The notes under the pieces were generated by a model. It did not search any database and was not told the DNA's origin. It saw only the letters and a list, made by a program, of their open reading frames with translations. A DNA stretch of 63,809 nt, taken from the NCBI RefSeq assembly GCF_011839805.1, contig NZ_VWPY01000022.1, forward strand, positions 1-63,809, in the 5' to 3' direction. The translations under genes and the position numbers were made by a program. This document shows positions 1 through 63,809 of the stretch, piece after piece (position 1 is the first letter of the stretch; every line of letters starts with the position of its first letter). Source of the stretch: Kineococcus rubinsiae. Its GTDB lineage: Bacteria > Actinomycetota > Actinomycetes > Actinomycetales > Kineococcaceae.

Positions 1-1891
<1,891 letters not shown>

Positions 1892-1901
1892 GACCGCACA
1901 A

Positions 1902-1916
1902 TACCCCCCAGGGGTA
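1902..1916. promoter_or_regulatory. CsoR-type copper operator candidate
   Basis: TACCCCCCAGGGGTA, a near-perfect palindrome of the G-tract TACCCN5GGGTA type bound by CsoR copper repressors. It sits directly upstream of the CopA start, where repressor binding would block transcription until Cu(I) is present. No csoR gene lies in the window, so the regulator would be encoded elsewhere. Confidence 0.75.
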
Positions 1917-2003
1917 ATAACGCAAGGGATGCCCGCTCGGCGGTGAGGAGCTGACGCCTCGGGGTCGCTCCCGCTGAGCAGGTCACGCGTGAGTCTGCTG
2001 ACA

Positions 2004-2042
2004 CCGACTGGTGGGTGACGGCCTGCGCCACCCACCAGTCGG
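2004..2042 (-). terminator. Hairpin downstream of DUF305 gene
   Basis: Perfect 14-bp inverted repeat (CCGACTGGTGGGTG and its complement) around an 11-nt loop, 25 bp past the DUF305 stop and before copA. It probably ends the DUF305 transcript, keeping it separate from copA. Confidence 0.65.
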
Positions 2043-2066
2043 TCCTCATCGGCTCTTGATGACTGC

Positions 2067-2807
2067 TCAGCCCATGGCGGTGAGCATCTGGTTCATCTGG
2101 TCGATCTCGGCGCTCTGGCTCGTCACGATGGAGTCGGCCAGTTCCTTGGCCTGGATGTTCTGGCCCTGCTGCTGCTCGGTCTGAGCCATCGTCACCGCAC
2201 CCTTGTGGTGCTCGGTCATCATCTGCAGGAACATCCGGTCGAAGTCAGCACCGGTGGCGCTGTTCAGCTGAGTCATCTGCTCCTCGCTCATCATCCCGGG
2301 CATCGAGGAACCACCCATGGCTGAGCTGGACATGGACGAGCTGGTCATCGCGGGGTCACTGGAGGAGTGGTCCATGCCCCCCATCGAGGAGTCAGCACTG
2401 ACGGGCTCGCCCCAGGCGGTGAGCCACGACGTCATCTCCTCGATCTCAGGTGCCTGAGCGGACTCGATGCTCGCGGCCAGGGTCTTGACCTCCTGACTGG
2501 AAGCCTTGGTGGCGGCCATCTTGGCCATCTCGACCGCGCTCTGGTGATGCACGATCATCTGCTGCGCGAACATCACGTCCTGGTCGTTGTGCGCGGCATC
2601 CACTGCCGCGCTCGTGGCACTGGTAGCGGGACTCGACGACGTCGAGGAGGACCCCGAGGAAGACATCGAGGACATGTCCCTCGAACCGGTGTCACTGCCG
2701 CCGCAGGCGGCCAGAAGCAGGGACAGGCCGGCGGCAGCGCCGAAGGCGCCGATCCGGGTGGCGCTACGGGTGGGCGAGCTCATGGTCGGGCGAGTAGTGG
2801 TGCGCAT
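2067..2807 (-). CDS. DUF305 family lipoprotein
   Basis: Secreted lipoprotein of the DUF305 family. The N-terminus has a signal peptide ending in the lipobox LLLAAC. A Ser/Gly/Met-rich linker follows, then two DUF305 repeats carrying the family's M..HH motifs ([18 protein letters not shown] and [18 protein letters not shown]), separated by a Met-rich stretch with MGGMDHSSS and [12 protein letters not shown]. The His/Met-rich motifs suggest metal (copper) binding, and DUF305 genes commonly sit beside copper-resistance genes, as here with copA and DUF6153. Two starts fit: ATG 2807, 11 nt after GGAG, or ATG 2816, only 2 nt after it; the first is preferred. Function beyond likely periplasmic copper handling is unknown. 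Confidence 0.88.
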
Positions 2808-2898
2808 GTCAGGCATAGCTCCTTGGTGAGTCAACGGGATGCAAGTCACGACGAGGTAGCGCTCGGACAGCAGCCGTCCGAGACGCACGAGCGTCGGT

Positions 2899-3372
2899 CT
2901 AAACCCGAATCACGCAGAGGCGGATGCGAGGCCAGCGCCACGGCGGCGGTCCACGCCACGGCGTGCTGACCATTACCGTCGCCAGCCAGGGATCAGCCGG
3001 CCAGGACGACGGGCGTAGCGCCCGGGCGGCCACCCAAGCGAGCAGGACTCCCAGCATGGCTACGCCGGCGCTGAGGAAAAGCACACAGTCGACCGAGGGG
3101 TGATGCACGTGGTCGCTGACCTGCGAGGCCCACGTCGGTGAGACCAAGGTCTGTGACGCATCGACCGTCGAAGCATCGACCGCCATGGCCCCGTGCGCAC
3201 TGGGGGTACCCGCCACGACGGGGGCGTTCAGGTGCCCGCGGGCTTGCGCCTGCTGCTGCCCGGACCCGCCCGCGAGGACGTGCATCGCCGACAGGCCTAC
3301 CGCCAAAGCCGCGACGAGCAGCAGACGCAACGACATGGACCGCCTGATCAGCAGGCCGGCGGTCCATCGCAT
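2899..3372 (-). CDS. DUF6153 family protein
   Basis: Small protein with two hydrophobic segments. Residues 13-35 (from MSLRLLLVAALAVGLSAMHV) form a signal anchor or first membrane helix. The motif HHPSVDCVLFLSAGVAMLGVLLAWV (about residues 90-115) is a second helix, and the tail ends in LCVIRV. The Met-His-x-Leu motif after helix 1 and the Leu-Cys-Val tail match DUF6153 proteins, which accompany DUF305 and copA genes in actinobacteria. Function is unknown; copper response is inferred from the CsoR-like box 11 bp upstream. The real start may be Met13 (3336), because 3372 leaves almost no leader after the box. Confidence 0.72.
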   Translation of the reverse strand: MRWTAGLLIRRSMSLRLLLVAALAVGLSAMHVLAGGSGQQQAQARGHLNAPVVAGTPSAHGAMAVDASTVDASQTLVSPTWASQVSDHVHHPSVDCVLFLSAGVAMLGVLLAWVAARALRPSSWPADPWLATVMVSTPWRGPPPWRWPRIRLCVIRV

Positions 3373-3383
3373 GTACCCAGGTT

Positions 3384-3399
3384 AACCCCTTGGGGGTAT
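3384..3399. promoter_or_regulatory. Second CsoR-type operator candidate
   Basis: AACCCCTTGGGGGTAT, a C-tract/G-tract dyad like the one before copA, 11 bp upstream of the DUF6153 start. Two matching boxes in front of two leftward transcription units suggest a common copper regulon (inference). Confidence 0.65.
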
Positions 3400-3550
3400 C
3401 CCGCCAGGGCGCCAAGCGTCGAGCGCAGCCCCGGCCGCCCCCCGTACTGCTCGTCACCGGTCTCACGGCGCACAGCTCACGTTCAAGGTGTCAACCGGAT
3501 CGGTCGAGAGACCTGCCACCGATCGTCGGTCGAGTCGAGGGCAGGTACGC

Positions 3551-4240
3551 ATGGTGGACGGCATCAGCGGAGCCATGTCCCGCATCGCGGAGATCCAGGC
3601 CCTCATCGCCTCTTTCCAGCCGACCCCCACCCAGCGGGCCACCGTCGTGACCTCGACCGGGAGCTCCACCGCAGCCGCACCCCGCACGAGCACGACCAGC
3701 GCCACCTCGGGGCTGACGTTCGCCTCGACGTTGTCCCAGAGCATCGCCACCAGCACCAGCGCTTCACTGACCGGCACGGCGCTGACCGGGTCGTCGCTGA
3801 CTGGCACGGCGAGCACCGCGACGATCACCAAGGGCCTGCGTACCGCGGCCGGGGTGCCGCTAGAGCTGGCGAAGTACGGCAACGGGGAGATCCCCGCTGC
3901 TGCGCTGAGCAGCATCGGACAGGGCTCGCACACGATGTGGGCCCCAGCCGCGCAGGCCTACCAGACGCTGCGCGCGGCCGCGGCCCGCGACGGGGTCACG
4001 ATCGAGGCGACGGACTCCTACCGCCCCTACGAACAGCAAGTCGACCTGGCCCAGCGCAAGGGGCTGTACTCCCAAGGCGGCTTGGCCGCCAAGCCCGGCA
4101 CCAGCGAGCACGGGTGGGGGTTGAGCCTCGACCTGGACCTCAACACCAAGGCACTGACGTGGATGCGCGCCCACGCCAAGGACTACGGCTTCAGCGAAAA
4201 CGTCCCCCGTGAGCCCTGGCATTGGACCTTCACCACCTGA
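3551..4240 (+). CDS. M15-family D-Ala-D-Ala carboxypeptidase/endopeptidase-like protein
   Basis: Peptidoglycan peptidase of the VanY/LAS type, 229 residues. The C-terminal catalytic domain (about 105-229) has SYRP (156-159), the zinc motif SEHGWGLSLD (His187, Asp194) and EPWHW (Glu221, His224), so all expected zinc ligands and the general base are present. The N-terminus MSRIAEIQALIASFQP followed by a long Ser/Thr/Ala linker has no obvious signal peptide; this layout resembles peptidases found near flagellar genes in some actinobacteria (recollection, unchecked). The frame opens earlier with GTG at 3488, but ATG 3551 starts the sensible N-terminus. Its substrate is inferred from the family. 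Confidence 0.85.
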   Translation: MVDGISGAMSRIAEIQALIASFQPTPTQRATVVTSTGSSTAAAPRTSTTSATSGLTFASTLSQSIATSTSASLTGTALTGSSLTGTASTATITKGLRTAAGVPLELAKYGNGEIPAAALSSIGQGSHTMWAPAAQAYQTLRAAAARDGVTIEATDSYRPYEQQVDLAQRKGLYSQGGLAAKPGTSEHGWGLSLDLDLNTKALTWMRAHAKDYGFSENVPREPWHWTFTT

Positions 4241-4333
4241 CTCGTGCGGGCCGTGTCGTGAGATGTTGAAGGTGGTGGGCTTATCGGGTGAGGACACCTG
4301 AGCTCAGCTGGGCCGAGGCGTTAGCCTCCGGGG

Positions 4334-4768
4334 ATGGCGGTGCACTCGAGCCGATCCACCCGCTCGGTGGGTCCCCTCACAGGCAACACCGCTGCGTGGT
4401 CTCCCACCGGCTGGCTGCTGGTGCTGGTGTTCCTCTTCACCGGCGCAGCCCACCACGCTGCACCGCTGACCGCTCACGGCGGCCTGGCTACTCACTCCGT
4501 AGCCGTCGTCCCCCACTCCCCGCACGGGGCCAGCACCGTCCCCGGCGCTCACGAAGAAGTCACCTCATCCCGTGCGCGCTTGCTCCGCGGCCTACAGCAG
4601 CTGATCAACACACGACGTCAGCGCCGCCTCAACTATTTCTCGGCACTCTTACGCCGTCGATCCGGGCGCCATCGTCGGATGTGGGCTGCACTTCCCGGCC
4701 CTGTAACTGGCTTCCGCACCCATGCGACCACGCGGCGACACATCGTCTTGTGTGTGCACCGCCTCTGA
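4334..4768 (+). CDS. Possible small membrane protein, unrecognised
   Basis: 144-residue frame with one clear hydrophobic segment near the N-terminus (TGWLLVLVFLFTGAAHHAA, about residues 25-43) followed by a His-rich stretch (HHAAPLTAHGGLATHSVAVVPHSPH). The His-rich post-helix region recalls the small copper-associated membrane proteins upstream. The C-terminal half (RRQRRLNYFSALLRRRSGRHRR onward) is Arg-rich and looks non-coding or degraded. Coding status is uncertain; it may be a real short gene whose 3' part was replaced. Confidence 0.3.
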   Translation: MAVHSSRSTRSVGPLTGNTAAWSPTGWLLVLVFLFTGAAHHAAPLTAHGGLATHSVAVVPHSPHGASTVPGAHEEVTSSRARLLRGLQQLINTRRQRRLNYFSALLRRRSGRHRRMWAALPGPVTGFRTHATTRRHIVLCVHRL

Positions 4769-5285
4769 TTGCTGACGCTTCCCAGCGTCGGCGACTCGCA
4801 CGCGCCATGAAGAAGCGACGACATGCCTCATCGACTGGGTGAGACAAAGATCCGCTGCGCCATCACCACGGGGCACTCCGCACCGTCGGCGCCCTAGCCT
4901 CTAAGCTTCTTGGCGAAGATGCGGACCGGCGCCACTGCGCCCTCGCGTGCCTACTAGTCGCGTCTGAGCGCGCTCACTTCGAGCCGCTGCGCGGCGGGCG
5001 CCCACCATGGCGTCAGCGAGCTGATCTGTTCGCCTACACGCACTTGCGGACGCTGGACGCCCCTGACGCCCTTCGACGCCGAGGTCGACAGCTGCGCTCG
5101 TGCGCTCGGTAACGACGCCACGAGCATTCACGCATCTTCGTGGCTCTTAAATCAACTTTCACATTAACCACGTGACATCTTGAATCTCGCATTCAGTCGG
5201 CGACCGAAGACCGTGACCGGGCATGCAACGACCCCGATCGCGTCTGACGATTGTGGCGAGCCTTCTCAGGTGTCGAGGAGACGAT
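4769..5285. other. Intergenic stretch, no convincing gene
   Basis: About 0.5 kb, visibly lower in GC than its neighbours. An unstarted open frame (4845-5108, plus strand) reads GALRTVGALASKLLGEDADR and ends in a stop. It has coding-like residue use but no start codon, so it may be a gene remnant. No RNA gene or repeat seen. Confidence 0.4.
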
Positions 5286-6488
5286 ATGACTCAATCGAAA
5301 CCCACCCCAGCCCACCTCCGCACAGACACCGGCCTGGCAAAACCCAGCGCCGGATTCCGCGGTGACATCGAGGGATTGCGCGCGGTCGCCATCGGCCTAG
5401 TGCTGCTTTTTAACGCCCAGGTGCCGTTCTTTGACGGTGGATACATCGGAGTAGACGTCTTCTTCGTCATCTCCGGATTTCTAATCACCGGTTTGCTGGT
5501 CAAAGAAGTGGAGCGCACCGGAACCCTGTCACTAACTGACTTCTACGCCCGCCGGGCCCGGCGCATCCTGCCCAGCGCCACGTTCGTGCTCGTGGTGACC
5601 TTGCTGGTGTGCGCAGTCGTCTTGCCTGAAGAGCGCACGCAGGCCATCGCCCGCGACGGCCTGGCCAGCGTGCTGCAGGTCGCCAACTGGTGGTTCCTCA
5701 GCTTCGACACCTCCACCCTGGCCCCGCAGATCGCCGACAGCCCACTGCGCCACTACTGGTCGCTGGCGGTGGAGGAGCAGTTCTACCTGGTGTGGCCCTT
5801 GACGGTGCTCCTGGTCGCCGCCCATGCCCGCCGTCGCGGTAAGGACGTGCGCCAGGCGCTGGTAGTGACGATCGTGGTCATCTGTCTGGCCTCCTGGGCA
5901 CTACACGCTGTGCTGTCACAACTGGCCTTCCAGGCCGCCTTCTTCGCCGGCCCTACCCGTGCCTGGCAGCTGGGCACCGGAGCCTTCTTGGCCCTGAGTG
6001 GGCCGCACCTGATCCGCTGGCTCCAACGTCACCTTCAGGCCCACACCGCCTGGGTGCTGGCCACCTCGGGAGCAGCCCTGCTCCTCGCGTCACCCTTGTG
6101 GTCTTCTCGCTGGGGACTGTCGGTGACGGCCACGCTGGCCACGGTGGCCACCGCCCTGATCATCGTTGCGGGAGGGGTCAACGGTCCCACCACTGCTGTC
6201 GCCCGCCTGCTCTCGACTTCCCCGGTGCGCTACCTCGGTCGTCTGTCCTACGTCTGGTACCTGTGGCACGTCCCGTTCGTCATGGCCGCTGAAGGCCTGG
6301 GGGTGCATACCTGGTCGCTGCGACTGGCGGTGGAGCTGCTCGCGGCCCTACCTGCAGTAGCCACGATGGTCTTGATCGAGCGGCCGTGCCGTCTCTCTCC
6401 ACGACTGCGCTCGACCCGCAACGGCCTACTCCTAGGCGCGGCGACCACCGCAGTCGGCGGTGGCGTCGCACTGGCGCTGATGTGGTGA
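5286..6488 (+). CDS. Acyltransferase-3 family membrane protein with Asn in place of the catalytic His
   Basis: Polytopic membrane acyltransferase (AT3, OafA/OatA type, without the C-terminal SGNH domain), 400 residues with about ten hydrophobic segments. Family signatures: FRGDIEGLRAVAIGLVL (24-40), GGYIGVDVFFVISGFLIT (51-68), FYARRARRILP, HYWSLAVEEQFYLVWP, and YLGRLSYVWYLWHVPF near the C-terminus. These enzymes acylate sugars or peptidoglycan on the cell surface. In the family, helix 1 ends in a conserved His (usually LYHA); here the sequence is LLFNA, with Asn43 at that place, so activity is doubtful or altered. ATG 5286 is chosen because GAGGAG lies 6 bp upstream. No operon partner; the next gene is 330 bp away. 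Confidence 0.88.
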   Translation: MTQSKPTPAHLRTDTGLAKPSAGFRGDIEGLRAVAIGLVLLFNAQVPFFDGGYIGVDVFFVISGFLITGLLVKEVERTGTLSLTDFYARRARRILPSATFVLVVTLLVCAVVLPEERTQAIARDGLASVLQVANWWFLSFDTSTLAPQIADSPLRHYWSLAVEEQFYLVWPLTVLLVAAHARRRGKDVRQALVVTIVVICLASWALHAVLSQLAFQAAFFAGPTRAWQLGTGAFLALSGPHLIRWLQRHLQAHTAWVLATSGAALLLASPLWSSRWGLSVTATLATVATALIIVAGGVNGPTTAVARLLSTSPVRYLGRLSYVWYLWHVPFVMAAEGLGVHTWSLRLAVELLAALPAVATMVLIERPCRLSPRLRSTRNGLLLGAATTAVGGGVALALMW

Positions 6489-6647
6489 TGAGCACGTCCA
6501 CGCGGTCCACCAACCCCTCAGGCCGCGGCTGGCGTGCCCAACCGGACCACGACGCGACGAGCCGGCCCTCGTAGAGGCTTGGTGTCAGCTGTGACCATGG
6601 GTAGTGTCACCTTCACTTCCCGGCACGGGTCGGAAGTGTCTGTTGCT

Positions 6648-6804
6648 GACGCCGAGCCTCTGCCACAGCAGCCGGGACCCTGAGCACGGGTGGCAGAGGG
6701 CGGGGGAACCACTTTTTCGGGCGCTACGACGCGTCCTTGGGGTCAAGCTCACACGTGAGCCGGGTGCACCTTCCATCCGAACCCGACAGCTCACCTCGTA
6801 GGCG
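6648..6804 (+). promoter_or_regulatory. Cyclic di-AMP riboswitch (ydaO-yuaA type)
   Basis: Matches the ydaO aptamer in order: a GCCGAG 5' strand, a P-stem made by CCTCTGCCAC (6656-6665) and GTGGCAGAGG, the conserved GGGGGAACCA (6701-6710), TTGGGGTCAA, and the near-invariant 3' block CCGAACCCGACAGCTCACC with CTCGTAGGCG, whose GGCG closes the stem with 5' CGCC. It ends 17 bp before the NlpC/P60 start. Actinobacterial ydaO riboswitches typically control cell-wall hydrolases and act as off-switches on c-di-AMP binding, which fits this gene. Confidence 0.9.
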
Positions 6805-6821
6805 ATGAGAGGTCACTTCTC

Positions 6822-7385
6822 ATGTCCTTCGCCATGCCCAACTCCGGCTCCAGCACGTCCAGCCCTGCGCGAAGTGCGAGCAAGGTAGCGCTGCGCTGGG
6901 GCGCCACTGTCGTGATCGCCGGTGGTCTCAGCCTGAGCCTCGCCGTTCCCGCAGAAGCCCACTCCCGCCCGCGAGCGACCCTCGCAGCCGCCGCCGTGGC
7001 AGTCGATGTCGTGGCAGTCGATGTCGTGGCAGTCGATGCCCCCGTCTTGGCGATCGCCGACCAGTACGTCGGTGTGCCCTACGTCTGGGGTGGCACCACC
7101 CCCGCCGGCTTCGACTGCTCCGGCTACACCGGCTTCGTGTTCCGCCAGCTCGGCGTCGCGCTACCGCGCACGGCCAACGCCCAGATGCTCGCCACCCCCC
7201 GGGTCTCCCCCGCCGAGGCACGCCCCGGCGACCTGGTCTTCTTCCTCTCCAGCAGCGGACGGGCCTACCACAACGGCATCTACGCCGGAGATGGCTACAT
7301 GTACGACTCCCCCCGCGCTGGCAAGAGCGTCAGCAAGCGCAAGATCTGGAGCGCCGCGGTCGTCTACCACCGCGCCATCGGCTGA
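6822..7385 (+). CDS. Secreted NlpC/P60 (C40) peptidoglycan hydrolase
   Basis: 187-residue cell-wall endopeptidase expected to cut stem peptides (gamma-D-Glu to diamino acid bond in the family). A signal peptide (about 21-46, ending AEA) is followed by a short repeat region VAVDV (57-72) and the catalytic NlpC/P60 domain (about 75-187). This carries YVWGGTTPAGFDCSGY with Cys99, and His150 in RAYHNGIYAGDG. The fold is complete but there is no extra cell-wall-binding domain. GAGAGG precedes the ATG. Expression is likely set by the upstream c-di-AMP riboswitch, and a strong terminator follows. Confidence 0.93.
   Translation: MSFAMPNSGSSTSSPARSASKVALRWGATVVIAGGLSLSLAVPAEAHSRPRATLAAAAVAVDVVAVDVVAVDAPVLAIADQYVGVPYVWGGTTPAGFDCSGYTGFVFRQLGVALPRTANAQMLATPRVSPAEARPGDLVFFLSSSGRAYHNGIYAGDGYMYDSPRAGKSVSKRKIWSAAVVYHRAIG
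6995..7039 (+). repeat. Three tandem 15-bp units inside the NlpC/P60 gene
   Basis: CGTGGCAGTCGATGT repeated three times in a row (last base differs), encoding the VAVDV repeats between signal peptide and catalytic domain. Being a multiple of three, copy-number change would alter linker length without frameshift. Confidence 0.85.
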
Positions 7386-7452
7386 CCACCGCCACTGATC
7401 GCCGCGCTGCTCTACGACAAGCGAGCCTCATCGCGGTCGGTCGGGTCAGTGC

Positions 7453-7499
7453 AGAAGGGGTGGCTTTGACACCAGCTGTGGTGCCGAGCCACCCCTTCT
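7453..7499 (+). terminator. Rho-independent terminator after NlpC/P60
   Basis: 13-bp perfect stem (AGAAGGGGTGGCT with AGCCACCCCTTCT) with a 21-nt loop, about 70 bp after the stop and followed by T-rich sequence. Confidence 0.75.
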
Positions 7500-7769
7500 T
7501 CATCACCTGACAAGGCGACTGCTGTCTCACCTCACCTGCAGAGTCTTCGCCAAGACCCAGTGCCCCGAAGAGGTGCGGGACGAGGCAGCCGATGGCGGTG
7601 GTGTGTCGCTGAACCCCGCTAAGGACCAACGTTCACTCCCTGCTGGTGAGCTTGTCGGTGGGCCGTCGTCATGACGGCCTCCCGGCCGCACGGTCGCGCT
7701 CATGCAGATCTGCGAGTGGTGCACCGAAGATCATTTGACCGCGAGGATCCAAGGCATAACTATCTACTC

Positions 7770-8207
7770 ATGAACGAAGATGCGAAGAGATGCACGTTGG
7801 GAGTCGACAGCCAGTACGTCGAGGTCGCCGCGGAGGTCTTCTCCCTGCTCTCGGATCCCACCCGCATCCGCATCGTCCTGGCCCTGCGCGATGAGGAGCT
7901 CTCGGTCAACCACCTGGCCGACATCGTGGACAAGAGCCCGACGGCGGTGTCGCAGCACCTCAGCAAGCTGCGCTGGGGTCGGATGGTGACGACCCGCCAG
8001 GAAGGCAACCGCGTCTTCTACCGGCTCACCGACGAGCACGCCCGCAACCTCGTCGCCGAGGCCGTCTCCCAAGCCGAGCACGCCCTGGAACCCCGCACCG
8101 CGCACGAGCGCGCCGGTGTCGCCCCTGGGGCCTCCGCCCACACGCACACCCACAGCACTCACCGCACCGAAGACCGAGCCTCGAACGGGAAGTGCCCCGC
8201 CCGATGA
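7770..8207 (+). CDS. ArsR/SmtB-family metal-sensing repressor (NmtR/KmtR-like)
   Basis: Winged-helix repressor, 145 residues. The HTH core is FSLLSDPTRIRIVLAL, LSVNHLADIVDKSPTAVSQHLSKLRW and MVTTRQEGNRVFYRL. After it, DEHARNLVAEAVSQAEHALE matches the alpha-5 helix region of NmtR-like sensors, where His and acidic residues bind Ni, Co or Zn. The tail is His-rich (HTHTHSTHR), as in several Ni/Co sensors. ATG 7770 gives the normal family length; an in-frame extension to 7671 adds unrelated sequence. Its stop overlaps the ATPase start (ATGA), so the two are co-transcribed, and the repressor presumably controls the pair. The metal is inferred from the ATPase type. Confidence 0.9.
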   Translation: MNEDAKRCTLGVDSQYVEVAAEVFSLLSDPTRIRIVLALRDEELSVNHLADIVDKSPTAVSQHLSKLRWGRMVTTRQEGNRVFYRLTDEHARNLVAEAVSQAEHALEPRTAHERAGVAPGASAHTHTHSTHRTEDRASNGKCPAR

Positions 8208-10120
8208 CCAGCACGCTCACCCCGCACCCGGATCTCGAGCGAGCCGGGCGCGTCCTGCCCCGCCCGCCGTCGATCTTCCGCACCGGTGCCCGGCTCACGG
8301 AGGTCCGCTGGGCCGGTCTGGCGCTGGCGCTGTTCCTCATCGGTGGCGCGCTTCAACTGGCCGGCGCCCCGACCTGGGCGTACTGGGCCGCCTACCTGGC
8401 CTGTTACGCCGCCGGAGGCTGGGAGCCGGGTTGGGCCGGATTGCAGGCTCTGCGGGAGAAGACGTTCGACGTCGACCTGCTCATGGTCCTGGCCGCGATT
8501 GCTGCCGCCGCCATCGGTCAGATCCTCGACGGGGCACTGCTCATCGTCATCTTCGCCACCTCCGGTGCCATCGAGGCGGTCATCACCCAGCGAACCGCCG
8601 ACTCGGTCAGCTCACTACTGACCCTCACCCCCGAGCAGGCCACCCGCCTCGACCCCGCCCGTGGGGCGGAAGAGGTCGTCGACGTGGCCGATCTGGTGGT
8701 GGGTGACCTCGTCCTGGTCCGCCCTGGTGAGCGCATCGGCACCGACGGCACCGTGCTCGACGGCCTCTCCGAGGTCGACCAGCAGGCCATCACCGGTGAG
8801 TCCGTCCCCGTACCGCGCGGGCCAGGTGACGAAGTGCTCTCCGGCACCGCGAACGGCACCGGCGCTCTGCGGGTGCGAGTGGAGCGCGAGGCCAGCCAGT
8901 CGGTCATCGCCCGCGTCGTGGCGATGGTCGAGCAGGCCAGCGCCACCAAGGCCAAGACCCAGCTGTTCATCGAGCGCGTCGAGCAGCGCTACTCCCTCGG
9001 CGTCGTCGCCGCGACCCTGCTCGTCCTGGCGGTCCCGATGGCCTTCGGAACCCCCTTCGACGCCGCCCTGCTCCGGGCGATCACCTTCATGATCGTCGCT
9101 TCGCCGTGCGCGGTGGTGCTGGCGACCATGCCGCCGCTGCTCTCGGCCATGGCCAACGCCGGCCGCCACGGTGTCCTGGTGAAGTCGGCCACCGTCATGG
9201 AGGTGATCGGGCACACCACGGTGTTCGCCTTCGACAAGACAGGCACCCTCACCGAAGGCAGCCCCGAGGTCACCCGCGTGAGCGTCACGGGCCGGCTGAG
9301 CGAGGACCAGGTCCTGCGCACCGCGGCCGCGGCCGAGCAGTTCAGCGAACACCCCCTGGGTCGGGCGGTCATGCGCGCGGCCCGCGAGCGGGATCTGACG
9401 GTCCCGCCGGCACAAGACTTCCAGTCACTGCCCGGGCGCGGTGTCGTCGCATCGGTCGACGGTCACCGCATCCGCGTGGAGCGGGCTACCCGACCCGACG
9501 GCGACGCCGAAGTCGGAACCCTCGTCGCCGTGCACCTCGACGACGACCTCGTCGGGACGATCACGCTGGTGGACCGGTTGCGTCCATCGTCGCCGTCCGC
9601 GGTGGCCGCGGCCGCGCAGCTGACCGGTAAGAAGGTGCACCTGCTCACCGGCGATGACGAGGTGACCGCGCAGAACATTGCGTCCCGCACCGGGATCGGG
9701 GCCGTCCACGCCCGACTGCTGCCGCAGGACAAGACCCGCATCATCACCGAGCTGCAGGATGCAGGCGAGCGGGTCCTGCTCGTCGGTGACGGCGTGAACG
9801 ACGCCCCGGCGCTGGCCACGGCCGCGACCGGGGTGGCCATGGGTCGGCACGGCTCAGACCTGGCCTTGGACACGGCCAACGCGGTCATCGTGCGTGACGA
9901 GATCGATGCTGTCCCCCGTCTGGTGGCCCTGTCCCGCCGAGCCCACCGCACCGTGGTGACCAACCTCGTCATCGCCGCGGTCTTCATTGTCGTGCTGGTC
10001 ACCTGGGACCTCGCCGGCCACCTGCCGCTGCCGTTGGCCGTCGCCGGACATGAAGGCTCGACCGTGGTCGTCGCCCTGAACGGGCTGCGTCTTCTACGTC
10101 GGAGTGCCTGGACCAAGTAG
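8204..10120 (+). CDS. P1B-4-type heavy-metal-exporting ATPase (Co/Fe/Zn class)
   Basis: 638-residue P-type ATPase with no N-terminal metal-binding domain. Motifs: TGES (197-200), SPC in the transport helix (300-302, VASPCAVVLATMPP), DKTGTLTEG (344-352), an SEHPLG nucleotide-binding motif, GDGVNDAPALA (about 530) and HEGST in the last helix (about 615). SPC with HEG[ST]T is diagnostic of the P1B-4 group (CoaT, CtpD, CtpJ, PfeT), which exports cobalt, ferrous iron or zinc, rather than the CPC copper or cadmium groups. ATG 8204 overlaps the repressor stop by 4 bp. All catalytic motifs are intact. Confidence 0.93.
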   Translation: MTSTLTPHPDLERAGRVLPRPPSIFRTGARLTEVRWAGLALALFLIGGALQLAGAPTWAYWAAYLACYAAGGWEPGWAGLQALREKTFDVDLLMVLAAIAAAAIGQILDGALLIVIFATSGAIEAVITQRTADSVSSLLTLTPEQATRLDPARGAEEVVDVADLVVGDLVLVRPGERIGTDGTVLDGLSEVDQQAITGESVPVPRGPGDEVLSGTANGTGALRVRVEREASQSVIARVVAMVEQASATKAKTQLFIERVEQRYSLGVVAATLLVLAVPMAFGTPFDAALLRAITFMIVASPCAVVLATMPPLLSAMANAGRHGVLVKSATVMEVIGHTTVFAFDKTGTLTEGSPEVTRVSVTGRLSEDQVLRTAAAAEQFSEHPLGRAVMRAARERDLTVPPAQDFQSLPGRGVVASVDGHRIRVERATRPDGDAEVGTLVAVHLDDDLVGTITLVDRLRPSSPSAVAAAAQLTGKKVHLLTGDDEVTAQNIASRTGIGAVHARLLPQDKTRIITELQDAGERVLLVGDGVNDAPALATAATGVAMGRHGSDLALDTANAVIVRDEIDAVPRLVALSRRAHRTVVTNLVIAAVFIVVLVTWDLAGHLPLPLAVAGHEGSTVVVALNGLRLLRRSAWTK

Positions 10121-10711
10121 AAGAGTGGGCTATGCCAGTGCCAGGCCCCACAATCTGCGCTGAATACCCAGCCGTACCGTGGATCGCGTGAGGTCACCGC
10201 CGGCTGGCCGGGCCTAGGTCGGAGGGGGTGACGGAGCTCCGAGGTTGTTCTGGCAAGGCTGAAGGCGTTCTGAAAACACTCGTGCTCGGGACGCTCGATG
10301 ACGGCCTGCCCTGGTGTGCGACACGCCGTCTTGAGACGGACCGAGAGTCTGCCCCGAAACCTAATCGGGCCGAAACCAGTTTCGGGCCGCCTCCAGCACA
10401 GATCGAGGGCACAACAGCGCACGCCCCTGACTTCAGGGTCGCACCGCGGTGCGCGCTGGCCTGACTTCCTGCACTCCCCCGGCAGGTCCTCGCGATCTTC
10501 GACGAGGACAAGTTGGATGAGACAAGCAGGCACCCGACCCGTCTCGTGCGACTTGTCCCACCGCAGGTCAAGGGCGGCGCCGGGACAGGTCAGCTGAGAA
10601 CGGACATGATGACGACGTGCGCTGATGACTGACCCGCATCTGCTCGCCCGTGCTGCGGCTGGTCGAGGGACGACGACGGCCCAGGCGTCACGCCCCGGCC
10701 GAGACGGCAGG
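10121..10711. other. Intergenic stretch, no gene seen
   Basis: About 0.6 kb between two rightward genes. It contains a short imperfect palindrome around 10368-10390 (GGGCCGAAAC...GTTTCGGGCC) but no terminator with a T-run, RNA gene or convincing frame. The DUF1016 frame could start upstream at 10625 and would then cover the right end. Confidence 0.5.
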
Positions 10712-11803
10712 ATGTCGCCCGTGTCTGCACGAGACGTCGACCCAGCACTGCCTGCGGGCTACACCGAGCTCCTGGAGCAGCTGAAGACCCGCGTCGCCAC
10801 CTCCCGCCTGCGCGCCGCCCGCGCCGCGAACACCGAGCTGTTGCGGCTCTACCACTCCATCGGCCACGACATCCTCACCCGCCAGGACCGGGCCGGCTGG
10901 GGCGCGAAGGTCATCGACCGCCTCGCCCACGACCTGCGTGAGGCGTTCCCCGACCAGCGGGGCTTCTCGGTGCGCAACCTGCACTACATGCGAGCCCTAG
11001 CCTCGGCCTGGCCCGGCGCGGACTTTCTGCCACAGCCTGTGGCAGCACTTCCCTGGGGTCACGTCCGCGCCCTGCTGGACCGCCTCGACGAACCAGCCAC
11101 CCGCGACTGGTACGCGACCCAAGCCGTCGAGCACGGCTGGTCACGCAACGTCCTGGAACACCACCTCAGGACCCGGCTGCACGCCCGCACCGGCGCCGCA
11201 CCGTCCAACTTCACCACCCACCTGCCCCCCACCGACTCCGACCTCGCCCAGCAGCTGACCCGCGACCCCTACGTCTTCGACCACCTGACCGCCACCGACC
11301 GGGCCAGCGAGAAGGCTTTGGAAACGGGTCTGATGGACCGCCTGCAAGCCACCCTGACCGCCTTCGGCCACGGCATGGCCTTCGTCGGACGCCAAATCCG
11401 CTTCGACGTCGACGGTGACGAGCTTATCGTCGACCTCCTGCTCTTCCACCTCGAGCAACTGCGCTACGTCGTAGTCGAGCTGAAGATCGGCCGCTTCGAG
11501 CCCGCCTTCCTGGGACAGCTGGGCACCTACGTCGCCCTGGTCGACGACAAGCTCCGACACGCCCAGCACTCCCCCACCATCGGCATCCTCCTGGTCGCCG
11601 GACGCAACGAGACCCTGGTGCGCTACGCCCTCTCCAGCGCCGCCGCACCAATGGCCGTGGCCACCTACGACACCCTGCCGCCCGAACAGCGAGCCGGCCT
11701 ACCTGACGTCGCCGCACTGACCGCCGTGCTCACCGACGCCCTCCACGAACCGCGCACCCACCCACCGGGGTCAGACACAGCTGGTGCCGAGCAGGACGAC
11801 TGA
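10712..11803 (+). CDS. DUF1016/YhcG-type PD-(D/E)XK nuclease-domain protein
   Basis: 363 residues. The N-terminal half (about 10-165) is the DUF1016 N domain: helical, with GHDILTRQDRAGWGAKVIDRLAHDLREAFP and FSVRNLHYMRALASAWP. The C-terminal half (about 185-345) has a PD-(D/E)XK core: IRFDVDGDELIVDLLLFH, then VVVELKIGRFEPAFLGQLGTYV. Proteins of this family (YhcG) are often borne on plasmids or phages or linked to restriction modules, and a DNA-processing or defence role is usual speculation. Catalytic Asp, Glu and Lys are present. The start may instead be ATG 10625; 10712 was chosen because homology-like sequence begins there. It stands alone. Confidence 0.87.
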   Translation: MSPVSARDVDPALPAGYTELLEQLKTRVATSRLRAARAANTELLRLYHSIGHDILTRQDRAGWGAKVIDRLAHDLREAFPDQRGFSVRNLHYMRALASAWPGADFLPQPVAALPWGHVRALLDRLDEPATRDWYATQAVEHGWSRNVLEHHLRTRLHARTGAAPSNFTTHLPPTDSDLAQQLTRDPYVFDHLTATDRASEKALETGLMDRLQATLTAFGHGMAFVGRQIRFDVDGDELIVDLLLFHLEQLRYVVVELKIGRFEPAFLGQLGTYVALVDDKLRHAQHSPTIGILLVAGRNETLVRYALSSAAAPMAVATYDTLPPEQRAGLPDVAALTAVLTDALHEPRTHPPGSDTAGAEQDD

Positions 11804-12087
11804 GCAGCCCAACGGGGCGGCTACAGACAGCCCCGAGCTACCGCTCTTACCTGGTGTGCAGGTGATCGTGTGCTCGAAGACCACGTGAGTGCGGCGCGGC
11901 ACACCCGACCAGACGCAGTGGCAGCGCCGACGGACGACGCCAGGCATCGAAGTCCACCGACGACACCCTCGTGGCCCAGCACCGCCGAGCTCTCGAGCGC
12001 GTCGGCGTCGAGCTCAAGGCCCGCGCGCACGCCGGGGCGCTCATCGAGCGCACCCTGCGTGGGGAGCTGTTCGTCTCACCGCTCTAG

Positions 12088-12330
12088 TCAGTTCACGGCT
12101 CGCGGTAGGACCCCAGGGCCGGGGTCGAGCATGACGGGCTGCCACAGCCCTTCGTCGGTGTCGCTCAGACGCTCGGCCGCCGCCAAGGCTTGGTCGTCCT
12201 CGCAGCACTCGACGTGCTCGACCGCCGGGGGATCGGCGTGGACGATCATCACCTCCCCGACCTCGATGGGGGACCCGCAGACCCAGCACGGTGTGGGGCT
12301 GACGCACCGCGCGACGGTGTCCTCGCTCAT
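12088..12330 (-). CDS. Small zinc-binding hypothetical protein
   Basis: 80 residues beginning MSEDTVARCVSPTPCWVCG, with a CxxC (CWVCG) and a later HVECC forming a treble-clef-like zinc site. The C-terminal part is acidic and helical. The pattern CxxCG..HVEC recurs in the rightward gene at 14648-15046 (CQECGE..HVEC), so the two may be distant relatives on this element. Function unknown. An upstream extension to 12390 lacks support. Confidence 0.6.
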   Translation of the reverse strand: MSEDTVARCVSPTPCWVCGSPIEVGEVMIVHADPPAVEHVECCEDDQALAAAERLSDTDEGLWQPVMLDPGPGVLPRAVN

Positions 12331-12475
12331 GGCGCCACAGTGCGTGAGGGCCGTCCGGGCGTCAACGGCTGCCCGGGTACAGAGGCCCACGCCTCGAACA
12401 CGCGTACGATCACCTCGGGTCGGTCGAGTGGTGTGGGGAAGGCACCGCCCGACCGGCCCCTCCCCTACTGCCCGG

Positions 12476-12766
12476 CTACCGGGCGTGCTTCGGCTTGGTC
12501 TTGGTCGACGGCATGGGCTCGATGCCGGCCCGGCGCAGGACGGAGTTGGCGCGGGCCGCGGCGGAGCGCGAGGACGGGGTGTGAGGCAGTGCGCAGCGGA
12601 AGGCGCCAGCGGCGTCCTGGACGCGCCAGTGCGAGGACCTGGCGGCGAGGGTGACGGTGTAGCCCTGAGCCGCGACGTGCTGCAGGACAGGGCGGATGGT
12701 GGCGCTGGCGCCGCGGAAGTTCATGAGCTCCTTCAGATCAGACCGCTCGTCCCGGTCACCGGCCAT
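12476..12766 (-). CDS. HicA-like small protein
   Basis: 96 residues: DERSDLKELMNFRGASATIR, then the motif SSHWRVQDAAGAF and LPHTPSSRSAAARANSVLRR. A His in GG/SSHWRV followed by a basic helix resembles the double-stranded-RNA-binding fold of HicA toxins and related DUF family proteins, but no HicB antitoxin is adjacent, so toxin activity is only a guess. It lies last in the leftward parA-parB direction, 95 bp after the ParB-like gene, and has its own CCTAGG-centred palindrome upstream, suggesting control by the partition proteins. Confidence 0.6.
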   Translation of the reverse strand: MAGDRDERSDLKELMNFRGASATIRPVLQHVAAQGYTVTLAARSSHWRVQDAAGAFRCALPHTPSSRSAAARANSVLRRAGIEPMPSTKTKPKHAR

Positions 12767-12803
12767 CGTCGATTGCACTCCGCGTACCCGTATCACTCCT
12801 CGC

Positions 12804-12817
12804 GTCCCTAGGAATGC
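12804..12817. promoter_or_regulatory. CCTAGG-centred site upstream of the HicA-like gene
   Basis: GTCCCTAGGAATGC shares the CCTAGGAATGC half with the three sites near parA (14302-14555), but the left arm is diverged. It probably binds the same plasmid protein. Confidence 0.55.
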
Positions 12818-12860
12818 TGCGCAGCCCGCCAGATGGCCGCCTCGATGGGCTGCGAGCCAC

Positions 12861-13427
12861 TCAGCGGCGGGCGCGGCGACGTAGCTGGAAGGGCTGGCCG
12901 TTGTTGTGCTCGCGTTCCCACGTCTCGGTGGCCAGCAGGATGAGGTCGCGGTACCAGTCGGTCTCGGAGCCGTAGCCGTCCGCGCCTCCGCGGGCACGGA
13001 AGGCGGCCTTGACGCGGTCGCGCTCTTCGGGCGATCCGAAGTACACGGTCGTGGCCCTGCCTGCGAAGGAGACGCGCCCGCTGACCAGTCGGGGCGTGGT
13101 GCCCGCGGAGCTGGGGGACGAGGACTCCGGGCCGTCGGTGTCCTGACCGGCGGCGGTGTGAGCGGGGTCATTGCTGGGCTTCTCCCCCGCCTCAGTGGGA
13201 CGGCTTGCTGGCGCCGCGGTGTCGTGGTCCCCCGTGGCCTGCAGCTGGCCGGCGGCCAGCTCTGGCAGCGACGGTGCTGGGGCTTGTGCGGCGGTGGCCG
13301 TAGGGGGGGTGGTGCTGGGGGCCTTGGCAGAGGCGTCTTGCTCAGCAACAGCGGCCTTCGCGGCGTCGGCGGCGGCCTTGGCGGGGTGCGGGCGGCTGAT
13401 GGCGGCGCGGCGGGACGGGGTAGCCAT
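12861..13427 (-). CDS. ParB-like partition/DNA-binding partner of ParA
   Basis: 188 residues. The N-terminal 110 are Ala/Pro/Thr-rich and low complexity. The C-terminal 75 hold a compact domain: RLVSGRVSFAGRATTVYFGSPEERDRVKAAFRARGG, GSETDWYRDLILLATETWEREHNNG. The beta-strand followed by two helices is what ribbon-helix-helix-like centromere binders paired with ParA show, although no named family is recognised with certainty. It follows parA by 24 bp in the same leftward operon, which is the normal place for the centromere-binding partner. Likely ligands are the CCTAGG palindromes upstream of parA. Confidence 0.65.
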   Translation of the reverse strand: MATPSRRAAISRPHPAKAAADAAKAAVAEQDASAKAPSTTPPTATAAQAPAPSLPELAAGQLQATGDHDTAAPASRPTEAGEKPSNDPAHTAAGQDTDGPESSSPSSAGTTPRLVSGRVSFAGRATTVYFGSPEERDRVKAAFRARGGADGYGSETDWYRDLILLATETWEREHNNGQPFQLRRRARR

Positions 13428-13451
13428 GGTTGTTGTCTCCAGGGTGGGTCG

Positions 13452-14282
13452 TCAGGAGGAAGGAGTGGCGGCGGGGGTGGGGGCCGCTTCCCGCAGGCGT
13501 GCGTCGATCTGGGCCCACAAGGCGTCCAGGACGACGGTGACGGCGGATGCCCCGGGGCTCTTCATGGCGTGGATCGGTAGACCCGCGCTGGCTGCGTCTG
13601 CGACGGCGGTGCGTTCGGGGACGATGCCGTCCAGGACGAGGGGGCCGTAGCTGTCCCGGAGCTCCTGCTCGCGGAAGGCCGCCTCGGCGGTGCGCTTACC
13701 CCTGTTGATGAGCAGGGCCAGCAGTCGGGGGGTGCTCTGCTCGAAGCCGTCCCGGACTTCGGTCATCGTCTCCTCGAGGCGTCCAACGCCTTGGAGGGCA
13801 TGTCCAGCGGGTTCGGTGACGATGACGACGTGCGTCGCGGCGACGAGGCCGGCGAGGAGCACCCGCCCCAAGCTGGGCGGGCAGTCCATGAGGACGACGT
13901 CGTAGTGGGCGAGGCTGTCGCGCCCCTGCCCGAGGGCCTTGCGTAGCCGCAGGGGCTGGGTGGCGCCGGTGTCGGTGTCGACCTCGGCCATCGAGCGGCT
14001 ACCGGGGACGAGGTCCACTCCAACCCACTCCCCCGCCCCGGCCACGATGACCTCGCTGAGCGCTTGCCCTCCCCCGTGCTTGGGGTCTGCTAGCAGTCCG
14101 AACGCGCCGTCGCCCAGTTCGACGTCCGGCAGGGTCAGTACATCGGTGGCGTTAGCCTGCGGATCGAGGTCGATGACCAGCACGCGAGCTCCAGCCGCTC
14201 GCGCGGCGGCCGCCAGTCCCAGCGTGGTGGCGGTCTTCCCCACGCCGCCTTTCTGGTTGCTGATCGCAATGATCGCAGTCAT
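13452..14282 (-). CDS. parA: ParA-family partition ATPase (replicon 1)
   Basis: 276-residue Walker-type ATPase for plasmid segregation. Deviant Walker A KGGVGKT (11-17), LVIDLDPQANAT (Walker A'), and Walker B-like DVVLMDCPPSL are all present. It has no N-terminal HTH, so it is a short type Ib-like ParA. ATG 14282 is chosen because GAGGAG precedes it; an open extension to 14507 crosses the palindrome cluster and is rejected. A perfect 16-bp palindrome lies 20 bp upstream of the start, so autoregulation by ParA/ParB is likely. The next gene downstream is the ParB-like partner. Confidence 0.93.
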   Translation of the reverse strand: MTAIIAISNQKGGVGKTATTLGLAAAARAAGARVLVIDLDPQANATDVLTLPDVELGDGAFGLLADPKHGGGQALSEVIVAGAGEWVGVDLVPGSRSMAEVDTDTGATQPLRLRKALGQGRDSLAHYDVVLMDCPPSLGRVLLAGLVAATHVVIVTEPAGHALQGVGRLEETMTEVRDGFEQSTPRLLALLINRGKRTAEAAFREQELRDSYGPLVLDGIVPERTAVADAASAGLPIHAMKSPGASAVTVVLDALWAQIDARLREAAPTPAATPSS

Positions 14283-14301
14283 AGCTCTCCTCGGTCTAAG
14301 C

Positions 14302-14317
14302 GCGTTCCTAGGAACGC
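14302..14317. promoter_or_regulatory. Perfect palindrome GCGTTCCTAGGAACGC at parA promoter
   Basis: Sixteen-bp perfect dyad centred on CCTAGG, 20 bp upstream of the parA ATG. Member 1 of the cluster; operator and/or centromere site. Confidence 0.8.
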
Positions 14318-14409
14318 TATGGCTGGGACTAATCCTGCCAATACTACACACTGCCGCGACGCTGTCACGGCTACAAGCGTTGGCACTGCTCGCACAGCTG
14401 TCGACGCAA

Positions 14410-14425
14410 GCATTCCTAGGAATAG
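14410..14425. promoter_or_regulatory. CCTAGG palindrome 2 (GCATTCCTAGGAATAG)
   Basis: Dyad CATTCCTAGGAATA with the same core as the site at 14302. Second member of the proposed centromere array. Confidence 0.75.
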
Positions 14426-14539
14426 CCCTACCGGCAGCAATACTGCTGAGGAGGAGGTCAGTGCGTAGTGACGCTAGGGGCAACGGCAGTGACCGTGGCA
14501 CGGGCACTAAATGCAGTCATGTCACTACAGACATAACAG

Positions 14540-14555
14540 GCATACCTAGGAATGC
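14540..14555. promoter_or_regulatory. CCTAGG palindrome 3 (GCATACCTAGGAATGC)
   Basis: Near-perfect dyad (one mismatch) with the same core. Third member of the array, about 90 bp before the rightward gene at 14648. Confidence 0.75.
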
Positions 14556-14647
14556 TGGAGGCAGCGTCAGTGACAGCCGTCGCGCCATCCTGGCAATACT
14601 GGACCGGTGACCAAGTCGGCCAGGGCTGACGACCAAAGCGGGGAGCG

Positions 14648-15046
14648 ATGCAGGTGAGGCAGGCCGACGCGGTGCGGACGTGGTTCGCCGAGCTCGACGA
14701 GGTCGACCGCGGCCGACTGCTGCGCCTGGACGAGGCTGATCTCCTACCCGAGGACCTCGCGGTCGGGCTGAGCATGGCGGGCGTGACCGTCGTTCCGATC
14801 GGCGTCTCACCCGTCGACGGCCGGCCCAAGGGCTGGTGGCCGCCGCCGGTGCTGGAGGACTTCCTCGCTGAGCTGCGCCACGAGGATCAGCCACCGCGCC
14901 CACGCGGGCGCCGCTGTCAGGAGTGCGGCGAGAGCGTCCAGGACGGCGAGGAGTACGTCGAAGTCCCGCTCATCGCGGGGCTCACCTGCCTCGTGCACGT
15001 CGAGTGCGTCCCGCAGGACCCCGCACCACAGGATCCGGCGCCGTAG
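14648..15046 (+). CDS. Zinc-ribbon-like hypothetical protein
   Basis: 132 residues. The N-terminal half is acidic and helical (VRTWFAELDEVDRGRLLRLDEADLLPEDLA). The C-terminal half has CQECGE and HVECVP, forming a probable zinc site like that in the 80-residue protein at 12088-12330. Function unknown. Its divergent position beyond the partition sites and convergent end with the replication gene (28 bp apart) suggest it belongs to the replicon-maintenance module. Confidence 0.7.
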   Translation: MQVRQADAVRTWFAELDEVDRGRLLRLDEADLLPEDLAVGLSMAGVTVVPIGVSPVDGRPKGWWPPPVLEDFLAELRHEDQPPRPRGRRCQECGESVQDGEEYVEVPLIAGLTCLVHVECVPQDPAPQDPAP

Positions 15047-15074
15047 GCACCGACGCTGGGCGCCTCGCGGCTCG

Positions 15075-17591
15075 TCACCGGGCGCTGCCCGCGACGAGCT
15101 CACGGCCAGCGGGCTGGCCACCGGTGGCGGTAGTGAGCAGGTCTAGGAGCGAGTCCTGCACCCCCTCAGGCGGTCCCGTGAGGTCGATGACCAGATCCGC
15201 CATCACATCGGGCCTGACAGGTGCGGCCAGCGAAGACGGTGCGCGCCGCGGTTGGGGGAGGTCCCAGCGGGTGCGGTGCTCACTCCAGACTCCGGCCAGG
15301 CTGGCTCGGGTGTCCTCGGGCAGGCGCTGGTAGGCCCAGGCGCGGGTGACGCTGCGCTTGTCCTGTTCCTGGCTGCTCAGCCCGTTCCACCAGGCGGTGT
15401 GCCGGTCGCGCTCGACGAGCCCGGCCCGGGCACGGCGTACTGCGAGCTGGTGCTTGCGTTGGGCCTGCTCGGTGGGGGAGAGGGCCGCGAAGACCGCGGC
15501 CCCGGCCGTGGTCTGCACACGACGAGCGTGGTCGTCCAGGCCGTCCCACCACGCTTTCTGCCGGGCGAGGTCAACCTTGGCCTGGCGGGCGAGGACCTGC
15601 TGGCGTTGGGCTTCCCAACGATGGCGTCGCGCGGTGGGGTCCACAGCGGCGCGGTACTCACGCCGCTCACTCGCCACCGCCCGCCAGATCGTGTCCTGCC
15701 GGTCTCGACCAAGCTGCTCCAGCGCGACGTGCTCGAGCCGCGCCGCGCCGGCGTCCTGATCGGCTGCAGCGTCGTGGATGACGGAGGCGGGATCGGTGGC
15801 GGTCCACCGGCCGTCAGCGTCGACGCTGACGAGCTGGTGGGCGCCCAGCGCCTGCAGGTGGCCACGCATCGTCCGCTCCTGCTCCCGGGTAAGAGCCGCC
15901 TCCCAGGCTGCGTCAGGTGCTGCCAGACCGGAACAGGGTGGTCGTGGAGACGTGGTGATACCCGCGGCGTAAGCGAGGACAGCAGGAGTGACTGGACCCC
16001 GGTGAGCACGAACAGCTTCCAACAGGTGAGCGCGCGGCAGACCCAGGCTGCGGCGTAGGGCGAGGGGGAGGCGGGCGGCCGGGTGGGGGGGTGTACCCCT
16101 AGTTGGCTCAAAGCCCCCCACACCCCCACCTGCATCCTCTGGGTCGGGTGTGGTCGTGGGGCTGCTGAACCGTGGCGGCAGGCACCAGGTGTCCGCGGTG
16201 TCGGTGCTGCCGCGCTGGTGGGTGGAGACGACCTCCAGGAGCCCGGCGGCGATGAGGGCATCCCGGGCGGTGGCGACGGTGTTGCGGGAGTCGATGGCCG
16301 CGTCCAGCAGGACATCGCGCTGGGGCAGCGGAACCGCGGTCGCCCCGCGCCGCCGCATCCGCTCCAGCACGTACCGGTACAGCTCGCGGCGGGTGTGACG
16401 CGACTGCGCCGGCCACGCCCGCCAGACCCCCTCCAGCTCGGCGTCGGCACGCGCGATGGCCGCCCCCACCGCCTCGTCGACGGCGGTGCTACTGGTGCCG
16501 CGTGCGGCGGCGACCGCGCGGTGCTCGCTCAGCCAAGCATCAGCAGCGGCGACGGCGGCGTTCCAGACGTGCCACCACCATTGGCGCCCCTTGGAGCGGG
16601 CCTTGACGAAGGCGCTGCGGTGAGCGGCGGCGATGGCCTGCCACGCCTGGTCCTCACTCCAACCCGCGAGGACCAGTGCCCGGGTGGCGTCGTACTCGAT
16701 GGTGGAACGGCTGCCCGGCTCACGGTCCAGCCCCGCCTCGGCGGCCGCCGACCTCCCCGTATGCAGGTAGGCGACCCACCCGGCAGGCAGGTCCTGGCGA
16801 GGACGAGGCAGCGGACTCAGCGGCTCCATCAGGCCGGCCGCGGCCGGTGCGGGCGTGGGGGAGGACCGCCGCGACCTCGCCGGCGACGCCACCTGACAGG
16901 CCCCGTCGCCGTCGCGGGCCTCGCGGATGCGGGGGGAGAGCGCCTGCAGTACGTCGCTCAGGTCCGTCAGCGCGGTCGCGAGGACGTCCTCGTCCAGCGG
17001 GGGGGTGGGCTTGCAGCGGTGCGGAGCGCTCAGCGGGCGCAGCTGCTGACGAACATCGACGTGGTGGCGGCCCAGGGGAGCTGCGCGCCGGCCCGTGACC
17101 GGGTCGCCCTTGCGGCCCAGCTCCCGGCGCAGCCGCAGCACGAGGTCCTCGAGCTCGGCGCGGCGCACACCGGGCACCAGCAGCAGGTGCGCTCGACCGT
17201 CCGCGCCGCCAGAGGGGCGCACCAGGTGCCACAGGCCACGGGCGCAGCAGAAGGCGACCAGGGTGTCCAGGATCTCGCCCGCGAAGGTGGGGGAGTCGAT
17301 GTCGACACCGACCACCTCGCTGCGCAGGGTGCCGACCACGCTGGCCACTCGCCCCTGACCGACCAGGACCAGCGCCTGACCCAGGGTGGCCGGGCGTACC
17401 CCCTTCACCGCAGCGTTGGCCGCATCGATGGCCAGCCAGGGCCCGCAGGTGAACAGCTGGTCGTCCAGTGCGCGACGCAGGGTGCGCGAGCGGGAGGAAT
17501 CGACCTGACCCGGTGCGACACGTCGCGCATCGGGTGGTCGAACCTCGCTGGACTGTCGTACTCTGGGCACAAGCCTCCCGCCAAGGGGCAC
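15075..17591 (-). CDS. Primase-like plasmid replication protein (replicon 1)
   Basis: Large protein of 838 residues or slightly less. The N-terminal third looks like an archaeo-eukaryotic-primase-like Rep domain: VVGVDID (DxD metal motif), LWHLVRPSGGADGRAHLLLV (His motif), and LRPLSAPHR. The same DxD, HxxL and RPxxAPHR order occurs in the second Rep at 28112-30007. A middle region with winged-helix-like segments follows (ELYRYVLERMRRRGATAVPLPQRDVLLDAAIDSR). The C-terminus is a long basic helical region rich in Trp/Arg (KAWWDGLDDHARR, TAWWNGLSSQEQ). It probably initiates or primes plasmid replication. The start is unclear: GTG 17591 is the furthest, but GTG 17570 follows GGGAGG closely. Confidence 0.7.
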   Translation of the reverse strand: MPLGGRLVPRVRQSSEVRPPDARRVAPGQVDSSRSRTLRRALDDQLFTCGPWLAIDAANAAVKGVRPATLGQALVLVGQGRVASVVGTLRSEVVGVDIDSPTFAGEILDTLVAFCCARGLWHLVRPSGGADGRAHLLLVPGVRRAELEDLVLRLRRELGRKGDPVTGRRAAPLGRHHVDVRQQLRPLSAPHRCKPTPPLDEDVLATALTDLSDVLQALSPRIREARDGDGACQVASPARSRRSSPTPAPAAAGLMEPLSPLPRPRQDLPAGWVAYLHTGRSAAAEAGLDREPGSRSTIEYDATRALVLAGWSEDQAWQAIAAAHRSAFVKARSKGRQWWWHVWNAAVAAADAWLSEHRAVAAARGTSSTAVDEAVGAAIARADAELEGVWRAWPAQSRHTRRELYRYVLERMRRRGATAVPLPQRDVLLDAAIDSRNTVATARDALIAAGLLEVVSTHQRGSTDTADTWCLPPRFSSPTTTPDPEDAGGGVGGFEPTRGTPPHPAARLPLALRRSLGLPRAHLLEAVRAHRGPVTPAVLAYAAGITTSPRPPCSGLAAPDAAWEAALTREQERTMRGHLQALGAHQLVSVDADGRWTATDPASVIHDAAADQDAGAARLEHVALEQLGRDRQDTIWRAVASERREYRAAVDPTARRHRWEAQRQQVLARQAKVDLARQKAWWDGLDDHARRVQTTAGAAVFAALSPTEQAQRKHQLAVRRARAGLVERDRHTAWWNGLSSQEQDKRSVTRAWAYQRLPEDTRASLAGVWSEHRTRWDLPQPRRAPSSLAAPVRPDVMADLVIDLTGPPEGVQDSLLDLLTTATGGQPAGRELVAGSAR

Positions 17592-17676
17592 GAGAAAGGC
17601 AGGACCCGCGAGAGCGGGACCTGTGAACAGCGGACCGGACAGGTTGGTCGCCGAGGACCGATCCGCGAGACTTATG

Positions 17677-17709
17677 GAGAGCCCCCCGCCGCCAAGCGGG
17701 GGGCTCTCC
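17677..17709 (-). terminator. Strong hairpin between RHH gene and Rep gene
   Basis: Perfect 14-bp stem GGAGAGCCCCCCGC with GCGGGGGGCTCTCC and a 5-nt loop, 4 bp beyond the stop of the 17714-17959 gene. Terminator for that leftward gene; it could also act on rightward transcripts. Confidence 0.75.
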
Positions 17710-17713
17710 GTCG

Positions 17714-17959
17714 TTAGGCGCTCTTCAAGTGCAGCTCCTCTTGCTGATCTTCAGAAGGCAGGGGCTCGAGACCAACCAGTCGCCCGGTGGTGTCGAAGAT
17801 GAAGCGCGAGACCGCATCGTCCATCAGCGCAGCGATGGAGACAGCACGGGCCGCGCTGGCCTGACGGACCTTGTCGTCATTCGCAGGCGCAAGGCGTACC
17901 CGCAGAAGCACAGCGTCGCTCACTCCTGTACGAGCTTTCACACCCCGAGTCCGAGCCAT
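17714..17959 (-). CDS. Small ribbon-helix-helix-like protein
   Basis: 81 residues: AVLLRVRLAPANDDKVRQASAARAVSIAALMDDAVSRFIFD. The short beta-strand, then a helix, a turn with Ser, and a second helix ending in a Phe match RHH DNA-binding or antitoxin proteins. No toxin partner is adjacent. It could be a copy-control repressor of the Rep gene downstream, but a terminator separates them. Start chosen at ATG 17959; ATG 17989 is also open. Confidence 0.6.
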   Translation of the reverse strand: MARTRGVKARTGVSDAVLLRVRLAPANDDKVRQASAARAVSIAALMDDAVSRFIFDTTGRLVGLEPLPSEDQQEELHLKSA

Positions 17960-18064
17960 ACCGGAGATCAAACCGAAGATTGGGCACAAAGTGGGGATGC
18001 TGGCTCGGTGTGTCGTCGCTGCGACCTCTTGGTGAGCGTCGACCAGCGAGTGGGCCAGCGTTGC

Positions 18065-19993
18065 TCATCGCTGCTGAGCGCTGTCGTCGACCTTCGGACC
18101 GGCGGTGTCTAGCGGTTCTGGCGTCCGCGACCGCGTCGGCGACGACGACGACGACAGCGTTGGCGTCGAGCTGGACGAGGTCAACGTGGGCGTGGAGCTG
18201 GACGATGCGGTCGGCTCGTCCGTCTCGGGGGCGTTGGTGGACGTTGAGGCACCGGTGGGGGTGATGGTCAGCACGTTGACTCCGTCTTGGACGTTGAAGG
18301 TCATCGTGGTCGTGTCCTGTGTGCTGGTGACTGCTTCGTCGTCGCCGTCGAGGTCGTCGACCCGCACGTCAGCGGCTTGGCCGAGGGTGAGGGTCATCTG
18401 CCGGGCGGCCAAGGTGCGGACCTTGGACCCGTCCCAGGTCGGTTCCTGCTGGTACACCGCCAGCACGAACGACCCGTCGCGCCGGCCCAGCAGCAGAGTG
18501 CGGGTGTCTTCGTCGACGCCATCGAGGTGGTAGGCCAGGGACGCCTCGACGTCCCCGGCGCCCTTGCCGGGGTCGCTGGTCAACGTGACCAGCTCCCTGA
18601 GCGTCTCGAAGGAGGGCTTGGGGGTGCCGTCGCTCTTCAGGAGCCCGAAGGACCCCTCGAACGAGCCGTCGTTCTTCTCATCGAGCAGCTCGTAGGTGAA
18701 GGTGCGGGCGATGCCCTGGCGGAAGTGGTCCAGGAACAGCTTCGGCAGCTGCTCGGTGACCTGGGCCTCGGGGGTGCCGGGGTAGCCGCCGCCGGCAGAG
18801 CCGTTGGTGTAGCCGGTCTCGGTCACCTGCACGGGCACGTCGCCCGCGGTGATGCGGTTGTTCTTCAGCACGGTGTCGGTGATCGACTCGTTCATCACCC
18901 ACTGGTTGCCGGGGTAGTCGTGCGCGACCCCGTAGTCGACCCAGTCGCTGAGGTCGCCCAGGGCCTCGTACTTGGCGGTGGTGTTGGTGTCGGCCAAGGA
19001 CGGGGCGAGGATCGGGATGTCCTTGGTCGCCGGGTCACCGTCGTAGGCCTCGGCGACCTGTCGAGTCCACTCGCGGGTCTCGCTCGCCCAGTCTCCGCCG
19101 GTGAGGTCGTTCTCGTTCTGGCCTTCGACCGCGTCGATCGCGGTCGGCAGCTCCTTCTTGATCATGTCCTTGAGTGCTTCGGGGTCGGCGTTCTGCCGGG
19201 GGTCCTGCACCATCGTGATGCCGATGCCCAGCGGGGCCAGGTCGTCATCGACGAAGGAGCTGACCTGGCTGGAGCCGGTGCCCCACCCGTCGCGCAGGTG
19301 CCGGAAGCCCAGCTCCTGTAGCCGCTTGGCGACCATGTCCTGGTCGGCGTAGGGGGTGTTGCCGTAGGTCAGGTGGGTGCCGACACCGAGGGAGTCGGTG
19401 AAGCAGTCCGCCGGCAGCGCCTGGTGCGACTCGACGCCCCCCGCGGCGGCGTCCAGGGCGGCGGTCGCGGCCAGGGTCCTGGCCTGCCGGGCGGTCTGGC
19501 TCAGGCGGGCGGGGTTGTCGCACGTCTCGGCCTTACCGGGCAGAGACCCGGTCACCTCATCGGTGCCGCCGGCAGCGTCGGCATCGCCCGCTGACCCCCC
19601 GTCGTTCTCAGCATCCTCCTCATCAGACTCGTCGTCGGACTCGTCATCGTCGCCGGAGACCAGGTCTTTGATCGCCGCCCAGGCCTTCTCCAGGGCGTTC
19701 TGGTCGTCGGGGTCGGCGGCCTGCGGCGCGTCGGCGTCGAGCGTGGGGTCGGCCGTGCGGCTCTCGGCGTCCTCGCTGGTCGTCGATGCGCTCGAGGTTG
19801 GGCGCGACGACGGCGTAGCCGTCGAAGACGGAAGCGACGTGGAGGTAGCGGTAGACGTGGAGCTCGGGGTGGACGTGGACGTCGGGGTGGGTGCGGCGTG
19901 GGCGGGGCCGGCGAGCAGGCCCGTGCCGCCGGCGGTCAGAGCCAGCGCCAGCGCGAAGCTGCGGGCCGCCGCGGCGGGACGTCGAGTGGGCAT
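18065..19993 (-). CDS. Secreted GH-A clan glycoside hydrolase-like protein
   Basis: 642 residues. A signal peptide (11-34, ending AHA) is followed by a Ser/Thr linker (35-78), the motif APQAADPDDQ (89-98) and an acidic run (113-132). A TIM-barrel-like catalytic domain follows (about 200-500): SLGVGTHLTYGNTPY, RHLRDGWG, EGQNEND (Glu294, acid/base candidate) and VQVTETGY (Glu392, nucleophile candidate). After it comes a beta-rich domain with SFVLAVYQQEPTW, then a second Ser/Thr-rich tail with no membrane anchor seen. Substrate unknown. ATG 19993 follows GGAGAG; upstream in-frame sequence is rejected. Signal peptide and linker resemble the next gene upstream, from which it is 95 bp away. Confidence 0.8.
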   Translation of the reverse strand: MPTRRPAAAARSFALALALTAGGTGLLAGPAHAAPTPTSTSTPSSTSTATSTSLPSSTATPSSRPTSSASTTSEDAESRTADPTLDADAPQAADPDDQNALEKAWAAIKDLVSGDDDESDDESDEEDAENDGGSAGDADAAGGTDEVTGSLPGKAETCDNPARLSQTARQARTLAATAALDAAAGGVESHQALPADCFTDSLGVGTHLTYGNTPYADQDMVAKRLQELGFRHLRDGWGTGSSQVSSFVDDDLAPLGIGITMVQDPRQNADPEALKDMIKKELPTAIDAVEGQNENDLTGGDWASETREWTRQVAEAYDGDPATKDIPILAPSLADTNTTAKYEALGDLSDWVDYGVAHDYPGNQWVMNESITDTVLKNNRITAGDVPVQVTETGYTNGSAGGGYPGTPEAQVTEQLPKLFLDHFRQGIARTFTYELLDEKNDGSFEGSFGLLKSDGTPKPSFETLRELVTLTSDPGKGAGDVEASLAYHLDGVDEDTRTLLLGRRDGSFVLAVYQQEPTWDGSKVRTLAARQMTLTLGQAADVRVDDLDGDDEAVTSTQDTTTMTFNVQDGVNVLTITPTGASTSTNAPETDEPTASSSSTPTLTSSSSTPTLSSSSSPTRSRTPEPLDTAGPKVDDSAQQR

Positions 19994-20088
19994 GGTGCTC
20001 TCCTTCGAGAGAGGGGAGGTGCCGCCGCCACGGCGGCGGAGCTGGTGCGGCAGCCGTGCGCGGGCGCCGGCGTCCGGGCGTCCGCGGG

Positions 20089-21993
20089 TCACGACTGGTC
20101 CCCGACGTCGCTAAACTCCCGCGCGTACGCCTTCGCGGACTGGGGCATCTTCGTGCCGCCCAGCAGGGCCCAGTTGTTGTCGTCCTTGTCGATCTCGAAC
20201 AGGGACTCAGCCAGCACCTGTCCGGCGCCGGAACCGGCGTGCTGTGAGAAGAAGGAGTGCATCCCGGTGATGAAGCCGGGCGCGTCGCCGTTCTTGGCTG
20301 ATCCGTTCCACTCCGGCAGCACCAGCGGCACCCCGGCCGCCTGCGCGGTCTCGCGGTGAGCTTCCAGCCCCTTCGGGCCGCCGCCACCGTCGCGCTCGTC
20401 GAGGGCTGGGGTGAACGCTTCCTCGGTGGCCGCGTAGGGGTAGTGGTTGTAGTAGTCGACGCCGTAAGCGTCCAGCGTGCCCTCGACGATCAGGTCGGAG
20501 CTGTCGCCGTCGTAGCCGTTGGACTCCTTGTTCATGGTCAGCGTCAGCAGCGCGTCGGGGACGATCTTGCGCTGCAGGGCGCGGTAGCGGGTCCAGGCGT
20601 CGCGGAAGTCCTGGGTCTGCTCGGCCGTGACGGCCCAGGGGTACCAGTTGCCGTTCAGCTCCCACGCCAGGCTGATGAACAGGCTGCCATTGCGCTCGCC
20701 CCACCCGTTCTTGATGTTGGTGAGCTGCCTGGTCCAGTTCGCGTCGTAGTCGCCGGCCGCGGCCTTGGCCCACGACCCGCCGTCCTCGAACGGGGAGACC
20801 GACACGATCAACGACTTGCTCCACGTGTCCGCGCCGTACTCCCCGCCGTCCTGGAGCTGGGGGACGTCGATGCCGGTGCTGCCGCCGTTGGCCCACGTCG
20901 TGGCGATCTCGGCCGGCGCCCCACGCAGGTCCCCAATGCCGTCGGGGTCACCGGCTGCGCCGGAGAGCCAGTCCCCGTCGGCGACGTCAGCGCGGGTGAC
21001 ACCCTCAGCGGCAGTCGGTGAATCGTCCGTTACGAGATCGCCGGGCTGTGGCTCGGCGACGGTCTTCGTGCCGTCGCCTTCCCCGCAGTCCGAAGCCGCC
21101 GCAGCCTTCTTCCGGGTCTCCTCGCTGAAGGTGGGCGCCGCGGTCGGACCGTCGCTGACGGCGTAGTCCTCGGACTGCTGGCCTCCGCCCTCCTCGGCGA
21201 TGCTCTGCTGGTCCTGCCTCTGAGTGACCACGCACACGTCGCCACCGGTCGAGGTCCTCGACGGAGTGCTGGTCGAGGCGGGGGACGGAGTGCTCGTCGA
21301 GGACGGCCGCGGGTCGTCCTCCTCCTGCCCCCTGTTGTCGTCAGTCGACGTCGGTGACGGCGAGCTGGTGGAGGTGGGGGTACTGGTGGAGGTTCCTGAG
21401 CCGGCGGCGGTGTCCTCCGGGGTCGCCGCATCCTCACTATCGTCATCGCCGGTGATCCAGCCGACCAGCTTCGACCACCACCCGTCAACGTCGTCCTGGT
21501 CGTCAGGATCAGCGGCCTTGGGCGCGTCCTCGGGCAGGAAGATGAGCGTCTGCGCCTGGTCGGTGGCCTCGACGGTCAAGGTGGTCGTGCCCTCGGACTG
21601 CTTCGCGCCTAGGTCGGAGTCGGCGGCCGGGACCATGCTTCCGTCCTCGAGCGCGGCGGTCTCGGCGGCGATGGCATCTCCGTCGACGCTCAGCGTCAGC
21701 TTCCGTGGCTCCGCCTTCTTGTTCTGGCTCTGGGGCTTCTGGAGGAACGACACCGTGGTGCCTCCACCGGGGACACCGGCGGTCTTGACCACGGTGGAGT
21801 CATCGCCGCCGCCCCAGGTGACCTCGAGCCAGCTGCCTGACGTAGCGCTCGGAGTGGAGGGCGATGTGGGTGCGGCTGTGGACGTAGATGGTGCGGCGTA
21901 GGCAGGGCCGGCGAGCAAACCGGCGCCGCCGGCGGTCAGGGCCAACACCAACGCGAAGCTGCGGGCAGCCGGTGGGCGTCCTTGCGTAGACAT
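20089..21993 (-). CDS. Secreted GH26-like glycoside hydrolase
   Basis: 634 residues. A signal peptide nearly identical in style to the neighbour (RSFALVLALTAGGAGLLAGP) precedes a small beta-rich domain (about 52-155), then APKAADPDDQDD, an acidic segment and a Ser/Thr-Pro linker (199-250). The C-terminal catalytic domain (about 340-630) has ISLAWELNGNWYPW (Glu445, acid/base) and LVLPEWNG (Glu561, nucleophile), the GH26 pattern of beta-mannanases and lichenases. His usually precedes the acid/base Glu in GH26 (HEMNG); here it is Trp. ATG 21993 is supported by AAGGAGAG. Likely acts on plant or cell-surface polysaccharide; substrate not determinable. Confidence 0.8.
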   Translation of the reverse strand: MSTQGRPPAARSFALVLALTAGGAGLLAGPAYAAPSTSTAAPTSPSTPSATSGSWLEVTWGGGDDSTVVKTAGVPGGGTTVSFLQKPQSQNKKAEPRKLTLSVDGDAIAAETAALEDGSMVPAADSDLGAKQSEGTTTLTVEATDQAQTLIFLPEDAPKAADPDDQDDVDGWWSKLVGWITGDDDSEDAATPEDTAAGSGTSTSTPTSTSSPSPTSTDDNRGQEEDDPRPSSTSTPSPASTSTPSRTSTGGDVCVVTQRQDQQSIAEEGGGQQSEDYAVSDGPTAAPTFSEETRKKAAAASDCGEGDGTKTVAEPQPGDLVTDDSPTAAEGVTRADVADGDWLSGAAGDPDGIGDLRGAPAEIATTWANGGSTGIDVPQLQDGGEYGADTWSKSLIVSVSPFEDGGSWAKAAAGDYDANWTRQLTNIKNGWGERNGSLFISLAWELNGNWYPWAVTAEQTQDFRDAWTRYRALQRKIVPDALLTLTMNKESNGYDGDSSDLIVEGTLDAYGVDYYNHYPYAATEEAFTPALDERDGGGGPKGLEAHRETAQAAGVPLVLPEWNGSAKNGDAPGFITGMHSFFSQHAGSGAGQVLAESLFEIDKDDNNWALLGGTKMPQSAKAYAREFSDVGDQS

Positions 21994-22503
21994 GGGGGCT
22001 CTCCTTGGTGGAAGGGGGGACCGCTGTGGCGTGGAGGCGAGGTGGACGGGCGCCAACCACGACGCCTGGGCGCTGCCAGACGAGGACCTCGTGCAGCCCA
22101 CGCGGAACGAGCCGTGGGGAGCTGTTGTCGGCCCAGCCGGGGATGAGCTGGTGATCTCGCGCCGCTCACCGCGCGAGGAGCCAGGGAAGGCAGCCACAGC
22201 ATCCGCCGCGTCTCCTCACAGGATAAAAGTGCGCGTCGCGTGACCCATGAAACCACGCAGCGTCCCACGCTCCTAGACCATCTGTGACTTGTTGCGGGAC
22301 ACGTTGACTCTGTAGGACTAATCCATACTCTGTGCAGGTCGCGGGAAGGCGCGACACCTCGGGGAGGGACGCGACATCGGGCGCCCGACGTTGATGGCGT
22401 CTCTGCCGGAAGTGGAGCCGCGCGCTAACCTGCCTGCGAAGATGAGAGGGCCCATCCGAACGAAGTGGGCAGACGACGACAGCGGACCGGGTGGGGCTAA
22501 CCA
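21994..22503. other. Divergent intergenic region, no gene seen
   Basis: About 0.5 kb between the leftward glycosidase pair and the rightward regulator module. It must hold promoters for both. A possible TTGACT -35 lies at 22304 but no well-spaced -10 is clear. No RNA or repeat recognised. Confidence 0.5.
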
Positions 22504-23325
22504 GTGGGAAAACGTGAGCTAGCGGAGGAGCAGCCTCCTATTGCTCGCGCCCTGGATTACCTGATGCGCAATCACCGCGACGCGGACGGAAATCCTGCGA
22601 CCGCCGACCGGATCGCCGCTGGCATCGGACAGAAAAGCATCTCGGCGCCCTACATCTACGCCTTGCGCTCGGGCATAAAAAGAAATCCGACCGTAGGAAC
22701 GCTTCAACTGCTCGCGAGTTACTTTGACGTAGGTGTCGGCTTCTTCTTCGAGGACGACCCGGCCGTTGCTTACAGCCGATCGCACGAGCTCCCGTCGGCA
22801 AGCCCTTCCGCTGGGGACCCCGACACAGAGGACCCGGCAACGAGCGAAGCAGCCACCGAGGGCCCTGATGACGAGGCCACCTTGCCGTCCGCAGGGGAGC
22901 AAGACTCCGCCCCGGTGACGGTCGATCTCGCCGCCCGGATCGAGACGCTGTTCCGCTTGCGTCTGCGCCCCGACGGGGCTCCGTGGAGTCTGCGCCAGGT
23001 CAGCGCGGCAGCCAAGGCTCGGGGAGTCACCCTGTCGGTGGGCTTCATCCACGACCTGCGGCGCGGAATGAAGGACAACCCGTCCAAGCAGCAGCTGGAG
23101 TGCCTGGCTGAGATCTTCGACGTGCGTCCGGGCTACTTCTTCGACGACGACGACACCTTGGCCGCGGTGAACGAGCGGTTGGAGATGCTCGGCGCCTTCG
23201 AGGACGAGCAGGCCTCGCAGATCGCACTGCGGGCCCGCAACCTGACTCCACACGACTACCGGATGGTCACCGCACTGATCGACCAGGCCACACGGGCGAA
23301 CAGGGAGCAAGCTTCAGGGGAGTAG
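22504..23325 (+). CDS. Double XRE/EspR-like helix-turn-helix regulator
   Basis: 273 residues with two copies of the same HTH module. Copy 1 (about 12-80) contains TADRIAAGIGQKSISAPYIYALRSGIKRNPTVGTLQLLASYFDV and FFFEDD. Copy 2 (about 145-235) contains WSLRQVSAAAKARGVTLSVGFIHDLRRGMKDNPSKQQLECLAEIFDV and YFFDDDD. Each ends in the FFxD motif after the HTH, as in the mycobacterial nucleoid/ESX regulator EspR. An acidic linker (95-140) joins them. EspR binds as a dimer with one HTH per chain; here one chain may bridge two sites. GTG start at 22504. It leads a rightward module with a protease and a membrane protein. Confidence 0.82.
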   Translation: MGKRELAEEQPPIARALDYLMRNHRDADGNPATADRIAAGIGQKSISAPYIYALRSGIKRNPTVGTLQLLASYFDVGVGFFFEDDPAVAYSRSHELPSASPSAGDPDTEDPATSEAATEGPDDEATLPSAGEQDSAPVTVDLAARIETLFRLRLRPDGAPWSLRQVSAAAKARGVTLSVGFIHDLRRGMKDNPSKQQLECLAEIFDVRPGYFFDDDDTLAAVNERLEMLGAFEDEQASQIALRARNLTPHDYRMVTALIDQATRANREQASGE

Positions 23326-23418
23326 TCCCACCTTCAATCACTACGCCCCGTTACAACCGGTGATCACCCTTGGCGCCGTTGTGACCTGAGTCGGCGTTGG
23401 GTGCTTCAATACCTCGCG

Positions 23419-23985
23419 ATGAGCGTCGGTAGAGGTAACGAGCGGGAGTGTGTGGGCGACGAGCCCAGCACGGCGGAGCGTCGTCGCCGGTGCGCCGTCC
23501 GGCTGGACCAGCTCGGGGTACGGCCGGGGATCTCGCGACGCCGTCTGATCCGGCTGCTGGAGCGGCAGGAGGGGCGTCCCATCCGGGTGGTGCACGACGG
23601 TGAGAACGGGCACCTTCGGGGGTACTCCGCTGGCGTGTCCGCCAGCGTGGACCGCCTGACCCACGCCGACCGCATCGTGATCACGGTTGCTGACCCGCTC
23701 CGCTCGGAGCGAGCCAAGCACGCCGAAGCCCACGAGTGGGCCCACCTGATCCTCGACCCTGGGTCCCGCGAGCTCCTGTCGACCTCGGTGCAGGCAGGGC
23801 CTGACGCCCCGTCGGGCGTGCACTACAAGTGCAACGTCAGCGATGAGGTCGAGCGCGAGGTCGAAATCACCGCCTACCTCCTGCAGCGGTACATGGACAT
23901 GCCGCTGATCTTGGAGAGCATGCCTGCCCAGTCCGAGCTCGGCTCGGTCCTGGCTCGCCGCGTCGGTGGCCTTGACCCTCTCTGA
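23419..23985 (+). CDS. ImmA/IrrE-like zinc metallopeptidase
   Basis: 188 residues with the zincin motif HEWAH (105-109) inside RAKHAEAHEWAHLIL, followed by EREVEITAYLLQRYMDMP, which supplies the third ligand region. Such proteases cleave XRE-family repressors or regulate responses through them, and usually sit beside the target regulator, as here with the double-HTH protein. The N-terminal 50 residues are basic and helical. ATG 23419 is used; 23401 is also open. Its end overlaps the next gene by 20 bp, so translation is coupled. Confidence 0.82.
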   Translation: MSVGRGNERECVGDEPSTAERRRRCAVRLDQLGVRPGISRRRLIRLLERQEGRPIRVVHDGENGHLRGYSAGVSASVDRLTHADRIVITVADPLRSERAKHAEAHEWAHLILDPGSRELLSTSVQAGPDAPSGVHYKCNVSDEVEREVEITAYLLQRYMDMPLILESMPAQSELGSVLARRVGGLDPL

Positions 23986-25414
23986 CGGCTTTGCCTGGGC
24001 AGTCGGGGTCCTCGCCGGCCTGTCCTTGGTGGCCTGCTTCGCTATGCGCGACCTGCTCGCTGGCGGCGTCCCTGAGGATCGGATGCGGGGGCTGTTGCCC
24101 GGGCAGGTGCTGTGGGAGACGCGAGGCAACCTCACTGCACGGGGTGAGCACGCACTCAAGGCGCAGCGGTCGCAGTGGCTCGCGCTGGCCTTCAACACCA
24201 TCACCCTCGCGCTCTACTGCCGGCCCGTGGCGTGGTGGTTGGAGACATGGACCGCACCGGGTGCGGCCTGGGTGGCCAACCTCGTGGGGGCCTCCCTGGC
24301 GGCCCTCTTCGCTCTAGATGGCTTGATCTACTCCCTGGCCGGGGATCGCGCGCACCGGCTGGTGCGGATGAACCACCTGTTCGCCGCCGCCTGCCTGGTG
24401 CTCATCGTCGCGCCGTGGTTCGTGCAGCCACCACAGCCTCGTGGGCCTGCACTGGATGAGTTCGTCAACTACTACCAACCCACGTGGGCGAGCTTCGTCT
24501 CCACGCTGGGAATGGCGGTCTACCTACCGGTGACCTGCCTGGGCCTGGCCGTCTTTGCCTGGCGTGCAGCCAAGCGGGAGTACGACCGCGCGGTCCGGAT
24601 CAGTTTGCGCCTGGTAGCGATCGGCGCGTCCGCGACGATGTCGATCGTGGGCAGCCAGTTGGCTCTGAGCCTGAGCTGGACGTTGGGTGCTCCTCTGTGG
24701 AGTGAGAACGAGGCCGCGCTTCTGCAGCTGAGCTGCGTCTTCTTCTCCAGCATGCTCCTCGTCGTCGGCTGCGCGTGGGCGCCACTGACCTTCTCCCACC
24801 GCGTCCGCGTCAGCCGCTTCCTTATGCGGCTGTGGGAGGACGACGTGCACACCCTGCGCCCGATGTGGCGTCTGCTGGGCAACGTCCACCGGACCGCCTA
24901 CGAACCCGTCGGCGATCTGCAGACGGCCTCCACCCCAGCCGACCTGCAGGAGCAGCGGCACCGCCTGGCCATGGAGCTGCTCGACCACGGCCCGATGCTG
25001 GCTCAGTACCTGTCTGCGACGGGTCGCGAGAAGGCGGAACGACTCACGGGCCACGGCGCCACGGACTCTTCCCGGCACCGGGCTCTACGTGCCCTCGCTC
25101 CGCGGCTGTACCCGCTGCTTCGCCTGGTCGGAGGCTTCGCACCCGTCCGGGCCACCCGCCTGTGGCGCTGGCTCAGCGAGACCCCGCTGGCCTCCCAGGC
25201 CGCAGTGGATGCGGCCTGCGCCCGAGCCGCGGTCAAGATCGTGCTGGCGAAGGCCGGCCCGGCCGAGGAAGCAACGCCGGTCTTGACGCCGATCTTGTGG
25301 TCTGAGGACGAGGTCGTGGGCTACCTGCGTCAGCTCATCCGGGCCAACGGCAAGCCCACGGTGCAGGCGGCGGCGACCGGGGCCCAGGTGGTCATGCTGG
25401 CCGAGAGGACGTGA
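23966..25414 (+). CDS. Polytopic membrane protein (MAB_1171c/DUF6545-like)
   Basis: 482 residues. Seven or so hydrophobic segments fill the N-terminal 270 (first at 8-27, last about 240-265), followed by a cytoplasmic helical domain (about 280-482) with RPMWRLLGNV, RHRLAMELLDHGPML and SEDEVVGYLRQLI. The N-terminal membrane bundle plus this DUF6545-like tail matches actinobacterial MAB_1171c-type proteins, which are typically encoded next to XRE and ImmA/IrrE genes. Biochemical role unknown; sensor or transporter are both proposed. GTG 23966 overlaps the protease gene. Confidence 0.72.
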   Translation: MALTLSDGFAWAVGVLAGLSLVACFAMRDLLAGGVPEDRMRGLLPGQVLWETRGNLTARGEHALKAQRSQWLALAFNTITLALYCRPVAWWLETWTAPGAAWVANLVGASLAALFALDGLIYSLAGDRAHRLVRMNHLFAAACLVLIVAPWFVQPPQPRGPALDEFVNYYQPTWASFVSTLGMAVYLPVTCLGLAVFAWRAAKREYDRAVRISLRLVAIGASATMSIVGSQLALSLSWTLGAPLWSENEAALLQLSCVFFSSMLLVVGCAWAPLTFSHRVRVSRFLMRLWEDDVHTLRPMWRLLGNVHRTAYEPVGDLQTASTPADLQEQRHRLAMELLDHGPMLAQYLSATGREKAERLTGHGATDSSRHRALRALAPRLYPLLRLVGGFAPVRATRLWRWLSETPLASQAAVDAACARAAVKIVLAKAGPAEEATPVLTPILWSEDEVVGYLRQLIRANGKPTVQAAATGAQVVMLAERT

Positions 25415-25464
25415 GGGCTGTTTTCAATCGACCGTCCTCGGCATCCGTCTCGTACCGTGAGCCC

Positions 25465-26073
25465 ATGTCGTTCCCGTGGGCAGTCCTCCCCCCGAGCACC
25501 TGGGGCCTTCGCAGCCCTGTGCTCCTGGTCGACGAGAGCCACCTGACCCTCGAACCGACCGACCTGCCGGCCTTGGGCTTCGTTCCGCTGGAGTACGCAG
25601 TGGACCACCCTGAGACTCTCCCCACCGCCGACGTCCTGCGGGTTGACCTATGGCCCGCAGAGGGCAGCGGTGCACGGTTGTTCAAGGCCAGTGAGACCCA
25701 GCGGACGCCCCTCGACGCCTGGGGAGTGCTGCGTCCCGCTCGCCCCACCCGACCGGCTGCAGGCTGGGAGGCCCGCGAGGCTCTGCGCCCGGCAGCCCCC
25801 GACCACTTCACCGTGGAGCAGCTGCGCCAGTCCGTAGCTCGAGAGGGTCGCCTGCTGCTGCTCACCGGCGACTTGGGCACCTTCTGGTCGTCGCTGGACG
25901 AGGCGGGACTTCCGGATCGTCGTGAGGTCACCACCGGTGGCCTCATCGCGTGGGTCGCCGACGGCGGCCCGGACGGTCCTTCCGTCACTGAGAGTGCGTC
26001 GCAGCGAGCCAATGTGCGACGCCGCGGGCCCCTGAGCCGGCTGCTGTCGCGACCTGCTGGAGCTTCGGCCTGA
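25465..26073 (+). CDS. Hypothetical protein, end of the XRE/IrrE module
   Basis: 202 residues, not recognised. It begins MSFPWAVLPPSTWGLRSPVL and is rich in Leu/Pro/Arg, with LLLTGDLGTFWSSLDEAGLP near residue 145. No signal peptide, membrane segment or catalytic motif is visible. It lies 50 bp after the membrane-protein gene in the same direction and converges with the ABC ATPase gene, so it is probably the last gene of the module. Confidence 0.65.
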   Translation: MSFPWAVLPPSTWGLRSPVLLVDESHLTLEPTDLPALGFVPLEYAVDHPETLPTADVLRVDLWPAEGSGARLFKASETQRTPLDAWGVLRPARPTRPAAGWEAREALRPAAPDHFTVEQLRQSVAREGRLLLLTGDLGTFWSSLDEAGLPDRREVTTGGLIAWVADGGPDGPSVTESASQRANVRRRGPLSRLLSRPAGASA

Positions 26074-26157
26074 CCCTGGACCAGCAGGCTTCGATCACCT
26101 CCACCACTGGCAGGGTGCGCAAGAGCTGCGCCAGCTCACAACAGTCTCTCCTGCGAC

Positions 26158-27156
26158 CTAGCCCTCGGTCTTAGGTCCCGTCAGGGCCATGACCGTCTCC
26201 TTAAGACTGGCTCGACGGCTCGTCAGCTCACTCAGGGGCACGCGGGCTCGAGCAGCTGCACGGCCGATCACTTCAGCGTCCAAGCCCCGCACCTCGAAGG
26301 CGCCCTCTTTCAGCATCGTCAGTGATCGCGGCTGGTCTCGAGTGCCGTGGGCCGTCGACGGCGAAGACAGTGACGAGTCCGCTCCCACCGTGGTGCGCAG
26401 GAGACCGCTGAGTAGGTCTCGCAGGTCGTGGGGTTCGGGGGAGCGGACCACGATCCCGCCGGCGTCGGCGCGTTGCATGAACACGGTCATCGGTTCATCG
26501 GCCAGAACTCTGCCCCCTGCGATGACCACGAGGTGGTCGGCAGTGAGGGCTAGTTCGGTGAGCAGATGCGAGGAGACGAAGACCGTGCGGCCCTGTGCCG
26601 CCAGGTCGCGCATCAGCTGACGCATCCAGTGGATGCCCTCGGGGTCCAGACCGTTGAGCGGTTCGTCGAGCAGCAGGGTGCGCGGGTTACCCAGCACGGC
26701 TCCGGCGAGGCCCAGCCGCTGACACATGCCGAGCGAGAGGGCTCCCACACGCCGGTCGACTGCTGCTGTGAGACCGACGAGCTCGAGCGCGTGGTCGACG
26801 TCGGCGCGGGTCAGGCCGGTGAGGGCGGCCAGGCAGCGCAGGTGGTCGCGAACGGTCCGTCCAGGATGCGCGGCCTTGGCGTCGATCAGCACCCCCAGGG
26901 CCCGCATCGGCGCAGGATGCTCCGCGAAGGGTCGTCCCTCGACGTGTACGGTGCCGGCGGTGGGCTGGTCCAGCCCTGCGATCAGGCGCATGACGCTGGA
27001 CTTGCCCGCTCCGTTGGGTCCGACGAAGCCGGTGACTTGCCCCGCACGCGCACTGAAGGTGACGTCGTCGACGACGACACGCGGTGCGGCAGTGGAACGG
27101 CGCCGCGTGCGGAGAGGGCCGGGGTAGACCCGGCGCAGGTTGCTGACTTCGATCAT
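26158..27156 (-). CDS. ABC transporter ATP-binding protein
   Basis: 332 residues, ATPase of an ABC-2-type exporter. Walker A GPNGAGKSS (46-54), signature LSLGMCQRLGLA, Walker B RTLLLDEPLNGLDPEG and the H-loop SSHLL are all intact. The C-terminal extension after the H-loop (about 215-332) is typical of multidrug or bacteriocin-type exporters. The permease gene lies just upstream (51 bp apart), giving a two-gene leftward operon. Substrate unknown. Confidence 0.92.
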   Translation of the reverse strand: MIEVSNLRRVYPGPLRTRRRSTAAPRVVVDDVTFSARAGQVTGFVGPNGAGKSSVMRLIAGLDQPTAGTVHVEGRPFAEHPAPMRALGVLIDAKAAHPGRTVRDHLRCLAALTGLTRADVDHALELVGLTAAVDRRVGALSLGMCQRLGLAGAVLGNPRTLLLDEPLNGLDPEGIHWMRQLMRDLAAQGRTVFVSSHLLTELALTADHLVVIAGGRVLADEPMTVFMQRADAGGIVVRSPEPHDLRDLLSGLLRTTVGADSSLSSPSTAHGTRDQPRSLTMLKEGAFEVRGLDAEVIGRAAARARVPLSELTSRRASLKETVMALTGPKTEG

Positions 27157-27207
27157 GGGGACCTCCTGAGGCGGCGGTGTTGCAACGCGACGTCGGTGTT
27201 GAGGCGG

Positions 27208-28041
27208 TCAGGCAGTACGGGAGGTGAACGAGGCCGCGGCGGCGGCACACAGCAGGACCAGCCAGGCGGAGAAGGCCAGGAGTCCCGCGCCCCCAGGCAG
27301 CGCCGCAGTGTGGTCGACGACGTCCACGGTGTTGGTGATCGTCTCGGTCAGCCACCACCGATTCAGGACGTCGGTGAGCCCCCCTGCAGGAAGCAGCTGG
27401 AGGATGACGGGGACGACGAGGATCGCGCCGAGAACCGCGCAGATCGCTGCGGCTGCGCTGCGCATCAGGACGCCGGTGGCGAGTCCGGCCAGGGCCAGTC
27501 CGACCAGGACGGCGACGTTGCCAGCCAGGGCGAGCCAGGCGTGGGAGCTGGCCAGGGGGAAGTTCAGGCCGTGGTGACTCAGCCGGGCGTTGCCGATCAG
27601 CCACACCATGATCACGGCAGGGGTGCAGACCCCGGCACTCAGTAAGGCGACGACTCCGGCCTTGGCCAGCAGGAGCCGCCCGCGACGCGGTGCGGCCATG
27701 AGAGTCGTGCGGGTCATGCCGGTGCCCAGATCGCCGGTAGCGGCGACGACGCCGAAGGCAGCGACCAACCCGCGGGCTAGAACGGTTCCGGACAACGGGA
27801 TGCTGAACGCGGCGGCGATGTCGCCGGGTCGTACGTCGGCGGGGCGGGCCCCGGTGGTGCTTCCGGCGGTGATCGCGACGCCGGCTCCCACGATGAGGAC
27901 GCCGAGAGCGACGAGGGTCCATCGCATCGCCCGCAGGCTGGTCAGTTTGATCAACTCGCAGCGCAGCAGCCCTGTCCAGCGCACCGCACCCTCAGCAGGT
28001 TCGGTAGCAGGGGGCAACGGGGGAGTGGGCGTGCGGTTCAT
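27208..28041 (-). CDS. ABC-2 type permease
   Basis: 277 residues with six hydrophobic segments, the first at ALRAMRWTLVALGVLIVGAGVAI, and the ABC-2 layout LLRCELIKLTSLRAMRW before helix 1 and GTGMTRTTLMAAPRRGRLLLAK between helices 2 and 3. It forms the membrane channel for the ATPase encoded downstream. ATG 28041 was chosen; ATG 28106 (adding about 22 residues) is also possible and would begin 5 bp after the Rep2 stop. Confidence 0.87.
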   Translation of the reverse strand: MNRTPTPPLPPATEPAEGAVRWTGLLRCELIKLTSLRAMRWTLVALGVLIVGAGVAITAGSTTGARPADVRPGDIAAAFSIPLSGTVLARGLVAAFGVVAATGDLGTGMTRTTLMAAPRRGRLLLAKAGVVALLSAGVCTPAVIMVWLIGNARLSHHGLNFPLASSHAWLALAGNVAVLVGLALAGLATGVLMRSAAAAICAVLGAILVVPVILQLLPAGGLTDVLNRWWLTETITNTVDVVDHTAALPGGAGLLAFSAWLVLLCAAAAASFTSRTA

Positions 28042-28111
28042 GTGCCGTGCTCCGTTGGGTCGAGGTGAGGGAGGGGGCCCGACGTGGGCGGGTTGTGAGT
28101 GCTGCATGAGG

Positions 28112-30007
28112 TCATGCGGCGCGGTGGAGGTGAGCGAGGACACCTGCCCGCACGGCGGCCGCCGCATCGCGGTGGTTGCCTCGACGGCGTCCGGGGTGCC
28201 CGGGTTGTTCGCTGCGGGGGTACCGGGGGTAGACGTCCCACGGCTGGCCGAGGACGAGAGCGGGGTGCAGAGGCAAGGCGCCTCGTCGTCGCGCACTGCG
28301 CCCGGGCGCCGTCATCCACGACTGCTCCGTGCGCCACCAGGACCAGACGTCGCGCTCGACGGTGTACCGCTCGGCGCGCTGGGCCAGGGCACCGCTCGTG
28401 CCCAGAGCGTCGGCGACGGCGTCGCGGCGGTCGTGGCGCGCCGGTGCCCAACCGGCTGCGACCGGGTGGATCAGGCCGTGTCCGGCGAGCCGGTCGAGGG
28501 TGCGTTCCAAGGTCGAGGTGTCCGCCCCGATGGAGCGGGCGAGGTCATGGGTGGTGGTCGTGCGGGTGAGGCGGGCATAGGTGTTACCTGCCAGTAGCCC
28601 CAGACCGCGGTGGGGCAAGAAGACGTCGTGTCGGGCTGCCTCGGTGCGGCGGGTCAGCAGGGTGATGAGGAGACCTCTGCGGGCGGCCCCTGCCCCTGCG
28701 GGGCGCGTGTCCGCTTGTGACCGCGCATGGTTGGTGTGGGTGTGGACAGTCGCCTGCGGGTCGATGTTCCAGCGGGCACCGTTGGGTCCTTCGGCGTTCT
28801 GGGCGCAGACAATCCAGTCGCTGGCGGCAAGGCGGAGCAGTGCGGTGCGCGCGGTCTCGCGGCCAATGCCGGCGTGCAAGGCCAGACGGCGAATGTCGGC
28901 TTCGACGGTCGTGGCGAGTCCCTGCAGGGCAAGCAGGCACAGCACGTCCAGCACGCGGCGATCTGCCGGGCCACTTCCGGTACTCCACCGGCCGGGGCTC
29001 GCATCGGCGCGGGTCTGCAGGTTCTCGACGAGGGCGGCCACAGCATCGGCTCGCGGGTCGAACGTCGGGTCGTCACCGGTCTGGCGGGGGGCGGCAGCAA
29101 CGTGACGCACTGCCCGGGTCCAGTGGTGGCGCAGCACGGCAGTGCTTGAGCGGGTGCCCCGTGTGGGGCGGGGTCGTCGGCGGCTCTGTCCGTGCAGGCG
29201 TTCGGTTCGCGCGTACTCCATGCCGGGGGAGTCGAGCAGTGCAGCGACGTCATAATGGTGCCAGCGGGCGGCGGCTGCACCGATCAGGACGCGCCACAGC
29301 AGGCTGGAGGCGTCATCGCCGGGGCCGGGGTGTTCGGCCAGGGCGGCGCTGCTTGCGGCTGGTAGCGCCCGGCGGGTGCCAGGCAGGTAGACGTGGCCGG
29401 TCTCATCGACGGGGATGGGACCGTCCTGCTGCCGGGGGTCGGTGACAGGTACGCCGGGGCGTGCGCCGTTGAGCGTTTCGGCGAAGGCACGTAGTTGCGC
29501 ACGAGTGGTGCTCGGGCTCAGCAGGATCGACAGGTCACCGTGCAGCACGGTGGAGGTGCTGCCGTCCCGGTGCGGGGCCCCGGGGGGTCGGCAGCAGCCG
29601 GTGACGGCGTTGCACAGCGGCGTGGGGTCCAGGCTGGGGCAGGTGCTGGCGACCGAGGTCGCGACGTCGCGGACGAGCACCTCGTCGGCTGGCTCGGCCA
29701 AGGCAAGCCAGATGTGACGACCGCCGCGTGAGCCGGAGCGGCAGACGACGTGCTCGACGCCGGCCGCGGTCAGGTGCTCCCGCAGGACCTCCTCGTCGCG
29801 AGCTGCGTCGGCGGGGTCGGTCTTGACGTCGAGGTCGAAGACCAACAGTCGGAACCGGCCGTGAGTGTCGGTGAGGGTGACGGCCCACGGCACCGGCGGC
29901 GCTGGGTCGGTCAGTGGCCAGGTCGCGACGTAGTCGTTGAGGGCTTGTCCGCTGGCGTCGACGGTGGCCACCCGCACGCGGGTGCGGGGGCTGATCGCTG
30001 CGGTCAA
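28112..30007 (-). CDS. Second primase-like replication protein (Rep2)
   Basis: 631 or more residues. The N-terminal half has primase-like motifs: LLVFDLDVKT (DxD), GSRGGRHIWLALA (His motif), and CNAVTGCCRPPGAPHRDG (RPxxAPHR), the same order as in the Rep at 15075-17591. The C-terminal half has wHTH-like segments (RRVLDVLCLLALQGLATTVEADIRRLALHAGIGRETARTALLRLAASDW and TTTHDLARSIGADTSTLERTLDRLAGHGLI). TTG 30007 is the first normal start, but the frame stays open upstream in reasonable protein sequence (ILAADLGATPSNRKAIAWAL) to an ATT at 30070 preceded by AGGAG. A non-ATG start there, or a mutated ATG, is possible. It sits beside the second ParA and transfer genes. Confidence 0.75.
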   Translation of the reverse strand: MTAAISPRTRVRVATVDASGQALNDYVATWPLTDPAPPVPWAVTLTDTHGRFRLLVFDLDVKTDPADAARDEEVLREHLTAAGVEHVVCRSGSRGGRHIWLALAEPADEVLVRDVATSVASTCPSLDPTPLCNAVTGCCRPPGAPHRDGSTSTVLHGDLSILLSPSTTRAQLRAFAETLNGARPGVPVTDPRQQDGPIPVDETGHVYLPGTRRALPAASSAALAEHPGPGDDASSLLWRVLIGAAAARWHHYDVAALLDSPGMEYARTERLHGQSRRRPRPTRGTRSSTAVLRHHWTRAVRHVAAAPRQTGDDPTFDPRADAVAALVENLQTRADASPGRWSTGSGPADRRVLDVLCLLALQGLATTVEADIRRLALHAGIGRETARTALLRLAASDWIVCAQNAEGPNGARWNIDPQATVHTHTNHARSQADTRPAGAGAARRGLLITLLTRRTEAARHDVFLPHRGLGLLAGNTYARLTRTTTTHDLARSIGADTSTLERTLDRLAGHGLIHPVAAGWAPARHDRRDAVADALGTSGALAQRAERYTVERDVWSWWRTEQSWMTAPGRSARRRGALPLHPALVLGQPWDVYPRYPRSEQPGHPGRRRGNHRDAAAAVRAGVLAHLHRAA

Positions 30008-30184
30008 CGCCCACGCGATCGCCTTGCGATTAGACGGCGTGGCGCCGAGGTCTGCGGCTAAGATGGCAATAGCTCCTAGTGAGTGGAACAGGCGAAGGCC
30101 CCGACCTCGCGGCCGGTCCTTTGTCGATCACCGCTTGATCTGTCGGGCCGCCAAGCACAACCAGATCGAGCGATTCACCTCCGA

Positions 30185-30210
30185 CCCCCGCCCTTCCCCA
30201 AGGGCGGGGG
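30185..30210 (-). terminator. GC-rich hairpin downstream of 30221-30748
   Basis: 11-bp perfect stem CCCCCGCCCTT with AAGGGCGGGGG around CCCC, 10 bp past the leftward stop. The TTT run lies on the plus-strand side, so it may also stop rightward transcripts. Confidence 0.7.
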
Positions 30211-30220
30211 TTTCGGTCGT

Positions 30221-30748
30221 TCAGGCGTTGTTCCGCACGTCGCCACCTCCGTTCACGAGGTCGGTCGTGTGGGCCGTGCGGGAGCGCGTCATGGTCGACG
30301 CCTCCAGGTCGGTGATCATCGGTCCACCGAGGACGACGTCGACACGGTGCGGCTCCTGGACTCCGCAGGCGGGGCAAGTACCGGCCGTGACGGGCTGCTC
30401 CTCGCCGCACTCCCGACAGGGGCCGTGGTGAGGGTGCAGGCCCGCGACGGAAGGCAGGGTGTCCTCGGAGGTGAGGAGTTGAACGACGCCAGAAGGGCGA
30501 ACCGCGAGGGTCCAGGTGGCGGGTTCCTCGGTGACGGTCAGTCGCACCGGCCTGCGCAGCCGCGCAGCCAGGGTCGCTGCGCGGGCGATGACACCAGAGC
30601 GCAGATGCACGACGTCGCCGGCGGCCACAGGTCGCTCAGTGCCGTTGATGGTCAAGGTTCCGGTGCCGTCGGGACGGACCGAAGCAGAGACGCGCGGCCA
30701 GCTGGGGACCAGCTCCTGAGGAGCCTGGATCGCCCGGGTGCGCCTCAC
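30221..30748 (-). CDS. Zinc-ribbon hypothetical protein coupled to ParA2
   Basis: 175 residues. The N-terminal 90 have short beta-strands (RPDGTGTLTINGTERPVAAGDVVHLRSG), and the C-terminal region holds a zinc ribbon (CRECGEEQPVTAGTCPACG). Start chosen as GTG 30748 because it overlaps the upstream ParA stop by 4 bp (GTGA); a longer frame to 30784 is rejected. The segment SVRPDGTGTLTINGTER resembles the N-terminal part of the ParA2 protein (TIADTTHYVSGNDIDDARQ... IVHPDGTLA), hinting at a shared domain. Function unknown. Confidence 0.65.
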   Translation of the reverse strand: MRRTRAIQAPQELVPSWPRVSASVRPDGTGTLTINGTERPVAAGDVVHLRSGVIARAATLAARLRRPVRLTVTEEPATWTLAVRPSGVVQLLTSEDTLPSVAGLHPHHGPCRECGEEQPVTAGTCPACGVQEPHRVDVVLGGPMITDLEASTMTRSRTAHTTDLVNGGGDVRNNA

Positions 30749-32277
30749 AGTCCACGGGCGACATGGGCGGCGGCGTTCAGCCACGCCCGCTGCGTCGCCG
30801 GGCGCAGTCCGTCGTAGCGGAGGATGCCGTCCACCATGCCGGGGTCGTGGGGGATCACCACGGCCTCGCGAGCGAGGTGGCCGAACGCGGTGACCATGCG
30901 GTTCTTGTCCTCGCGGGTGGCTCGGGCGTCAGCGGTGTTGACCACGACGACGGCCTCGCGCGCCAGGCGTGCGGAGTGCTCATCGCGGTCGGTGAGGGCC
31001 TCGAGCAGTCGGGCTCCGGCTTCGGCGTGGTCGTCGCGGGTGGTGGTGGCGATGACGAGCTGGTCGGTGTGGTCGATGCCCCGCTGCCAGATCGGGTCTG
31101 CGACGTCGTTGCCGCTGTCGATGAAGATGAGCCGGTAGTACTTCGAGGCCACCTGGTGGATGCGGTCCACGTCGGTACGGGTGACGCGGTCGGCAACAGC
31201 CAGGCTCACCGGCTTCGAGCGGAGCACGTCGTAGTGGTCCTCGCGCTGGTGGTGGGTGTAGGCGGCCAGGTGGGCAGCCTGCGCGTTGGGTCCCAGGAGG
31301 TCGCCCACGTGAGGCAGCAGCTCGTGCAGGGTGACCTCGTGGGGGCCCTGCTCGGTGCGCCACCCCAGGGTTCCGCGGGTCTGGTTGTTGTCCCAGGCCA
31401 AGACACCGGCACCGCCGTAGCGCGCGAACACCGCGGACAGGCACACCACCGTGGGGGTCTTGCCGACGCCGCCCTTCTCGTTAGCGATGTAGATCGTGCG
31501 CGGGGTGGGCCAGTGCTGACTCACCGCACGCCGGTCGGCGCGGAACGCCAATTCACTGGCGCTGGGGCCGACGCGCAGGCCCATGAGGCTCACGGCGCCA
31601 CGCAACCCCTGTGTGGCCGGGGACTCGGCCTGGCGACTTGTAAGGAAGGACTCCCGCTGCTTCGGGTGCTGGTGTGTCCCCGGGGTCGGGTCAGTCTCCG
31701 CAGTGTCCTGGTCGAGGAGTGCCCGGCTGTCAGTGACAGGGACAGCAGTCGGGGCTGTAGCGGTGTCGACTCGCGTAGCGGCTGACGTCCACCCCGTGGG
31801 CCGCTCGAGGGGCGGGGCCGTGGGATGGGTGGTCGAGGACTCCTCAGGGCTGGAGGTGAGGGTGCGCGCCGGTGCGAGGGGGACGACCAGCGCAGCAGGG
31901 GTGAGGGTGGGTTCCACGACGGGCTCAGCCACCGGCTCAGGGACGGGCGCGACCAGCGGCTCAGGGACCGGCTCCACGACCGGCGCAGCCACTGACTCAG
32001 AGGCGGTTGGGGCGGCGGCGGTGTCGTCGGGAGCGAGCGTCCCGTCGGGATGGACGATGAACGTCCATTCGCCTTCGTCGCCGTGGGTGCGGGTGCGCAG
32101 GGGGCGGCGCAGCTCGGCCGCCTGGGCGGCGAGCAGGGCGAGGACTCGCTGGCGGGCGTCGTCGATGTCGTTGCCGGAGACGTAGTGGGTGGTGTCCGCG
32201 ATCGTCACCTCGGCCTTCCCGTCGTTGCCGAGGGCGACGTCGGCCTCAGGGGCTGCGGTTACCGGAGCTGTGGTCAT
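30745..32277 (-). CDS. ParA/MinD-like ATPase of the transfer region
   Basis: 510 residues. The first about 250 are a small N-terminal domain (1-80) and a Pro/Val/Glu linker with VVEPVPEPLVAPVPEPVAEP repeats. The ATPase domain (about 255-510) has NEKGGVGKTPTV (Walker A), LAWDNNQTRGTLGWRTE in place of Walker A', and RLIFIDSGNDVADPIW as Walker B. The long N-terminus separates it from the segregation ParA at 13452. Such proteins occur in actinobacterial conjugation loci and may localise the transfer machine or plasmid. ATG 32277 follows AAGGAG. Overlaps the downstream gene by 4 bp. Confidence 0.82.
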   Translation of the reverse strand: MTTAPVTAAPEADVALGNDGKAEVTIADTTHYVSGNDIDDARQRVLALLAAQAAELRRPLRTRTHGDEGEWTFIVHPDGTLAPDDTAAAPTASESVAAPVVEPVPEPLVAPVPEPVAEPVVEPTLTPAALVVPLAPARTLTSSPEESSTTHPTAPPLERPTGWTSAATRVDTATAPTAVPVTDSRALLDQDTAETDPTPGTHQHPKQRESFLTSRQAESPATQGLRGAVSLMGLRVGPSASELAFRADRRAVSQHWPTPRTIYIANEKGGVGKTPTVVCLSAVFARYGGAGVLAWDNNQTRGTLGWRTEQGPHEVTLHELLPHVGDLLGPNAQAAHLAAYTHHQREDHYDVLRSKPVSLAVADRVTRTDVDRIHQVASKYYRLIFIDSGNDVADPIWQRGIDHTDQLVIATTTRDDHAEAGARLLEALTDRDEHSARLAREAVVVVNTADARATREDKNRMVTAFGHLAREAVVIPHDPGMVDGILRYDGLRPATQRAWLNAAAHVARGL

Positions 32278-32350
32278 GTGCTTCTCCTTCGCTGATCCGA
32301 GACGAGCCGGGCTGGGCTTGCGAGGCGCTTCACGTGGGTTTCGTCGGACT

Positions 32351-33421
32351 CTACGAACCGAGGGTGATGCCCAGGCCTTGCATGAATGGGACGGGGTCGA
32401 CGGGCTTGTTGTTGAGGTAGACCGAGAAGTGCAGGTGGCACCCGGTGGATCCACCGGAGGATCCGACGCGACCAATTTGATCGCCGGCCTTCACCTGCTG
32501 CCCCTCGCTGACGAGCATCCCGGACGCATACTCGTGCAGGTACTTGGTCTGGACACCGCCGCCGTGGTCGATGGTCATGGTGCCGTTGCCGCCGGAGTCG
32601 AACCCGACGAAAGTCACGACGCCGGACTGGGCGGCCCAGATCGGCCCCTCACATCCACCGCCGGAGAGGTCGGTACCGGCGTGAAGTTTTCGCACCCCGG
32701 TGATGGGGTGGATTCGGTAGCCGAAGGGGCTGGTGATGGGTCCCTTTGCGGGTACAGCCCAGCCGGTGGTGCTGACTTGCCCCGGGGTGGTGCCCGTGGA
32801 AGCGCACACCTGGTTCCCCGTGCCGGTCGCGAGCCCGGTGTCAATTCCGGACAAGCCTTCCACGACGGCGACCGCGTTGTCCCAGTACCTGGTGTAGTGG
32901 TTGGGGTCGGCGTTTCGCTGGGTGCGGTGCGCGATGACCGTGGGTTCCAGGGACTCACGGTCCTGGACTTTCATCAGGGCCTTGAAATAGTTCGTCGCCG
33001 AGATGTAGGGGTTCATGCGGTCGGCGTAGCTGCCCCACGCACCGTTGGCGCGCTGCTGGAACAGCCCGCGGGAGTCCGGCCCGGCCGCATCGCCGTAGTC
33101 GATGACGCGCAGGCCGGACTCACCCATCGCTGTCATGACACCGGTGGTCTGGTCTCGGACTCCTAGACCAAGATCCTTCCCGGCCTGGATGACGTAGGCG
33201 GCGTTGACGAGCTGCTCGTGGCCGTAGTTCCCGATCTTGTTCTGCGGGACGGAGGCGGGCTCGATGGTGACGCTGGAGACGCTGCCGGCCTCGGGGTTGC
33301 AGGAGGCGTTGGCGTTGGGGCCGAACAGCAGCAGGAACCCCGCGATGGGAGCCACGATGAGGACGGGGACGGCCACGAAGGCGGCGCACCCGATCCCCAC
33401 TCCTGCCTTGCGGTTCGACAT
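32351..33421 (-). CDS. M23-family peptidoglycan hydrolase with lytic-transglycosylase-like domain
   Basis: 356 residues. One N-terminal membrane helix (about 10-33) anchors it. The middle (about 60-190) resembles the N-terminal part of conjugative cell-wall hydrolases (NAAYVIQAGKDLGL, TAMGESGLRVIDYGDAAGPDSRGLFQQR), with a plausible catalytic Glu in the goose-lysozyme-like GESGL/SRGLFQQ motif. The C-terminal LytM/M23 domain (about 230-350) has ITSPFGYRIHPITGVRKLHAGTDLSGG and GCHLHFSVY, with the zinc ligands His and Asp in HAGTD and His in HLH. It would open peptidoglycan for the mating channel (VirB1-like). GGAGGG precedes ATG 33421; the lipoprotein gene ends 2 bp upstream. Confidence 0.88.
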   Translation of the reverse strand: MSNRKAGVGIGCAAFVAVPVLIVAPIAGFLLLFGPNANASCNPEAGSVSSVTIEPASVPQNKIGNYGHEQLVNAAYVIQAGKDLGLGVRDQTTGVMTAMGESGLRVIDYGDAAGPDSRGLFQQRANGAWGSYADRMNPYISATNYFKALMKVQDRESLEPTVIAHRTQRNADPNHYTRYWDNAVAVVEGLSGIDTGLATGTGNQVCASTGTTPGQVSTTGWAVPAKGPITSPFGYRIHPITGVRKLHAGTDLSGGGCEGPIWAAQSGVVTFVGFDSGGNGTMTIDHGGGVQTKYLHEYASGMLVSEGQQVKAGDQIGRVGSSGGSTGCHLHFSVYLNNKPVDPVPFMQGLGITLGS

Positions 33422-33423
33422 CG

Positions 33424-33999
33424 TTACTTCACTCCCTCCGGTGGGGTGAGGCTGGCCACCAGCCATCCAGCTGTCGCGTCGGCGCGGGTGACCACGACGA
33501 GGTAGGGACCGACGTCGGTCGGGACGGTCACACTCGCGACGTAGGCGCTCGTCTGGTCGGTGATGCGTGCATCCCCGACGACACCGTGGGCGGGGACGTT
33601 GGCGGGGTCGGCGTAGGCGTAGTCCTGCTGCGCTTGCTGAGTCAGCAGGGGGGACAGGTCAGCCCACCACGTGGGGTAGTCCAGGAAGGGGCGGGCGAAG
33701 GCGGTCATAGCCGCTTCGGCTGCCTCGTTGGCATTGTGGCGGGCCTGCTCGTCCCAGGTGGGCGCCGGCTGAGGGGCGATGGTCTCGCCGGTGTCCTCAT
33801 CGATGTCGCCGCTGGTGGCTGAGGGGACGGTGCTCAGGTCGGTGGGCAGCACTGGGCCGGAGGGCGGGCTGCTGGTGGGGATGGTGCTCGTGGGCGTCGG
33901 GTTCGGCGGCGCCTCCCTCGTCGTGCTCCCACCTCCTCCGCAGGCGCCGACGACGCCTACCAGCAGTGCAGCGCTCGTCCACTGCAGCGGCTTCTTCAC
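33424..33999 (-). CDS. Transfer-associated lipoprotein
   Basis: 191 residues. Short lipoprotein signal peptide VKKPLQWTSAALLVGVVGACGG with the lipobox VGAC, a Thr/Pro/Ser linker, and a C-terminal alpha/beta domain (about 85-190) with AFARPFLDYPTWWADLSPLLT and VASVTVPTDVGPYLVVVTRADATAGWLVASL. The fold suggests an NTF2-like domain as in VirB8/TcpC-type transfer proteins, placed outside the membrane. GTG 33999 overlaps the HTH gene stop by 4 bp and has GAGGGGA upstream. Role in mating inferred from position. Confidence 0.75.
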   Translation of the reverse strand: MKKPLQWTSAALLVGVVGACGGGGSTTREAPPNPTPTSTIPTSSPPSGPVLPTDLSTVPSATSGDIDEDTGETIAPQPAPTWDEQARHNANEAAEAAMTAFARPFLDYPTWWADLSPLLTQQAQQDYAYADPANVPAHGVVGDARITDQTSAYVASVTVPTDVGPYLVVVTRADATAGWLVASLTPPEGVK

Positions 34000-34292
34000 T
34001 GGAACGTCCCCTCGATGACGGAGCGCAGGGGGCTCCGATGGTCGTTGGTGGTCCTGGACCCGCAGTGTGGGTCGCGGCCTCGGGCAGCGTTGGCGCCTTG
34101 TCGCAGGGTTTCCTTGAGTTCGTCGCGGAGAATGAACCAGGTTCCGCCCACCTTGTAGCCGGGGATGACGCCGTCCTTGAGCCACTTGTAGAGACCGGGC
34201 TTGGTCAGGGCCAGGAGTTCGGCGACTTCGGGTGCGCTGAGGGTTTGCCCTCGACCTTCGAACAGCGCGTCGAGCCCTGACTCCGACGTCAT
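33996..34292 (-). CDS. Xis/MerR-like helix-turn-helix protein
   Basis: 98 residues: LSAPEVAELLALTKPGLYKWLKDGVIPGYKVGGTWFILRDELKETL is a textbook DNA-binding domain of the excisionase/BldC type (HTH_17), with the wing G-KVGG-W. No integrase gene is in the window, so a transcriptional role is more likely than excision. It is the first gene of the leftward transfer arm, divergent from the rightward operon at 34450, and the direct repeats in between are candidate targets. Confidence 0.85.
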   Translation of the reverse strand: MTSESGLDALFEGRGQTLSAPEVAELLALTKPGLYKWLKDGVIPGYKVGGTWFILRDELKETLRQGANAARGRDPHCGSRTTNDHRSPLRSVIEGTFQ

Positions 34293-34347
34293 GGTGCAAC
34301 CTCCTGGACGGGTATTATTCCGGCAGAGTGGACGATGGCAGGGAACC

Positions 34348-34406
34348 TACCCTCTGTCGAGGTCTGTAGTCCATTGACGTACACCATACCCTCTGGTTGA
34401 GTCTGT
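34348..34406. promoter_or_regulatory. Two 20-bp direct repeats between divergent transfer operons
   Basis: TACCCTCTG-N5-GTCTGT occurs at 34348-34367 and 34387-34406, 39 bp apart (about four helical turns). They lie between the Xis-like gene and the rightward transfer operon, so they are good binding sites for the adjacent HTH protein controlling both arms. Confidence 0.7.
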
Positions 34407-34449
34407 GGGTATAGTCGGCGCAGCAGGCCGACGGTATCGGAGGACGAAC

Positions 34450-35082
34450 ATGAGTGCTGATCGCAATCCCTGGCTCTCTCAGCCCGTGGCCCCACCGGCA
34501 CCGGCACCGGGGGCGACCACGACCATCCACCTCTCAGCACCGACCGGGCCCTCGACCCCGCACGCCGGGGTTCCTGCACCGGACCTGGTCGACCAGCTCC
34601 CGATGCGGGAACAGCAGCGACAGGCGGATCTGTGGTGCCTGGGGTCTCACGGCGGGGCAGGAGAAAGCACTCTCGCCGGTCTCGTCCCTGGGTGGGCCGA
34701 GGCTGGGCACGCCTGGCCTCGTGTCGGCGTTTGGGGACGCACCCCGGTCGTCCTCATGGCGCGCTCGGACCTCCGGGGTCTTCGCGCCGCTCAGGCGGCA
34801 GCCACGCAGTGGGCTGCTGGCCTGACCCCGGGCGTCGAGCTCCTGGGGCTCGTGGTGTCCGCGGACTCCCCGGGACGCCTACCGCAGCCGCTGCGTGAGC
34901 TGCTGCGGGTCATCGCCGGCGGCGTCCCGCGGGTGTGGGAGCTGCCCTGGGTCGAGTCCTGGCGGACTGACGCGGCCAAGCCCGCCAACGCCCCGCGCGG
35001 TGTGCGTCGCGTCGTGGACGAGCTGACCGTCCTGCTTCACCAAAGCGCTACTGGCGACCCTCACCGAAAGGACCTGCGATGA
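34450..35082 (+). CDS. DUF6668-like P-loop protein, first gene of transfer operon
   Basis: 210 residues. A Pro-rich N-terminus is followed by LWCLGSHGGAGESTLA, a degenerate P-loop lacking the usual Lys before Ser/Thr, then hydrophobic strands (VVLMARSDLRGLRAAQAA, ELLGLVVSADSPGRLPQPLRELLRVIAGGVPRVWELPW) as in MinD/ParA-like domains. This matches DUF6668 proteins of actinobacterial conjugation clusters. GGAGG lies 8 bp before ATG 34450, deciding the start. The stop overlaps the pilin-like gene (ATGA). Confidence 0.75.
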   Translation: MSADRNPWLSQPVAPPAPAPGATTTIHLSAPTGPSTPHAGVPAPDLVDQLPMREQQRQADLWCLGSHGGAGESTLAGLVPGWAEAGHAWPRVGVWGRTPVVLMARSDLRGLRAAQAAATQWAAGLTPGVELLGLVVSADSPGRLPQPLRELLRVIAGGVPRVWELPWVESWRTDAAKPANAPRGVRRVVDELTVLLHQSATGDPHRKDLR

Positions 35083-35384
35083 GCACCCTGCACCTGGCCT
35101 TGACCTCGGCCAACGACCTCGTGGCCGCCTTGCCCATGAACGGCATCCCCGACCCCACCGCTGCGCGGCCGCCGGGCATGGAGTCCATCGACACCGTCCT
35201 TAACTGGGGCAAGTGGGTCGCCCTGATCATCTGCGTCGGAGCGCTCATCGCCGCCGGCGCCCTGATGGCCTTCAACAGTCGCCGCGGGGAAGGCGGCGAG
35301 CACGTCGGCCGCATCGCCAGCGCCCTGTTCGGCGTGTGCATCATCGGCGGCGCAGGGACGATGATCGGCTTCCTGGCCACCTGA
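35079..35384 (+). CDS. Small two-helix membrane protein, pilin-like (VirB2/TrbC-like position)
   Basis: 101 residues with hydrophobic helices at about 45-65 (WVALIICVGALIAAGALMAF) and about 82-100 (ALFGVCIIGGAGTMIGFLAT) separated by a basic loop. Size, two helices and position just before the VirB8-like gene suit a VirB2/TrbC-type component of a mating channel. No signal-peptidase motif is certain. It starts within the preceding gene's stop. Confidence 0.7.
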   Translation: MSTLHLALTSANDLVAALPMNGIPDPTAARPPGMESIDTVLNWGKWVALIICVGALIAAGALMAFNSRRGEGGEHVGRIASALFGVCIIGGAGTMIGFLAT

Positions 35385-35421
35385 GCCGGCGCGCGAGCCG
35401 GACACCGAAGCGGAGGTAGTG

Positions 35422-36177
35422 ATGAGCAACGAGGACAGCAGGACCCGCAGCCCCTTCACGACGTGGTACTTCATCGCGTCGGCGGTCGCTGTAGGGCTCG
35501 TCGTCATCGTCGCCGTGGTTCTGGCGATCATCAACTCCCGTGACGGCGGCAGCTCGGCCTCCCCGGTGCCCACCCAGACAAGCCAGACCGAAGCGGGCTC
35601 TTCCTCGTCGACTCCGCAGTCCTCCGATGCTGCGGAGTCGACGAGCATCTGCGGGCTGGCGGGAGAAGACACCGCGGCCACCCTCACGACGGCACCCGCG
35701 GCCTCCTGGCAGTACCAGGGCACCACCGCCTACCCCACGTCATCGACCGCCGGCCCCGGTAGCACCGACGCCAGCGGTGTGCGCTCCTGCTTCCAGCGGT
35801 CCGTGACCGGAGCGGTCTTCGCGGCCGCCAACGCGGTCGCGCAGGGCACGGAAACCTCGACCGCCGCGACGTGGCTTGACTCCTTCATGACCAAGGACTC
35901 CCCGCGTGACGGTCTGAGCGGCACCGCCGGTGGCGACTTCGAGTCCGGCGTCCGCGCCAACGTTACTGGCTTCAAGGTCCTCGACTACACCGGCGAGACC
36001 GCCACCGTCGACATGGCCGTGACCGGGTCCGCGGCCGGACAGTCCGTCGACCTGTCCATGGTCTACAACCTGCGCTGGGAGGACGGCGACTGGAAGCTCG
36101 TCGTCACGGACCCCGCGACCCTCATCGACGTCTCGACCATCCCGAACCTCGCCGGCTACATCTCCTGGGGGCCGTAA
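35422..36177 (+). CDS. VirB8-like transfer protein
   Basis: 251 residues. One N-terminal membrane helix (about 15-40), a Ser/Thr linker, and a periplasm-side domain (about 75-251) with SICGLAGEDTAATLTTAP, ending in FKVLDYTGETATVDMAVTG and VYNLRWEDGDWKLVV. The single anchor plus NTF2-like alpha/beta tail is the VirB8/TcpC plan. ATG 35422 has GGAGG 5 bp upstream; GTG 35419 is discarded. The stop is 2 bp before the next gene. Confidence 0.75.
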   Translation: MSNEDSRTRSPFTTWYFIASAVAVGLVVIVAVVLAIINSRDGGSSASPVPTQTSQTEAGSSSSTPQSSDAAESTSICGLAGEDTAATLTTAPAASWQYQGTTAYPTSSTAGPGSTDASGVRSCFQRSVTGAVFAAANAVAQGTETSTAATWLDSFMTKDSPRDGLSGTAGGDFESGVRANVTGFKVLDYTGETATVDMAVTGSAAGQSVDLSMVYNLRWEDGDWKLVVTDPATLIDVSTIPNLAGYISWGP

Positions 36178-36179
36178 CC

Positions 36180-37826
36180 ATGCCCGACTGCACGGGCCTG
36201 AACGCCATAAATCCGCTGTGCCAAGCCGCAAAAGGCGTGTCTAGCGTCCTGGACGGCCAGCTCGAGAGTTTCGCCAACGGCGTCACCGAGATGTTCGGCA
36301 AGTTCGTCGCATCCCTAGGGAGCATGTGGGTCTACATCAAGACCCCGGACCTGGCGGGAACGGGAGGGACTTCCCCCGTCCCCGCCGGAGCGGCCCCCGC
36401 CAACGCAGGAAACCTGGTCGCCGTCCTGGACGGCGTCATGTGGTTGTCACTGGCGATCGCCGTGCTGTCCCTCATCGCCCTCGGAGCGAGGCTGGCCGTG
36501 TCCATGCGAGCCGGTGAGGGCCTGGCCACCGTGGGCCGGGTGAGCTGGATCCTGGGGGGGGTCATCCTGATCTCCGCCGCCGGCGCAGTGGTCACCCGCC
36601 TTGTCCCCACCAACCCCAACGGCTCCGCGGGAGCAGTGCTGTTCCTGCAGTCGTCGCTGACCTGGGTGACGATCTCCGTGGCGATCGGCGCCACGATCAT
36701 CGGTGGCGCGCAGATGGCGTGGCACCAGCGCGCTGAGCCCGGCCGCAACTGGCTGTCTGCGATGTTGACCCTCGTAGTCGTCGCTGGTGCAGGCACCTTC
36801 TTCGTGAGCATGCTGACCAAGACCGCCGACTCCACCGCCGCGTGGCTGCTTCAAGGCGCTCTCTCCTGCGACATCACCGATCCGGCCGGGAGCTGCTTCG
36901 GCCGACAGATGATGACCCTGCTCGGCCTGTCGACCGTGGTGCCCCTTGGGCCGCTGACGGTCATCTTCATGGGTACCACCGCGATCTGGGCCAGCTTCTT
37001 CCAGGTGGCACTGATGGTCCTTCGCCTGGGCCTGCTGGTGATCATGACCGGCACGCTGCCTCTGTCGGCGTCCTTCGCCAACACCGAGATGGGACGCACC
37101 TGGTTCAAGCGACACGTGGCGTGGCTGCTGGCGTTCATCCTCTACAAGCCCGCCGCCGCGGTGGTCTACGCCGCCGCGTTCCAGCTCGCGGGTACCAACG
37201 CCTTCGCCGGGGACTCCACGGGGCTGGTGGCCATCATCGCCGGCCTGGCCCTGATGGGCCTGGCACTGATCATGCTCCCTGCCCTCATGGTCATGGTGAG
37301 TCCGATGGCCAACCTCGGCGGCGGTGGCGGCGGGGCGGGCGCAGGTGCTGGCCTGCTGGCCGCCCTGCCCACCGGGGCTGCGGCCGTCGGCCGCCTGGCC
37401 GGGAGCGGCTTCGGGGGACGGAGCAGTCAAGGGCCCAGCGGCAGCGGCGGAGGCCAGGGCCCCAGCGGCAGCGGCGGGGGGCAGGGTTCACCCGGCGGCG
37501 GCGGGGGACAAGGTCCCAGCGGCTCCTCGGCCCTCGGTCCCAGCGGCAGCGCCGGTGCAGCTCCCGCCGCCGCCGGTGCTGCACCGGCGACCGCCGGTGC
37601 AGCCGCCGGCACCTCGGGCGGGGCTGCGGCAGGCGGAGCAGCGGCAAGCGGAGCAGCAGCGGGCGGTGCCGGAGCGGGCGGAGCAGCAGCCGCAGGCGCG
37701 GCAGGCGGTCCCGTGGGTATCGCCGCCGGTGCAGCCATCGGCGTCGCCTCGAAGGCCGCCGACGGCGCCAAGCAGGCCGCACAGAACCTCGGACGACAGG
37801 CAACAGGCGATGGGAGCAAGTCCTGA
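36180..37826 (+). CDS. VirB6/TrbL-like polytopic transfer protein
   Basis: 548 residues. About seven membrane helices between residues 70 and 385 (first VMWLSLAIAVLSLIALGARLAV), preceded by a short soluble N-terminus. The C-terminal 150 residues are extreme low complexity: Gly/Ser/Gln blocks (GPSGSGGGQ repeats) then Ala/Gly-rich runs (about 400-530). Polytopic TrbL/VirB6 proteins form the inner-membrane channel. The repetitive tail is poorly conserved in the family and could expand or shrink. Starts 2 bp after the VirB8-like stop and shares a base with the next start (TGATG). Confidence 0.82.
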   Translation: MPDCTGLNAINPLCQAAKGVSSVLDGQLESFANGVTEMFGKFVASLGSMWVYIKTPDLAGTGGTSPVPAGAAPANAGNLVAVLDGVMWLSLAIAVLSLIALGARLAVSMRAGEGLATVGRVSWILGGVILISAAGAVVTRLVPTNPNGSAGAVLFLQSSLTWVTISVAIGATIIGGAQMAWHQRAEPGRNWLSAMLTLVVVAGAGTFFVSMLTKTADSTAAWLLQGALSCDITDPAGSCFGRQMMTLLGLSTVVPLGPLTVIFMGTTAIWASFFQVALMVLRLGLLVIMTGTLPLSASFANTEMGRTWFKRHVAWLLAFILYKPAAAVVYAAAFQLAGTNAFAGDSTGLVAIIAGLALMGLALIMLPALMVMVSPMANLGGGGGGAGAGAGLLAALPTGAAAVGRLAGSGFGGRSSQGPSGSGGGQGPSGSGGGQGSPGGGGGQGPSGSSALGPSGSAGAAPAAAGAAPATAGAAAGTSGGAAAGGAAASGAAAGGAGAGGAAAAGAAGGPVGIAAGAAIGVASKAADGAKQAAQNLGRQATGDGSKS

Positions 37827-39331
37827 TGACGACGCTGGAAGACAGAGCACCACGGACCTACGGTAACTGGCAGCGCCCGACGTCTCCGGGACTGCTGGGC
37901 CTGGGCTCGCTGGGGACCCTCATGCTCTTCGGCGGACTGATCTTCACCGTCTTCACCGTGATGCTCGTCGGCTTCCTGGCCGGTCTGGGCGTCTTCCTCG
38001 TGGTCGCGATCCTGGTCGCCGCAGTGACGACCCGCGACAAGCACGGGATGAATATCCTGACCCGCACGGCGGCCCGGTCGGCGTGGTGGTCCTCGCGTGC
38101 CCGCGGCCTGCACCTGTACCGCTCCGGGCCGTTGGGTCGGGCCCTCTGGGGCACCTACCAGCTGCCCGGGCTGGTGGCTGGGGTGCGCCTGAGCGAACAC
38201 CAGGACGCCTACGGCCGCCCGTTCGCGATGCTCTACTGCCCGGCCACCTGGACGTACTCGGTGGTCATCGGCACCGAACCCGTCGGCGGCGAACTCGTGG
38301 AACAGGCTCAAGTCGACGTCTGGGTGGGGCGGTGGGGCCGCTGGCTGGCCAAGCTGGCCGACGAGTCGGGCCTCGAGGGTGCCTCGGTGACCGTTGAGAC
38401 CGCTCCCGACAGCGGCGCGCGACTGCGGCAGGAGGTGGAGGGACACCTCGACCCCGACGCCCCCGCGTTCGCGCAGGCCGTCATGCGTCAGGTCGTCGAC
38501 GAGTACTCCGTCGGCTCCTCGCAGGTCCGGGCCTACATCGCCCTGACGTTCAGCGCAGCCAGTCGCATCGACGGCAAGCGGCGCAAGCCTGACGACATGG
38601 GCCGCGACTTGGCGGCCCGGCTGCCTGGTCTGACCTCTGAGCTGGCGGCCACCGGCGCTGGTGGCCCTCGCTTGGTGAACGCCCAGGAGCTGTGCGAGCT
38701 CGTCCGCGTCGCCTACGACCCGGCCGCCGCACCGCTCATCGACGAGGCCCACGCTGCCGGAGAGGTCCCGGACCTGCACTGGTCCGATGTCGGACCGGCC
38801 GCGGCGCAGGCGACGTGGGACGGCTACCGGCATGACTCAGCGTTCTCGATGACGTGGGGGATGACCGAAGCCCCGCGCGGCAACAGCCAGTCCGACGTCC
38901 TGGAGCGGCTCCTGGCCCCGCACGACGACATCGCCCGCAAGCGGGTCACCCTCCTGTACCGCCCGCTGCCGACGGCACGGGCGTCGGCGATCGTGGAGAC
39001 CAACCTCCGGGCCGCGGAGTTCAAGGTCAGCTCCTCCAGCAAGCCCACGGCGCGGGCACTGGTCGCGGCTCGCCAAGCTCAGGCCATCGCCGGAGAAGAG
39101 GCGAACGGAGCCGGCCTCGTGCAGTTCGGCCTCCTGGTCACCGCCACTGTCGACGACCTCAGCAAGGAGCGCCTCGCCCGGGCCGCCATCGACACCTTGG
39201 GTGCCACGGCCAGAGTGCAGCTGCGCCCGATGTACGGCACCCAGGACGCCGCCTTCGCCGCGGCGCTACCGCTCGGACTGGTCCTGCCCAAGCACGTGAA
39301 GATCCCCACCGAACTGCGGGAGAAGCTGTGA
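37826..39331 (+). CDS. SCO6880/PrgI-like transfer protein
   Basis: 501 residues. The N-terminus has two membrane helices (about 25-70, LGTLMLFGGLIFTVFTVMLVGFLAGL), as in PrgI-type proteins. The large soluble part (about 90-490) resembles the N-terminal domain of VirB4 without its P-loop (YCPATWTYSVVIGTEPVGGELVEQAQVDVWVGRWG). This matches the SCO6880 family, which pairs with a VirB4 ATPase encoded next, effectively a split VirB3/VirB4. ATG 37826 overlaps the previous TGA. Confidence 0.82.
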   Translation: MTTLEDRAPRTYGNWQRPTSPGLLGLGSLGTLMLFGGLIFTVFTVMLVGFLAGLGVFLVVAILVAAVTTRDKHGMNILTRTAARSAWWSSRARGLHLYRSGPLGRALWGTYQLPGLVAGVRLSEHQDAYGRPFAMLYCPATWTYSVVIGTEPVGGELVEQAQVDVWVGRWGRWLAKLADESGLEGASVTVETAPDSGARLRQEVEGHLDPDAPAFAQAVMRQVVDEYSVGSSQVRAYIALTFSAASRIDGKRRKPDDMGRDLAARLPGLTSELAATGAGGPRLVNAQELCELVRVAYDPAAAPLIDEAHAAGEVPDLHWSDVGPAAAQATWDGYRHDSAFSMTWGMTEAPRGNSQSDVLERLLAPHDDIARKRVTLLYRPLPTARASAIVETNLRAAEFKVSSSSKPTARALVAARQAQAIAGEEANGAGLVQFGLLVTATVDDLSKERLARAAIDTLGATARVQLRPMYGTQDAAFAAALPLGLVLPKHVKIPTELREKL

Positions 39332-41247
39332 GCCGCGACGACTTCTGGGACCCGACCGTGGAGACCGTCGTCGCGGCGGGGCGTTCAGGTGCTGGTACGG
39401 GCGCAGAGCCTGCCGGACAGGGCACTCGGAAGGGGAGGACGTCGCGCCTGCACCGGGCGCAGCGTCGAGCTGACCGCAAGGCCGCCCGCAAGGCGATCCC
39501 GCACGCGGCAGGCAAGAGCACCGCGCCCTCTACGCCGAGCAAGACCCCGCGGCCGGAGCGCCCAACGAGCCGCGGGTGGGCGCGCACCGGCGGTGGCTAC
39601 GCAACCCGGGTGGAGGCCCCACCCGAGTTCCGCGGGACCACGGTGCAGGTGTGTGGACTGTGGCCGTTCTCCGTGGGCGCAGGAACCCCGATGGTGGGGG
39701 TTCCGATGGGCAAGCACCAGACGACGGGCGCGACGCTGTGCTGTGACCCGATCTCCTGGTTCCAGCCCGACCGTGGCGCCAACCTGATCAACAACCCCAG
39801 CATGTTCGTCCTGGGGATGCCCGGCCTGGGTAAGTCCACCTGGATCCGCCGGATGGCGGTCGGGCTGTGCTCCTACGGCGTGATCCCACTGGCTCTGGGC
39901 GACCTGAAGCCGGACTACACCCGCATGGTCCGCGCCCTCGGCGGGCAGGTCATCACTCTGGGCCCGGGCCGCGACCGTCTCAACGTCCTAGACCCCGGAG
40001 AGTCCGCGCGTGCCGCGCGCCGACTGCGGGCTGCGGGCTTCGACCAGCAGGCCGACGAGGTGTTGGCCGACGCGCAGAAGCGGCGCCGGTCGATGGTCGA
40101 AGCGCTGCTCGTGCTGATCCAGCCCGACCGTCCCAAGCTGGCTCGGGAGATGATGGTCGTCGACGCCGCACTGCTGATACTCGACGACACCCTGCAGCGG
40201 GTGCCGGAGATGCCGGACCTCCTGCAGCTGGTGGAGCAGGCTCCTCAGCCGCTGAGGGATGCCGCCCTGGATCGTGGCGTCATGACCCGCTACCAGGAGC
40301 TCACCGAGGACCTGGAAGCCGCGCTCCGGTCGCTCGTCAGCGGCGACGGGGCCATGGCCGACACCTTCTCCGGGGGCACCACGACGCGGATGCGCATGGA
40401 CGTCCCCGTGGCCTACGACGTCTCCTCCACGGGCGACAGCAACGACGCTCTGGCGGCCGGACTCTTGCTGGCCTGTTGGTCGACGGGTTTCGCCACCGTC
40501 AACATCGCCCAGGTCCTCGCCGACGTCGGGCTCGAACCGCGCCGGCACTACCTCACGATCGTGGACGAGCTGTGGCGGGCCCTGCAGTTCGGAGGCCGCA
40601 TCGTGGACGCGGCCAACAGCCAGACCCGTCTGAACCGTGAGACCGGGACAGGAGTCGTGTGGGCCTCGCACACGATGAAGGACCTCGAAGCCCTGGCGCT
40701 GGAGGAGGACCGCATGAAGGCTCGCGGCTTCGTCGAGCGCGCCGGCATCGTCGTCTGCGGTGGCTTGCCGGAATCGGAGATGCCGCGGCTGAGCAAGGCG
40801 GTGACGCTGTCCGGTGCGGAGATGAGGGAGCTCACCGAGTGGTCAGCGCCGGGGGAGTGGAACTCCGCCCTAGGGCGAACGGAAGACCCGCCCGGTCGTG
40901 GGAAGTTCCTGATCAAGGTCGGCGCCCGGCCGGGCATCCCCGTCTACGTCGCCCTCACCGACGCGGAACGAGCCATCAACGACACCAATCTGCGCTGGCA
41001 CGAGCTCTCGCGGGTGGGCCGCTACAACCCCGACGCGGAGGAGGACGAGGTGGCTGCCCCCAGCGTAACGATCGACCTCACGACGGCGGCCGCTGACGCC
41101 GCTGCGGCCACGGATGCACCCACCCTGCCTGCCGCGCCGGCCGCCCTGTCCCCTGAGATGGGCGAGGACCTCCCCACAGGGGCCGTTACGGTCCCAGACA
41201 CGCTGACTCCTGAGCAGCCCACCGGCGACGAGGCGGTGCAGCGATGA
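39328..41247 (+). CDS. VirB4-like conjugation ATPase
   Basis: 639 residues, the motor that energises assembly and transfer. A basic N-terminal tail (30-60) precedes the ATPase domain. Walker A is GMPGLGKST (163-171), Walker B RRHYLTIVDELWRAL, and motifs GDLKPDYTRMVRALGG and VVWASHTMKDLEAL follow the VirB4/TraC pattern. GTG 39328 overlaps the SCO6880-like stop by 4 bp and is taken as the start. The open frame upstream belongs to the other reading frame's shadow. Confidence 0.9.
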   Translation: MSRDDFWDPTVETVVAAGRSGAGTGAEPAGQGTRKGRTSRLHRAQRRADRKAARKAIPHAAGKSTAPSTPSKTPRPERPTSRGWARTGGGYATRVEAPPEFRGTTVQVCGLWPFSVGAGTPMVGVPMGKHQTTGATLCCDPISWFQPDRGANLINNPSMFVLGMPGLGKSTWIRRMAVGLCSYGVIPLALGDLKPDYTRMVRALGGQVITLGPGRDRLNVLDPGESARAARRLRAAGFDQQADEVLADAQKRRRSMVEALLVLIQPDRPKLAREMMVVDAALLILDDTLQRVPEMPDLLQLVEQAPQPLRDAALDRGVMTRYQELTEDLEAALRSLVSGDGAMADTFSGGTTTRMRMDVPVAYDVSSTGDSNDALAAGLLLACWSTGFATVNIAQVLADVGLEPRRHYLTIVDELWRALQFGGRIVDAANSQTRLNRETGTGVVWASHTMKDLEALALEEDRMKARGFVERAGIVVCGGLPESEMPRLSKAVTLSGAEMRELTEWSAPGEWNSALGRTEDPPGRGKFLIKVGARPGIPVYVALTDAERAINDTNLRWHELSRVGRYNPDAEEDEVAAPSVTIDLTTAAADAAAATDAPTLPAAPAALSPEMGEDLPTGAVTVPDTLTPEQPTGDEAVQR

Positions 41248-43061
41248 GCGCGACGACCAACCGCCGCAACGGGCCAGGAGGCATGGGCGCCGAGACGGTC
41301 CTCATGTCCGTCGCCGTCGGCCTGATCATCACCGGGCTGGGTTCGTTGTACGCCGCCATGTACCTCGGGCACCGACTGGCCGGTGACGACGTGACCCTGC
41401 CGTCGGACCCGTTCGCCCTAACCTTCGGTGTCCTGGGCGGAGACCTACCCTGGCCCGGGGTCTTCGGATGGGTCATCCTCGCCGCGGTCCCCCTGGTGCT
41501 CCTGACCCTCGGGGTCGTGGTCCTGAGCTGGTACATGAAGGGCACCAGGAAGCGCAGCCGCGTGGACCCCGCTGCCGTCCACCTGGGTCGGGCCCGCGAC
41601 GTGGAGAGCCTGCGCACAGAGGCGGCACGGGCCACGGCCCGGCGTCTCGGGATGCACGGCGACCTCGAGGTGCCCGGTGTTCCGATCGGTCGGATGGTCA
41701 ACGGCGGTTTCCCGCTGTGCGGGTCCTGGGAGGACATGCACCTCGACATCTGGGGCCCCCGCACCGGCAAGACGACCTCACGGGCCATCCCTGCCATCCT
41801 CGCGGCCCCCGGCGCGGTGCTGGTGACCTCGAACAAGCGGGACGTCGTGGACGCCACGCGGAACCCGCGCGAGAAGTCCGGTCCCGTCTTCGTCTTCGAC
41901 CCGCAGAACATCGCCGGCGAACAAGCGTGGTGGTGGTGGAACCCGCTGTCCTACGTCACCGACGAGGTGCGCGCGGCGCGCCTGGCGGGTCACTTCGTGG
42001 CTGGCTCCCGGGAAGCGGGCGCCAAGACCGACGCCTACTTCGACAACGCCGCCAAGGACCTCCTCGCCGGCCTGCTGCTCGCTGCAGCTCTGGACAAGCG
42101 TCCGATCACAGACGTCTACCTGTGGCTGACCCGACCCACGGAGACCGAGCCGGCCACGATCCTGCGTCGCCACGGCTTCACGCTGCAGGCCGCTCTCGTG
42201 CAGTCGACCATCGACCTGCCCGACAAGCAGCGCGCTGGTGTCTACGGCAGCGCCCAGCAGTTCGTCTCCTGCTTGACCAACCGTCAGGTCGCGGCCTGGG
42301 TCAACCCCACACCGGATCGTGATGGGCGTGACGAGCGCCGCCAGTTCAACCCCGCCGACTTCGTGCGCGGACAGGGAACCCTCTACAGCCTGTCCAAGGA
42401 GGGTGAAGGGACCGCGGGACCGCTGGTCACCGCACTGACCGTCGCCGTCGTCGAGGCGGCCGAGGAGCTGGCCACCACCTGCGCCGGCGGCCGGCTGGCT
42501 ACACCCCTGCTGGGAGTCCTCGACGAGGCCGCCAACGTCTGCCGCTGGAAGGAGCTGCCGAACCTTTACAGCCACTACGGGTCCCGCGGGATCGTCTTGA
42601 TGACCATCCTGCAGTCCTGGTCCCAAGGCGCCGTGGTCTGGGGCAAGGAGGGGATGGCCAAGCTGTGGAGCGCCTCGAACGTCAAGGTCTACGGAGGCGG
42701 TGTCAGTGAGGTTGACTTCCTGGAGAATCTGTCCCGCCTACTGGGCAACTACGAGCGAGTGGTGACCTCGTCCTCGAGCGGACGCGGACGGCGGACCACG
42801 AGCCGTCAGCTGCAGCGGGAGCGCATCCTGGAAGTCGACGACCTAGCTGCTCTTCCGAAGGGGCGCGCGATCGTGCTGTCTTCCGGTAACCGGCCCGCCA
42901 TGATCGAGACCCAGCCGTGGATGACCGGGCCTCACTCGGAGGAGGTCAAGGCGTCCGTCCTCGCTCACGACCCGCAAGGTCGGGTGACCATCGACGTTGC
43001 GGCTGTGGAGCTCGCCGCGGTGCGCAGCAGCTTGGCCACCCACGCCGGGGCGGATGCGTGA
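41244..43061 (+). CDS. VirD4/TraG-type coupling protein
   Basis: 605 residues, the coupling ATPase that delivers relaxase-DNA to the channel. Two N-terminal membrane helices (about 17-42 and 72-97). Walker A is GPRTGKTT (171-178), the next motif is AVLVTSNKRDVVDATR, and Walker B is LLGVLDEAANVCRWKELP. YGSRGIVLMTILQSWSQGAVVWG and LLGNYERVV match TraG/TraD tails. Overlaps the VirB4 stop (ATGA) and shares a base with the next start. Confidence 0.92.
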   Translation: MSATTNRRNGPGGMGAETVLMSVAVGLIITGLGSLYAAMYLGHRLAGDDVTLPSDPFALTFGVLGGDLPWPGVFGWVILAAVPLVLLTLGVVVLSWYMKGTRKRSRVDPAAVHLGRARDVESLRTEAARATARRLGMHGDLEVPGVPIGRMVNGGFPLCGSWEDMHLDIWGPRTGKTTSRAIPAILAAPGAVLVTSNKRDVVDATRNPREKSGPVFVFDPQNIAGEQAWWWWNPLSYVTDEVRAARLAGHFVAGSREAGAKTDAYFDNAAKDLLAGLLLAAALDKRPITDVYLWLTRPTETEPATILRRHGFTLQAALVQSTIDLPDKQRAGVYGSAQQFVSCLTNRQVAAWVNPTPDRDGRDERRQFNPADFVRGQGTLYSLSKEGEGTAGPLVTALTVAVVEAAEELATTCAGGRLATPLLGVLDEAANVCRWKELPNLYSHYGSRGIVLMTILQSWSQGAVVWGKEGMAKLWSASNVKVYGGGVSEVDFLENLSRLLGNYERVVTSSSSGRGRRTTSRQLQRERILEVDDLAALPKGRAIVLSSGNRPAMIETQPWMTGPHSEEVKASVLAHDPQGRVTIDVAAVELAAVRSSLATHAGADA

Positions 43062-43912
43062 TGAGCGCCAGCGACTGGGGGGTTGAGGACTGGGGCGGAT
43101 CAGCCAACGCGGCCGACGGCAGCGAGGACGCTGCTACCGCTCAACACGCTGAGTGGATAGGCAACGGCATCGAGGCCGAGGACGCGGAGGTCGACGACGT
43201 GGACCTCGGCGAGGACCCCCCGGTGGACGAGCTGACGGGAGAACTACTGGACGAGCCCGCCGGTCCCAGAGTGAGCGGGGCGGACCGCCCGCAGCGCGTC
43301 CTGGGCGTGGACGTCGGCAGCCTGGCTACGCATGCCGTGGACGAGGCGGTCCAGGCGGCAGTGCAGCGCCAGGTAGCCAAGATCGCTCAGGAGTCTGTGG
43401 CGAAGGCACTGACCCCAGAGGTGCTTGCTGCGCTGCGGGTCCGCGCCCAGGAGGCCACGACCGCGGCCGTCAGCGAGCACGTCGCCCAGGACGGGACCAA
43501 GGCCCTAGCCGACGCGGACGAACCGTCACTGCACTACGGCTCAGTCGACGAGTTCGTGCGTGAGCACTTGCGCGTGGTGTACCGGCCCCGCATCGACGGC
43601 AAGAACCGGTTGTGGTCTGCGCAGTGGTGGAAGTACCCGGAAGCCCGCATCCGCCTAGAGGCGATCTGGCGGGCCTGGGAACATCTTCGCCTCGACCCCG
43701 CCACCGGGGTGAGCGTGTGGTGGCGCGATCACGCCGACTACCACTTGGGCGTCCTGACGAGCCCCGCAACCAGTCCGTTTCCGGCTGTCTATGACGACAG
43801 CGTGAACACAAGCGAGTTTGGCGACCCATTACCGTACATTGCTCCACCCAAGGAACTTTTCCCAGATACGCGCGTTGCGCGACCATCTTCTGGAGAGGAG
43901 CCTGGTGACTAG
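43061..43912 (+). CDS. DUF4913-family protein, last gene of the transfer operon
   Basis: 283 residues. Acidic N-terminus (1-90), a helical segment with LATHAVDEAVQAAVQRQVAKIAQESVAKALTPEVLAAL, then the DUF4913 domain (about 165-245): YGSVDEFVREHLRVVYRPRIDGKNRLWSAQWWKYPEARIRLEAIWRAWEHLRLDP and WWRDHADYHLGVL. DUF4913 genes end many actinobacterial transfer operons; function unknown. The last about 40 codons are visibly lower in GC than the rest, like the adjacent HNH gene, suggesting the tail arrived with that insertion. Confidence 0.82.
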   Translation: MSASDWGVEDWGGSANAADGSEDAATAQHAEWIGNGIEAEDAEVDDVDLGEDPPVDELTGELLDEPAGPRVSGADRPQRVLGVDVGSLATHAVDEAVQAAVQRQVAKIAQESVAKALTPEVLAALRVRAQEATTAAVSEHVAQDGTKALADADEPSLHYGSVDEFVREHLRVVYRPRIDGKNRLWSAQWWKYPEARIRLEAIWRAWEHLRLDPATGVSVWWRDHADYHLGVLTSPATSPFPAVYDDSVNTSEFGDPLPYIAPPKELFPDTRVARPSSGEEPGD

Positions 43913-43915
43913 CGA

Positions 43916-44713
43916 CTAATTGCCCAGAACAGCGAAGTCGCTCTGCTCAATTACACGCGCGACAGCATCACTTTCCGGCAGTCTCTGGTGCATCTCTCGC
44001 AGGTCCACCCAGAAACGCTCTCCCCAATACTCCTGGCTCACGCCATGGATAAAGATACTAGCCGATTCATGGTTGATTGCTACAAAGTCGTGGGTCACGA
44101 GGGATTGGACGTAGTACTCGACGCTTTCGTACGGTATCTGGAAGATTCGACCAGCCTCGACAATATCTAGCCGCAACTTTCCGCCATCCAGCACCCCATG
44201 GGTCACTATGACAGCCAAGATCCTGCGACTCAATGGTGCGAGTCTCGAGAGTCGATTCTCTAGGTGCTGCAGAAAAGGAAGGTCGTGGGCGAACTCCTCC
44301 GCACCATGCCCCGGCCAGAGAGCCGAGTTGTCACGCGTCGGCATGGTTGAGGCGATCTGCTGAGCGGCCGTAATCGAATCCTTAATTTTCTCCGCCGCAT
44401 TACTGAATCGATCCTCGTGCTCACTCTTCCATGTGACTAGCTTATCGACGGAGAAGTCTTTCCAAAGCGAGTCGATAGTTTTATGGTGGGGTTCACAAAG
44501 CAGGATGATGTTCTCGAAATCGTCATGGGTTCCCGCCCCCGGGGGCAAATCTTTCTCGCCCCGAGGTCCCGCCTTCTTTGCGCTCACGATATGGGCGCGC
44601 TCCGCCACATAAATACCGTGCTCATTGAAGAGTCGAGCCGTGCATAGCTTAAATGCGCACTCATTACCGGACAGCATCCAGAGCTTCCGACTGACTGCAT
44701 CCGTAATCGCCAC
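43916..44713 (-). CDS. HNH endonuclease-like protein, lower-GC insert
   Basis: 265 residues. The N-terminal HNH nuclease core: CAFKLCTARLF, YVAERAHIVSAKKAGPRGE (His of the ERAHI motif), and FENIILLCEPHHKTID (Asn, His). The C-terminal half (about 130-265) is a helical/wHTH-like domain (SRRILAVIVTHGVLDGG, GRIFQIPYESVEYYVQSLVTHDFVAIN). The codon use and base composition are visibly less GC-rich than the flanking genes, so it was probably acquired separately. Orphan HNH nucleases with a second domain on mobile elements are often defence effectors; that is inference. It converges with DUF4913 with only 3 bp between stops. Confidence 0.82.
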   Translation of the reverse strand: MAITDAVSRKLWMLSGNECAFKLCTARLFNEHGIYVAERAHIVSAKKAGPRGEKDLPPGAGTHDDFENIILLCEPHHKTIDSLWKDFSVDKLVTWKSEHEDRFSNAAEKIKDSITAAQQIASTMPTRDNSALWPGHGAEEFAHDLPFLQHLENRLSRLAPLSRRILAVIVTHGVLDGGKLRLDIVEAGRIFQIPYESVEYYVQSLVTHDFVAINHESASIFIHGVSQEYWGERFWVDLREMHQRLPESDAVARVIEQSDFAVLGN

Positions 44714-44794
44714 GGCAGTACATTACCTCATGTCGTTACTCTGAGTGGTCGGCTCATCACGCACCGAGGGACGTCGGGGCAGCGTGTGAATCGT

Positions 44795-45940
44795 TTAGAG
44801 GAGACCGAAGAAGTCGTCGGTCCAATCCGAGAATCCCGGGTTGTACCGGATGATGCGCCACGGGGTTGGGTGATGCTCGAAGACATGTTCCAGCTTCTGG
44901 GCGGCCGGCACCGCCAGGCCGTCGTCGAGGAGCTGGAACCGTGCGACGACGCGAGGGTCGTCTGACTCGTCACCGGGCTCCACGGGAGCGCGCGGGTCGT
45001 GGGTCCGATGGATAAGCCCAAACTCCTCTAGCTCGTGAAGGCTCTGGTAGCTGGTCTGGGTCACCCCGTATTTCAGCTCGCGTACCGACTGGGCGCGTCC
45101 GACGCCGTCAGTGGAATGCGCTCGACCCAGGTTGGTCGCCGTCGCGGTATGGCGAATCATCATGTAAGCGGTGATCTCAGGCGGGGTGAGCAAGTGCGCC
45201 CAACCGTTCAGCCAGAAGTCCACGGGTACCTCGAGACCACCGTCTGCGCGGGTGAACTCATGACGGCTGCCGTCTTCTGCCAGTGGTCGCCACCCCATCC
45301 ATGACTGCCGCCCGTTCCGCTTGCGTGCGAGTCGCACGAGGCCCAACTCGTCGAGGCGACCGAGTGCGGCAACGAGACGACGACGAGCGTCTGCAGGTGA
45401 GGTTGGGTCGGCCATGAGACGCCCCCACGACGGCGCCTTCGAAGGGGTGCCGACAACGTTCTCGATGCCACTCCAGTCGGGACGGTCGTCGGGCGTCGAG
45501 CGGAAGGTGCCAACGGCCAACGCCATCAGCTCCAGGGTCATGGCCCATCCGCCGCGATGCACTAGGCGGCCAAGGGGCGGTCTCTGTAGGACCTTCTCGC
45601 GCACGGCTGCCCCGAGTAGACCTGTTTTCCGCTGCGGGTGAAGTGCTGGATCCGGGCCAGGTAGCTGCGCGTCCTGGATGTCTGTGAAGACGAAGGCGGG
45701 CCTGAGCCAGATGGAGTCGGCCTTATCCGCGGGCCCGACCCGCTGCTCTTGGCGGAGTGTCCTAGTTGCCTCCGTGACCGCTGGACGGCGCTTCTGCAGC
45801 AGCTTCCTTCGAGCGCGGCGGTCCGTCCGGCCCCTCTCGCCAGCGGCCTCAGCCCACAGCTGGTGGCGGCGTTGATCGGGGGTTCGGCTGTCCTCGGACT
45901 CGGAGGGTGCCACACGCACCGCAGCGAGACCTCCATTCAC
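44795..45940 (-). CDS. Hypothetical protein with winged-helix-like regions
   Basis: 381 residues, not recognised. Basic N-terminal 60 residues, then FVFTDIQDAQLPG, LVHRGGWAMTLELMALAVGTFRS, RLVAALGRLDELGLVRLARKR and TQTSYQSLHELEEFGLIHR, which look like two wHTH domains. A replication-initiator or regulator role is possible for such proteins on plasmids, but no named family is claimed. A perfect 16-bp inverted repeat lies just upstream and may be its operator or an origin dyad. No clear RBS; ATG 45940 is the longest start. Confidence 0.6.
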   Translation of the reverse strand: MNGGLAAVRVAPSESEDSRTPDQRRHQLWAEAAGERGRTDRRARRKLLQKRRPAVTEATRTLRQEQRVGPADKADSIWLRPAFVFTDIQDAQLPGPDPALHPQRKTGLLGAAVREKVLQRPPLGRLVHRGGWAMTLELMALAVGTFRSTPDDRPDWSGIENVVGTPSKAPSWGRLMADPTSPADARRRLVAALGRLDELGLVRLARKRNGRQSWMGWRPLAEDGSRHEFTRADGGLEVPVDFWLNGWAHLLTPPEITAYMMIRHTATATNLGRAHSTDGVGRAQSVRELKYGVTQTSYQSLHELEEFGLIHRTHDPRAPVEPGDESDDPRVVARFQLLDDGLAVPAAQKLEHVFEHHPTPWRIIRYNPGFSDWTDDFFGLL

Positions 45941-45958
45941 CGGTGGAGCTACGACTGC

Positions 45959-46010
45959 CGGAGCTCCCTATACATCGAAGACTCGAAGCGTAGCTGTATA
46001 GGGAGCTCCG
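45959..46010. repeat. Perfect 16-bp inverted repeat with 20-bp spacer
   Basis: CGGAGCTCCCTATACA (45959-45974) and its exact complement TGTATAGGGAGCTCCG (45995-46010). The spacer holds TCGAAG twice, 8 bp apart. It lies 19-70 bp upstream of the leftward gene at 45940. Operator, origin dyad or a terminator for incoming rightward transcription are all possible. Confidence 0.8.
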
Positions 46011-46252
46011 CGCGTCTTAGCTACTAGCTCCACACGTTGTCGCCTGGTCGAGGGCCTTCCCCGGAGAGTCAGTCATGTCGACGGAAGCACCTGGAGCGGG
46101 GACCCACGCGCCAGCTGGTAAGCGTCGGCGTCGGGAGGCTGTCCGCTTCGCATGTGCGGACAACCTGCCGACGCTGCGGTGATGGGCGGCCACCCACCAC
46201 CGCAGCAAGCGATCACTCACCTGTTGGTACCTCAACCGGAAAGGCGGCGCTC

Positions 46253-46531
46253 ATGTCGCGACGACCTTCGCATTGCCAGTGCACCACGTCCTCAGTGCCC
46301 AAGGCCAGAGGGTGGGGCTTGCTCCTCACACAACGACTACTGGCCTGGCTACTGCTGACCGCTGGTGCCGTTGTGGCGGTGGGCGGCCTATTCGCCAAGC
46401 AGACGGATGCGATGGCTACGGCCGGCGGGTTGCTGATCTCAGGAAGGATGTTGCTACCGAGGAGGCCGCGGTTCGTCCAGAGCCCCGACGGTCGGCGGGA
46501 GGAGACGATGCCTGGTCCTGGCCTCATCTAG
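46253..46531 (+). CDS. Small membrane protein, unrecognised
   Basis: 92 residues with two hydrophobic helices (about 30-48 LLAWLLLTAGAVVAVGGLF and 53-68) in a basic context. ATG 46253 has GGAAAGG upstream. It ends just before a hairpin terminator and converges with the oxidoreductase gene. No family recognised; coding status moderate. Confidence 0.5.
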   Translation: MSRRPSHCQCTTSSVPKARGWGLLLTQRLLAWLLLTAGAVVAVGGLFAKQTDAMATAGGLLISGRMLLPRRPRFVQSPDGRREETMPGPGLI

Positions 46532-46541
46532 CGGCCGAAGC

Positions 46542-46577
46542 GCGTCAGCGGAGCGGGCTGTCTCGCTCCGCTGACGC
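46542..46577. terminator. Bidirectional terminator hairpin
   Basis: Perfect 14-bp stem GCGTCAGCGGAGCG with CGCTCCGCTGACGC, 8-nt loop, between the convergent membrane-protein and oxidoreductase genes. Confidence 0.75.
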
Positions 46578-46606
46578 TGGCCGCGCTGTGCACCCTGAAC
46601 CCGCAC

Positions 46607-47983
46607 CTAGACGACGCGCGCAGCAATCCCGCGGGTGGTGCCACGGCGACGCCGCAACTGCGCTCGGGCCACACCCGCCACCATTCGCGGACTGAACATG
46701 GCGGTTGGCGGGCTCACTAGATGCCCGACACGCTGCATGACCTCGGCAGCCGGCAAGCTCCCGCGCATCGCCAGTCGGCCCACCTGGTCCCCCCACGCTC
46801 CGATCAGCGCCTCCTGTAGACGAGCCGGTTCGGAGCTGGTGGCGTACATCCGGTCCTGGGAGGTGGCCATCGTCCACGGCAGGTTGGTGACCTGGGCGAT
46901 CTGCCGCTGTGTGGTGGAGGTCGACCGGCCAGCTCGCAGCGCGGTGCGCAGTCGCAGGCCCTGGCATGCGGCGACGGTGATGCCGTGGCCGTAAACCGGG
47001 TTGACCGCGCACAGAGAGTCCCCAACCGCCAGCAGCCCCTGCGGCCAGCGGCGGACGTCCTCGTAGCGGTGACGGACGTTCGCGGTCTGGCGGTGGACCG
47101 CGACCTCGCCCACTGGGGTCATCTCCCGCACCGCCTCCAGCGCGGAAGTGGGCGGCATCGAGGCCAGGTGCTGGTCGAAGGCGTCCTCGTCGCGTCCGGG
47201 GCGGTCGGCACCGACCCCGACGGTGGTGACGAGCCACTGTCCGTCTTCGATGGGTCCGACCATGCAGCCGCGGGGCCGGGTCGGGCTGATCATCATGAGC
47301 ACCCCTGGACCTGGGGCACGGGTGCTGGTGTAGCGCCGCGTGGCGTAGCCGACCTGCGCATCGACGGTGACGGTCTTCGCTTCAGGGACGCCTAGTTCCG
47401 CCAGCCACGTCGGCAGCCTCGAGGACCGGCCAGAGGCGTCGATGACCAGTTCAGCTCGCAGTTCCTCGGTGGCGTCGGCGTGGTCGTAGGACACCTGCCA
47501 GGCCCCGTCAGGGGTCTGCGTCAGGCCGTTGACTCGGGCCCGGGTGGTCATGGCTACCCGGGGCATGGCTTGGACGCGGTGGCGGATGGTGTGCTCAATC
47601 AGGGGGCGGCTAGCGCACAGCAGGTCCAGGCCGTAGTCCCCGATCGGCGCCCATCCGTCTGCGCCCAGCAGCGGCATCCGTCCCATCTGGAAGTGCGGTG
47701 CTCCCGCGGCGCTCAACTCTGCGCCGACGCCGGGGAACAGCTCCTCCAGGGCCAGGCGGCCTCGCATCAGCAGGATGTGGCTCTGGCCGCTCTGGGGCAC
47801 CCCACGTCTGGCTACGGGCCCATCGGGCAGGGCATCGCGCTCGAGGAGAGTCACGCGCCATCCGGCGGAGCTCGCTGCCGCCGCCGCGCACAAGCCGGCC
47901 ACGCTGGCTCCGATCACCACAGCGTGTCCGGGGGTCGAGGCGCGGCTCGTACGGGGAAGACTCACCACCCCATCCTCGGTCAT
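46607..47983 (-). CDS. FAD-dependent oxidoreductase/monooxygenase
   Basis: 458 residues of the PHBH/UbiH-like flavoprotein group. The N-terminal FAD-binding motif GHAVVIGASVAGLCAAAAASSAGWRVTLLERD (19-50) has GxSxAG. LVIDASGRSSRLPTW is the second (DG-like) motif, and LLAVGDSLCAVNPVYGHGITVAACQGLRL is the GD motif with the typical P-x-GxG. Substrate unknown; similar enzymes hydroxylate or epoxidise aromatic or isoprenoid compounds. It is unrelated to the plasmid functions around it and probably a cargo gene. ATG 47983 starts it. Confidence 0.86.
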   Translation of the reverse strand: MTEDGVVSLPRTSRASTPGHAVVIGASVAGLCAAAAASSAGWRVTLLERDALPDGPVARRGVPQSGQSHILLMRGRLALEELFPGVGAELSAAGAPHFQMGRMPLLGADGWAPIGDYGLDLLCASRPLIEHTIRHRVQAMPRVAMTTRARVNGLTQTPDGAWQVSYDHADATEELRAELVIDASGRSSRLPTWLAELGVPEAKTVTVDAQVGYATRRYTSTRAPGPGVLMMISPTRPRGCMVGPIEDGQWLVTTVGVGADRPGRDEDAFDQHLASMPPTSALEAVREMTPVGEVAVHRQTANVRHRYEDVRRWPQGLLAVGDSLCAVNPVYGHGITVAACQGLRLRTALRAGRSTSTTQRQIAQVTNLPWTMATSQDRMYATSSEPARLQEALIGAWGDQVGRLAMRGSLPAAEVMQRVGHLVSPPTAMFSPRMVAGVARAQLRRRRGTTRGIAARVV

Positions 47984-48101
47984 CCATCTCCTCGCCCACG
48001 AGCACCCCGCGGGCCATCACGGAGGCGTGTGGTGCGGACGCAAGAACGGGCCGACCCCGGGCATGAAGGCCGACCCGATCGAGCGCCGCAGCGAGTGCGG
48101 C

Positions 48102-49502
48102 CTACCGGCTCAGCTCGCCGCGCTGCTTCTGCTGGGCCCCGGTCCCACGGTGCTTGCGAGCCTTGGGGGCACCGCGATCGGTGTCCTTGACGGCGTCGCT
48201 GGCGGGTCTGCCCTGCGCGACGTCAGCGGCCAGGTGGGCAGCGACCGTCTCGGAGTCGATGCCTTTGGCCTCCAGAGCTGCGGCGACCCCACGGCGACGC
48301 TCGGCGCTGGCGTAGAGCACTGCGGACTCACCGCGAGCCGCGCCTGCACCCTGCGCGGCGTGCTCCTCGGCCCCCGGCGCCGGGGCTGCCGGCCTGGGAG
48401 TGGCGGCAGGACCACCAGCCTGCATCCAGGGGTTGCCCGTCGTGCTGGGCACGTCGTTGTCGAGGGGCGAGGCATCGGCGCTCTGGCTGTCCCGCTCGGC
48501 CGTCACGGGGGCCTGCGCGTCAGCGGGGGAGGTGGCGTCTCGCTCACGATCAGCCCCACCGCGCAGCTGCCCGCGGATGAGGTCGCGCATTCGCTCCGCG
48601 CTGCCCTCAGCGCCGAGCGGCGCACTGCCCGCGCCGGCACGCTCTGCGCCGACGACGGCGGCCGCGGCGACGACAGCGGCGGCGTCGACGCGGGGGTCTG
48701 TGCTGTCGACCCCGGTCGTAGTGGTCTCGCTGCGTGCTGCTTCCGCGCGGCGGTCCTCCTGCGCGGCATCGGCGGTCAGGCGCTCCGCCTCGGCCCGGTC
48801 TGTGGCCTCTCGGCGCCGTTCGGTCTCTCCTTCCAACCGAGCGCGGTCGGCGTCGTCGAGGAGCTGGGGGAACTTCGCGGCGATGGCCTGGTCCACGTCG
48901 TAGTCGCGACCAACCCAGCCCTTCGCGTCGCCCAGTTTGGTACCGGCAGCAGGCTGAGTGTCGGTGCTACTGGCCATCTGCTCCAGCTGCGTCAGCGCCT
49001 GGTCCTTGTTCAGTCGGACCCGATCGAACGCCTCGTGACTAGTCTCAATCCACTCCGACGTGGGAAAGACCTGGGCGGCCTCAGCCTGCCGCCGTGCGGT
49101 CTCCGCGCCAGCTGCCTCGGCTGCCACCGCGGCGAGGTAGGTCTCGGGGTCGACGTCGTAACGGGTCCGCATCTCCGACCGCACCCGGTCTTGCGCCTGC
49201 GCCGCTTCGGGCAGCTCCGACGCCCACGAGCGCGCCGTCGTGTAGGCGTGGGCGATGTCCTGCGGGGTAGCCCGCTCCCACCACTCGTTGCGGTGCACGT
49301 TGGCCAGCTCGGCCTGCGCCGCACGCTGCTCCGCAGCCAGCCGCGACGCCAGCTCCTTCGCCTCCCGCTCGGCGGCGACCTGCATCCGCCGCAGCGCCTC
49401 CTCACGTGCCCGCAGTGCGACTTCTGCCAGCTGCGCAGCCGTGGTCAGCCATACACGGAGCTGACCTTGGACCGTCTCCTCGATCCCATCGCCTTCGGGC
49501 AT
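48102..49502 (-). CDS. Coiled-coil mobilisation-region protein
   Basis: 466 residues. Long helical N-terminus (about 10-75, LREEALRRMQVAAEREAKELASRLAAEQ) predicted as coiled coil, then RYDVDPETYLAAVAAEAAG and EWIETSHEAFDRVRLNK (about 110-170), a second Arg/Glu-rich helix (225-260), and a disordered Ala/Pro C-terminus ending KARKHRGTGAQQKQRGELSR. No catalytic motif. It begins 14 bp after the relaxase gene, so it is co-expressed and probably a relaxosome accessory or transfer effector. Function unknown. Confidence 0.7.
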   Translation of the reverse strand: MPEGDGIEETVQGQLRVWLTTAAQLAEVALRAREEALRRMQVAAEREAKELASRLAAEQRAAQAELANVHRNEWWERATPQDIAHAYTTARSWASELPEAAQAQDRVRSEMRTRYDVDPETYLAAVAAEAAGAETARRQAEAAQVFPTSEWIETSHEAFDRVRLNKDQALTQLEQMASSTDTQPAAGTKLGDAKGWVGRDYDVDQAIAAKFPQLLDDADRARLEGETERRREATDRAEAERLTADAAQEDRRAEAARSETTTTGVDSTDPRVDAAAVVAAAAVVGAERAGAGSAPLGAEGSAERMRDLIRGQLRGGADRERDATSPADAQAPVTAERDSQSADASPLDNDVPSTTGNPWMQAGGPAATPRPAAPAPGAEEHAAQGAGAARGESAVLYASAERRRGVAAALEAKGIDSETVAAHLAADVAQGRPASDAVKDTDRGAPKARKHRGTGAQQKQRGELSR

Positions 49503-49516
49503 CGCCGGCTCCTCTC

Positions 49517-51325
49517 CTAGCGTTCCTGACCGCGGTCCGCGGACGGGTTGGTGTGCTGCTTGGCGCGCTGGTCGGCCAGCTTCGACGGAAGGGGCGAGCC
49601 GGGGCGTGGTGCCTGCGGGAAGGCCGCGTTCATCCGCTCCAGCATCTCCTTCACCTCCGCACTCACCGGCGGTTCAGCCGCGGGCTCGGGCTGGGCGTAG
49701 GACGCGGGCCGCTGCAACGTCGCGGTCGCCGTAGCCGGCCCGCTGCCCACCTCGGCGGCCCCACCCGCAGGCCGCGGTGCCGGGTGCTGCGTGACGCTGT
49801 GCGCGGCGCGGACGCGCATCAGCTGGGCCCGGGTCTCACCGGCCAGCAGCCGTGCTTGGTGGTGCTGCTCGCTGACCACCGCGTGGTCGTAGACGGCCTG
49901 GGTCAGGCGCAGCACGGAGCTGATCAGCGCGGCCTGCCCGATGGGTCCTTGACCGCCTCGGCTGACGCTGGCCGCGAGCATCGCCAGGCCGGTGATGGCG
50001 TGGGTGCCGGCCTTGGATGGGGGAGTGGTGCGCCGGTAGGTCTGCGCCGAACGGGACAGCGCCTCGGCGGCCGCGGCGAGGTCACCGGGCACCGCTTCGG
50101 TGGCCGTGGACCAGGCCGCCAACGCCCCCGCGGTCTGGCGCGCGACGGTCGCCCAGGTGTCGCGGTCCTGTACCGGAACCTCGCGCAGTCGGTCGACGAG
50201 CTCGCGCAGCTTGGCGTCCTGCTCGGCCCACTCCTGCGGGGTGACTTCGTGGGTCTCTCGGCCCGCTGCCACGACGCGGCGACCGCGCTTGGCGGCGGTC
50301 CATTCCGCGGCCGCGGCGCTGGCGCCGGTGGGGGTGTCTTCCCACTCACTGCGCAGCCGGGGAAGGGTCAGGTCGCGGCCCAGGTGACCGCCGCCGTACC
50401 AGATCGGGCGCTCACCGTGCTCGGGCCTGGCGGCCACGGAGTAGCCGGTGATGACGTCGGTGGTGCCCTCCGCGAAGCGTGCCCGCACGAGGAGCCCGGA
50501 GCGGCGCATTCGGCGCACGAACTCGGCCTCGTCGGCGGCCGCGGTCGCTGCCGCGCGCACCCGCAACGCCAGCGCTTCACGGGGCTGAGCGGCGCGCAGC
50601 TCAGCGGCGATCCGCTGCTGGCGCTGCGCACCACTGAGCTGCTCCCACGCCGGCACCGGTGCACCCACCGGCAGGCCCGGGACGACCGTCCCGGCCGCGC
50701 GCGTGGTGCGCAGGCGTTCGTGCTTGGCCTGCGCACGGGCGCGTGCCTGGGCCTCACGCTCGGCGGGCTTGAAGCCACGCGTGGAACGCTCGGCGGTGAC
50801 CGACTCCAGGCGCTGCAGCCCGTACTTCACCTCCAGCGCCCGCGAGGCGGTCTGGGCGCTCTTGAAGTCGTTGTGCACCGACGCCTTGGTGCCGTCCTCA
50901 CGGACCAGGTTCACCGCCAGGTGGACGTGGTCGTTGCCGTTGCCGGAGACCCCGTGGCGCACCGCTGCCCACCGGCACGCAGCCTTTGTGCCCTGGTGGT
51001 CATCGAAGCCCATCGCGGTGACGATGTCGCCGGCGATCTCGGCCCAGCGCTCGTCGCTGAGCATCCCTTCCTCAGCGCTCAGCGACAGCGAGCAGTGCCA
51101 CACGTGCCCGCCGGGAATCTCAACACCGAAGGCCTTGGCGGGCCGGTCCAGGTGACGGGCGATCGCCAGCGCGGAGTCGCGGTCCAGCTCGTTGTCGCCG
51201 TACCAAGTCAGCAACGCTTGGTCGCCCGCGACCAGGTGCGGTTCGGTGTGCTCGTTGGTCCGCCCGGGCCCGGCCAGGTACACCAGCAGACCGGCCATCC
51301 GGTCCCCGCGGACGACGTTCGGCAT
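49517..51325 (-). CDS. Relaxase / mobilisation nuclease (MOBP-like)
   Basis: 602 residues, expected to nick at oriT and lead the transferred strand. The N-terminal nuclease domain (about 1-190) begins MPNVVRGDRMAGLLVYLAGPGRTNEH with a candidate catalytic Tyr (Tyr16). It has the conserved VWHCSLSLS and the metal-binding HxH in GNGNDHVHLAVNLVREDG. A helical region follows (about 215-330, REALALRVRAAATAAADEAEFVRRMRRSGLLVRARF), then a Ser/Pro tail. ATG 51325 shares its A with the MobC-like stop. Co-operon with MobC-like protein is standard for such relaxases. Confidence 0.88.
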   Translation of the reverse strand: MPNVVRGDRMAGLLVYLAGPGRTNEHTEPHLVAGDQALLTWYGDNELDRDSALAIARHLDRPAKAFGVEIPGGHVWHCSLSLSAEEGMLSDERWAEIAGDIVTAMGFDDHQGTKAACRWAAVRHGVSGNGNDHVHLAVNLVREDGTKASVHNDFKSAQTASRALEVKYGLQRLESVTAERSTRGFKPAEREAQARARAQAKHERLRTTRAAGTVVPGLPVGAPVPAWEQLSGAQRQQRIAAELRAAQPREALALRVRAAATAAADEAEFVRRMRRSGLLVRARFAEGTTDVITGYSVAARPEHGERPIWYGGGHLGRDLTLPRLRSEWEDTPTGASAAAAEWTAAKRGRRVVAAGRETHEVTPQEWAEQDAKLRELVDRLREVPVQDRDTWATVARQTAGALAAWSTATEAVPGDLAAAAEALSRSAQTYRRTTPPSKAGTHAITGLAMLAASVSRGGQGPIGQAALISSVLRLTQAVYDHAVVSEQHHQARLLAGETRAQLMRVRAAHSVTQHPAPRPAGGAAEVGSGPATATATLQRPASYAQPEPAAEPPVSAEVKEMLERMNAAFPQAPRPGSPLPSKLADQRAKQHTNPSADRGQER

Positions 51326-51897
51326 CACCGCCGAGACACCCCACTCCCCGGTGCCCCAGTAGACGGCAGAGTGACCGGTGCCGGCGTGGCCGGGATGCCG
51401 CTGAGCGCGTCCACCGTCGCGTCGATCCGCTCCGCGGTACGGCGCACCGCGCGAAGCGTCGCCGCCAGGTCCTCGCCCATCTCGCCGGTGGCGTTGGTGG
51501 CCCGCGCGATCTGGTTGACGTTGTTCGAGATCGCCGCCAGCAGGCGGTGCACCGCGAACAGCTCAGCCAACGCGTTGCGCCGCTCCGTGGGGGTCTCCGA
51601 GGTCTGCGCCGACAGCGCCGACTCCACCAGCAGGCGAGGGATCGTCACCCGCTGCGCCAACGCCAACCGCGCCAGCGTCCCCTCCTCCTCCGGCGTCACC
51701 TTCACCTTGTGGAAGTACTGACGCCCACCCGCCGCGTTTGCCCGCCGCCGGCGCGCGAACAACCGGCCCCCCGGCCCAGAAGCAGGACCCGGTGCTGACC
51801 CGACCTCGGGGGCAGCGGGGGAGGCAGACGCAGGGGTGGATGCGGACGCAGACACCGACGCCTCCAGCGTGGTCTCAGCCTCCACAGACTCACCCAT
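51325..51897 (-). CDS. MobC-like relaxosome accessory protein
   Basis: 190 residues. Disordered N-terminus (1-50), then QYFHKVKVTPEEEGTLARLALAQRVTIPRLLVESALSA, the ribbon-helix-helix-like motif of MobC/BmpB-type accessory proteins. LFAVHRLLAAISNNVNQIARATNATGE is the hallmark NxxNxxNxxA-like helix of MobC. It helps the relaxase open DNA at the nick site. The oriT candidate lies just upstream of its start. Confidence 0.87.
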   Translation of the reverse strand: MGESVEAETTLEASVSASASTPASASPAAPEVGSAPGPASGPGGRLFARRRRANAAGGRQYFHKVKVTPEEEGTLARLALAQRVTIPRLLVESALSAQTSETPTERRNALAELFAVHRLLAAISNNVNQIARATNATGEMGEDLAATLRAVRRTAERIDATVDALSGIPATPAPVTLPSTGAPGSGVSRR

Positions 51898-51958
51898 GCC
51901 CTGCCCCTCTCCGGCCCAGCGCAGCGACCCCGCCCACGGGGATCACACGACCAGTGTG

Positions 51959-52085
51959 CCCTCTCACCGACCGCAGGTCGAGAGGGACAGGCCATTTAGG
52001 GAACCTAAATGTATAGCTTGCTCCGCCCGGGGCTCCGGTCACTCGTCTCACCGCGACAGCGGGGAGACTCGCGGCAAAGCCGCGA
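51959..52085. other. Origin-of-transfer (oriT) candidate
   Basis: Four inverted repeats packed into 127 bp between the divergent MobC-like gene and the 52150 gene: CCCTCTC..GACC/GGTC..GAGAGGG (51959-51986), CATTTAGG-GAA-CCTAAATG (51993-52011), GTCTCACCGC/GCGGGGAGAC (52045-52068, one mismatch) and TCGCGGC-AAA-GCCGCGA (52069-52085). Such dyads next to mobC-relaxase genes mark oriT. The nick base cannot be told. Confidence 0.7.
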
Positions 52086-52149
52086 CGGGACGGCCACCAG
52101 GCCGCTGCCCTGTCTCGACTCACAGAAGAGAAGTCACTATCCTGCGGGT

Positions 52150-52512
52150 ATGAACAGAGGACCTCGCATCGAAGATGCCGTCGCGCGCGCGACGCGCTCG
52201 AACGACGCCCGGATCGCCGCAGTTCGCGCCTTGGCGGAGGCGCTCCAGAGCGCCGCCGACGTGCGAGACGAGGGGGAGCGAAAGCTTGCGTCTCTTCGTG
52301 AGCAGGTGACGTTGGAAGTCAGCGCCGCAGAGGCCGCGGGGGTCAAGGCACATCGCGCCGCCCTGAGTGCGGGTTGGACTCCGGAAGAGCTGCGAAAGAT
52401 CGGCTTCACGGAGCCGGACAAGCAGCGCCGAGCGCGTGGGGCCCGGCGTACCGAGGTCGACGGTGCGAGTAAGTCGCCGGACGTGCGCAACCGCGAAGCC
52501 GTCAGTGCCTGA
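52150..52512 (+). CDS. Small helical protein beside oriT
   Basis: 120 residues: NDARIAAVRALAEALQSAADVRDEGERKLASLREQVTLEVSAAE, largely alpha-helical and amphipathic. A second part, AGWTPEELRKIGFTEPDKQRRARG, looks like a short HTH. Not recognised. It starts the rightward three-gene operon opposite mobC and may bind oriT or regulate the divergent promoters (inference). No RBS is obvious; ATG 52150 is the first sensible start. Confidence 0.6.
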   Translation: MNRGPRIEDAVARATRSNDARIAAVRALAEALQSAADVRDEGERKLASLREQVTLEVSAAEAAGVKAHRAALSAGWTPEELRKIGFTEPDKQRRARGARRTEVDGASKSPDVRNREAVSA

Positions 52513-52696
52513 GTCCGTGGTGGAACATCACCTCGCGGCGGCGTCAGCGCGCCTTCCGGCGGCACCAACCGCGGCTGGACCCCGCGACAGGAAGCCGCCG
52601 CGTGCCCTCGACGACCTGGAGCACGCCGCGCCAGAGGCGACCGCACACGACACCATCGACCTGGCTCGCTGGGTCGGCGGTGGCGATGCTTCGTGA
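52505..52696 (+). CDS. 63-residue overlapping small protein
   Basis: GTG at 52505 overlaps the previous stop by 8 bp, and its TGA overlaps the next gene's GTG by 4 bp. This tight coupling on both sides is the main evidence that it is translated. Residues VEHHLAAASARLPAAPTAAG, a basic stretch, then LDDLEHAAPEATAHDTIDLARWVGGG. No family recognised. Confidence 0.45.
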   Translation: MPESVVEHHLAAASARLPAAPTAAGPRDRKPPRALDDLEHAAPEATAHDTIDLARWVGGGDAS

Positions 52697-53850
52697 GCCC
52701 CCAGGAGCGTCCCGTGGAACGGCTGGACGGCGACACCTTCGTTGCCGATCTGCCCGGTCAGATCGGCTACCAGCCGGCGCCTGGCGCGGTCGTCGTCAGC
52801 GCGTTCAGCGCCTCCCACCGCTTCCAGTTCAACGCCGTCGTCGACCTCCCCGAAGGCGGCGACCGCACGGCCCTGCTTCAGGACGTCGCCGCTCAGCTTC
52901 GGCGGCCCCAGCGTGAGTACGAGACCGCGATGATCGTGCTCACCGGCTACGGCCCAGCAGGCGACGTCAACGCCGCGCAGCTGCGCACCGCGCTGACCGA
53001 CGGGCCCACCCACGTGTTCTACCTGGCGCACATCGAAGGCACCCGCGTACGGACCCTCGCCCACGACGACGTGGCGTGGTCGAGCTCGCGGCAGCTGCCC
53101 GACACGGCGGCGCGCACCGTGCTGCGCGAGCGCGCCACACCCGCGGCCAACCGTGAAGAGTTCAGTGCCCGCTACGCACCCCTGACCACGGCCACCTTCA
53201 CCGCGCTACGGCCCGACCAGGCCGACGCCATCGGCGTGCACGCCAGGCCGTCGCTGCGCGCCGACGTCGCCGCTCGCTACCTCGACCAACTCGCGCAAGC
53301 GCGCGGTAGCGACCCTGCCAAGCAGGCCGTCCTCGCCCACCTGGTCACCGTCGACCTGACCACCCGTGACGCGGTCCTCGTCGCTGCGGCCACCGACAGC
53401 GCACGGGTCACCGCACTCATCGACGTCTACCGCGGCGCGCCCCCTGAGCTACGACCGGCGTGCGCTAGCGCCGCGGCCGCGGCCATGTTCATGGACGGCG
53501 CCCCTCTCAGCGCCGTCAGCTCCGTCCTCGCCCACGCCGACCGCACCGGGCCGAACGCGTCACTGACCGGACTGGTCGAAGCCGCCGCGCACGCCGGCCT
53601 CAACGGCCACCAACTGCGCGCCGCCGTCACCGCCGACTTCACCGACACGCTGCGCGTCGCCGACGAACGCTGGACCGTCGCCGACATCGCGCGGACCTCC
53701 GCAGCCGCCTTCCCCAGCGCAACCTCGCGCTCTACCCAGTCACGCTCAAGCGCAGACGCGGCCAGCGAGCAGACCCGCCAGACCGGGCCGTCGCCACGCC
53801 CCACATTCCCCACCGCCAGCCCTACTGACAAGCCTCCGCTTGAGCGTTGA
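52693..53850 (+). CDS. DUF4192-family protein
   Basis: 385 residues. The N-terminal half follows the DUF4192 pattern: DGDTFVADLPGQIGYQPAPGAVVVSAFSA, TAMIVLTGYGPAGDVNAAQLRTAL and HVFYLAHIEGTRVRTLAHDDVAW. The helical C-terminal half has AAAAAMFMDGAPLSAVSSVLAHADRTGPNASL, as usual in this actinobacterial family. Function unknown. It is fused to a Ser/Thr/Pro tail of about 45 residues. GTG 52693 overlaps the upstream stop, and a strong terminator follows. Confidence 0.78.
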   Translation: MSPQERPVERLDGDTFVADLPGQIGYQPAPGAVVVSAFSASHRFQFNAVVDLPEGGDRTALLQDVAAQLRRPQREYETAMIVLTGYGPAGDVNAAQLRTALTDGPTHVFYLAHIEGTRVRTLAHDDVAWSSSRQLPDTAARTVLRERATPAANREEFSARYAPLTTATFTALRPDQADAIGVHARPSLRADVAARYLDQLAQARGSDPAKQAVLAHLVTVDLTTRDAVLVAAATDSARVTALIDVYRGAPPELRPACASAAAAAMFMDGAPLSAVSSVLAHADRTGPNASLTGLVEAAAHAGLNGHQLRAAVTADFTDTLRVADERWTVADIARTSAAAFPSATSRSTQSRSSADAASEQTRQTGPSPRPTFPTASPTDKPPLER

Positions 53851-53872
53851 AAGTCGGCTCCTCACGCGACGG

Positions 53873-53910
53873 ACGGCCCGCGCGCGACGGGAACAACGCG
53901 CGGGCCGTCT
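53873..53910 (+). terminator. Terminator after DUF4192
   Basis: Perfect 13-bp stem GACGGCCCGCGCG with CGCGCGGGCCGTC and a 12-nt loop, 22 bp past the stop. Confidence 0.75.
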
Positions 53911-54291
53911 GCCTCAGGATGCCGCGCGCAGGGCACCGACGCCCGGCTACCAAGAGGCGCTGCAGCCACCTGGGCAGCGCGGTGTGCGTGAGTGCCCCCT
54001 GATGTCTGTGGACGGCACGAGCTCCCACCGCTTCGCGGCTCGTCCCGCCCACAGGGGGATAGCGGGGCCCATCAGCCCGGCTGCACACCGCCAGCAGGTG
54101 CACCACTCCGCGTACCTCACCACAGGCATCCGCTGGCCGTGCACAGCCTCACGTCGGGGTGGTCGACGGAGACCGCGTACTGCTGACGCCCGGCCGGTGG
54201 CTCCCGGCTACCGGTGGCACCTGCCGTAGCGGGCTGCTTCTCGATGCTGCAACGCAGCCGTGGGCTGAGAAAAGCGCCCTAGAGGAGCGGA
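53911..54291. other. Intergenic stretch, nothing recognised
   Basis: About 0.38 kb between convergent units. A 62-codon plus-strand frame (54159-54347) overlaps the clamp-like remnant and is not supported. Confidence 0.5.
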
Positions 54292-54745
54292 TCAGACTCC
54301 ACCGATACGAGGACGAGTCGGTCGCACCGGCGCCACCGCCACGGTGACGGGCGCGGTGCCGATGAAGGTCCACGGCAACGTGCGGTCATCGACGTCATCG
54401 CTCGCCGCCGCCGCGCTGGTCATGACGATCGCACTCCTGAGCGCAGTCAAGGCGTCGTTGAAGTAGGCGGCGGTGAAGGTGACCTCCAGGTCCGTCCCGT
54501 CGCTGACGCCGGTGACCTGACGGAGACGTCGTCGAGGTGGAACCCGAGGCCGTCGTGGACCGTGAGGGTCGACACCTCACCTCGGCAGAGCTGGACGCGG
54601 GACTCCGGCCCGAACCGGATGGCCTGGTCCCGCGCGGTCCGCCCCAACCTGCTCGACGCGGCCCGGGTGAGGTCGATGCGGCGAGGCCCAGTGACGAGCG
54701 CTGCGTCCAGGCTGGGTGCGTCGACGGAGCTGGTCGGTGGCCGGG
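54292..54745 (-). pseudogene. Frameshifted gene remnant, beta-clamp-like C-terminus
   Basis: Two adjoining leftward frames read as one protein if a shift near 54527 is allowed. The first part (RRIDLTRAASSRLGRTARDQ, STLTVHDGLGFHLDDVS) and the second (QVTGVSDGTDLEVTFTAAYF, NDALTALRSAIVMTS, PWTFIGTAPVTVAVAPVRPT) then ends in TGA. The second part resembles the last domain of DNA polymerase sliding clamps (DnaN: strand, then helix F-N-x-x-x-L-T-A-L). No start codon is found after the upstream gene's stop, so this looks like a decayed or frameshifted gene. The clamp assignment is weak. Confidence 0.4.
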
Positions 54746-54748
54746 CGT

Positions 54749-56011
54749 TCAGGTGTCCAAGGAGGTCGCCCCCAGGACAGTGCTCACGAGGGCGCGGGCA
54801 TCGGCGTCGCTCGTGGAGGCTGCGGGCGGACTGGACGTCGTGGCGGTAGCCGACGCTGCGGCGGCCGCCGTGGTGGCGGCCGCCGTGGTGGCGGCCGCCG
54901 TGGTCGTGGCCGCCGTGGTGGTGGTGCTGCTCTGGGTGAGACGTGCCTGCAGCAGCTCGGCGGCGTTGGTGAGGGCGTGCTTGCGGCCGGTGAGCTGGGC
55001 GAGGATGCCGGCGGCTCGGCCGTGGATCGCGCGGACGCTGCGCCCGTGGACGGCGGCGACGTCGTCGACGCTCATCCCCTGCCGCAGCTCCTCGAGCAGC
55101 GCGAAGGTCTCCTCCTCCGCCCACGGCTGCCCGTGTGCGCCGCCCACGGCAGCCGCGGCGGCCGGTGCGCGCTCGGCGGGCAGCGTTGCGGCCGGGCTGG
55201 CCGCTGATGCCGCGATCGTCGAGCTGCTGGTGGGTCGGAGGGTCCTCGACTCAGACTCGGCCGAGCTCACGGTGGACGACGCGCCGGTGTCCTGGCGCAG
55301 GTCGTGCAGGCGCCGAGCGGTGCTCTTGCGGGAGCGCTTCAGCTGCGCGGCGAGCTCGCTGGTGGGGATGCCGGCGTGGATGGCGGCGCGGACCTGGTCG
55401 TCCTCGGCCGGCGTCCAGATCGCACCGGTGTGCGGGGCGAGGGCGAGGACTTCGGCGTGCTGGCGCCGACGAGTGGTCGCCAGTGCCGTCGCCCAGTCGT
55501 AGTCGCGATCGGTGAGCAGCTGCTCGCGCAGCCACTCCACCCGCTGCTCACGCTTGAGGTGGGAGGTCTCCTCCGGGGTCATGCGGGCCGCTCGGGCCAG
55601 GATCGCGGTGGGGGTGCGCTGGTGGGCCGCGGCGAGGTCGTCGATGGTCAGTCCGTCGCGCAGGCCGCGCACGAGTCGGGCCTCCTCCTCTGGCGTCCAG
55701 TACGCGATCCTCACGGACCTGATTGTGCCCGTCGAGGTGTCACCGACCCCTCGGTTCACTCCCGATGCGGGCGGGCGGACAGACGGGCGGGCGGACGGGG
55801 CGACGGCAGCGGCAGCGCGCTGAGTGCGGGCTCGCCGGGGCCTTTCGGAACCCTTGCGTGGACTCAGCGGCTGGGGAAGTAGAGGGCGCGGCCCTCCCAC
55901 GCCGTGCCCGCGGCGGCGTAGGCGTACGGCGGCTACGGCCAGGCGCAGCGCGGCGACGTCGTCGCTGACTGGCTTCGTAGCGGCCGGCTTGGCGGTGGCG
56001 GTGTCGTTCAT
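54749..56011 (-). CDS. Protein with three SANT/Myb-like DNA-binding repeats
   Basis: 420 residues. Three related helical repeats of the SANT/Myb type: YWTPEEEARLVRGLRDGLTIDDLAAAHQRTPTAILARAARM (104-144), IWTPAEDDQVRAAIHAGIPTSELAAQLKRSRKSTARRLHDL (199-238) and PWAEEETFALLEELRQGMSVDDVAAVHGRSVRAIHGRAAGI (297-336). Each has the leading W, acidic E-E-E/E-D-D, and a recognition-like final helix with R. They are separated by Ser/Ala linkers. A Thr/Ala repeat near the C-terminus (about 360-390) is encoded by tandem 15-bp units. ATG 56011 has AAGGA upstream; GTG 55714 would give a 321-residue form beginning at repeat 1. It follows the primase gene by 66 bp. Probable DNA-binding protein of plasmid replication or regulation. 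Confidence 0.72.
   Translation of the reverse strand: MNDTATAKPAATKPVSDDVAALRLAVAAVRLRRRGHGVGGPRPLLPQPLSPRKGSERPRRARTQRAAAAVAPSARPSVRPPASGVNRGVGDTSTGTIRSVRIAYWTPEEEARLVRGLRDGLTIDDLAAAHQRTPTAILARAARMTPEETSHLKREQRVEWLREQLLTDRDYDWATALATTRRRQHAEVLALAPHTGAIWTPAEDDQVRAAIHAGIPTSELAAQLKRSRKSTARRLHDLRQDTGASSTVSSAESESRTLRPTSSSTIAASAASPAATLPAERAPAAAAAVGGAHGQPWAEEETFALLEELRQGMSVDDVAAVHGRSVRAIHGRAAGILAQLTGRKHALTNAAELLQARLTQSSTTTTAATTTAAATTAAATTAAAAASATATTSSPPAASTSDADARALVSTVLGATSLDT
54860..54920 (-). repeat. Short tandem GC repeats encoding Thr/Ala runs
   Basis: GCGGCCGCCGTGGTG unit repeated about four times, encoding TTAA-type repeats in the C-terminus of the SANT-repeat protein. Likely length-variable. 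Confidence 0.75.
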
Positions 56012-56076
56012 CTCGTGTGGTCCTTCCAGGTCGCTAGCCAGATCCGGGCGGAGCATGGCGAAGAGTGGTCCGGCGC

Positions 56077-57411
56077 TTAGGCCGTTGCGCTGTTGGTGCG
56101 GTGGTCCAGCAGTTCGTCCACCACGCACCCCGCGTCGGCGCCGGTAGCCACGGCCACTGCGGCCAGGCACTGGCCCATGTCGAGGTCGTCATGGACGGGG
56201 TCGATGAGGCGGACGGCGGCGCGCACCGCGTTCAGCTGGCTGGTGTCTTCGTGCAGCCGCCCGGTCCAGGGGGTGACGGCGTCGCGGATGAGGCTCAAGA
56301 CCAGGGGCGTGTGCTGGACGTGCTCGAGCAGCTCGGCCAGCTGGGTGCGGGGCAGGCTCGCCGGGTCGCCCCCTTCGGGCAGGGTGACCTCCAGCAGCCG
56401 CAGGCCGCGGGCGGTGGCGAGCTCGAAGGCCCGTCGAGCAGCGCCGCGCCCTGCCTTGTCGCAGTCGAAGGCGACGGCCAGGCCCCGACGGCCCAGGCCG
56501 CTGGTGCCCAGGCTGGTGTCGTGACCCTGGCCCGTGGTGTTCACCTGGAGGACGTCGTGGAGGAGGTCGAGGTGCTCGCTGGTCAGTGCGGTGCCGCAGC
56601 TGGCGATCCCGACGTAGCTCCCGGCGCCGGCGAGGGTGATGGCCAGGGCGTCGGTGGGACCTTCCACCAGGACCGGCAGGGCACCGGCGCCCAGCAGCCG
56701 GCGGACCTGCGGGGTGAGGCCGTAGAGGACCTCACGCTTGCGGTACAGGGCGGTCTCGCAGGTGTTGAGGTACTTGGGCAGGTCGTGCCCAGCTGCGGCG
56801 GCCGCGGCGCGGTCCTCGTCGAAGGCGCGGGCGGTGAAGCCGACGACGTCGCCGGCGGCGTCGTGGACGGCGAAGGTGATGCGGGCGCGGAAGCGGTCGA
56901 TGAGGTGGGTGGTGCGGCTGCGGACACTCACCCCGGCGGCGAGCAGGTGCTCGTCGGTGTAGCCCAGGCCCTGCAGGTGGGTGGTCAGTGCGGTCCAGCC
57001 CTCGGGGGCGTAGCCGATGCCGTCGGCGGCGGTGAGGATCGGCAGGCGGCGGGCGGCCAGCGCACGCCGTGTGCGACGGCCCGCGGTGGGCTCAACCAAG
57101 CAGGCGCGGAAGAAGGTGGCGGCGTCGGCCGCGACGGCGCGCAGCACTGCCAGCTCGTCCACGGTCTCCTCCACGACATCGGTCTCGGTCATGTCCTGCT
57201 CCACGGTGGAGGGATCTTCCTGGAGGAACTGCACGGGGATGAGTCCGTTGGCCGCGGCGCGGTCGCACGCCTGCTGCAGAGCTCTGCTGATGAGGCGGTT
57301 CCTGCACTCGGTGCCACCGCGGCGGACGGCCGTAGCCGCACCCCGTGCGTTCGAGCGCGACGCGGGCTGGATCTTGAGCCAGACGCTGCGGTGGGTGGGG
57401 GTGGCGGTCAT
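56077..57411 (-). CDS. DnaG-like primase core without zinc finger
   Basis: 444 residues. The catalytic core of bacterial primase is present: RFRARITFAVHDAAGDVVGFTARAFDED (about 173-200), PKYLNTCETALYRKREVLYGL (212-232), then the Toprim domain with LVEGPTDALAITLAG (Glu250) and GLAVAFDCDKAGRGAARRAF (DxD). The usual N-terminal CHC2 zinc finger is replaced by a basic segment (1-60), and there is no helicase domain. It probably makes primers for plasmid or transferred single-strand DNA. ATG 57411 follows GAGGAGG; a longer open frame to 57546 is discarded. Confidence 0.87.
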   Translation of the reverse strand: MTATPTHRSVWLKIQPASRSNARGAATAVRRGGTECRNRLISRALQQACDRAAANGLIPVQFLQEDPSTVEQDMTETDVVEETVDELAVLRAVAADAATFFRACLVEPTAGRRTRRALAARRLPILTAADGIGYAPEGWTALTTHLQGLGYTDEHLLAAGVSVRSRTTHLIDRFRARITFAVHDAAGDVVGFTARAFDEDRAAAAAAGHDLPKYLNTCETALYRKREVLYGLTPQVRRLLGAGALPVLVEGPTDALAITLAGAGSYVGIASCGTALTSEHLDLLHDVLQVNTTGQGHDTSLGTSGLGRRGLAVAFDCDKAGRGAARRAFELATARGLRLLEVTLPEGGDPASLPRTQLAELLEHVQHTPLVLSLIRDAVTPWTGRLHEDTSQLNAVRAAVRLIDPVHDDLDMGQCLAAVAVATGADAGCVVDELLDHRTNSATA

Positions 57412-57579
57412 GGCGGGTGTCCTCCTCGATGACTGTTGGCTGCTGTGGGCTGCTGGCTTCAGAACCAGTGAGTGAAGCTGGGCGTGAGGGCGATGTCGAC
57501 GGTTCCCGTGAGTGCGTCGATCACGGGATGAACCCGATTTAGACACCCCAAGGGCTTCATCGACCCCTGTCCTATTCTA

Positions 57580-57599
57580 GCGGTATAGCGCTGTACCGC
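57580..57599. promoter_or_regulatory. Palindrome upstream of the primase gene
   Basis: GCGGTA-TAGCGCTG-TACCGC, a 20-bp dyad with an almost symmetric centre, in a locally AT-richer stretch 170 bp upstream of the primase ATG. Candidate operator for the leftward primase/SANT operon. Confidence 0.5.
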
Positions 57600-57644
57600 A
57601 ACGGTTTACGCTGGCCGCGGTCGACACTTCTTGCTGCACTGTCG

Positions 57645-57938
57645 TCAAGCAGGAGTGGTTGCGTCAGCCAGGACGCGCAGTCGGTCGGGGCGAAACCCAC
57701 TCCAGTGCTGCTGCTCGGTCGTGGAGGTTTCCTCGTGCGGCTGGTGGCCGGCCGGGGCGTCGGTCACCACGACGACGGGGGCCTGGCTGTAGCCCAGTTC
57801 CTGCGTCACGCAGTCGTGTGCTCGGGTGTCGGTGCGGATGTCCACGACCTCGAACGTCACCCCGGCCTGCTTCAGGACGTCGACGCTCAGACGGCACCGG
57901 ATGCAGGTGGGACCACTGCTGTAGACGGTGATGCTCAT
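57645..57938 (-). CDS. NrdH/glutaredoxin-like redoxin
   Basis: 97 residues. MSITVYSSGPTCIRCRLSVDVLKQAGVTFEVVDIRTD: thioredoxin fold with a CxxC redox motif (CIRC, 12-15), then the cis-Pro motif SQAPVVVV (51-58) and a His-rich C-terminal tail. NrdH-type redoxins donate electrons to ribonucleotide reductase; the motif CIRC differs from the usual CVQC/CMQC of NrdH. GGAAGGGAA precedes ATG 57938. It lies immediately downstream of structured element A. Confidence 0.82.
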   Translation of the reverse strand: MSITVYSSGPTCIRCRLSVDVLKQAGVTFEVVDIRTDTRAHDCVTQELGYSQAPVVVVTDAPAGHQPHEETSTTEQQHWSGFRPDRLRVLADATTPA

Positions 57939-58029
57939 GACGGGTTCCCTTCCTAGGGTTACTGAAACGGCGGATAGGTGAGACGGAGAGGAAACGGTGG
58001 TCGGCGCCAACTGCGCCCGCCGACCAACT

Positions 58030-58424
58030 CCCTCCCCCTCCCGGCGTAGTTCCACGCGGCCGCTGTAGAGCGCGACGGTGTCACCCGTAGGGCGCGGGCT
58101 AGCCCGCGAGTCGAGGTCGCCGGCGAAGAGCGAACGATCTTGGGTCGCTCGCGTCTTCAGCGACGAGGGACGAGGAGCAGCGAGGGGACGAAGATGGTTC
58201 GGCGCAGCGGGTCGAGCGCAGCTCGCCTCGGCTTGGCTCCGTCGTGCGAGCGGCCACGATGGAACGCCGGGAGGGGAAGGGATGCAAACAGGGACACCGG
58301 CCCGAAGGGCCGACCGACCGGGCGAGGCACGAGCCCGGCCAGCACCGCAGGTGCGCCGGGAAGACGCAGGAGGGCTGGGCTGGGGGGAGCGCGAGGGGGC
58401 GCGCAGCGACACCCCCTCGCACCG
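58030..58424 (+). ncRNA. Structured intergenic element, copy A
   Basis: First of six related 0.29-0.39 kb elements. Read on the plus strand it has: CGCGGG-CTAG-CCCGCG (58093-58108); an outer pair GTCGAGG/CCTCGGC enclosing a long hairpin with CGATCTT and AAGATGG arms; GGCCC-GAA-GGGCC; GCACC-GCA-GGTGC; and the terminal GCGAGGGGG/CCCCCTCGC hairpin with 12-nt loop. It lies between the 58535 gene and NrdH. Triloops of GNA type on the plus strand point to that strand, but transcription is unproven. Confidence 0.6.
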
Positions 58425-58534
58425 GTAGCAGCGCCGGCCCGCAGGGCTGTCGGCACCCGCGACGTGCGCGGCGCGGAGCCGCCTACACCCGGTGACAGCA
58501 CCGCATGACGGACACCGGGTGCAGGCGTCTGCTC

Positions 58535-58750
58535 CTACAAGATGTCGAACAGCTTCGTCTGAGCGGGGTCGACGTCGAGGTCGGTGACGCTGAACTTGCG
58601 ACCCTGGCTGCGCAACCGTGCTGCGACCCGCTGTGCGGCCTTCTTGTCCAGTCCCTCGTAGAACTCACCCGCCTTCCCACTTCGGTAGTCGTCTGGGTCG
58701 CCGGGCACCGCCAAGGCGTAGATGTTGTAGCGGGGCACACCTCTGGCCAT
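58535..58750 (-). CDS. Small hypothetical protein
   Basis: 71 residues: MARGVPRYNIYALAVPGDPDDYRSGKAGEFYEGLDKKAAQRVAARLRSQGRKFSVTDLDVD. Mixed alpha/beta, basic helix in the middle; no known motif. ATG 58750 follows GGAG by 8 bp; the frame is open to 58783 but that start lacks an RBS. It follows the 58841-59503 gene by 90 bp and lies upstream of element A. Confidence 0.65.
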   Translation of the reverse strand: MARGVPRYNIYALAVPGDPDDYRSGKAGEFYEGLDKKAAQRVAARLRSQGRKFSVTDLDVDPAQTKLFDIL

Positions 58751-58840
58751 CGCAGGTCTCCTTCGCTGGGGTCGGGGTGGCACCAGGCAATGCCGCCTCC
58801 TAACCGCCGCGCGTGCGGCGGCCGGGCCCGTGAGTAGGTC

Positions 58841-59503
58841 TCAGGCGCGCAAGAGGTCACGCAGGAAGTCCGCCCCCTCGGGGAGGAAGATCAGGTGCTC
58901 GCTCATGCTGCGGTGCGCGAACCCCCCGGCGGCGTTGACCGTGGCGGGGTCGTTGACGTTGCCGACGCACAGGGTGAGGGTGCGCGGGCGCCGGCAGTCG
59001 GCGTAGCTGACGCTGAGGTGGACGCAGTCGTGGGGGAGGACGTCCATGCCGGGGGCGATGTTCGGGGCGAACGCGAACTCGGCGGTTCCGGCCACGCGCA
59101 GCAGCTGGAGGATGGTGTCGGTGTGGACGCCCAGCGCGCCGTCGAAGACGGGCAGGGTGACCAGGACGTGCACGTCGGGTTCACCGTCGGTGTAGGTCAC
59201 CCCGGGTAGACGGTCCTCCGGCTGCTCGTCCTGGCCGGTGCCGTCGTAGGTGTCGGGGCGCAGGAAGTAGCAGGACCGGTCGATGAGGTTGAGCGCCTCG
59301 ATGGGGTCCATGACCCGGCGGGCGGTGCCGACCTGGGCGTAGAAGCCGAACGGCTCCTTGTTGTTGCTGGTGAGCTCATCGACCGCGTTCCACCACTGCT
59401 CGGCGGCACCGGTGTGGGAGTCGATGCCGATGACGTGGGCGGTGCTCATGGTGTCGAGGTTGTTCAGCGCGATGTAGCTGCTGTACTCGGCGTCCTCGGG
59501 CAT
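58841..59503 (-). CDS. Hypothetical protein, unrecognised
   Basis: 220 residues, acidic. No signal, helix or catalytic motif stands out. It contains IGIDSHTGAAEQWWNAVDELTSNNKEPFGFYAQVG, DPIEALNLIDRSCYFLRPD and FAFAPNIAPGMDVLPHDCVHLSVSYADCRRPRTLTL. Probably a soluble alpha/beta protein. GGAAGG before ATG 59503 supports the start. Sits between element B (upstream) and the 58750 gene. Confidence 0.72.
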   Translation of the reverse strand: MPEDAEYSSYIALNNLDTMSTAHVIGIDSHTGAAEQWWNAVDELTSNNKEPFGFYAQVGTARRVMDPIEALNLIDRSCYFLRPDTYDGTGQDEQPEDRLPGVTYTDGEPDVHVLVTLPVFDGALGVHTDTILQLLRVAGTAEFAFAPNIAPGMDVLPHDCVHLSVSYADCRRPRTLTLCVGNVNDPATVNAAGGFAHRSMSEHLIFLPEGADFLRDLLRA

Positions 59504-59588
59504 GGTGGGTCCTTCCGTGGGTGTGTGAACAGGTGGCCGGTGCGGGGACGTGAGCTCTCGACGGCTGTCGCCGCCGACCGCTCACCGC

Positions 59589-59970
59589 CCCCTCCCGGCA
59601 AGTCACCTCGAGACCGACGTGAGGGGCTGTGACACCCGAAGGGCGCGGGCTCGCCCGCGAGTCCAGGTCTGCCCCGAAGCGCGAACGATCTTGGGCCGGT
59701 CGCGCTTTTCGCGACGAGGCACGAGGAGCAGCGACCGGCCCAAGATGGTTCTCGCGTAGCCGGTCGAGCGCAGCGAGCCTGGACTTGGCTCAGCACCGGG
59801 GTCGGTCACGATGAGACGCCGGGAGGGGCAGGAGCGAACAACGCCGGCCCGAAGGGCCGACCACCGCGAGGCACGAGCGCCAGCACCGCAGGGGCGCCGG
59901 CCTGGCGACGAAGGAGCGGCCGGGCTGGGGGGAGCGCGAGGGGGCGCGCAGCGACACCCCCTCGCACCGG
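59589..59970 (+). ncRNA. Structured intergenic element, copy B
   Basis: Nearly identical to copy D over its first about 280 bp. Outer pair GTCCAGG/CCTGGAC; hairpin CGATCTTGGGCCGGTCGC pairing with GCGACCGGCCCAAGATGG (one mismatch); CGCGGG-CTCG-CCCGCG; GGCCC-GAA-GGGCC; terminal GCGAGGGGG/CCCCCTCGC. It precedes the 59503 gene on the opposite strand. Confidence 0.6.
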
Positions 59971-59975
59971 ACGGA

Positions 59976-60264
59976 GACCCGACCGGGTGGCATCACGCCC
60001 GGGCCGCGGCGGGCGGGGGAGACACCCGCAGGGCGAGGGCGCAGCCCGAGAACCGGGAAGGCGAAGCCCGAGCGGCAGCGAGCCGGTTTGTCACCCCCAC
60101 CCACCACGGCCACGATGACCGCCCGAGGAGCGGTCACCGGCCCGCAACCAACACCGCCGCCGCGAAGCGGCGCCCGCCCCCTGCGACGAAGGAGCAGGGC
60201 ACCAGCTGGGGGGAGCGCGAGGGGGCGCGCAGCGACACCCCCTCGCACCCGGTCGCCGGCCCGC
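59976..60264 (+). ncRNA. Structured intergenic element, short variant copy C
   Basis: 289-bp variant lacking the long P3 hairpin but keeping ACCCG-GNA hairpins (GGGC-GCA-GCCC; GCCGC-GAA-GCGGC), CACGATGA, GACCGC..GCGGTC, CCCTGC..GCAGGG and the terminal GCGAGGGGG/CCCCCTCGC hairpin. About five substitutions separate it from copy F. Confidence 0.6.
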
Positions 60265-60400
60265 GGGGCCGCCCGCCACCCGCGCCAGCGCCAGCGCCAG
60301 CGCCAGCGCGGTAGTAGGTGGCACCCTTCGCCCTGAGCAAGCGCGCCGGCGGGTGTCGGCGGCACCCCGGGCGTGTAGGGGGTGCCGCCGCGGTGTGCCG

Positions 60401-61447
60401 TCAGGCGGTGAGGATGCGGTCCAGGGTGGTAAGGGTGGTGCGGTCGAGGTCGTCGACGCCGCCGGTGATGGCGCGCTGCATGTTGCGCTCGGCGCGGCCT
60501 GCGCCGCGGACGGTCTGCTCGTGGTGGACGTAGGTGTTCACGGCTTGCACCACGCCCCAGGCGGTGCGGGCCCACGGGGACACGCGGGCGTCGTGGTTCC
60601 AGAGTCGGCGCAGCGCGTCCTGCTTGGTGACGGCGAGGGTCTGGGCGCGGCCGGGCCTGGAGGGGATGGGTGCGGTGGCGGCCAGGAAGGCGCTCCACTG
60701 GGCGTCGGTGACGCTCTGCTCGCACAGGGCCTGGACTTCGGCGGTGAAGTTGTCCGCGGTAATCTCCAGTAGACCCAGCGCGTCGCGGGCGTCCTCTAGG
60801 CGCATCTGGGAGTAGCGCGAGTGCTTGACCTTGTACTGCGGGCCCCGCTCGCGCAGAGCGGTGCTCATGGTGTTGTCGCAGACCACGTTGGTGGCGACCA
60901 TCTTGTAGGTGGTGGCCAGGCTCCCGTCGTGGCTGGTCGCGGCGAGCAGGTTGGGGCGGAACTCCACCCCCTGCCGGGTGGTCAGGTTCTCCGGTGCCTC
61001 CACCGACACCCATGCCACCGCGCCCCGGCGCAGTACCCCGGCCGATCCGATGGTGATGGTGTCGCTGAGCAGCGGCGACACGCTTTCCACCAGCCACTCC
61101 CCGAACTGGTGGATGGTGTAGCCGTCGGTGAACAGCCCGAACACGTCGCCGGTGCGGCTGTGGGTGATGGCCTGGCGGTCGTTGACCTGCGCGTAGCGGA
61201 TCGGGGCGCCGTCGGGGCCGATTGCGTCGGCGGTGATCAGGTCGGTGGGCAGCGCGACGTAGACCGGCCTGGCCTCGGCGGTGAAGTCGAACAGTCGGCG
61301 GGTGACGTCGGCGACGGGGATGGCGCCCGGGTAGTGGTTGGACTGCTCGCCCTGGTCCTCCTGGCGGTAGTGCCAGGCGTGGCCGCGCTTGTCGGTGAAA
61401 CCGATCAGCGTGGACGTGTTCAGGATGGCGAGGGTTTCACGGGACAT
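60401..61447 (-). CDS. DUF932 family protein
   Basis: 348 residues. Typical of phage/plasmid DUF932 proteins: IGFTDKRGHAWHYRQEDQ near the N-terminus, then GDVFGLFTDGYTIHQFGEWLVESVSPLL, RRGAVAWVSVEAPENLTTRQGVEFRPNLLAATSHDGSLATTYKMVATNVVCDNTMSTAL (about 130-210), and RLEDARDALGLLEI. Found on plasmids and phages; function unknown, sometimes thought to act on DNA. ATG 61447 is preceded by AGGAACACC. It is bounded on both sides by structured elements (C/B on the left, D on the right). Confidence 0.83.
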   Translation of the reverse strand: MSRETLAILNTSTLIGFTDKRGHAWHYRQEDQGEQSNHYPGAIPVADVTRRLFDFTAEARPVYVALPTDLITADAIGPDGAPIRYAQVNDRQAITHSRTGDVFGLFTDGYTIHQFGEWLVESVSPLLSDTITIGSAGVLRRGAVAWVSVEAPENLTTRQGVEFRPNLLAATSHDGSLATTYKMVATNVVCDNTMSTALRERGPQYKVKHSRYSQMRLEDARDALGLLEITADNFTAEVQALCEQSVTDAQWSAFLAATAPIPSRPGRAQTLAVTKQDALRRLWNHDARVSPWARTAWGVVQAVNTYVHHEQTVRGAGRAERNMQRAITGGVDDLDRTTLTTLDRILTA

Positions 61448-61531
61448 CTGGTGTTCCTCCGTCTGACTGTGCGGGTGGGTGGGCCGGAGCGAGGACGTGA
61501 GCACCCGACGGCTGCGCCGCCGACCGCTCAC

Positions 61532-61910
61532 CGCCCCCTCCCGGCAAGTCACCTCGAGACCGACGTGAGGGGCTGTGCCACCCGAAGGGCGCGGGCTCGC
61601 CCGCGAGTCCAGGTCTGCCCCGAAGCGCGAACGATCTTGGGCCGGTCGCGTCTTTGCGACGAGGCACGAGGAGCAGCGCCCGGACCAAGATGGTTCACGC
61701 GTAGCCGGTCGAGCGCAGCGAGCCTGGACTTGGCTCAGCACCGGGGTCGGTCACGATGAGACGCCGGGAGGGGCAGGAGCGAACAACGCCGGCCCGAAGG
61801 GCCGACTACCCGGGCGAGGCACGAGCCCGGCCAGCACCGCAGGTGCGCCACTCCGAAGGAGTGGGCTAGGGGGAGCGCGAGGGGGCGCGCAGCGACACCC
61901 CCTCGCACGT
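61532..61910 (+). ncRNA. Structured intergenic element, copy D
   Basis: Same architecture as B, with outer pair GTCCAGG/CCTGGAC and an added CCACTCC-GAA-GGAGTGG hairpin near 61856. The long hairpin carries two internal mismatches compared with B, so not every change is compensated. It ends at the GCGAGGGGG/CCCCCTCGC stem and lies upstream of the DUF932 gene. Confidence 0.6.
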
Positions 61911-61991
61911 CCGCCAGGACCAGGACAGCAACCGACCGGGCTGGAGCCCCCGGCCGCTCCGTCGTGTGGTGTGGGCGGTCGGGGGGTCGGG

Positions 61992-62342
61992 TCAGCCCCA
62001 GCAGACTTCTACGGCGCTGGGGATCGTGACGTGGCCGTTGCAGTCCGTGCACTCGAAGTGGTCGGTGGTGTAGTTGTGGTCGTCTTCGGAGACGCCGACG
62101 GACAGGTCTTCGCTGTGACCGTCGAGGCCGTAGTCAAGGTCCACGAGGGTGTTGTACGGGGTGGAACGGTCAACTTCGGCGAGGGTGTCGATGGCTGCAC
62201 AGTGCGGGCACTGCAGGTGCGGGGAGTCGGTCTGCTCTTCCGCCTGAACAAGGGTGGCCTCTCGCACGTCGGGGGCCGTGGTGATGATGAGGCCCACATG
62301 GGCGGCGATCGTGTCGAGGACGACGCGGATGACGGGGTTCAC
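61992..62342 (-). CDS. Zinc-ribbon hypothetical protein
   Basis: 116 residues: NPVIRVVLDTIAAHVGLIITTAPDVREATL, then LQCPHCAAIDTLAEVDRST and FECTDCNGHVTIPS, two CxxC pairs about 50 residues apart forming a split zinc ribbon. Acidic elsewhere. GTG 62342 follows GAGAGGAG by 6 bp, which decides the start. A strong terminator lies between it and the frameshifted gene upstream. Function unknown. Confidence 0.72.
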   Translation of the reverse strand: MNPVIRVVLDTIAAHVGLIITTAPDVREATLVQAEEQTDSPHLQCPHCAAIDTLAEVDRSTPYNTLVDLDYGLDGHSEDLSVGVSEDDHNYTTDHFECTDCNGHVTIPSAVEVCWG

Positions 62343-62396
62343 GTGGTGCTCCTCTCGGGACGGATTGCTGGGGGGTCGGGGTGCGGTGCGCCTGAG

Positions 62397-62425
62397 TGGT
62401 CGGCGGCGGTATCCGCCGCCGACCA
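62397..62425 (-). terminator. Hairpin between the last two leftward genes
   Basis: Perfect 13-bp stem TGGTCGGCGGCGG with CCGCCGCCGACCA around TAT, 8 bp beyond the proposed stop of the frameshifted gene. Its position supports a stop at 62434. Confidence 0.8.
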
Positions 62426-62433
62426 CCGGTGGT

Positions 62434-62914
62434 TCAGCTGGGCTGCAGGGTGGTGGGGTCGAGGATCTGCAGCCGGGTGAGGGGGATGCCGCGCAGGTAG
62501 CGCCCGCTGTCGCCGCCGAGCTTGACCAGGCGGGCTTGGCGGTCGCGGACGCTGACGACCACGAAGCGCGTGCCTGCGGGGGTAGCTGTTGGGCCCGAGG
62601 ATGGTCACGACGGCACCGAAGTCGGGCTCGATGACGCTGTTGGCCGCGGCGGTCGCTCGTGCGGCTGCTGCGTCGCCGGTGTACGGCTTCCACAGCTGGG
62701 CCGGGCCGCGCAGGCCCTTGCTGCCGTCCAGCGGGGTGGCGACGTAGTTGCGTTCGCTGGATCGGCTGGGGCGCTTGGTGATCTCGTAGACCCGGTTGGT
62801 GTCGTGCTTGTCGCCGACGTAGTCGGGGTGCAGAGTCACCAGGTCGCCGATCTTGTGGTCGTCGGCGAACACGGGCAGGTCGACGATCTGGACCTGCGGG
62901 GTGAGGTCGGTCAT
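62434..62914 (-). pseudogene. Small gene with a one-base frameshift in a C5 run
   Basis: From ATG 62914 the frame encodes TPQVQIVDLPVFADDHKIGD, RPSRSSERNYVATPLDGSKG and ends sensibly at FGAVVTILGPNSYP. The natural continuation PAGTRFVVVSVRDRQARLVK, GGDSGRYLRGIPLTRLQILD is in another frame and stops at 62434 just before a terminator. Removing one C from the run at 62578-62582 joins them into a protein of about 159 residues. A true pseudogene, a sequencing error or programmed slippage are all possible. No family recognised. Confidence 0.7.
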
Positions 62915-63020
62915 GGTGTGGTTCCTTCCGTTGTGGCAGTGCTGGCACCGGGCGGTGCGAGCAGGTGACCTGGAGAGCGCGAGGTGGGGGTGCGGCGGCT
63001 GCGCCGCGACCGCTCACCGG

Positions 63021-63396
63021 CCCCTCCCGGCGAGGTCGATCAGGGCCGGGGCAAGCGCGACGTAAGGCACCCGTAGGGCGCGGCGTAGCCGCGAGCCGAG
63101 GTAGCCCCGCAGGGAAGACGATCTTGGTCGGGCCGCGTGGGGTGAGCGAGGGACGAGGGAGCAGCGGGGCGCCCAAGTTGGTCTGGACCGCAGGGGTCGA
63201 GCGCAGCGAGCTCGGCTTGCCGTGTCGCGTGCTCGGCCAGGATCGGACGCCGGGAGGGCAGGGCCACTGAGGCGCCGGCCCGAAGGGCCGACCGACCGGG
63301 CGAGGCACGAGCCCGGCCAGCACCGAAAGTGCGCCACTCCGAAGGAGTGGGCTGGGGGGAGCGCGAGGGGGCGCAGCGACACCCCCTCGCACGTCC
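63021..63396 (+). ncRNA. Structured intergenic element, copy E (most diverged)
   Basis: Keeps the layout with changed arms: CGCGGC-GTA-GCCGCG in place of CGCGGG-CTCG-CCCGCG, and GCCGAG/CTCGGC in place of GTCCAGG/CCTGGAC. It also has the CCACTCC-GAA-GGAGTGG hairpin and the terminal GCGAGGGGG/CCCCCTCGC stem, with a 10-nt loop. The GCACC-GCA-GGTGC hairpin is GCAC-CGAAA-GTGC here. Confidence 0.6.
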
Positions 63397-63413
63397 GCCA
63401 GGACCAGGACGGC

Positions 63414-63702
63414 GACCCGACCGGGTGGCATCACGCCCGGGCCGCGGCGGGCGGGGGAGACACCCGCAGGGCGAGGGCGCAGCCCGAGAACCGGGAAGGC
63501 GAAGCCCGAGCGGCAGCGAGCCGGTTTGTCACCCCCACCCACCACGGCCACGATGACCGCCCGAGGAGCGGTCACCGGCCCGCGACCAACACCGCGGCCG
63601 CGAAGCGGCGCCCGCTCCCTGCGACGAAGGAGCAGGGCAGCAGCTGGGGGGAGCGCGAGGGGGCGCGCAGCGACACCCCCTCGCACCCGGTCGCCGGCCC
63701 GC
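63414..63702 (+). ncRNA. Structured intergenic element, short variant copy F
   Basis: 289 bp, nearly identical to copy C with a handful of substitutions, one of which turns CCGCCGCCGCGAAGCGGC into GCGGCCGCGAAGCGGC at the GAA hairpin. The remaining 107 bp to the window end hold no recognised feature. Confidence 0.6.
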
Positions 63703-63809
63703 AGACGTCCGAGGAACGAGGACGACGAGGACCGCCGACCCGACCAACACCACCGGCCCGCCAGGGCCGCCCGCTTCCGCGCAACGCGCGATGGGGCTGC
63801 TCGCGCCGA

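Follow-up and report, generated by a model that had tools for sequence, protein, structure and literature searches.

The window analysed in this study is the whole of contig NZ_VWPY01000022.1 of Kineococcus rubinsiae (63,809 nt). It carries a relaxase gene (49517–51328, minus strand; Pfam Relaxase PF03432, MobA/VirD2-like, E 8.7e-13), whose relatives are typed as MOBP by MOB-suite, and a gene for a MobC/NikA-like relaxosome protein (51325–51897, minus strand; E 2.9e-6). The predicted oriT (51915–52025, plus strand), aligned in 8 plasmids, contains the inverted repeat CATTTAGGgaaCCTAAATG, followed by TATAGCTTGC. In all 8 plasmids the oriT is kept, with the inverted repeat 5′ of a nick-like motif on the plus strand. 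Because of this layout, read against the RP4-type oriT (PMC3772185), the nick is predicted near 52020/52021 on the plus strand, and this strand is predicted to be the one transferred (T-strand). The nick motif reads AGCTTG or AACTTG, and its core hexamer matches ATCCTG at only 4 of 6 positions. A MOBQ-like nick motif was considered and dropped, given the MOBP typing of the relatives and a by-eye match of the motif to TATCCTGC at 6 of 8 positions.

The relaxase, MobC and oriT lie left of the elements described below. Right of the oriT, leftward genes encode a DnaG/toprim primase-like protein (56077–57546, minus strand), a glutaredoxin-like protein (57645–57938, minus strand; Pfam Glutaredoxin, E 3.6e-8) and a DUF932 protein (60401–61447, minus strand), together with two products without a Pfam match (58841–59503 and 62339–62914, both minus strand), the second of which has relatives in K. 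indalonis and K. xinjiangensis. Judged from their sequences, these leftward genes are of leading-region types. Similarly, a leftward ParB-like gene of such a type lies on contig C84, and a DnaG-like primase is encoded in the leading region of the K. indalonis element. A DUF4192 gene near the oriT (52693–53850) reads rightward, against the leftward layout.

A repeat search found six related copies of an intergenic element, all given on the plus strand. Four are long, about 400 nt each: A (58018–58430), B (59569–59968), D (61515–61915) and E (63002–63406), with outer limits placed by hand, guided by the sequence and the repeat search. The other two, C (59969–60264) and F (63407–63702), form a second, short subtype with 98% identity to each other, and adjoin B and E, respectively. 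The sequence-only reading had described a six-copy family, which was recovered, with copies of 0.29–0.39 kb between leftward small genes; the long copies proved larger, and with B+C and E+F as tandem pairs the six copies occupy four intergenic gaps. The common terminal hairpin that it named, GCGAGGGGG/CCCCCTCGC, is present at the right end of 6 of 6 copies (repeat family D2). Two further contigs of the K. rubinsiae genome also carry copies. The outer stem of A is 96 nt from the start of the glutaredoxin-like gene, that of B 85 nt from the gene at 58841–59503, that of D 87 nt from the DUF932 gene, and that of E about 106 nt (by eye) from the ATG of the gene at 62339–62914.

Each of the long copies forms a single long hairpin on the plus strand (cores at 58035–58276 in A, 59589–59828 in B, 61535–61773 in D and 63021–63259 in E). 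With DNA energies, the fold of D exceeded that of its shuffles on both strands (z = -6.6 on the plus strand and -6.1 on the minus strand), and E, folded on the plus strand, gave z = -3.5, equalled or bettered by 1 of 200 shuffles; the shuffle test covered these three cases. The compensated stems and plus-strand GNA triloops pointed out earlier were also found, the former in the sequence and pair table. For perfect hairpins with a 4-bp stem and a 3-nt loop, the counts in the six elements are 14 GNA, 0 TNC (a GNA on the opposite strand) and 7 other loops, and those in positions 1–57900 of the window are 24, 23 and 408, respectively. Covariation was analysed in 17 long copies, namely the 19 located minus two, both from L121, that failed the script pattern; two further matches without a left arm were left out of the long-copy set. 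Across these copies, 91.8% of 730 paired cells between the arms are standard, and 47 cells show double changes, against a mean of 15.8 and a maximum of 29 in 200 arm swaps. Furthermore, wobbles on the plus strand are GT in 16 cases and AC in 2, and the predicted T-strand folds more stably than its complement in 26 of 30 elements. For C and F the complement folds better than the plus strand, and two Cellulosimicrobium copies are also more stable as the complement. The covariation supports the fold and does not separate RNA from single-stranded DNA (ssDNA). Indeed, a plus-strand structured noncoding RNA, antisense to the genes and with the same hairpins, fits the covariation and the excess of GT over AC equally well.

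The 3′ arm of the long copies bears a further feature, an invariant TTG-N15/16-A..AT that resembles sigma-70 −35/−10 elements and faces the next leftward gene. It reads TTGGCT-16-CACGAT in A (58233–58260), B (59785–59812) and D (61730–61757), and TTGCCG-15-CAGGAT in E (63217–63243); the short copies carry TTGTCA-17-CACGAT (60088–60116 in C and 63526–63554 in F). An alignment of 17 right arms shows no change in TTG and A..AT, in contrast to the variable spacer sequence. The spacer measures 15–16 nt in 14 of 14 copies, and in 19 of 19 under a search pattern that admitted only these lengths. The −10 boxes are weak: by eye, 3 of the 6 positions agree with TATAAT. A standard promoter scan of the sequence found no promoter. 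In the long copies, the two arms pair across the promoter, and the folded ssDNA rebuilds −35 and −10 in duplex form. The −11 A, the base that sigma must flip out, is unpaired in all 17 long copies folded; it is also unpaired in 552 of 1333 null matches. For C and F, the minimum-free-energy fold pairs the −35 and spacer with the left arm, but not the −10, and in a short-type copy on contig C84 the −11 A is paired in the scan. Noncoding RNA does not predict the invariant −35/−10 spacing, and no Rfam family reaches the gathering score in the region; for these reasons we consider that reading very unlikely. It also leaves unexplained the T-strand orientation and the position just upstream of genes.

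To assess that position, we counted open reading frames of at least 75 aa starting 40–130 nt from the outer stem; 26 of 28 elements have one in the predicted direction and 7 of 28 in the opposite direction. In duplex DNA the plus-strand hexamers point rightward, and the 7 elements with an open reading frame within 130 nt on that side would suit an ordinary double-stranded promoter of rightward direction, with the left-arm match as an incidental repeat or cruciform. Since the two arms, left and promoter-bearing, covary and 26 elements face an open reading frame on the other side, this is extremely improbable. The location of most elements just upstream of a gene start would also suit minus-strand leader RNAs, that is, repeated 5′-UTR regulators or antitermination-like leaders transcribed from a double-stranded promoter. 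A precedent is EGeRS1 of pLS20, structured repeats before establishment genes for which the authors strongly doubt an ssDNA promoter, according to excerpts of PMC8708921. However, both the wobbles and the GNA loops speak for the plus strand. Moreover, pLS20 transfers its non-template strand (same excerpts), whereas here the predicted T-strand is the template, by oriT layout only. Leader RNAs have little probability in our judgement.

We scanned for hairpins of this promoter type. On the plus strand of positions 43001–63809, the six elements were the top 6 of 17 candidates (scores 63.3–77.6), and the best of 10 candidates on the other strand scored 51.8. The null gave 13 candidates at or above 63 in 120 replicates of the same length, and positions 1–43000 also hold matches scoring 65.3 and 68.5. 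In Paraoerskovia, the elements scored 61–64, wrong-strand matches in the same repeats 54–61, and one unrelated match 61.4. Other wrong-strand matches reached 66.0, 69.4 and 72.1 in L127, L124 and L126, respectively, one Cellulosimicrobium match of 72.5 falls inside a gene, and the Pseudokineococcus elements are not the top scan matches. The scan score cannot decide the matter by itself. Of 15 related plasmid stretches scanned, 12 gave no clear signal (7 of 9 bearing ParB and 5 of 6 bearing a relaxase). In the F plasmid, the scan found one site, TTGCAT-15-TAAGAT, upstream of an antirestriction gene and with the −11 A unpaired; a strict scan did not recover the two regions that, by our own placement, we take to be Frpo1 and Frpo2.

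The same design occurs in Paraoerskovia (3 repeats) and in two Cellulosimicrobium plasmids (3 repeats each in the stretches read), where the elements precede ParB, DUF4192 and other genes. Plasmid BLAST of the Kineococcus region matched only the DUF932 genes of 3 actinobacterial plasmids; at E ≤ 1e-5 it gave no match to enterobacterial plasmids and no homology to Frpo/ssi. Phage BLAST returned, among the matches listed, hypothetical-protein genes over the DUF932 part of the query, and the viral contigs searched gave 0 matches. Within the order, a profile of the right arm (R1) matched strongly (E ≤ 1.2e-13) in 5 of 396 genomes, and in a sample of 394 genomes of the class it did so in the own genome only; weaker matches in other genomes (E ≥ 7.8e-5) were treated as noise. 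A Cellulosimicrobium element used as BLAST query matched 3 plasmid records and, at E ≤ 1e-5, 5 of 297 genomes, one strongly, with no phage match.

Taken together, the layout, the fold, the hexamers and their spacing (both invariant), the covariation, the strand bias and the oriT arrangement seen in the sequence make it probable that the elements serve an actinobacterial conjugative element as ssDNA promoters of the Frpo/ssi type in its leading region. The sequence-only reading had offered a structured RNA family or ssDNA hairpins used in transfer; the second part is supported by the relaxase/MobC/oriT orientation, the plus strand as predicted T-strand and a hairpin that rebuilds −35/−10, and the first has become less likely. 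In the proposed mechanism, the relaxase would nick the oriT near 52020, and the plus strand would enter the recipient 5′ end first. Each single-stranded element would then fold back on itself, its 3′ arm supplying the non-template −35 (TTGGC/TTGCC) and −10 (CASGAT) and its 5′ arm the template. Host RNA polymerase might bind, open the hairpin at the −11 A, which is unpaired from the outset, and read through the outer stem into the adjacent leftward gene while the DNA is still single-stranded. Once the complementary strand is synthesised, the hairpin would be lost and the promoter switched off. Possibly, the polymerase also makes primers. The elements could instead be ssi sites that serve mainly to prime the second strand, with RNA polymerase or the DnaG-like primase of the plasmid as the priming enzyme and gene expression as a lesser role. 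The primase genes here and in K. indalonis suit such sites, as does the dual role described for Frpo, transcription and primer synthesis, in the title of Masai and Arai 1997 (cited in excerpts of PMC11541004). Priming would not call for an element at every gene or operon, each pointing to a start codon, and priming as the main role is highly improbable.

A wider question concerns gene expression before second-strand synthesis in Gram-positive conjugative elements. The tested ssDNA promoters that we found in the literature are enterobacterial (excerpts of PMC9849209 and PMC11541004), and in the literature searched we found no Frpo/ssi-type promoter described for actinobacteria; for one Gram-positive candidate, EGeRS1, the authors argue against such a promoter (excerpts of PMC8708921). 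Six copies on one contig, with a recognisable oriT and a defined promoter, make the question testable. Tentatively, several actinobacterial plasmid families no longer joined by BLAST may share an ssDNA promoter lineage and the rule of the F site, a near-perfect duplex save for the pre-melted −11 A. If general, the unpaired −11 A would help to find such promoters where BLAST fails.

REP/BIME-type repeats are also intergenic repeated hairpins; the Kineococcus elements differ in their single orientation to genes and oriT, conserved promoter and confinement to a mobile element. EGeRS1 of the Gram-positive pLS20-family plasmids is likewise repeated, highly structured, relatively GC-rich and upstream of establishment genes, according to excerpts of PMC8708921. 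Besides the strand difference given above, EGeRS1 is longer (a 600-bp region is shown), and the excerpts state that no promoter was found in its fold and that an ssDNA promoter was judged highly unlikely. Frpo of the F plasmid and ssi of ColIb-P9 are, by published descriptions, likewise non-coding leading-region repeats upstream of genes, whose stem-loops rebuild −35/−10 (excerpts of PMC9849209 and PMC11541004). As in those systems, the Kineococcus elements precede leading genes within the leading region, and the T-strand is the template strand, by oriT layout only and with a nick core at 4 of 6 to ATCCTG. The Kineococcus elements differ from Frpo/ssi in being GC-rich, in their many GNA hairpins and in their actinobacterial host, and the relaxase relatives are MOBP, whereas F is MOBF. 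Both leading regions contain DUF932 and ParB-family genes, to which F adds SSB, and the F site TTGCAT-15-TAAGAT leaves its −11 A unpaired, as do the long Kineococcus copies.

As the sequence-only reading had proposed, a repeat search of the window recovered six copies of the element (A-F, at 58018-63702), which fall into two types: A, B, D and E form one, and C and F form a second, adjoining B and E. The window is one entire contig, C34 (63,809 bases), of a 4.88-Mb genome, and additional elements lie on contigs C54 and C84. Because its final 659 bases match the start of C84 at 99.5% (3 mismatches), C84 probably continues the window; it opens with a ParB-like gene, and more elements come after that gene. 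Kineococcus indalonis carries five copies on contig C508, with 73-82% identity over the matched parts, and a profile search matched five sites on C25 and three on C20 of Kineococcus xinjiangensis. The element also occurs in an uncultured Pseudokineococcus and in Pseudokineococcus marinus.

Each of 14 aligned long copies folds, with DNA energies, into one imperfect hairpin with the closing stem CTCCCGGC/GCCGGGAG, and in most of them two side hairpins face the candidate -35. TTG of the -35 and A..AT of the -10 are invariant in these copies, while the 15-16-nt spacer varies in sequence; the right arms compared across five genomes, 17 in all, keep TTG, A..AT and the CGG preceding the -10 without change. 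All 17 folded copies leave the -11 A unpaired, through a single mismatch or a tandem AG/AG mismatch. Since 552 of 1333 null hits with well-paired promoters share this state, it is weak evidence by itself; the alternation between two mismatch kinds that both free the -11 A is more telling. One shortened K. indalonis copy (L032 6390-6545) marks a minimal core of the element, because it keeps both promoter arms without the inner hairpin region. Two other short-type copies, similar to C and F, were read in the own genome: TTGACG-16-CACGAT (L017 3281-3308; scan score 71.8; -11 A paired) and TTGACG-16-CCCGAT (L016 400-575).

Over 44 consensus pairs, 91.8% of 730 cells are standard pairs, compared with 33.5-51.2% when the 3' partner is shifted by 1-3 columns. 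Double changes occur in 47 cells; 200 arm swaps averaged 15.8 and never exceeded 29. Because the structure was derived from the same, related sequences, these counts are no formal test. Wobble cells on the plus strand comprise 16 GT and 2 AC. Of 30 elements, 26 fold more stably as the T-strand, the predicted transferred strand (plus in the window); C, F and two Cellulosimicrobium copies do not. The suggested plus-strand bias of GNA triloops was borne out (14:0 hairpins), and the proposed common terminal hairpin, GCGAGGGGG/CCCCCTCGC, does end each of A-F. Loops of the d(GNA) type are unusually stable in single-stranded DNA. The right part of A-F (e.g. 61787-61915) holds the GNA-loop series and terminal hairpin 3' of each candidate promoter, where they might block read-through, exclude SSB or prime; comparable GCA-loop hairpins flank Paraoerskovia and Cellulosimicrobium candidate promoters. 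Additionally, several hairpins of A-F are closed, by eye, by nine-base GA(C/G)GNA(G/C)GA loops (e.g. GACGAAGGA, GAGGCACGA, GAGGAACGA), which resemble two sheared GA pairs in tandem under a GNA triloop as cap, the inner pair being C-G in some loops and G-C in others.

A scan blind to the elements scored all TTGNNN-N15..18-NANNNT sites by how well the segment from -35 to +14 pairs with the 330 nt before it. On the plus strand of 43001-63809, the six elements take the top 6 of 17 ranks (63.3-77.6; next 51.9), and the best of 10 minus-strand candidates scores 51.8. In a Markov null, 9 of 361 candidates from 30 replicates reached at least 60 (maximum 66.3), and 13 candidates from 120 replicates reached 63. 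The score alone is not proof of a promoter, because single hits of 65.3 and 68.5 also occur in positions 1-43000. The Pseudokineococcus elements align and fold, yet rank below the top scan hits.

In the predicted direction, 26 of 28 elements face an ORF of at least 75 aa whose ATG or GTG is 40-130 nt away from the outer stem, and a Shine-Dalgarno-like run accompanies 24 of these starts; the opposite direction gives 7 of 28. Of the two remaining elements, one is truncated by a contig end and the other is the shortened K. indalonis copy. To the left of the elements lie the relaxase (49517-51328, minus) and MobC (51325-51897, minus) genes, and to their right follow, leftward, genes for a DnaG-like primase, glutaredoxin, DUF932 and, on C84, the ParB-like protein, the last preceded by an element. 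A DUF4192 gene (52693-53850, plus) adjoins the predicted oriT (51915..52025) and runs opposite to the other leading genes; its counterparts in Pseudokineococcus, Paraoerskovia and Cellulosimicrobium each have their own element and the usual direction. A T4SS coupling protein is encoded on C54. In K. indalonis, too, the relaxase gene reads leftward, as do genes on its right side for DUF6573, primase, ParB-like and DUF4192-like proteins, the DUF4192 match falling below the curated cut-off; a domain search of its genes gave no DUF932 match, and a rightward long ORF lies between two elements. Elsewhere in the window, a c-di-AMP riboswitch (ydaO/yuaA; 6660-6816, plus; 62.3 bits) precedes a gene for a secreted NlpC/P60-like protein, named by eye.

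A block upstream of mobC, common to eight plasmids, ends in an inverted repeat and CATA(g/a)CTTGCTCC, with C or T as first base. In RP4-type oriTs (PMC3772185), an inverted repeat directly adjoins the 5' side of (C/T)ATCCTG(C/T), the nick motif, and after nicking the relaxase remains on the 5' end. Based on this similar layout, the plus strand is the predicted nicked and transferred strand; the assignment leans mainly on layout because the core hexamer agrees with ATCCTG at 4 of 6 positions. The nick would fall near 52020 on the plus strand, which would travel rightward into the recipient and serve as template for the leftward genes.

Similar elements were found on other actinobacterial plasmids. 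Paraoerskovia sediminicola, whose relaxase is 67.9% identical over 80%, has three ~430-nt repeats preceding ParB-like, DUF4192 and small genes, with TTGTGA-16-GAGGAT on each T-strand and an A.A mismatch at -11; their scores of 61-64 do not exceed the null maximum, and wrong-strand hits in the same repeats reach 54-61. In the stretches examined, two Cellulosimicrobium plasmids have three elements each, with TTGCGC or TTGCGG-16-GATGAT and scores of 70-78, preceding DUF4192, ParB and DUF6573 genes; the -11 A is unpaired in the scan, and full folds were made for five of six. A further Cellulosimicrobium hit (72.5) lies within a gene, with the -11 A paired. The elements of these two genera share ~71%. 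BLAST of the window region against the plasmid collection found neither set, and a Cellulosimicrobium element as query gave no match in the K. rubinsiae genome (two candidates scored). No clear T-strand signal appeared in the leading region of 7 of 9 ParB-bearing stretches (L130-L132, L134-L137) or 5 of 6 relaxase-bearing stretches (L123, L124, L126-L128); wrong-strand hits reached 69.4 (L124), 72.1 (L126) and 66.0 (L127).

No actinobacterial single-stranded promoter was among the matches listed for titles and abstract openings of open-licence PMC literature, and the string 'actinobacteri' is absent from the main text of PMC11541004. That paper gives Frpo homologues in 6,006 of 21,907 elements, weaker Frpo-like candidates numbering 7,751 and 950, and nothing Frpo-like in a Streptococcus pneumoniae island. 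For EGeRS1, the structured repeats of pLS20, a single-stranded DNA promoter is argued against in PMC8708921. In the F plasmid, our yardstick, TTGCAT-15-TAAGAT is the top-scoring site on the T-strand (85.8; -11 to -9 unpaired) and lies upstream of an antirestriction gene. Two strongly folding F regions, 89.6% identical to each other, were missed by the strict scan pattern; by position (PMC9849209), we take them for the published Frpo1 and Frpo2. The F leading region likewise has DUF932, a ParB-family gene and SSB. Collectively, we infer that the elements function as single-stranded promoters, and, sequence similarity to known ones excepted, their anatomy matches the Frpo type on the features testable here.
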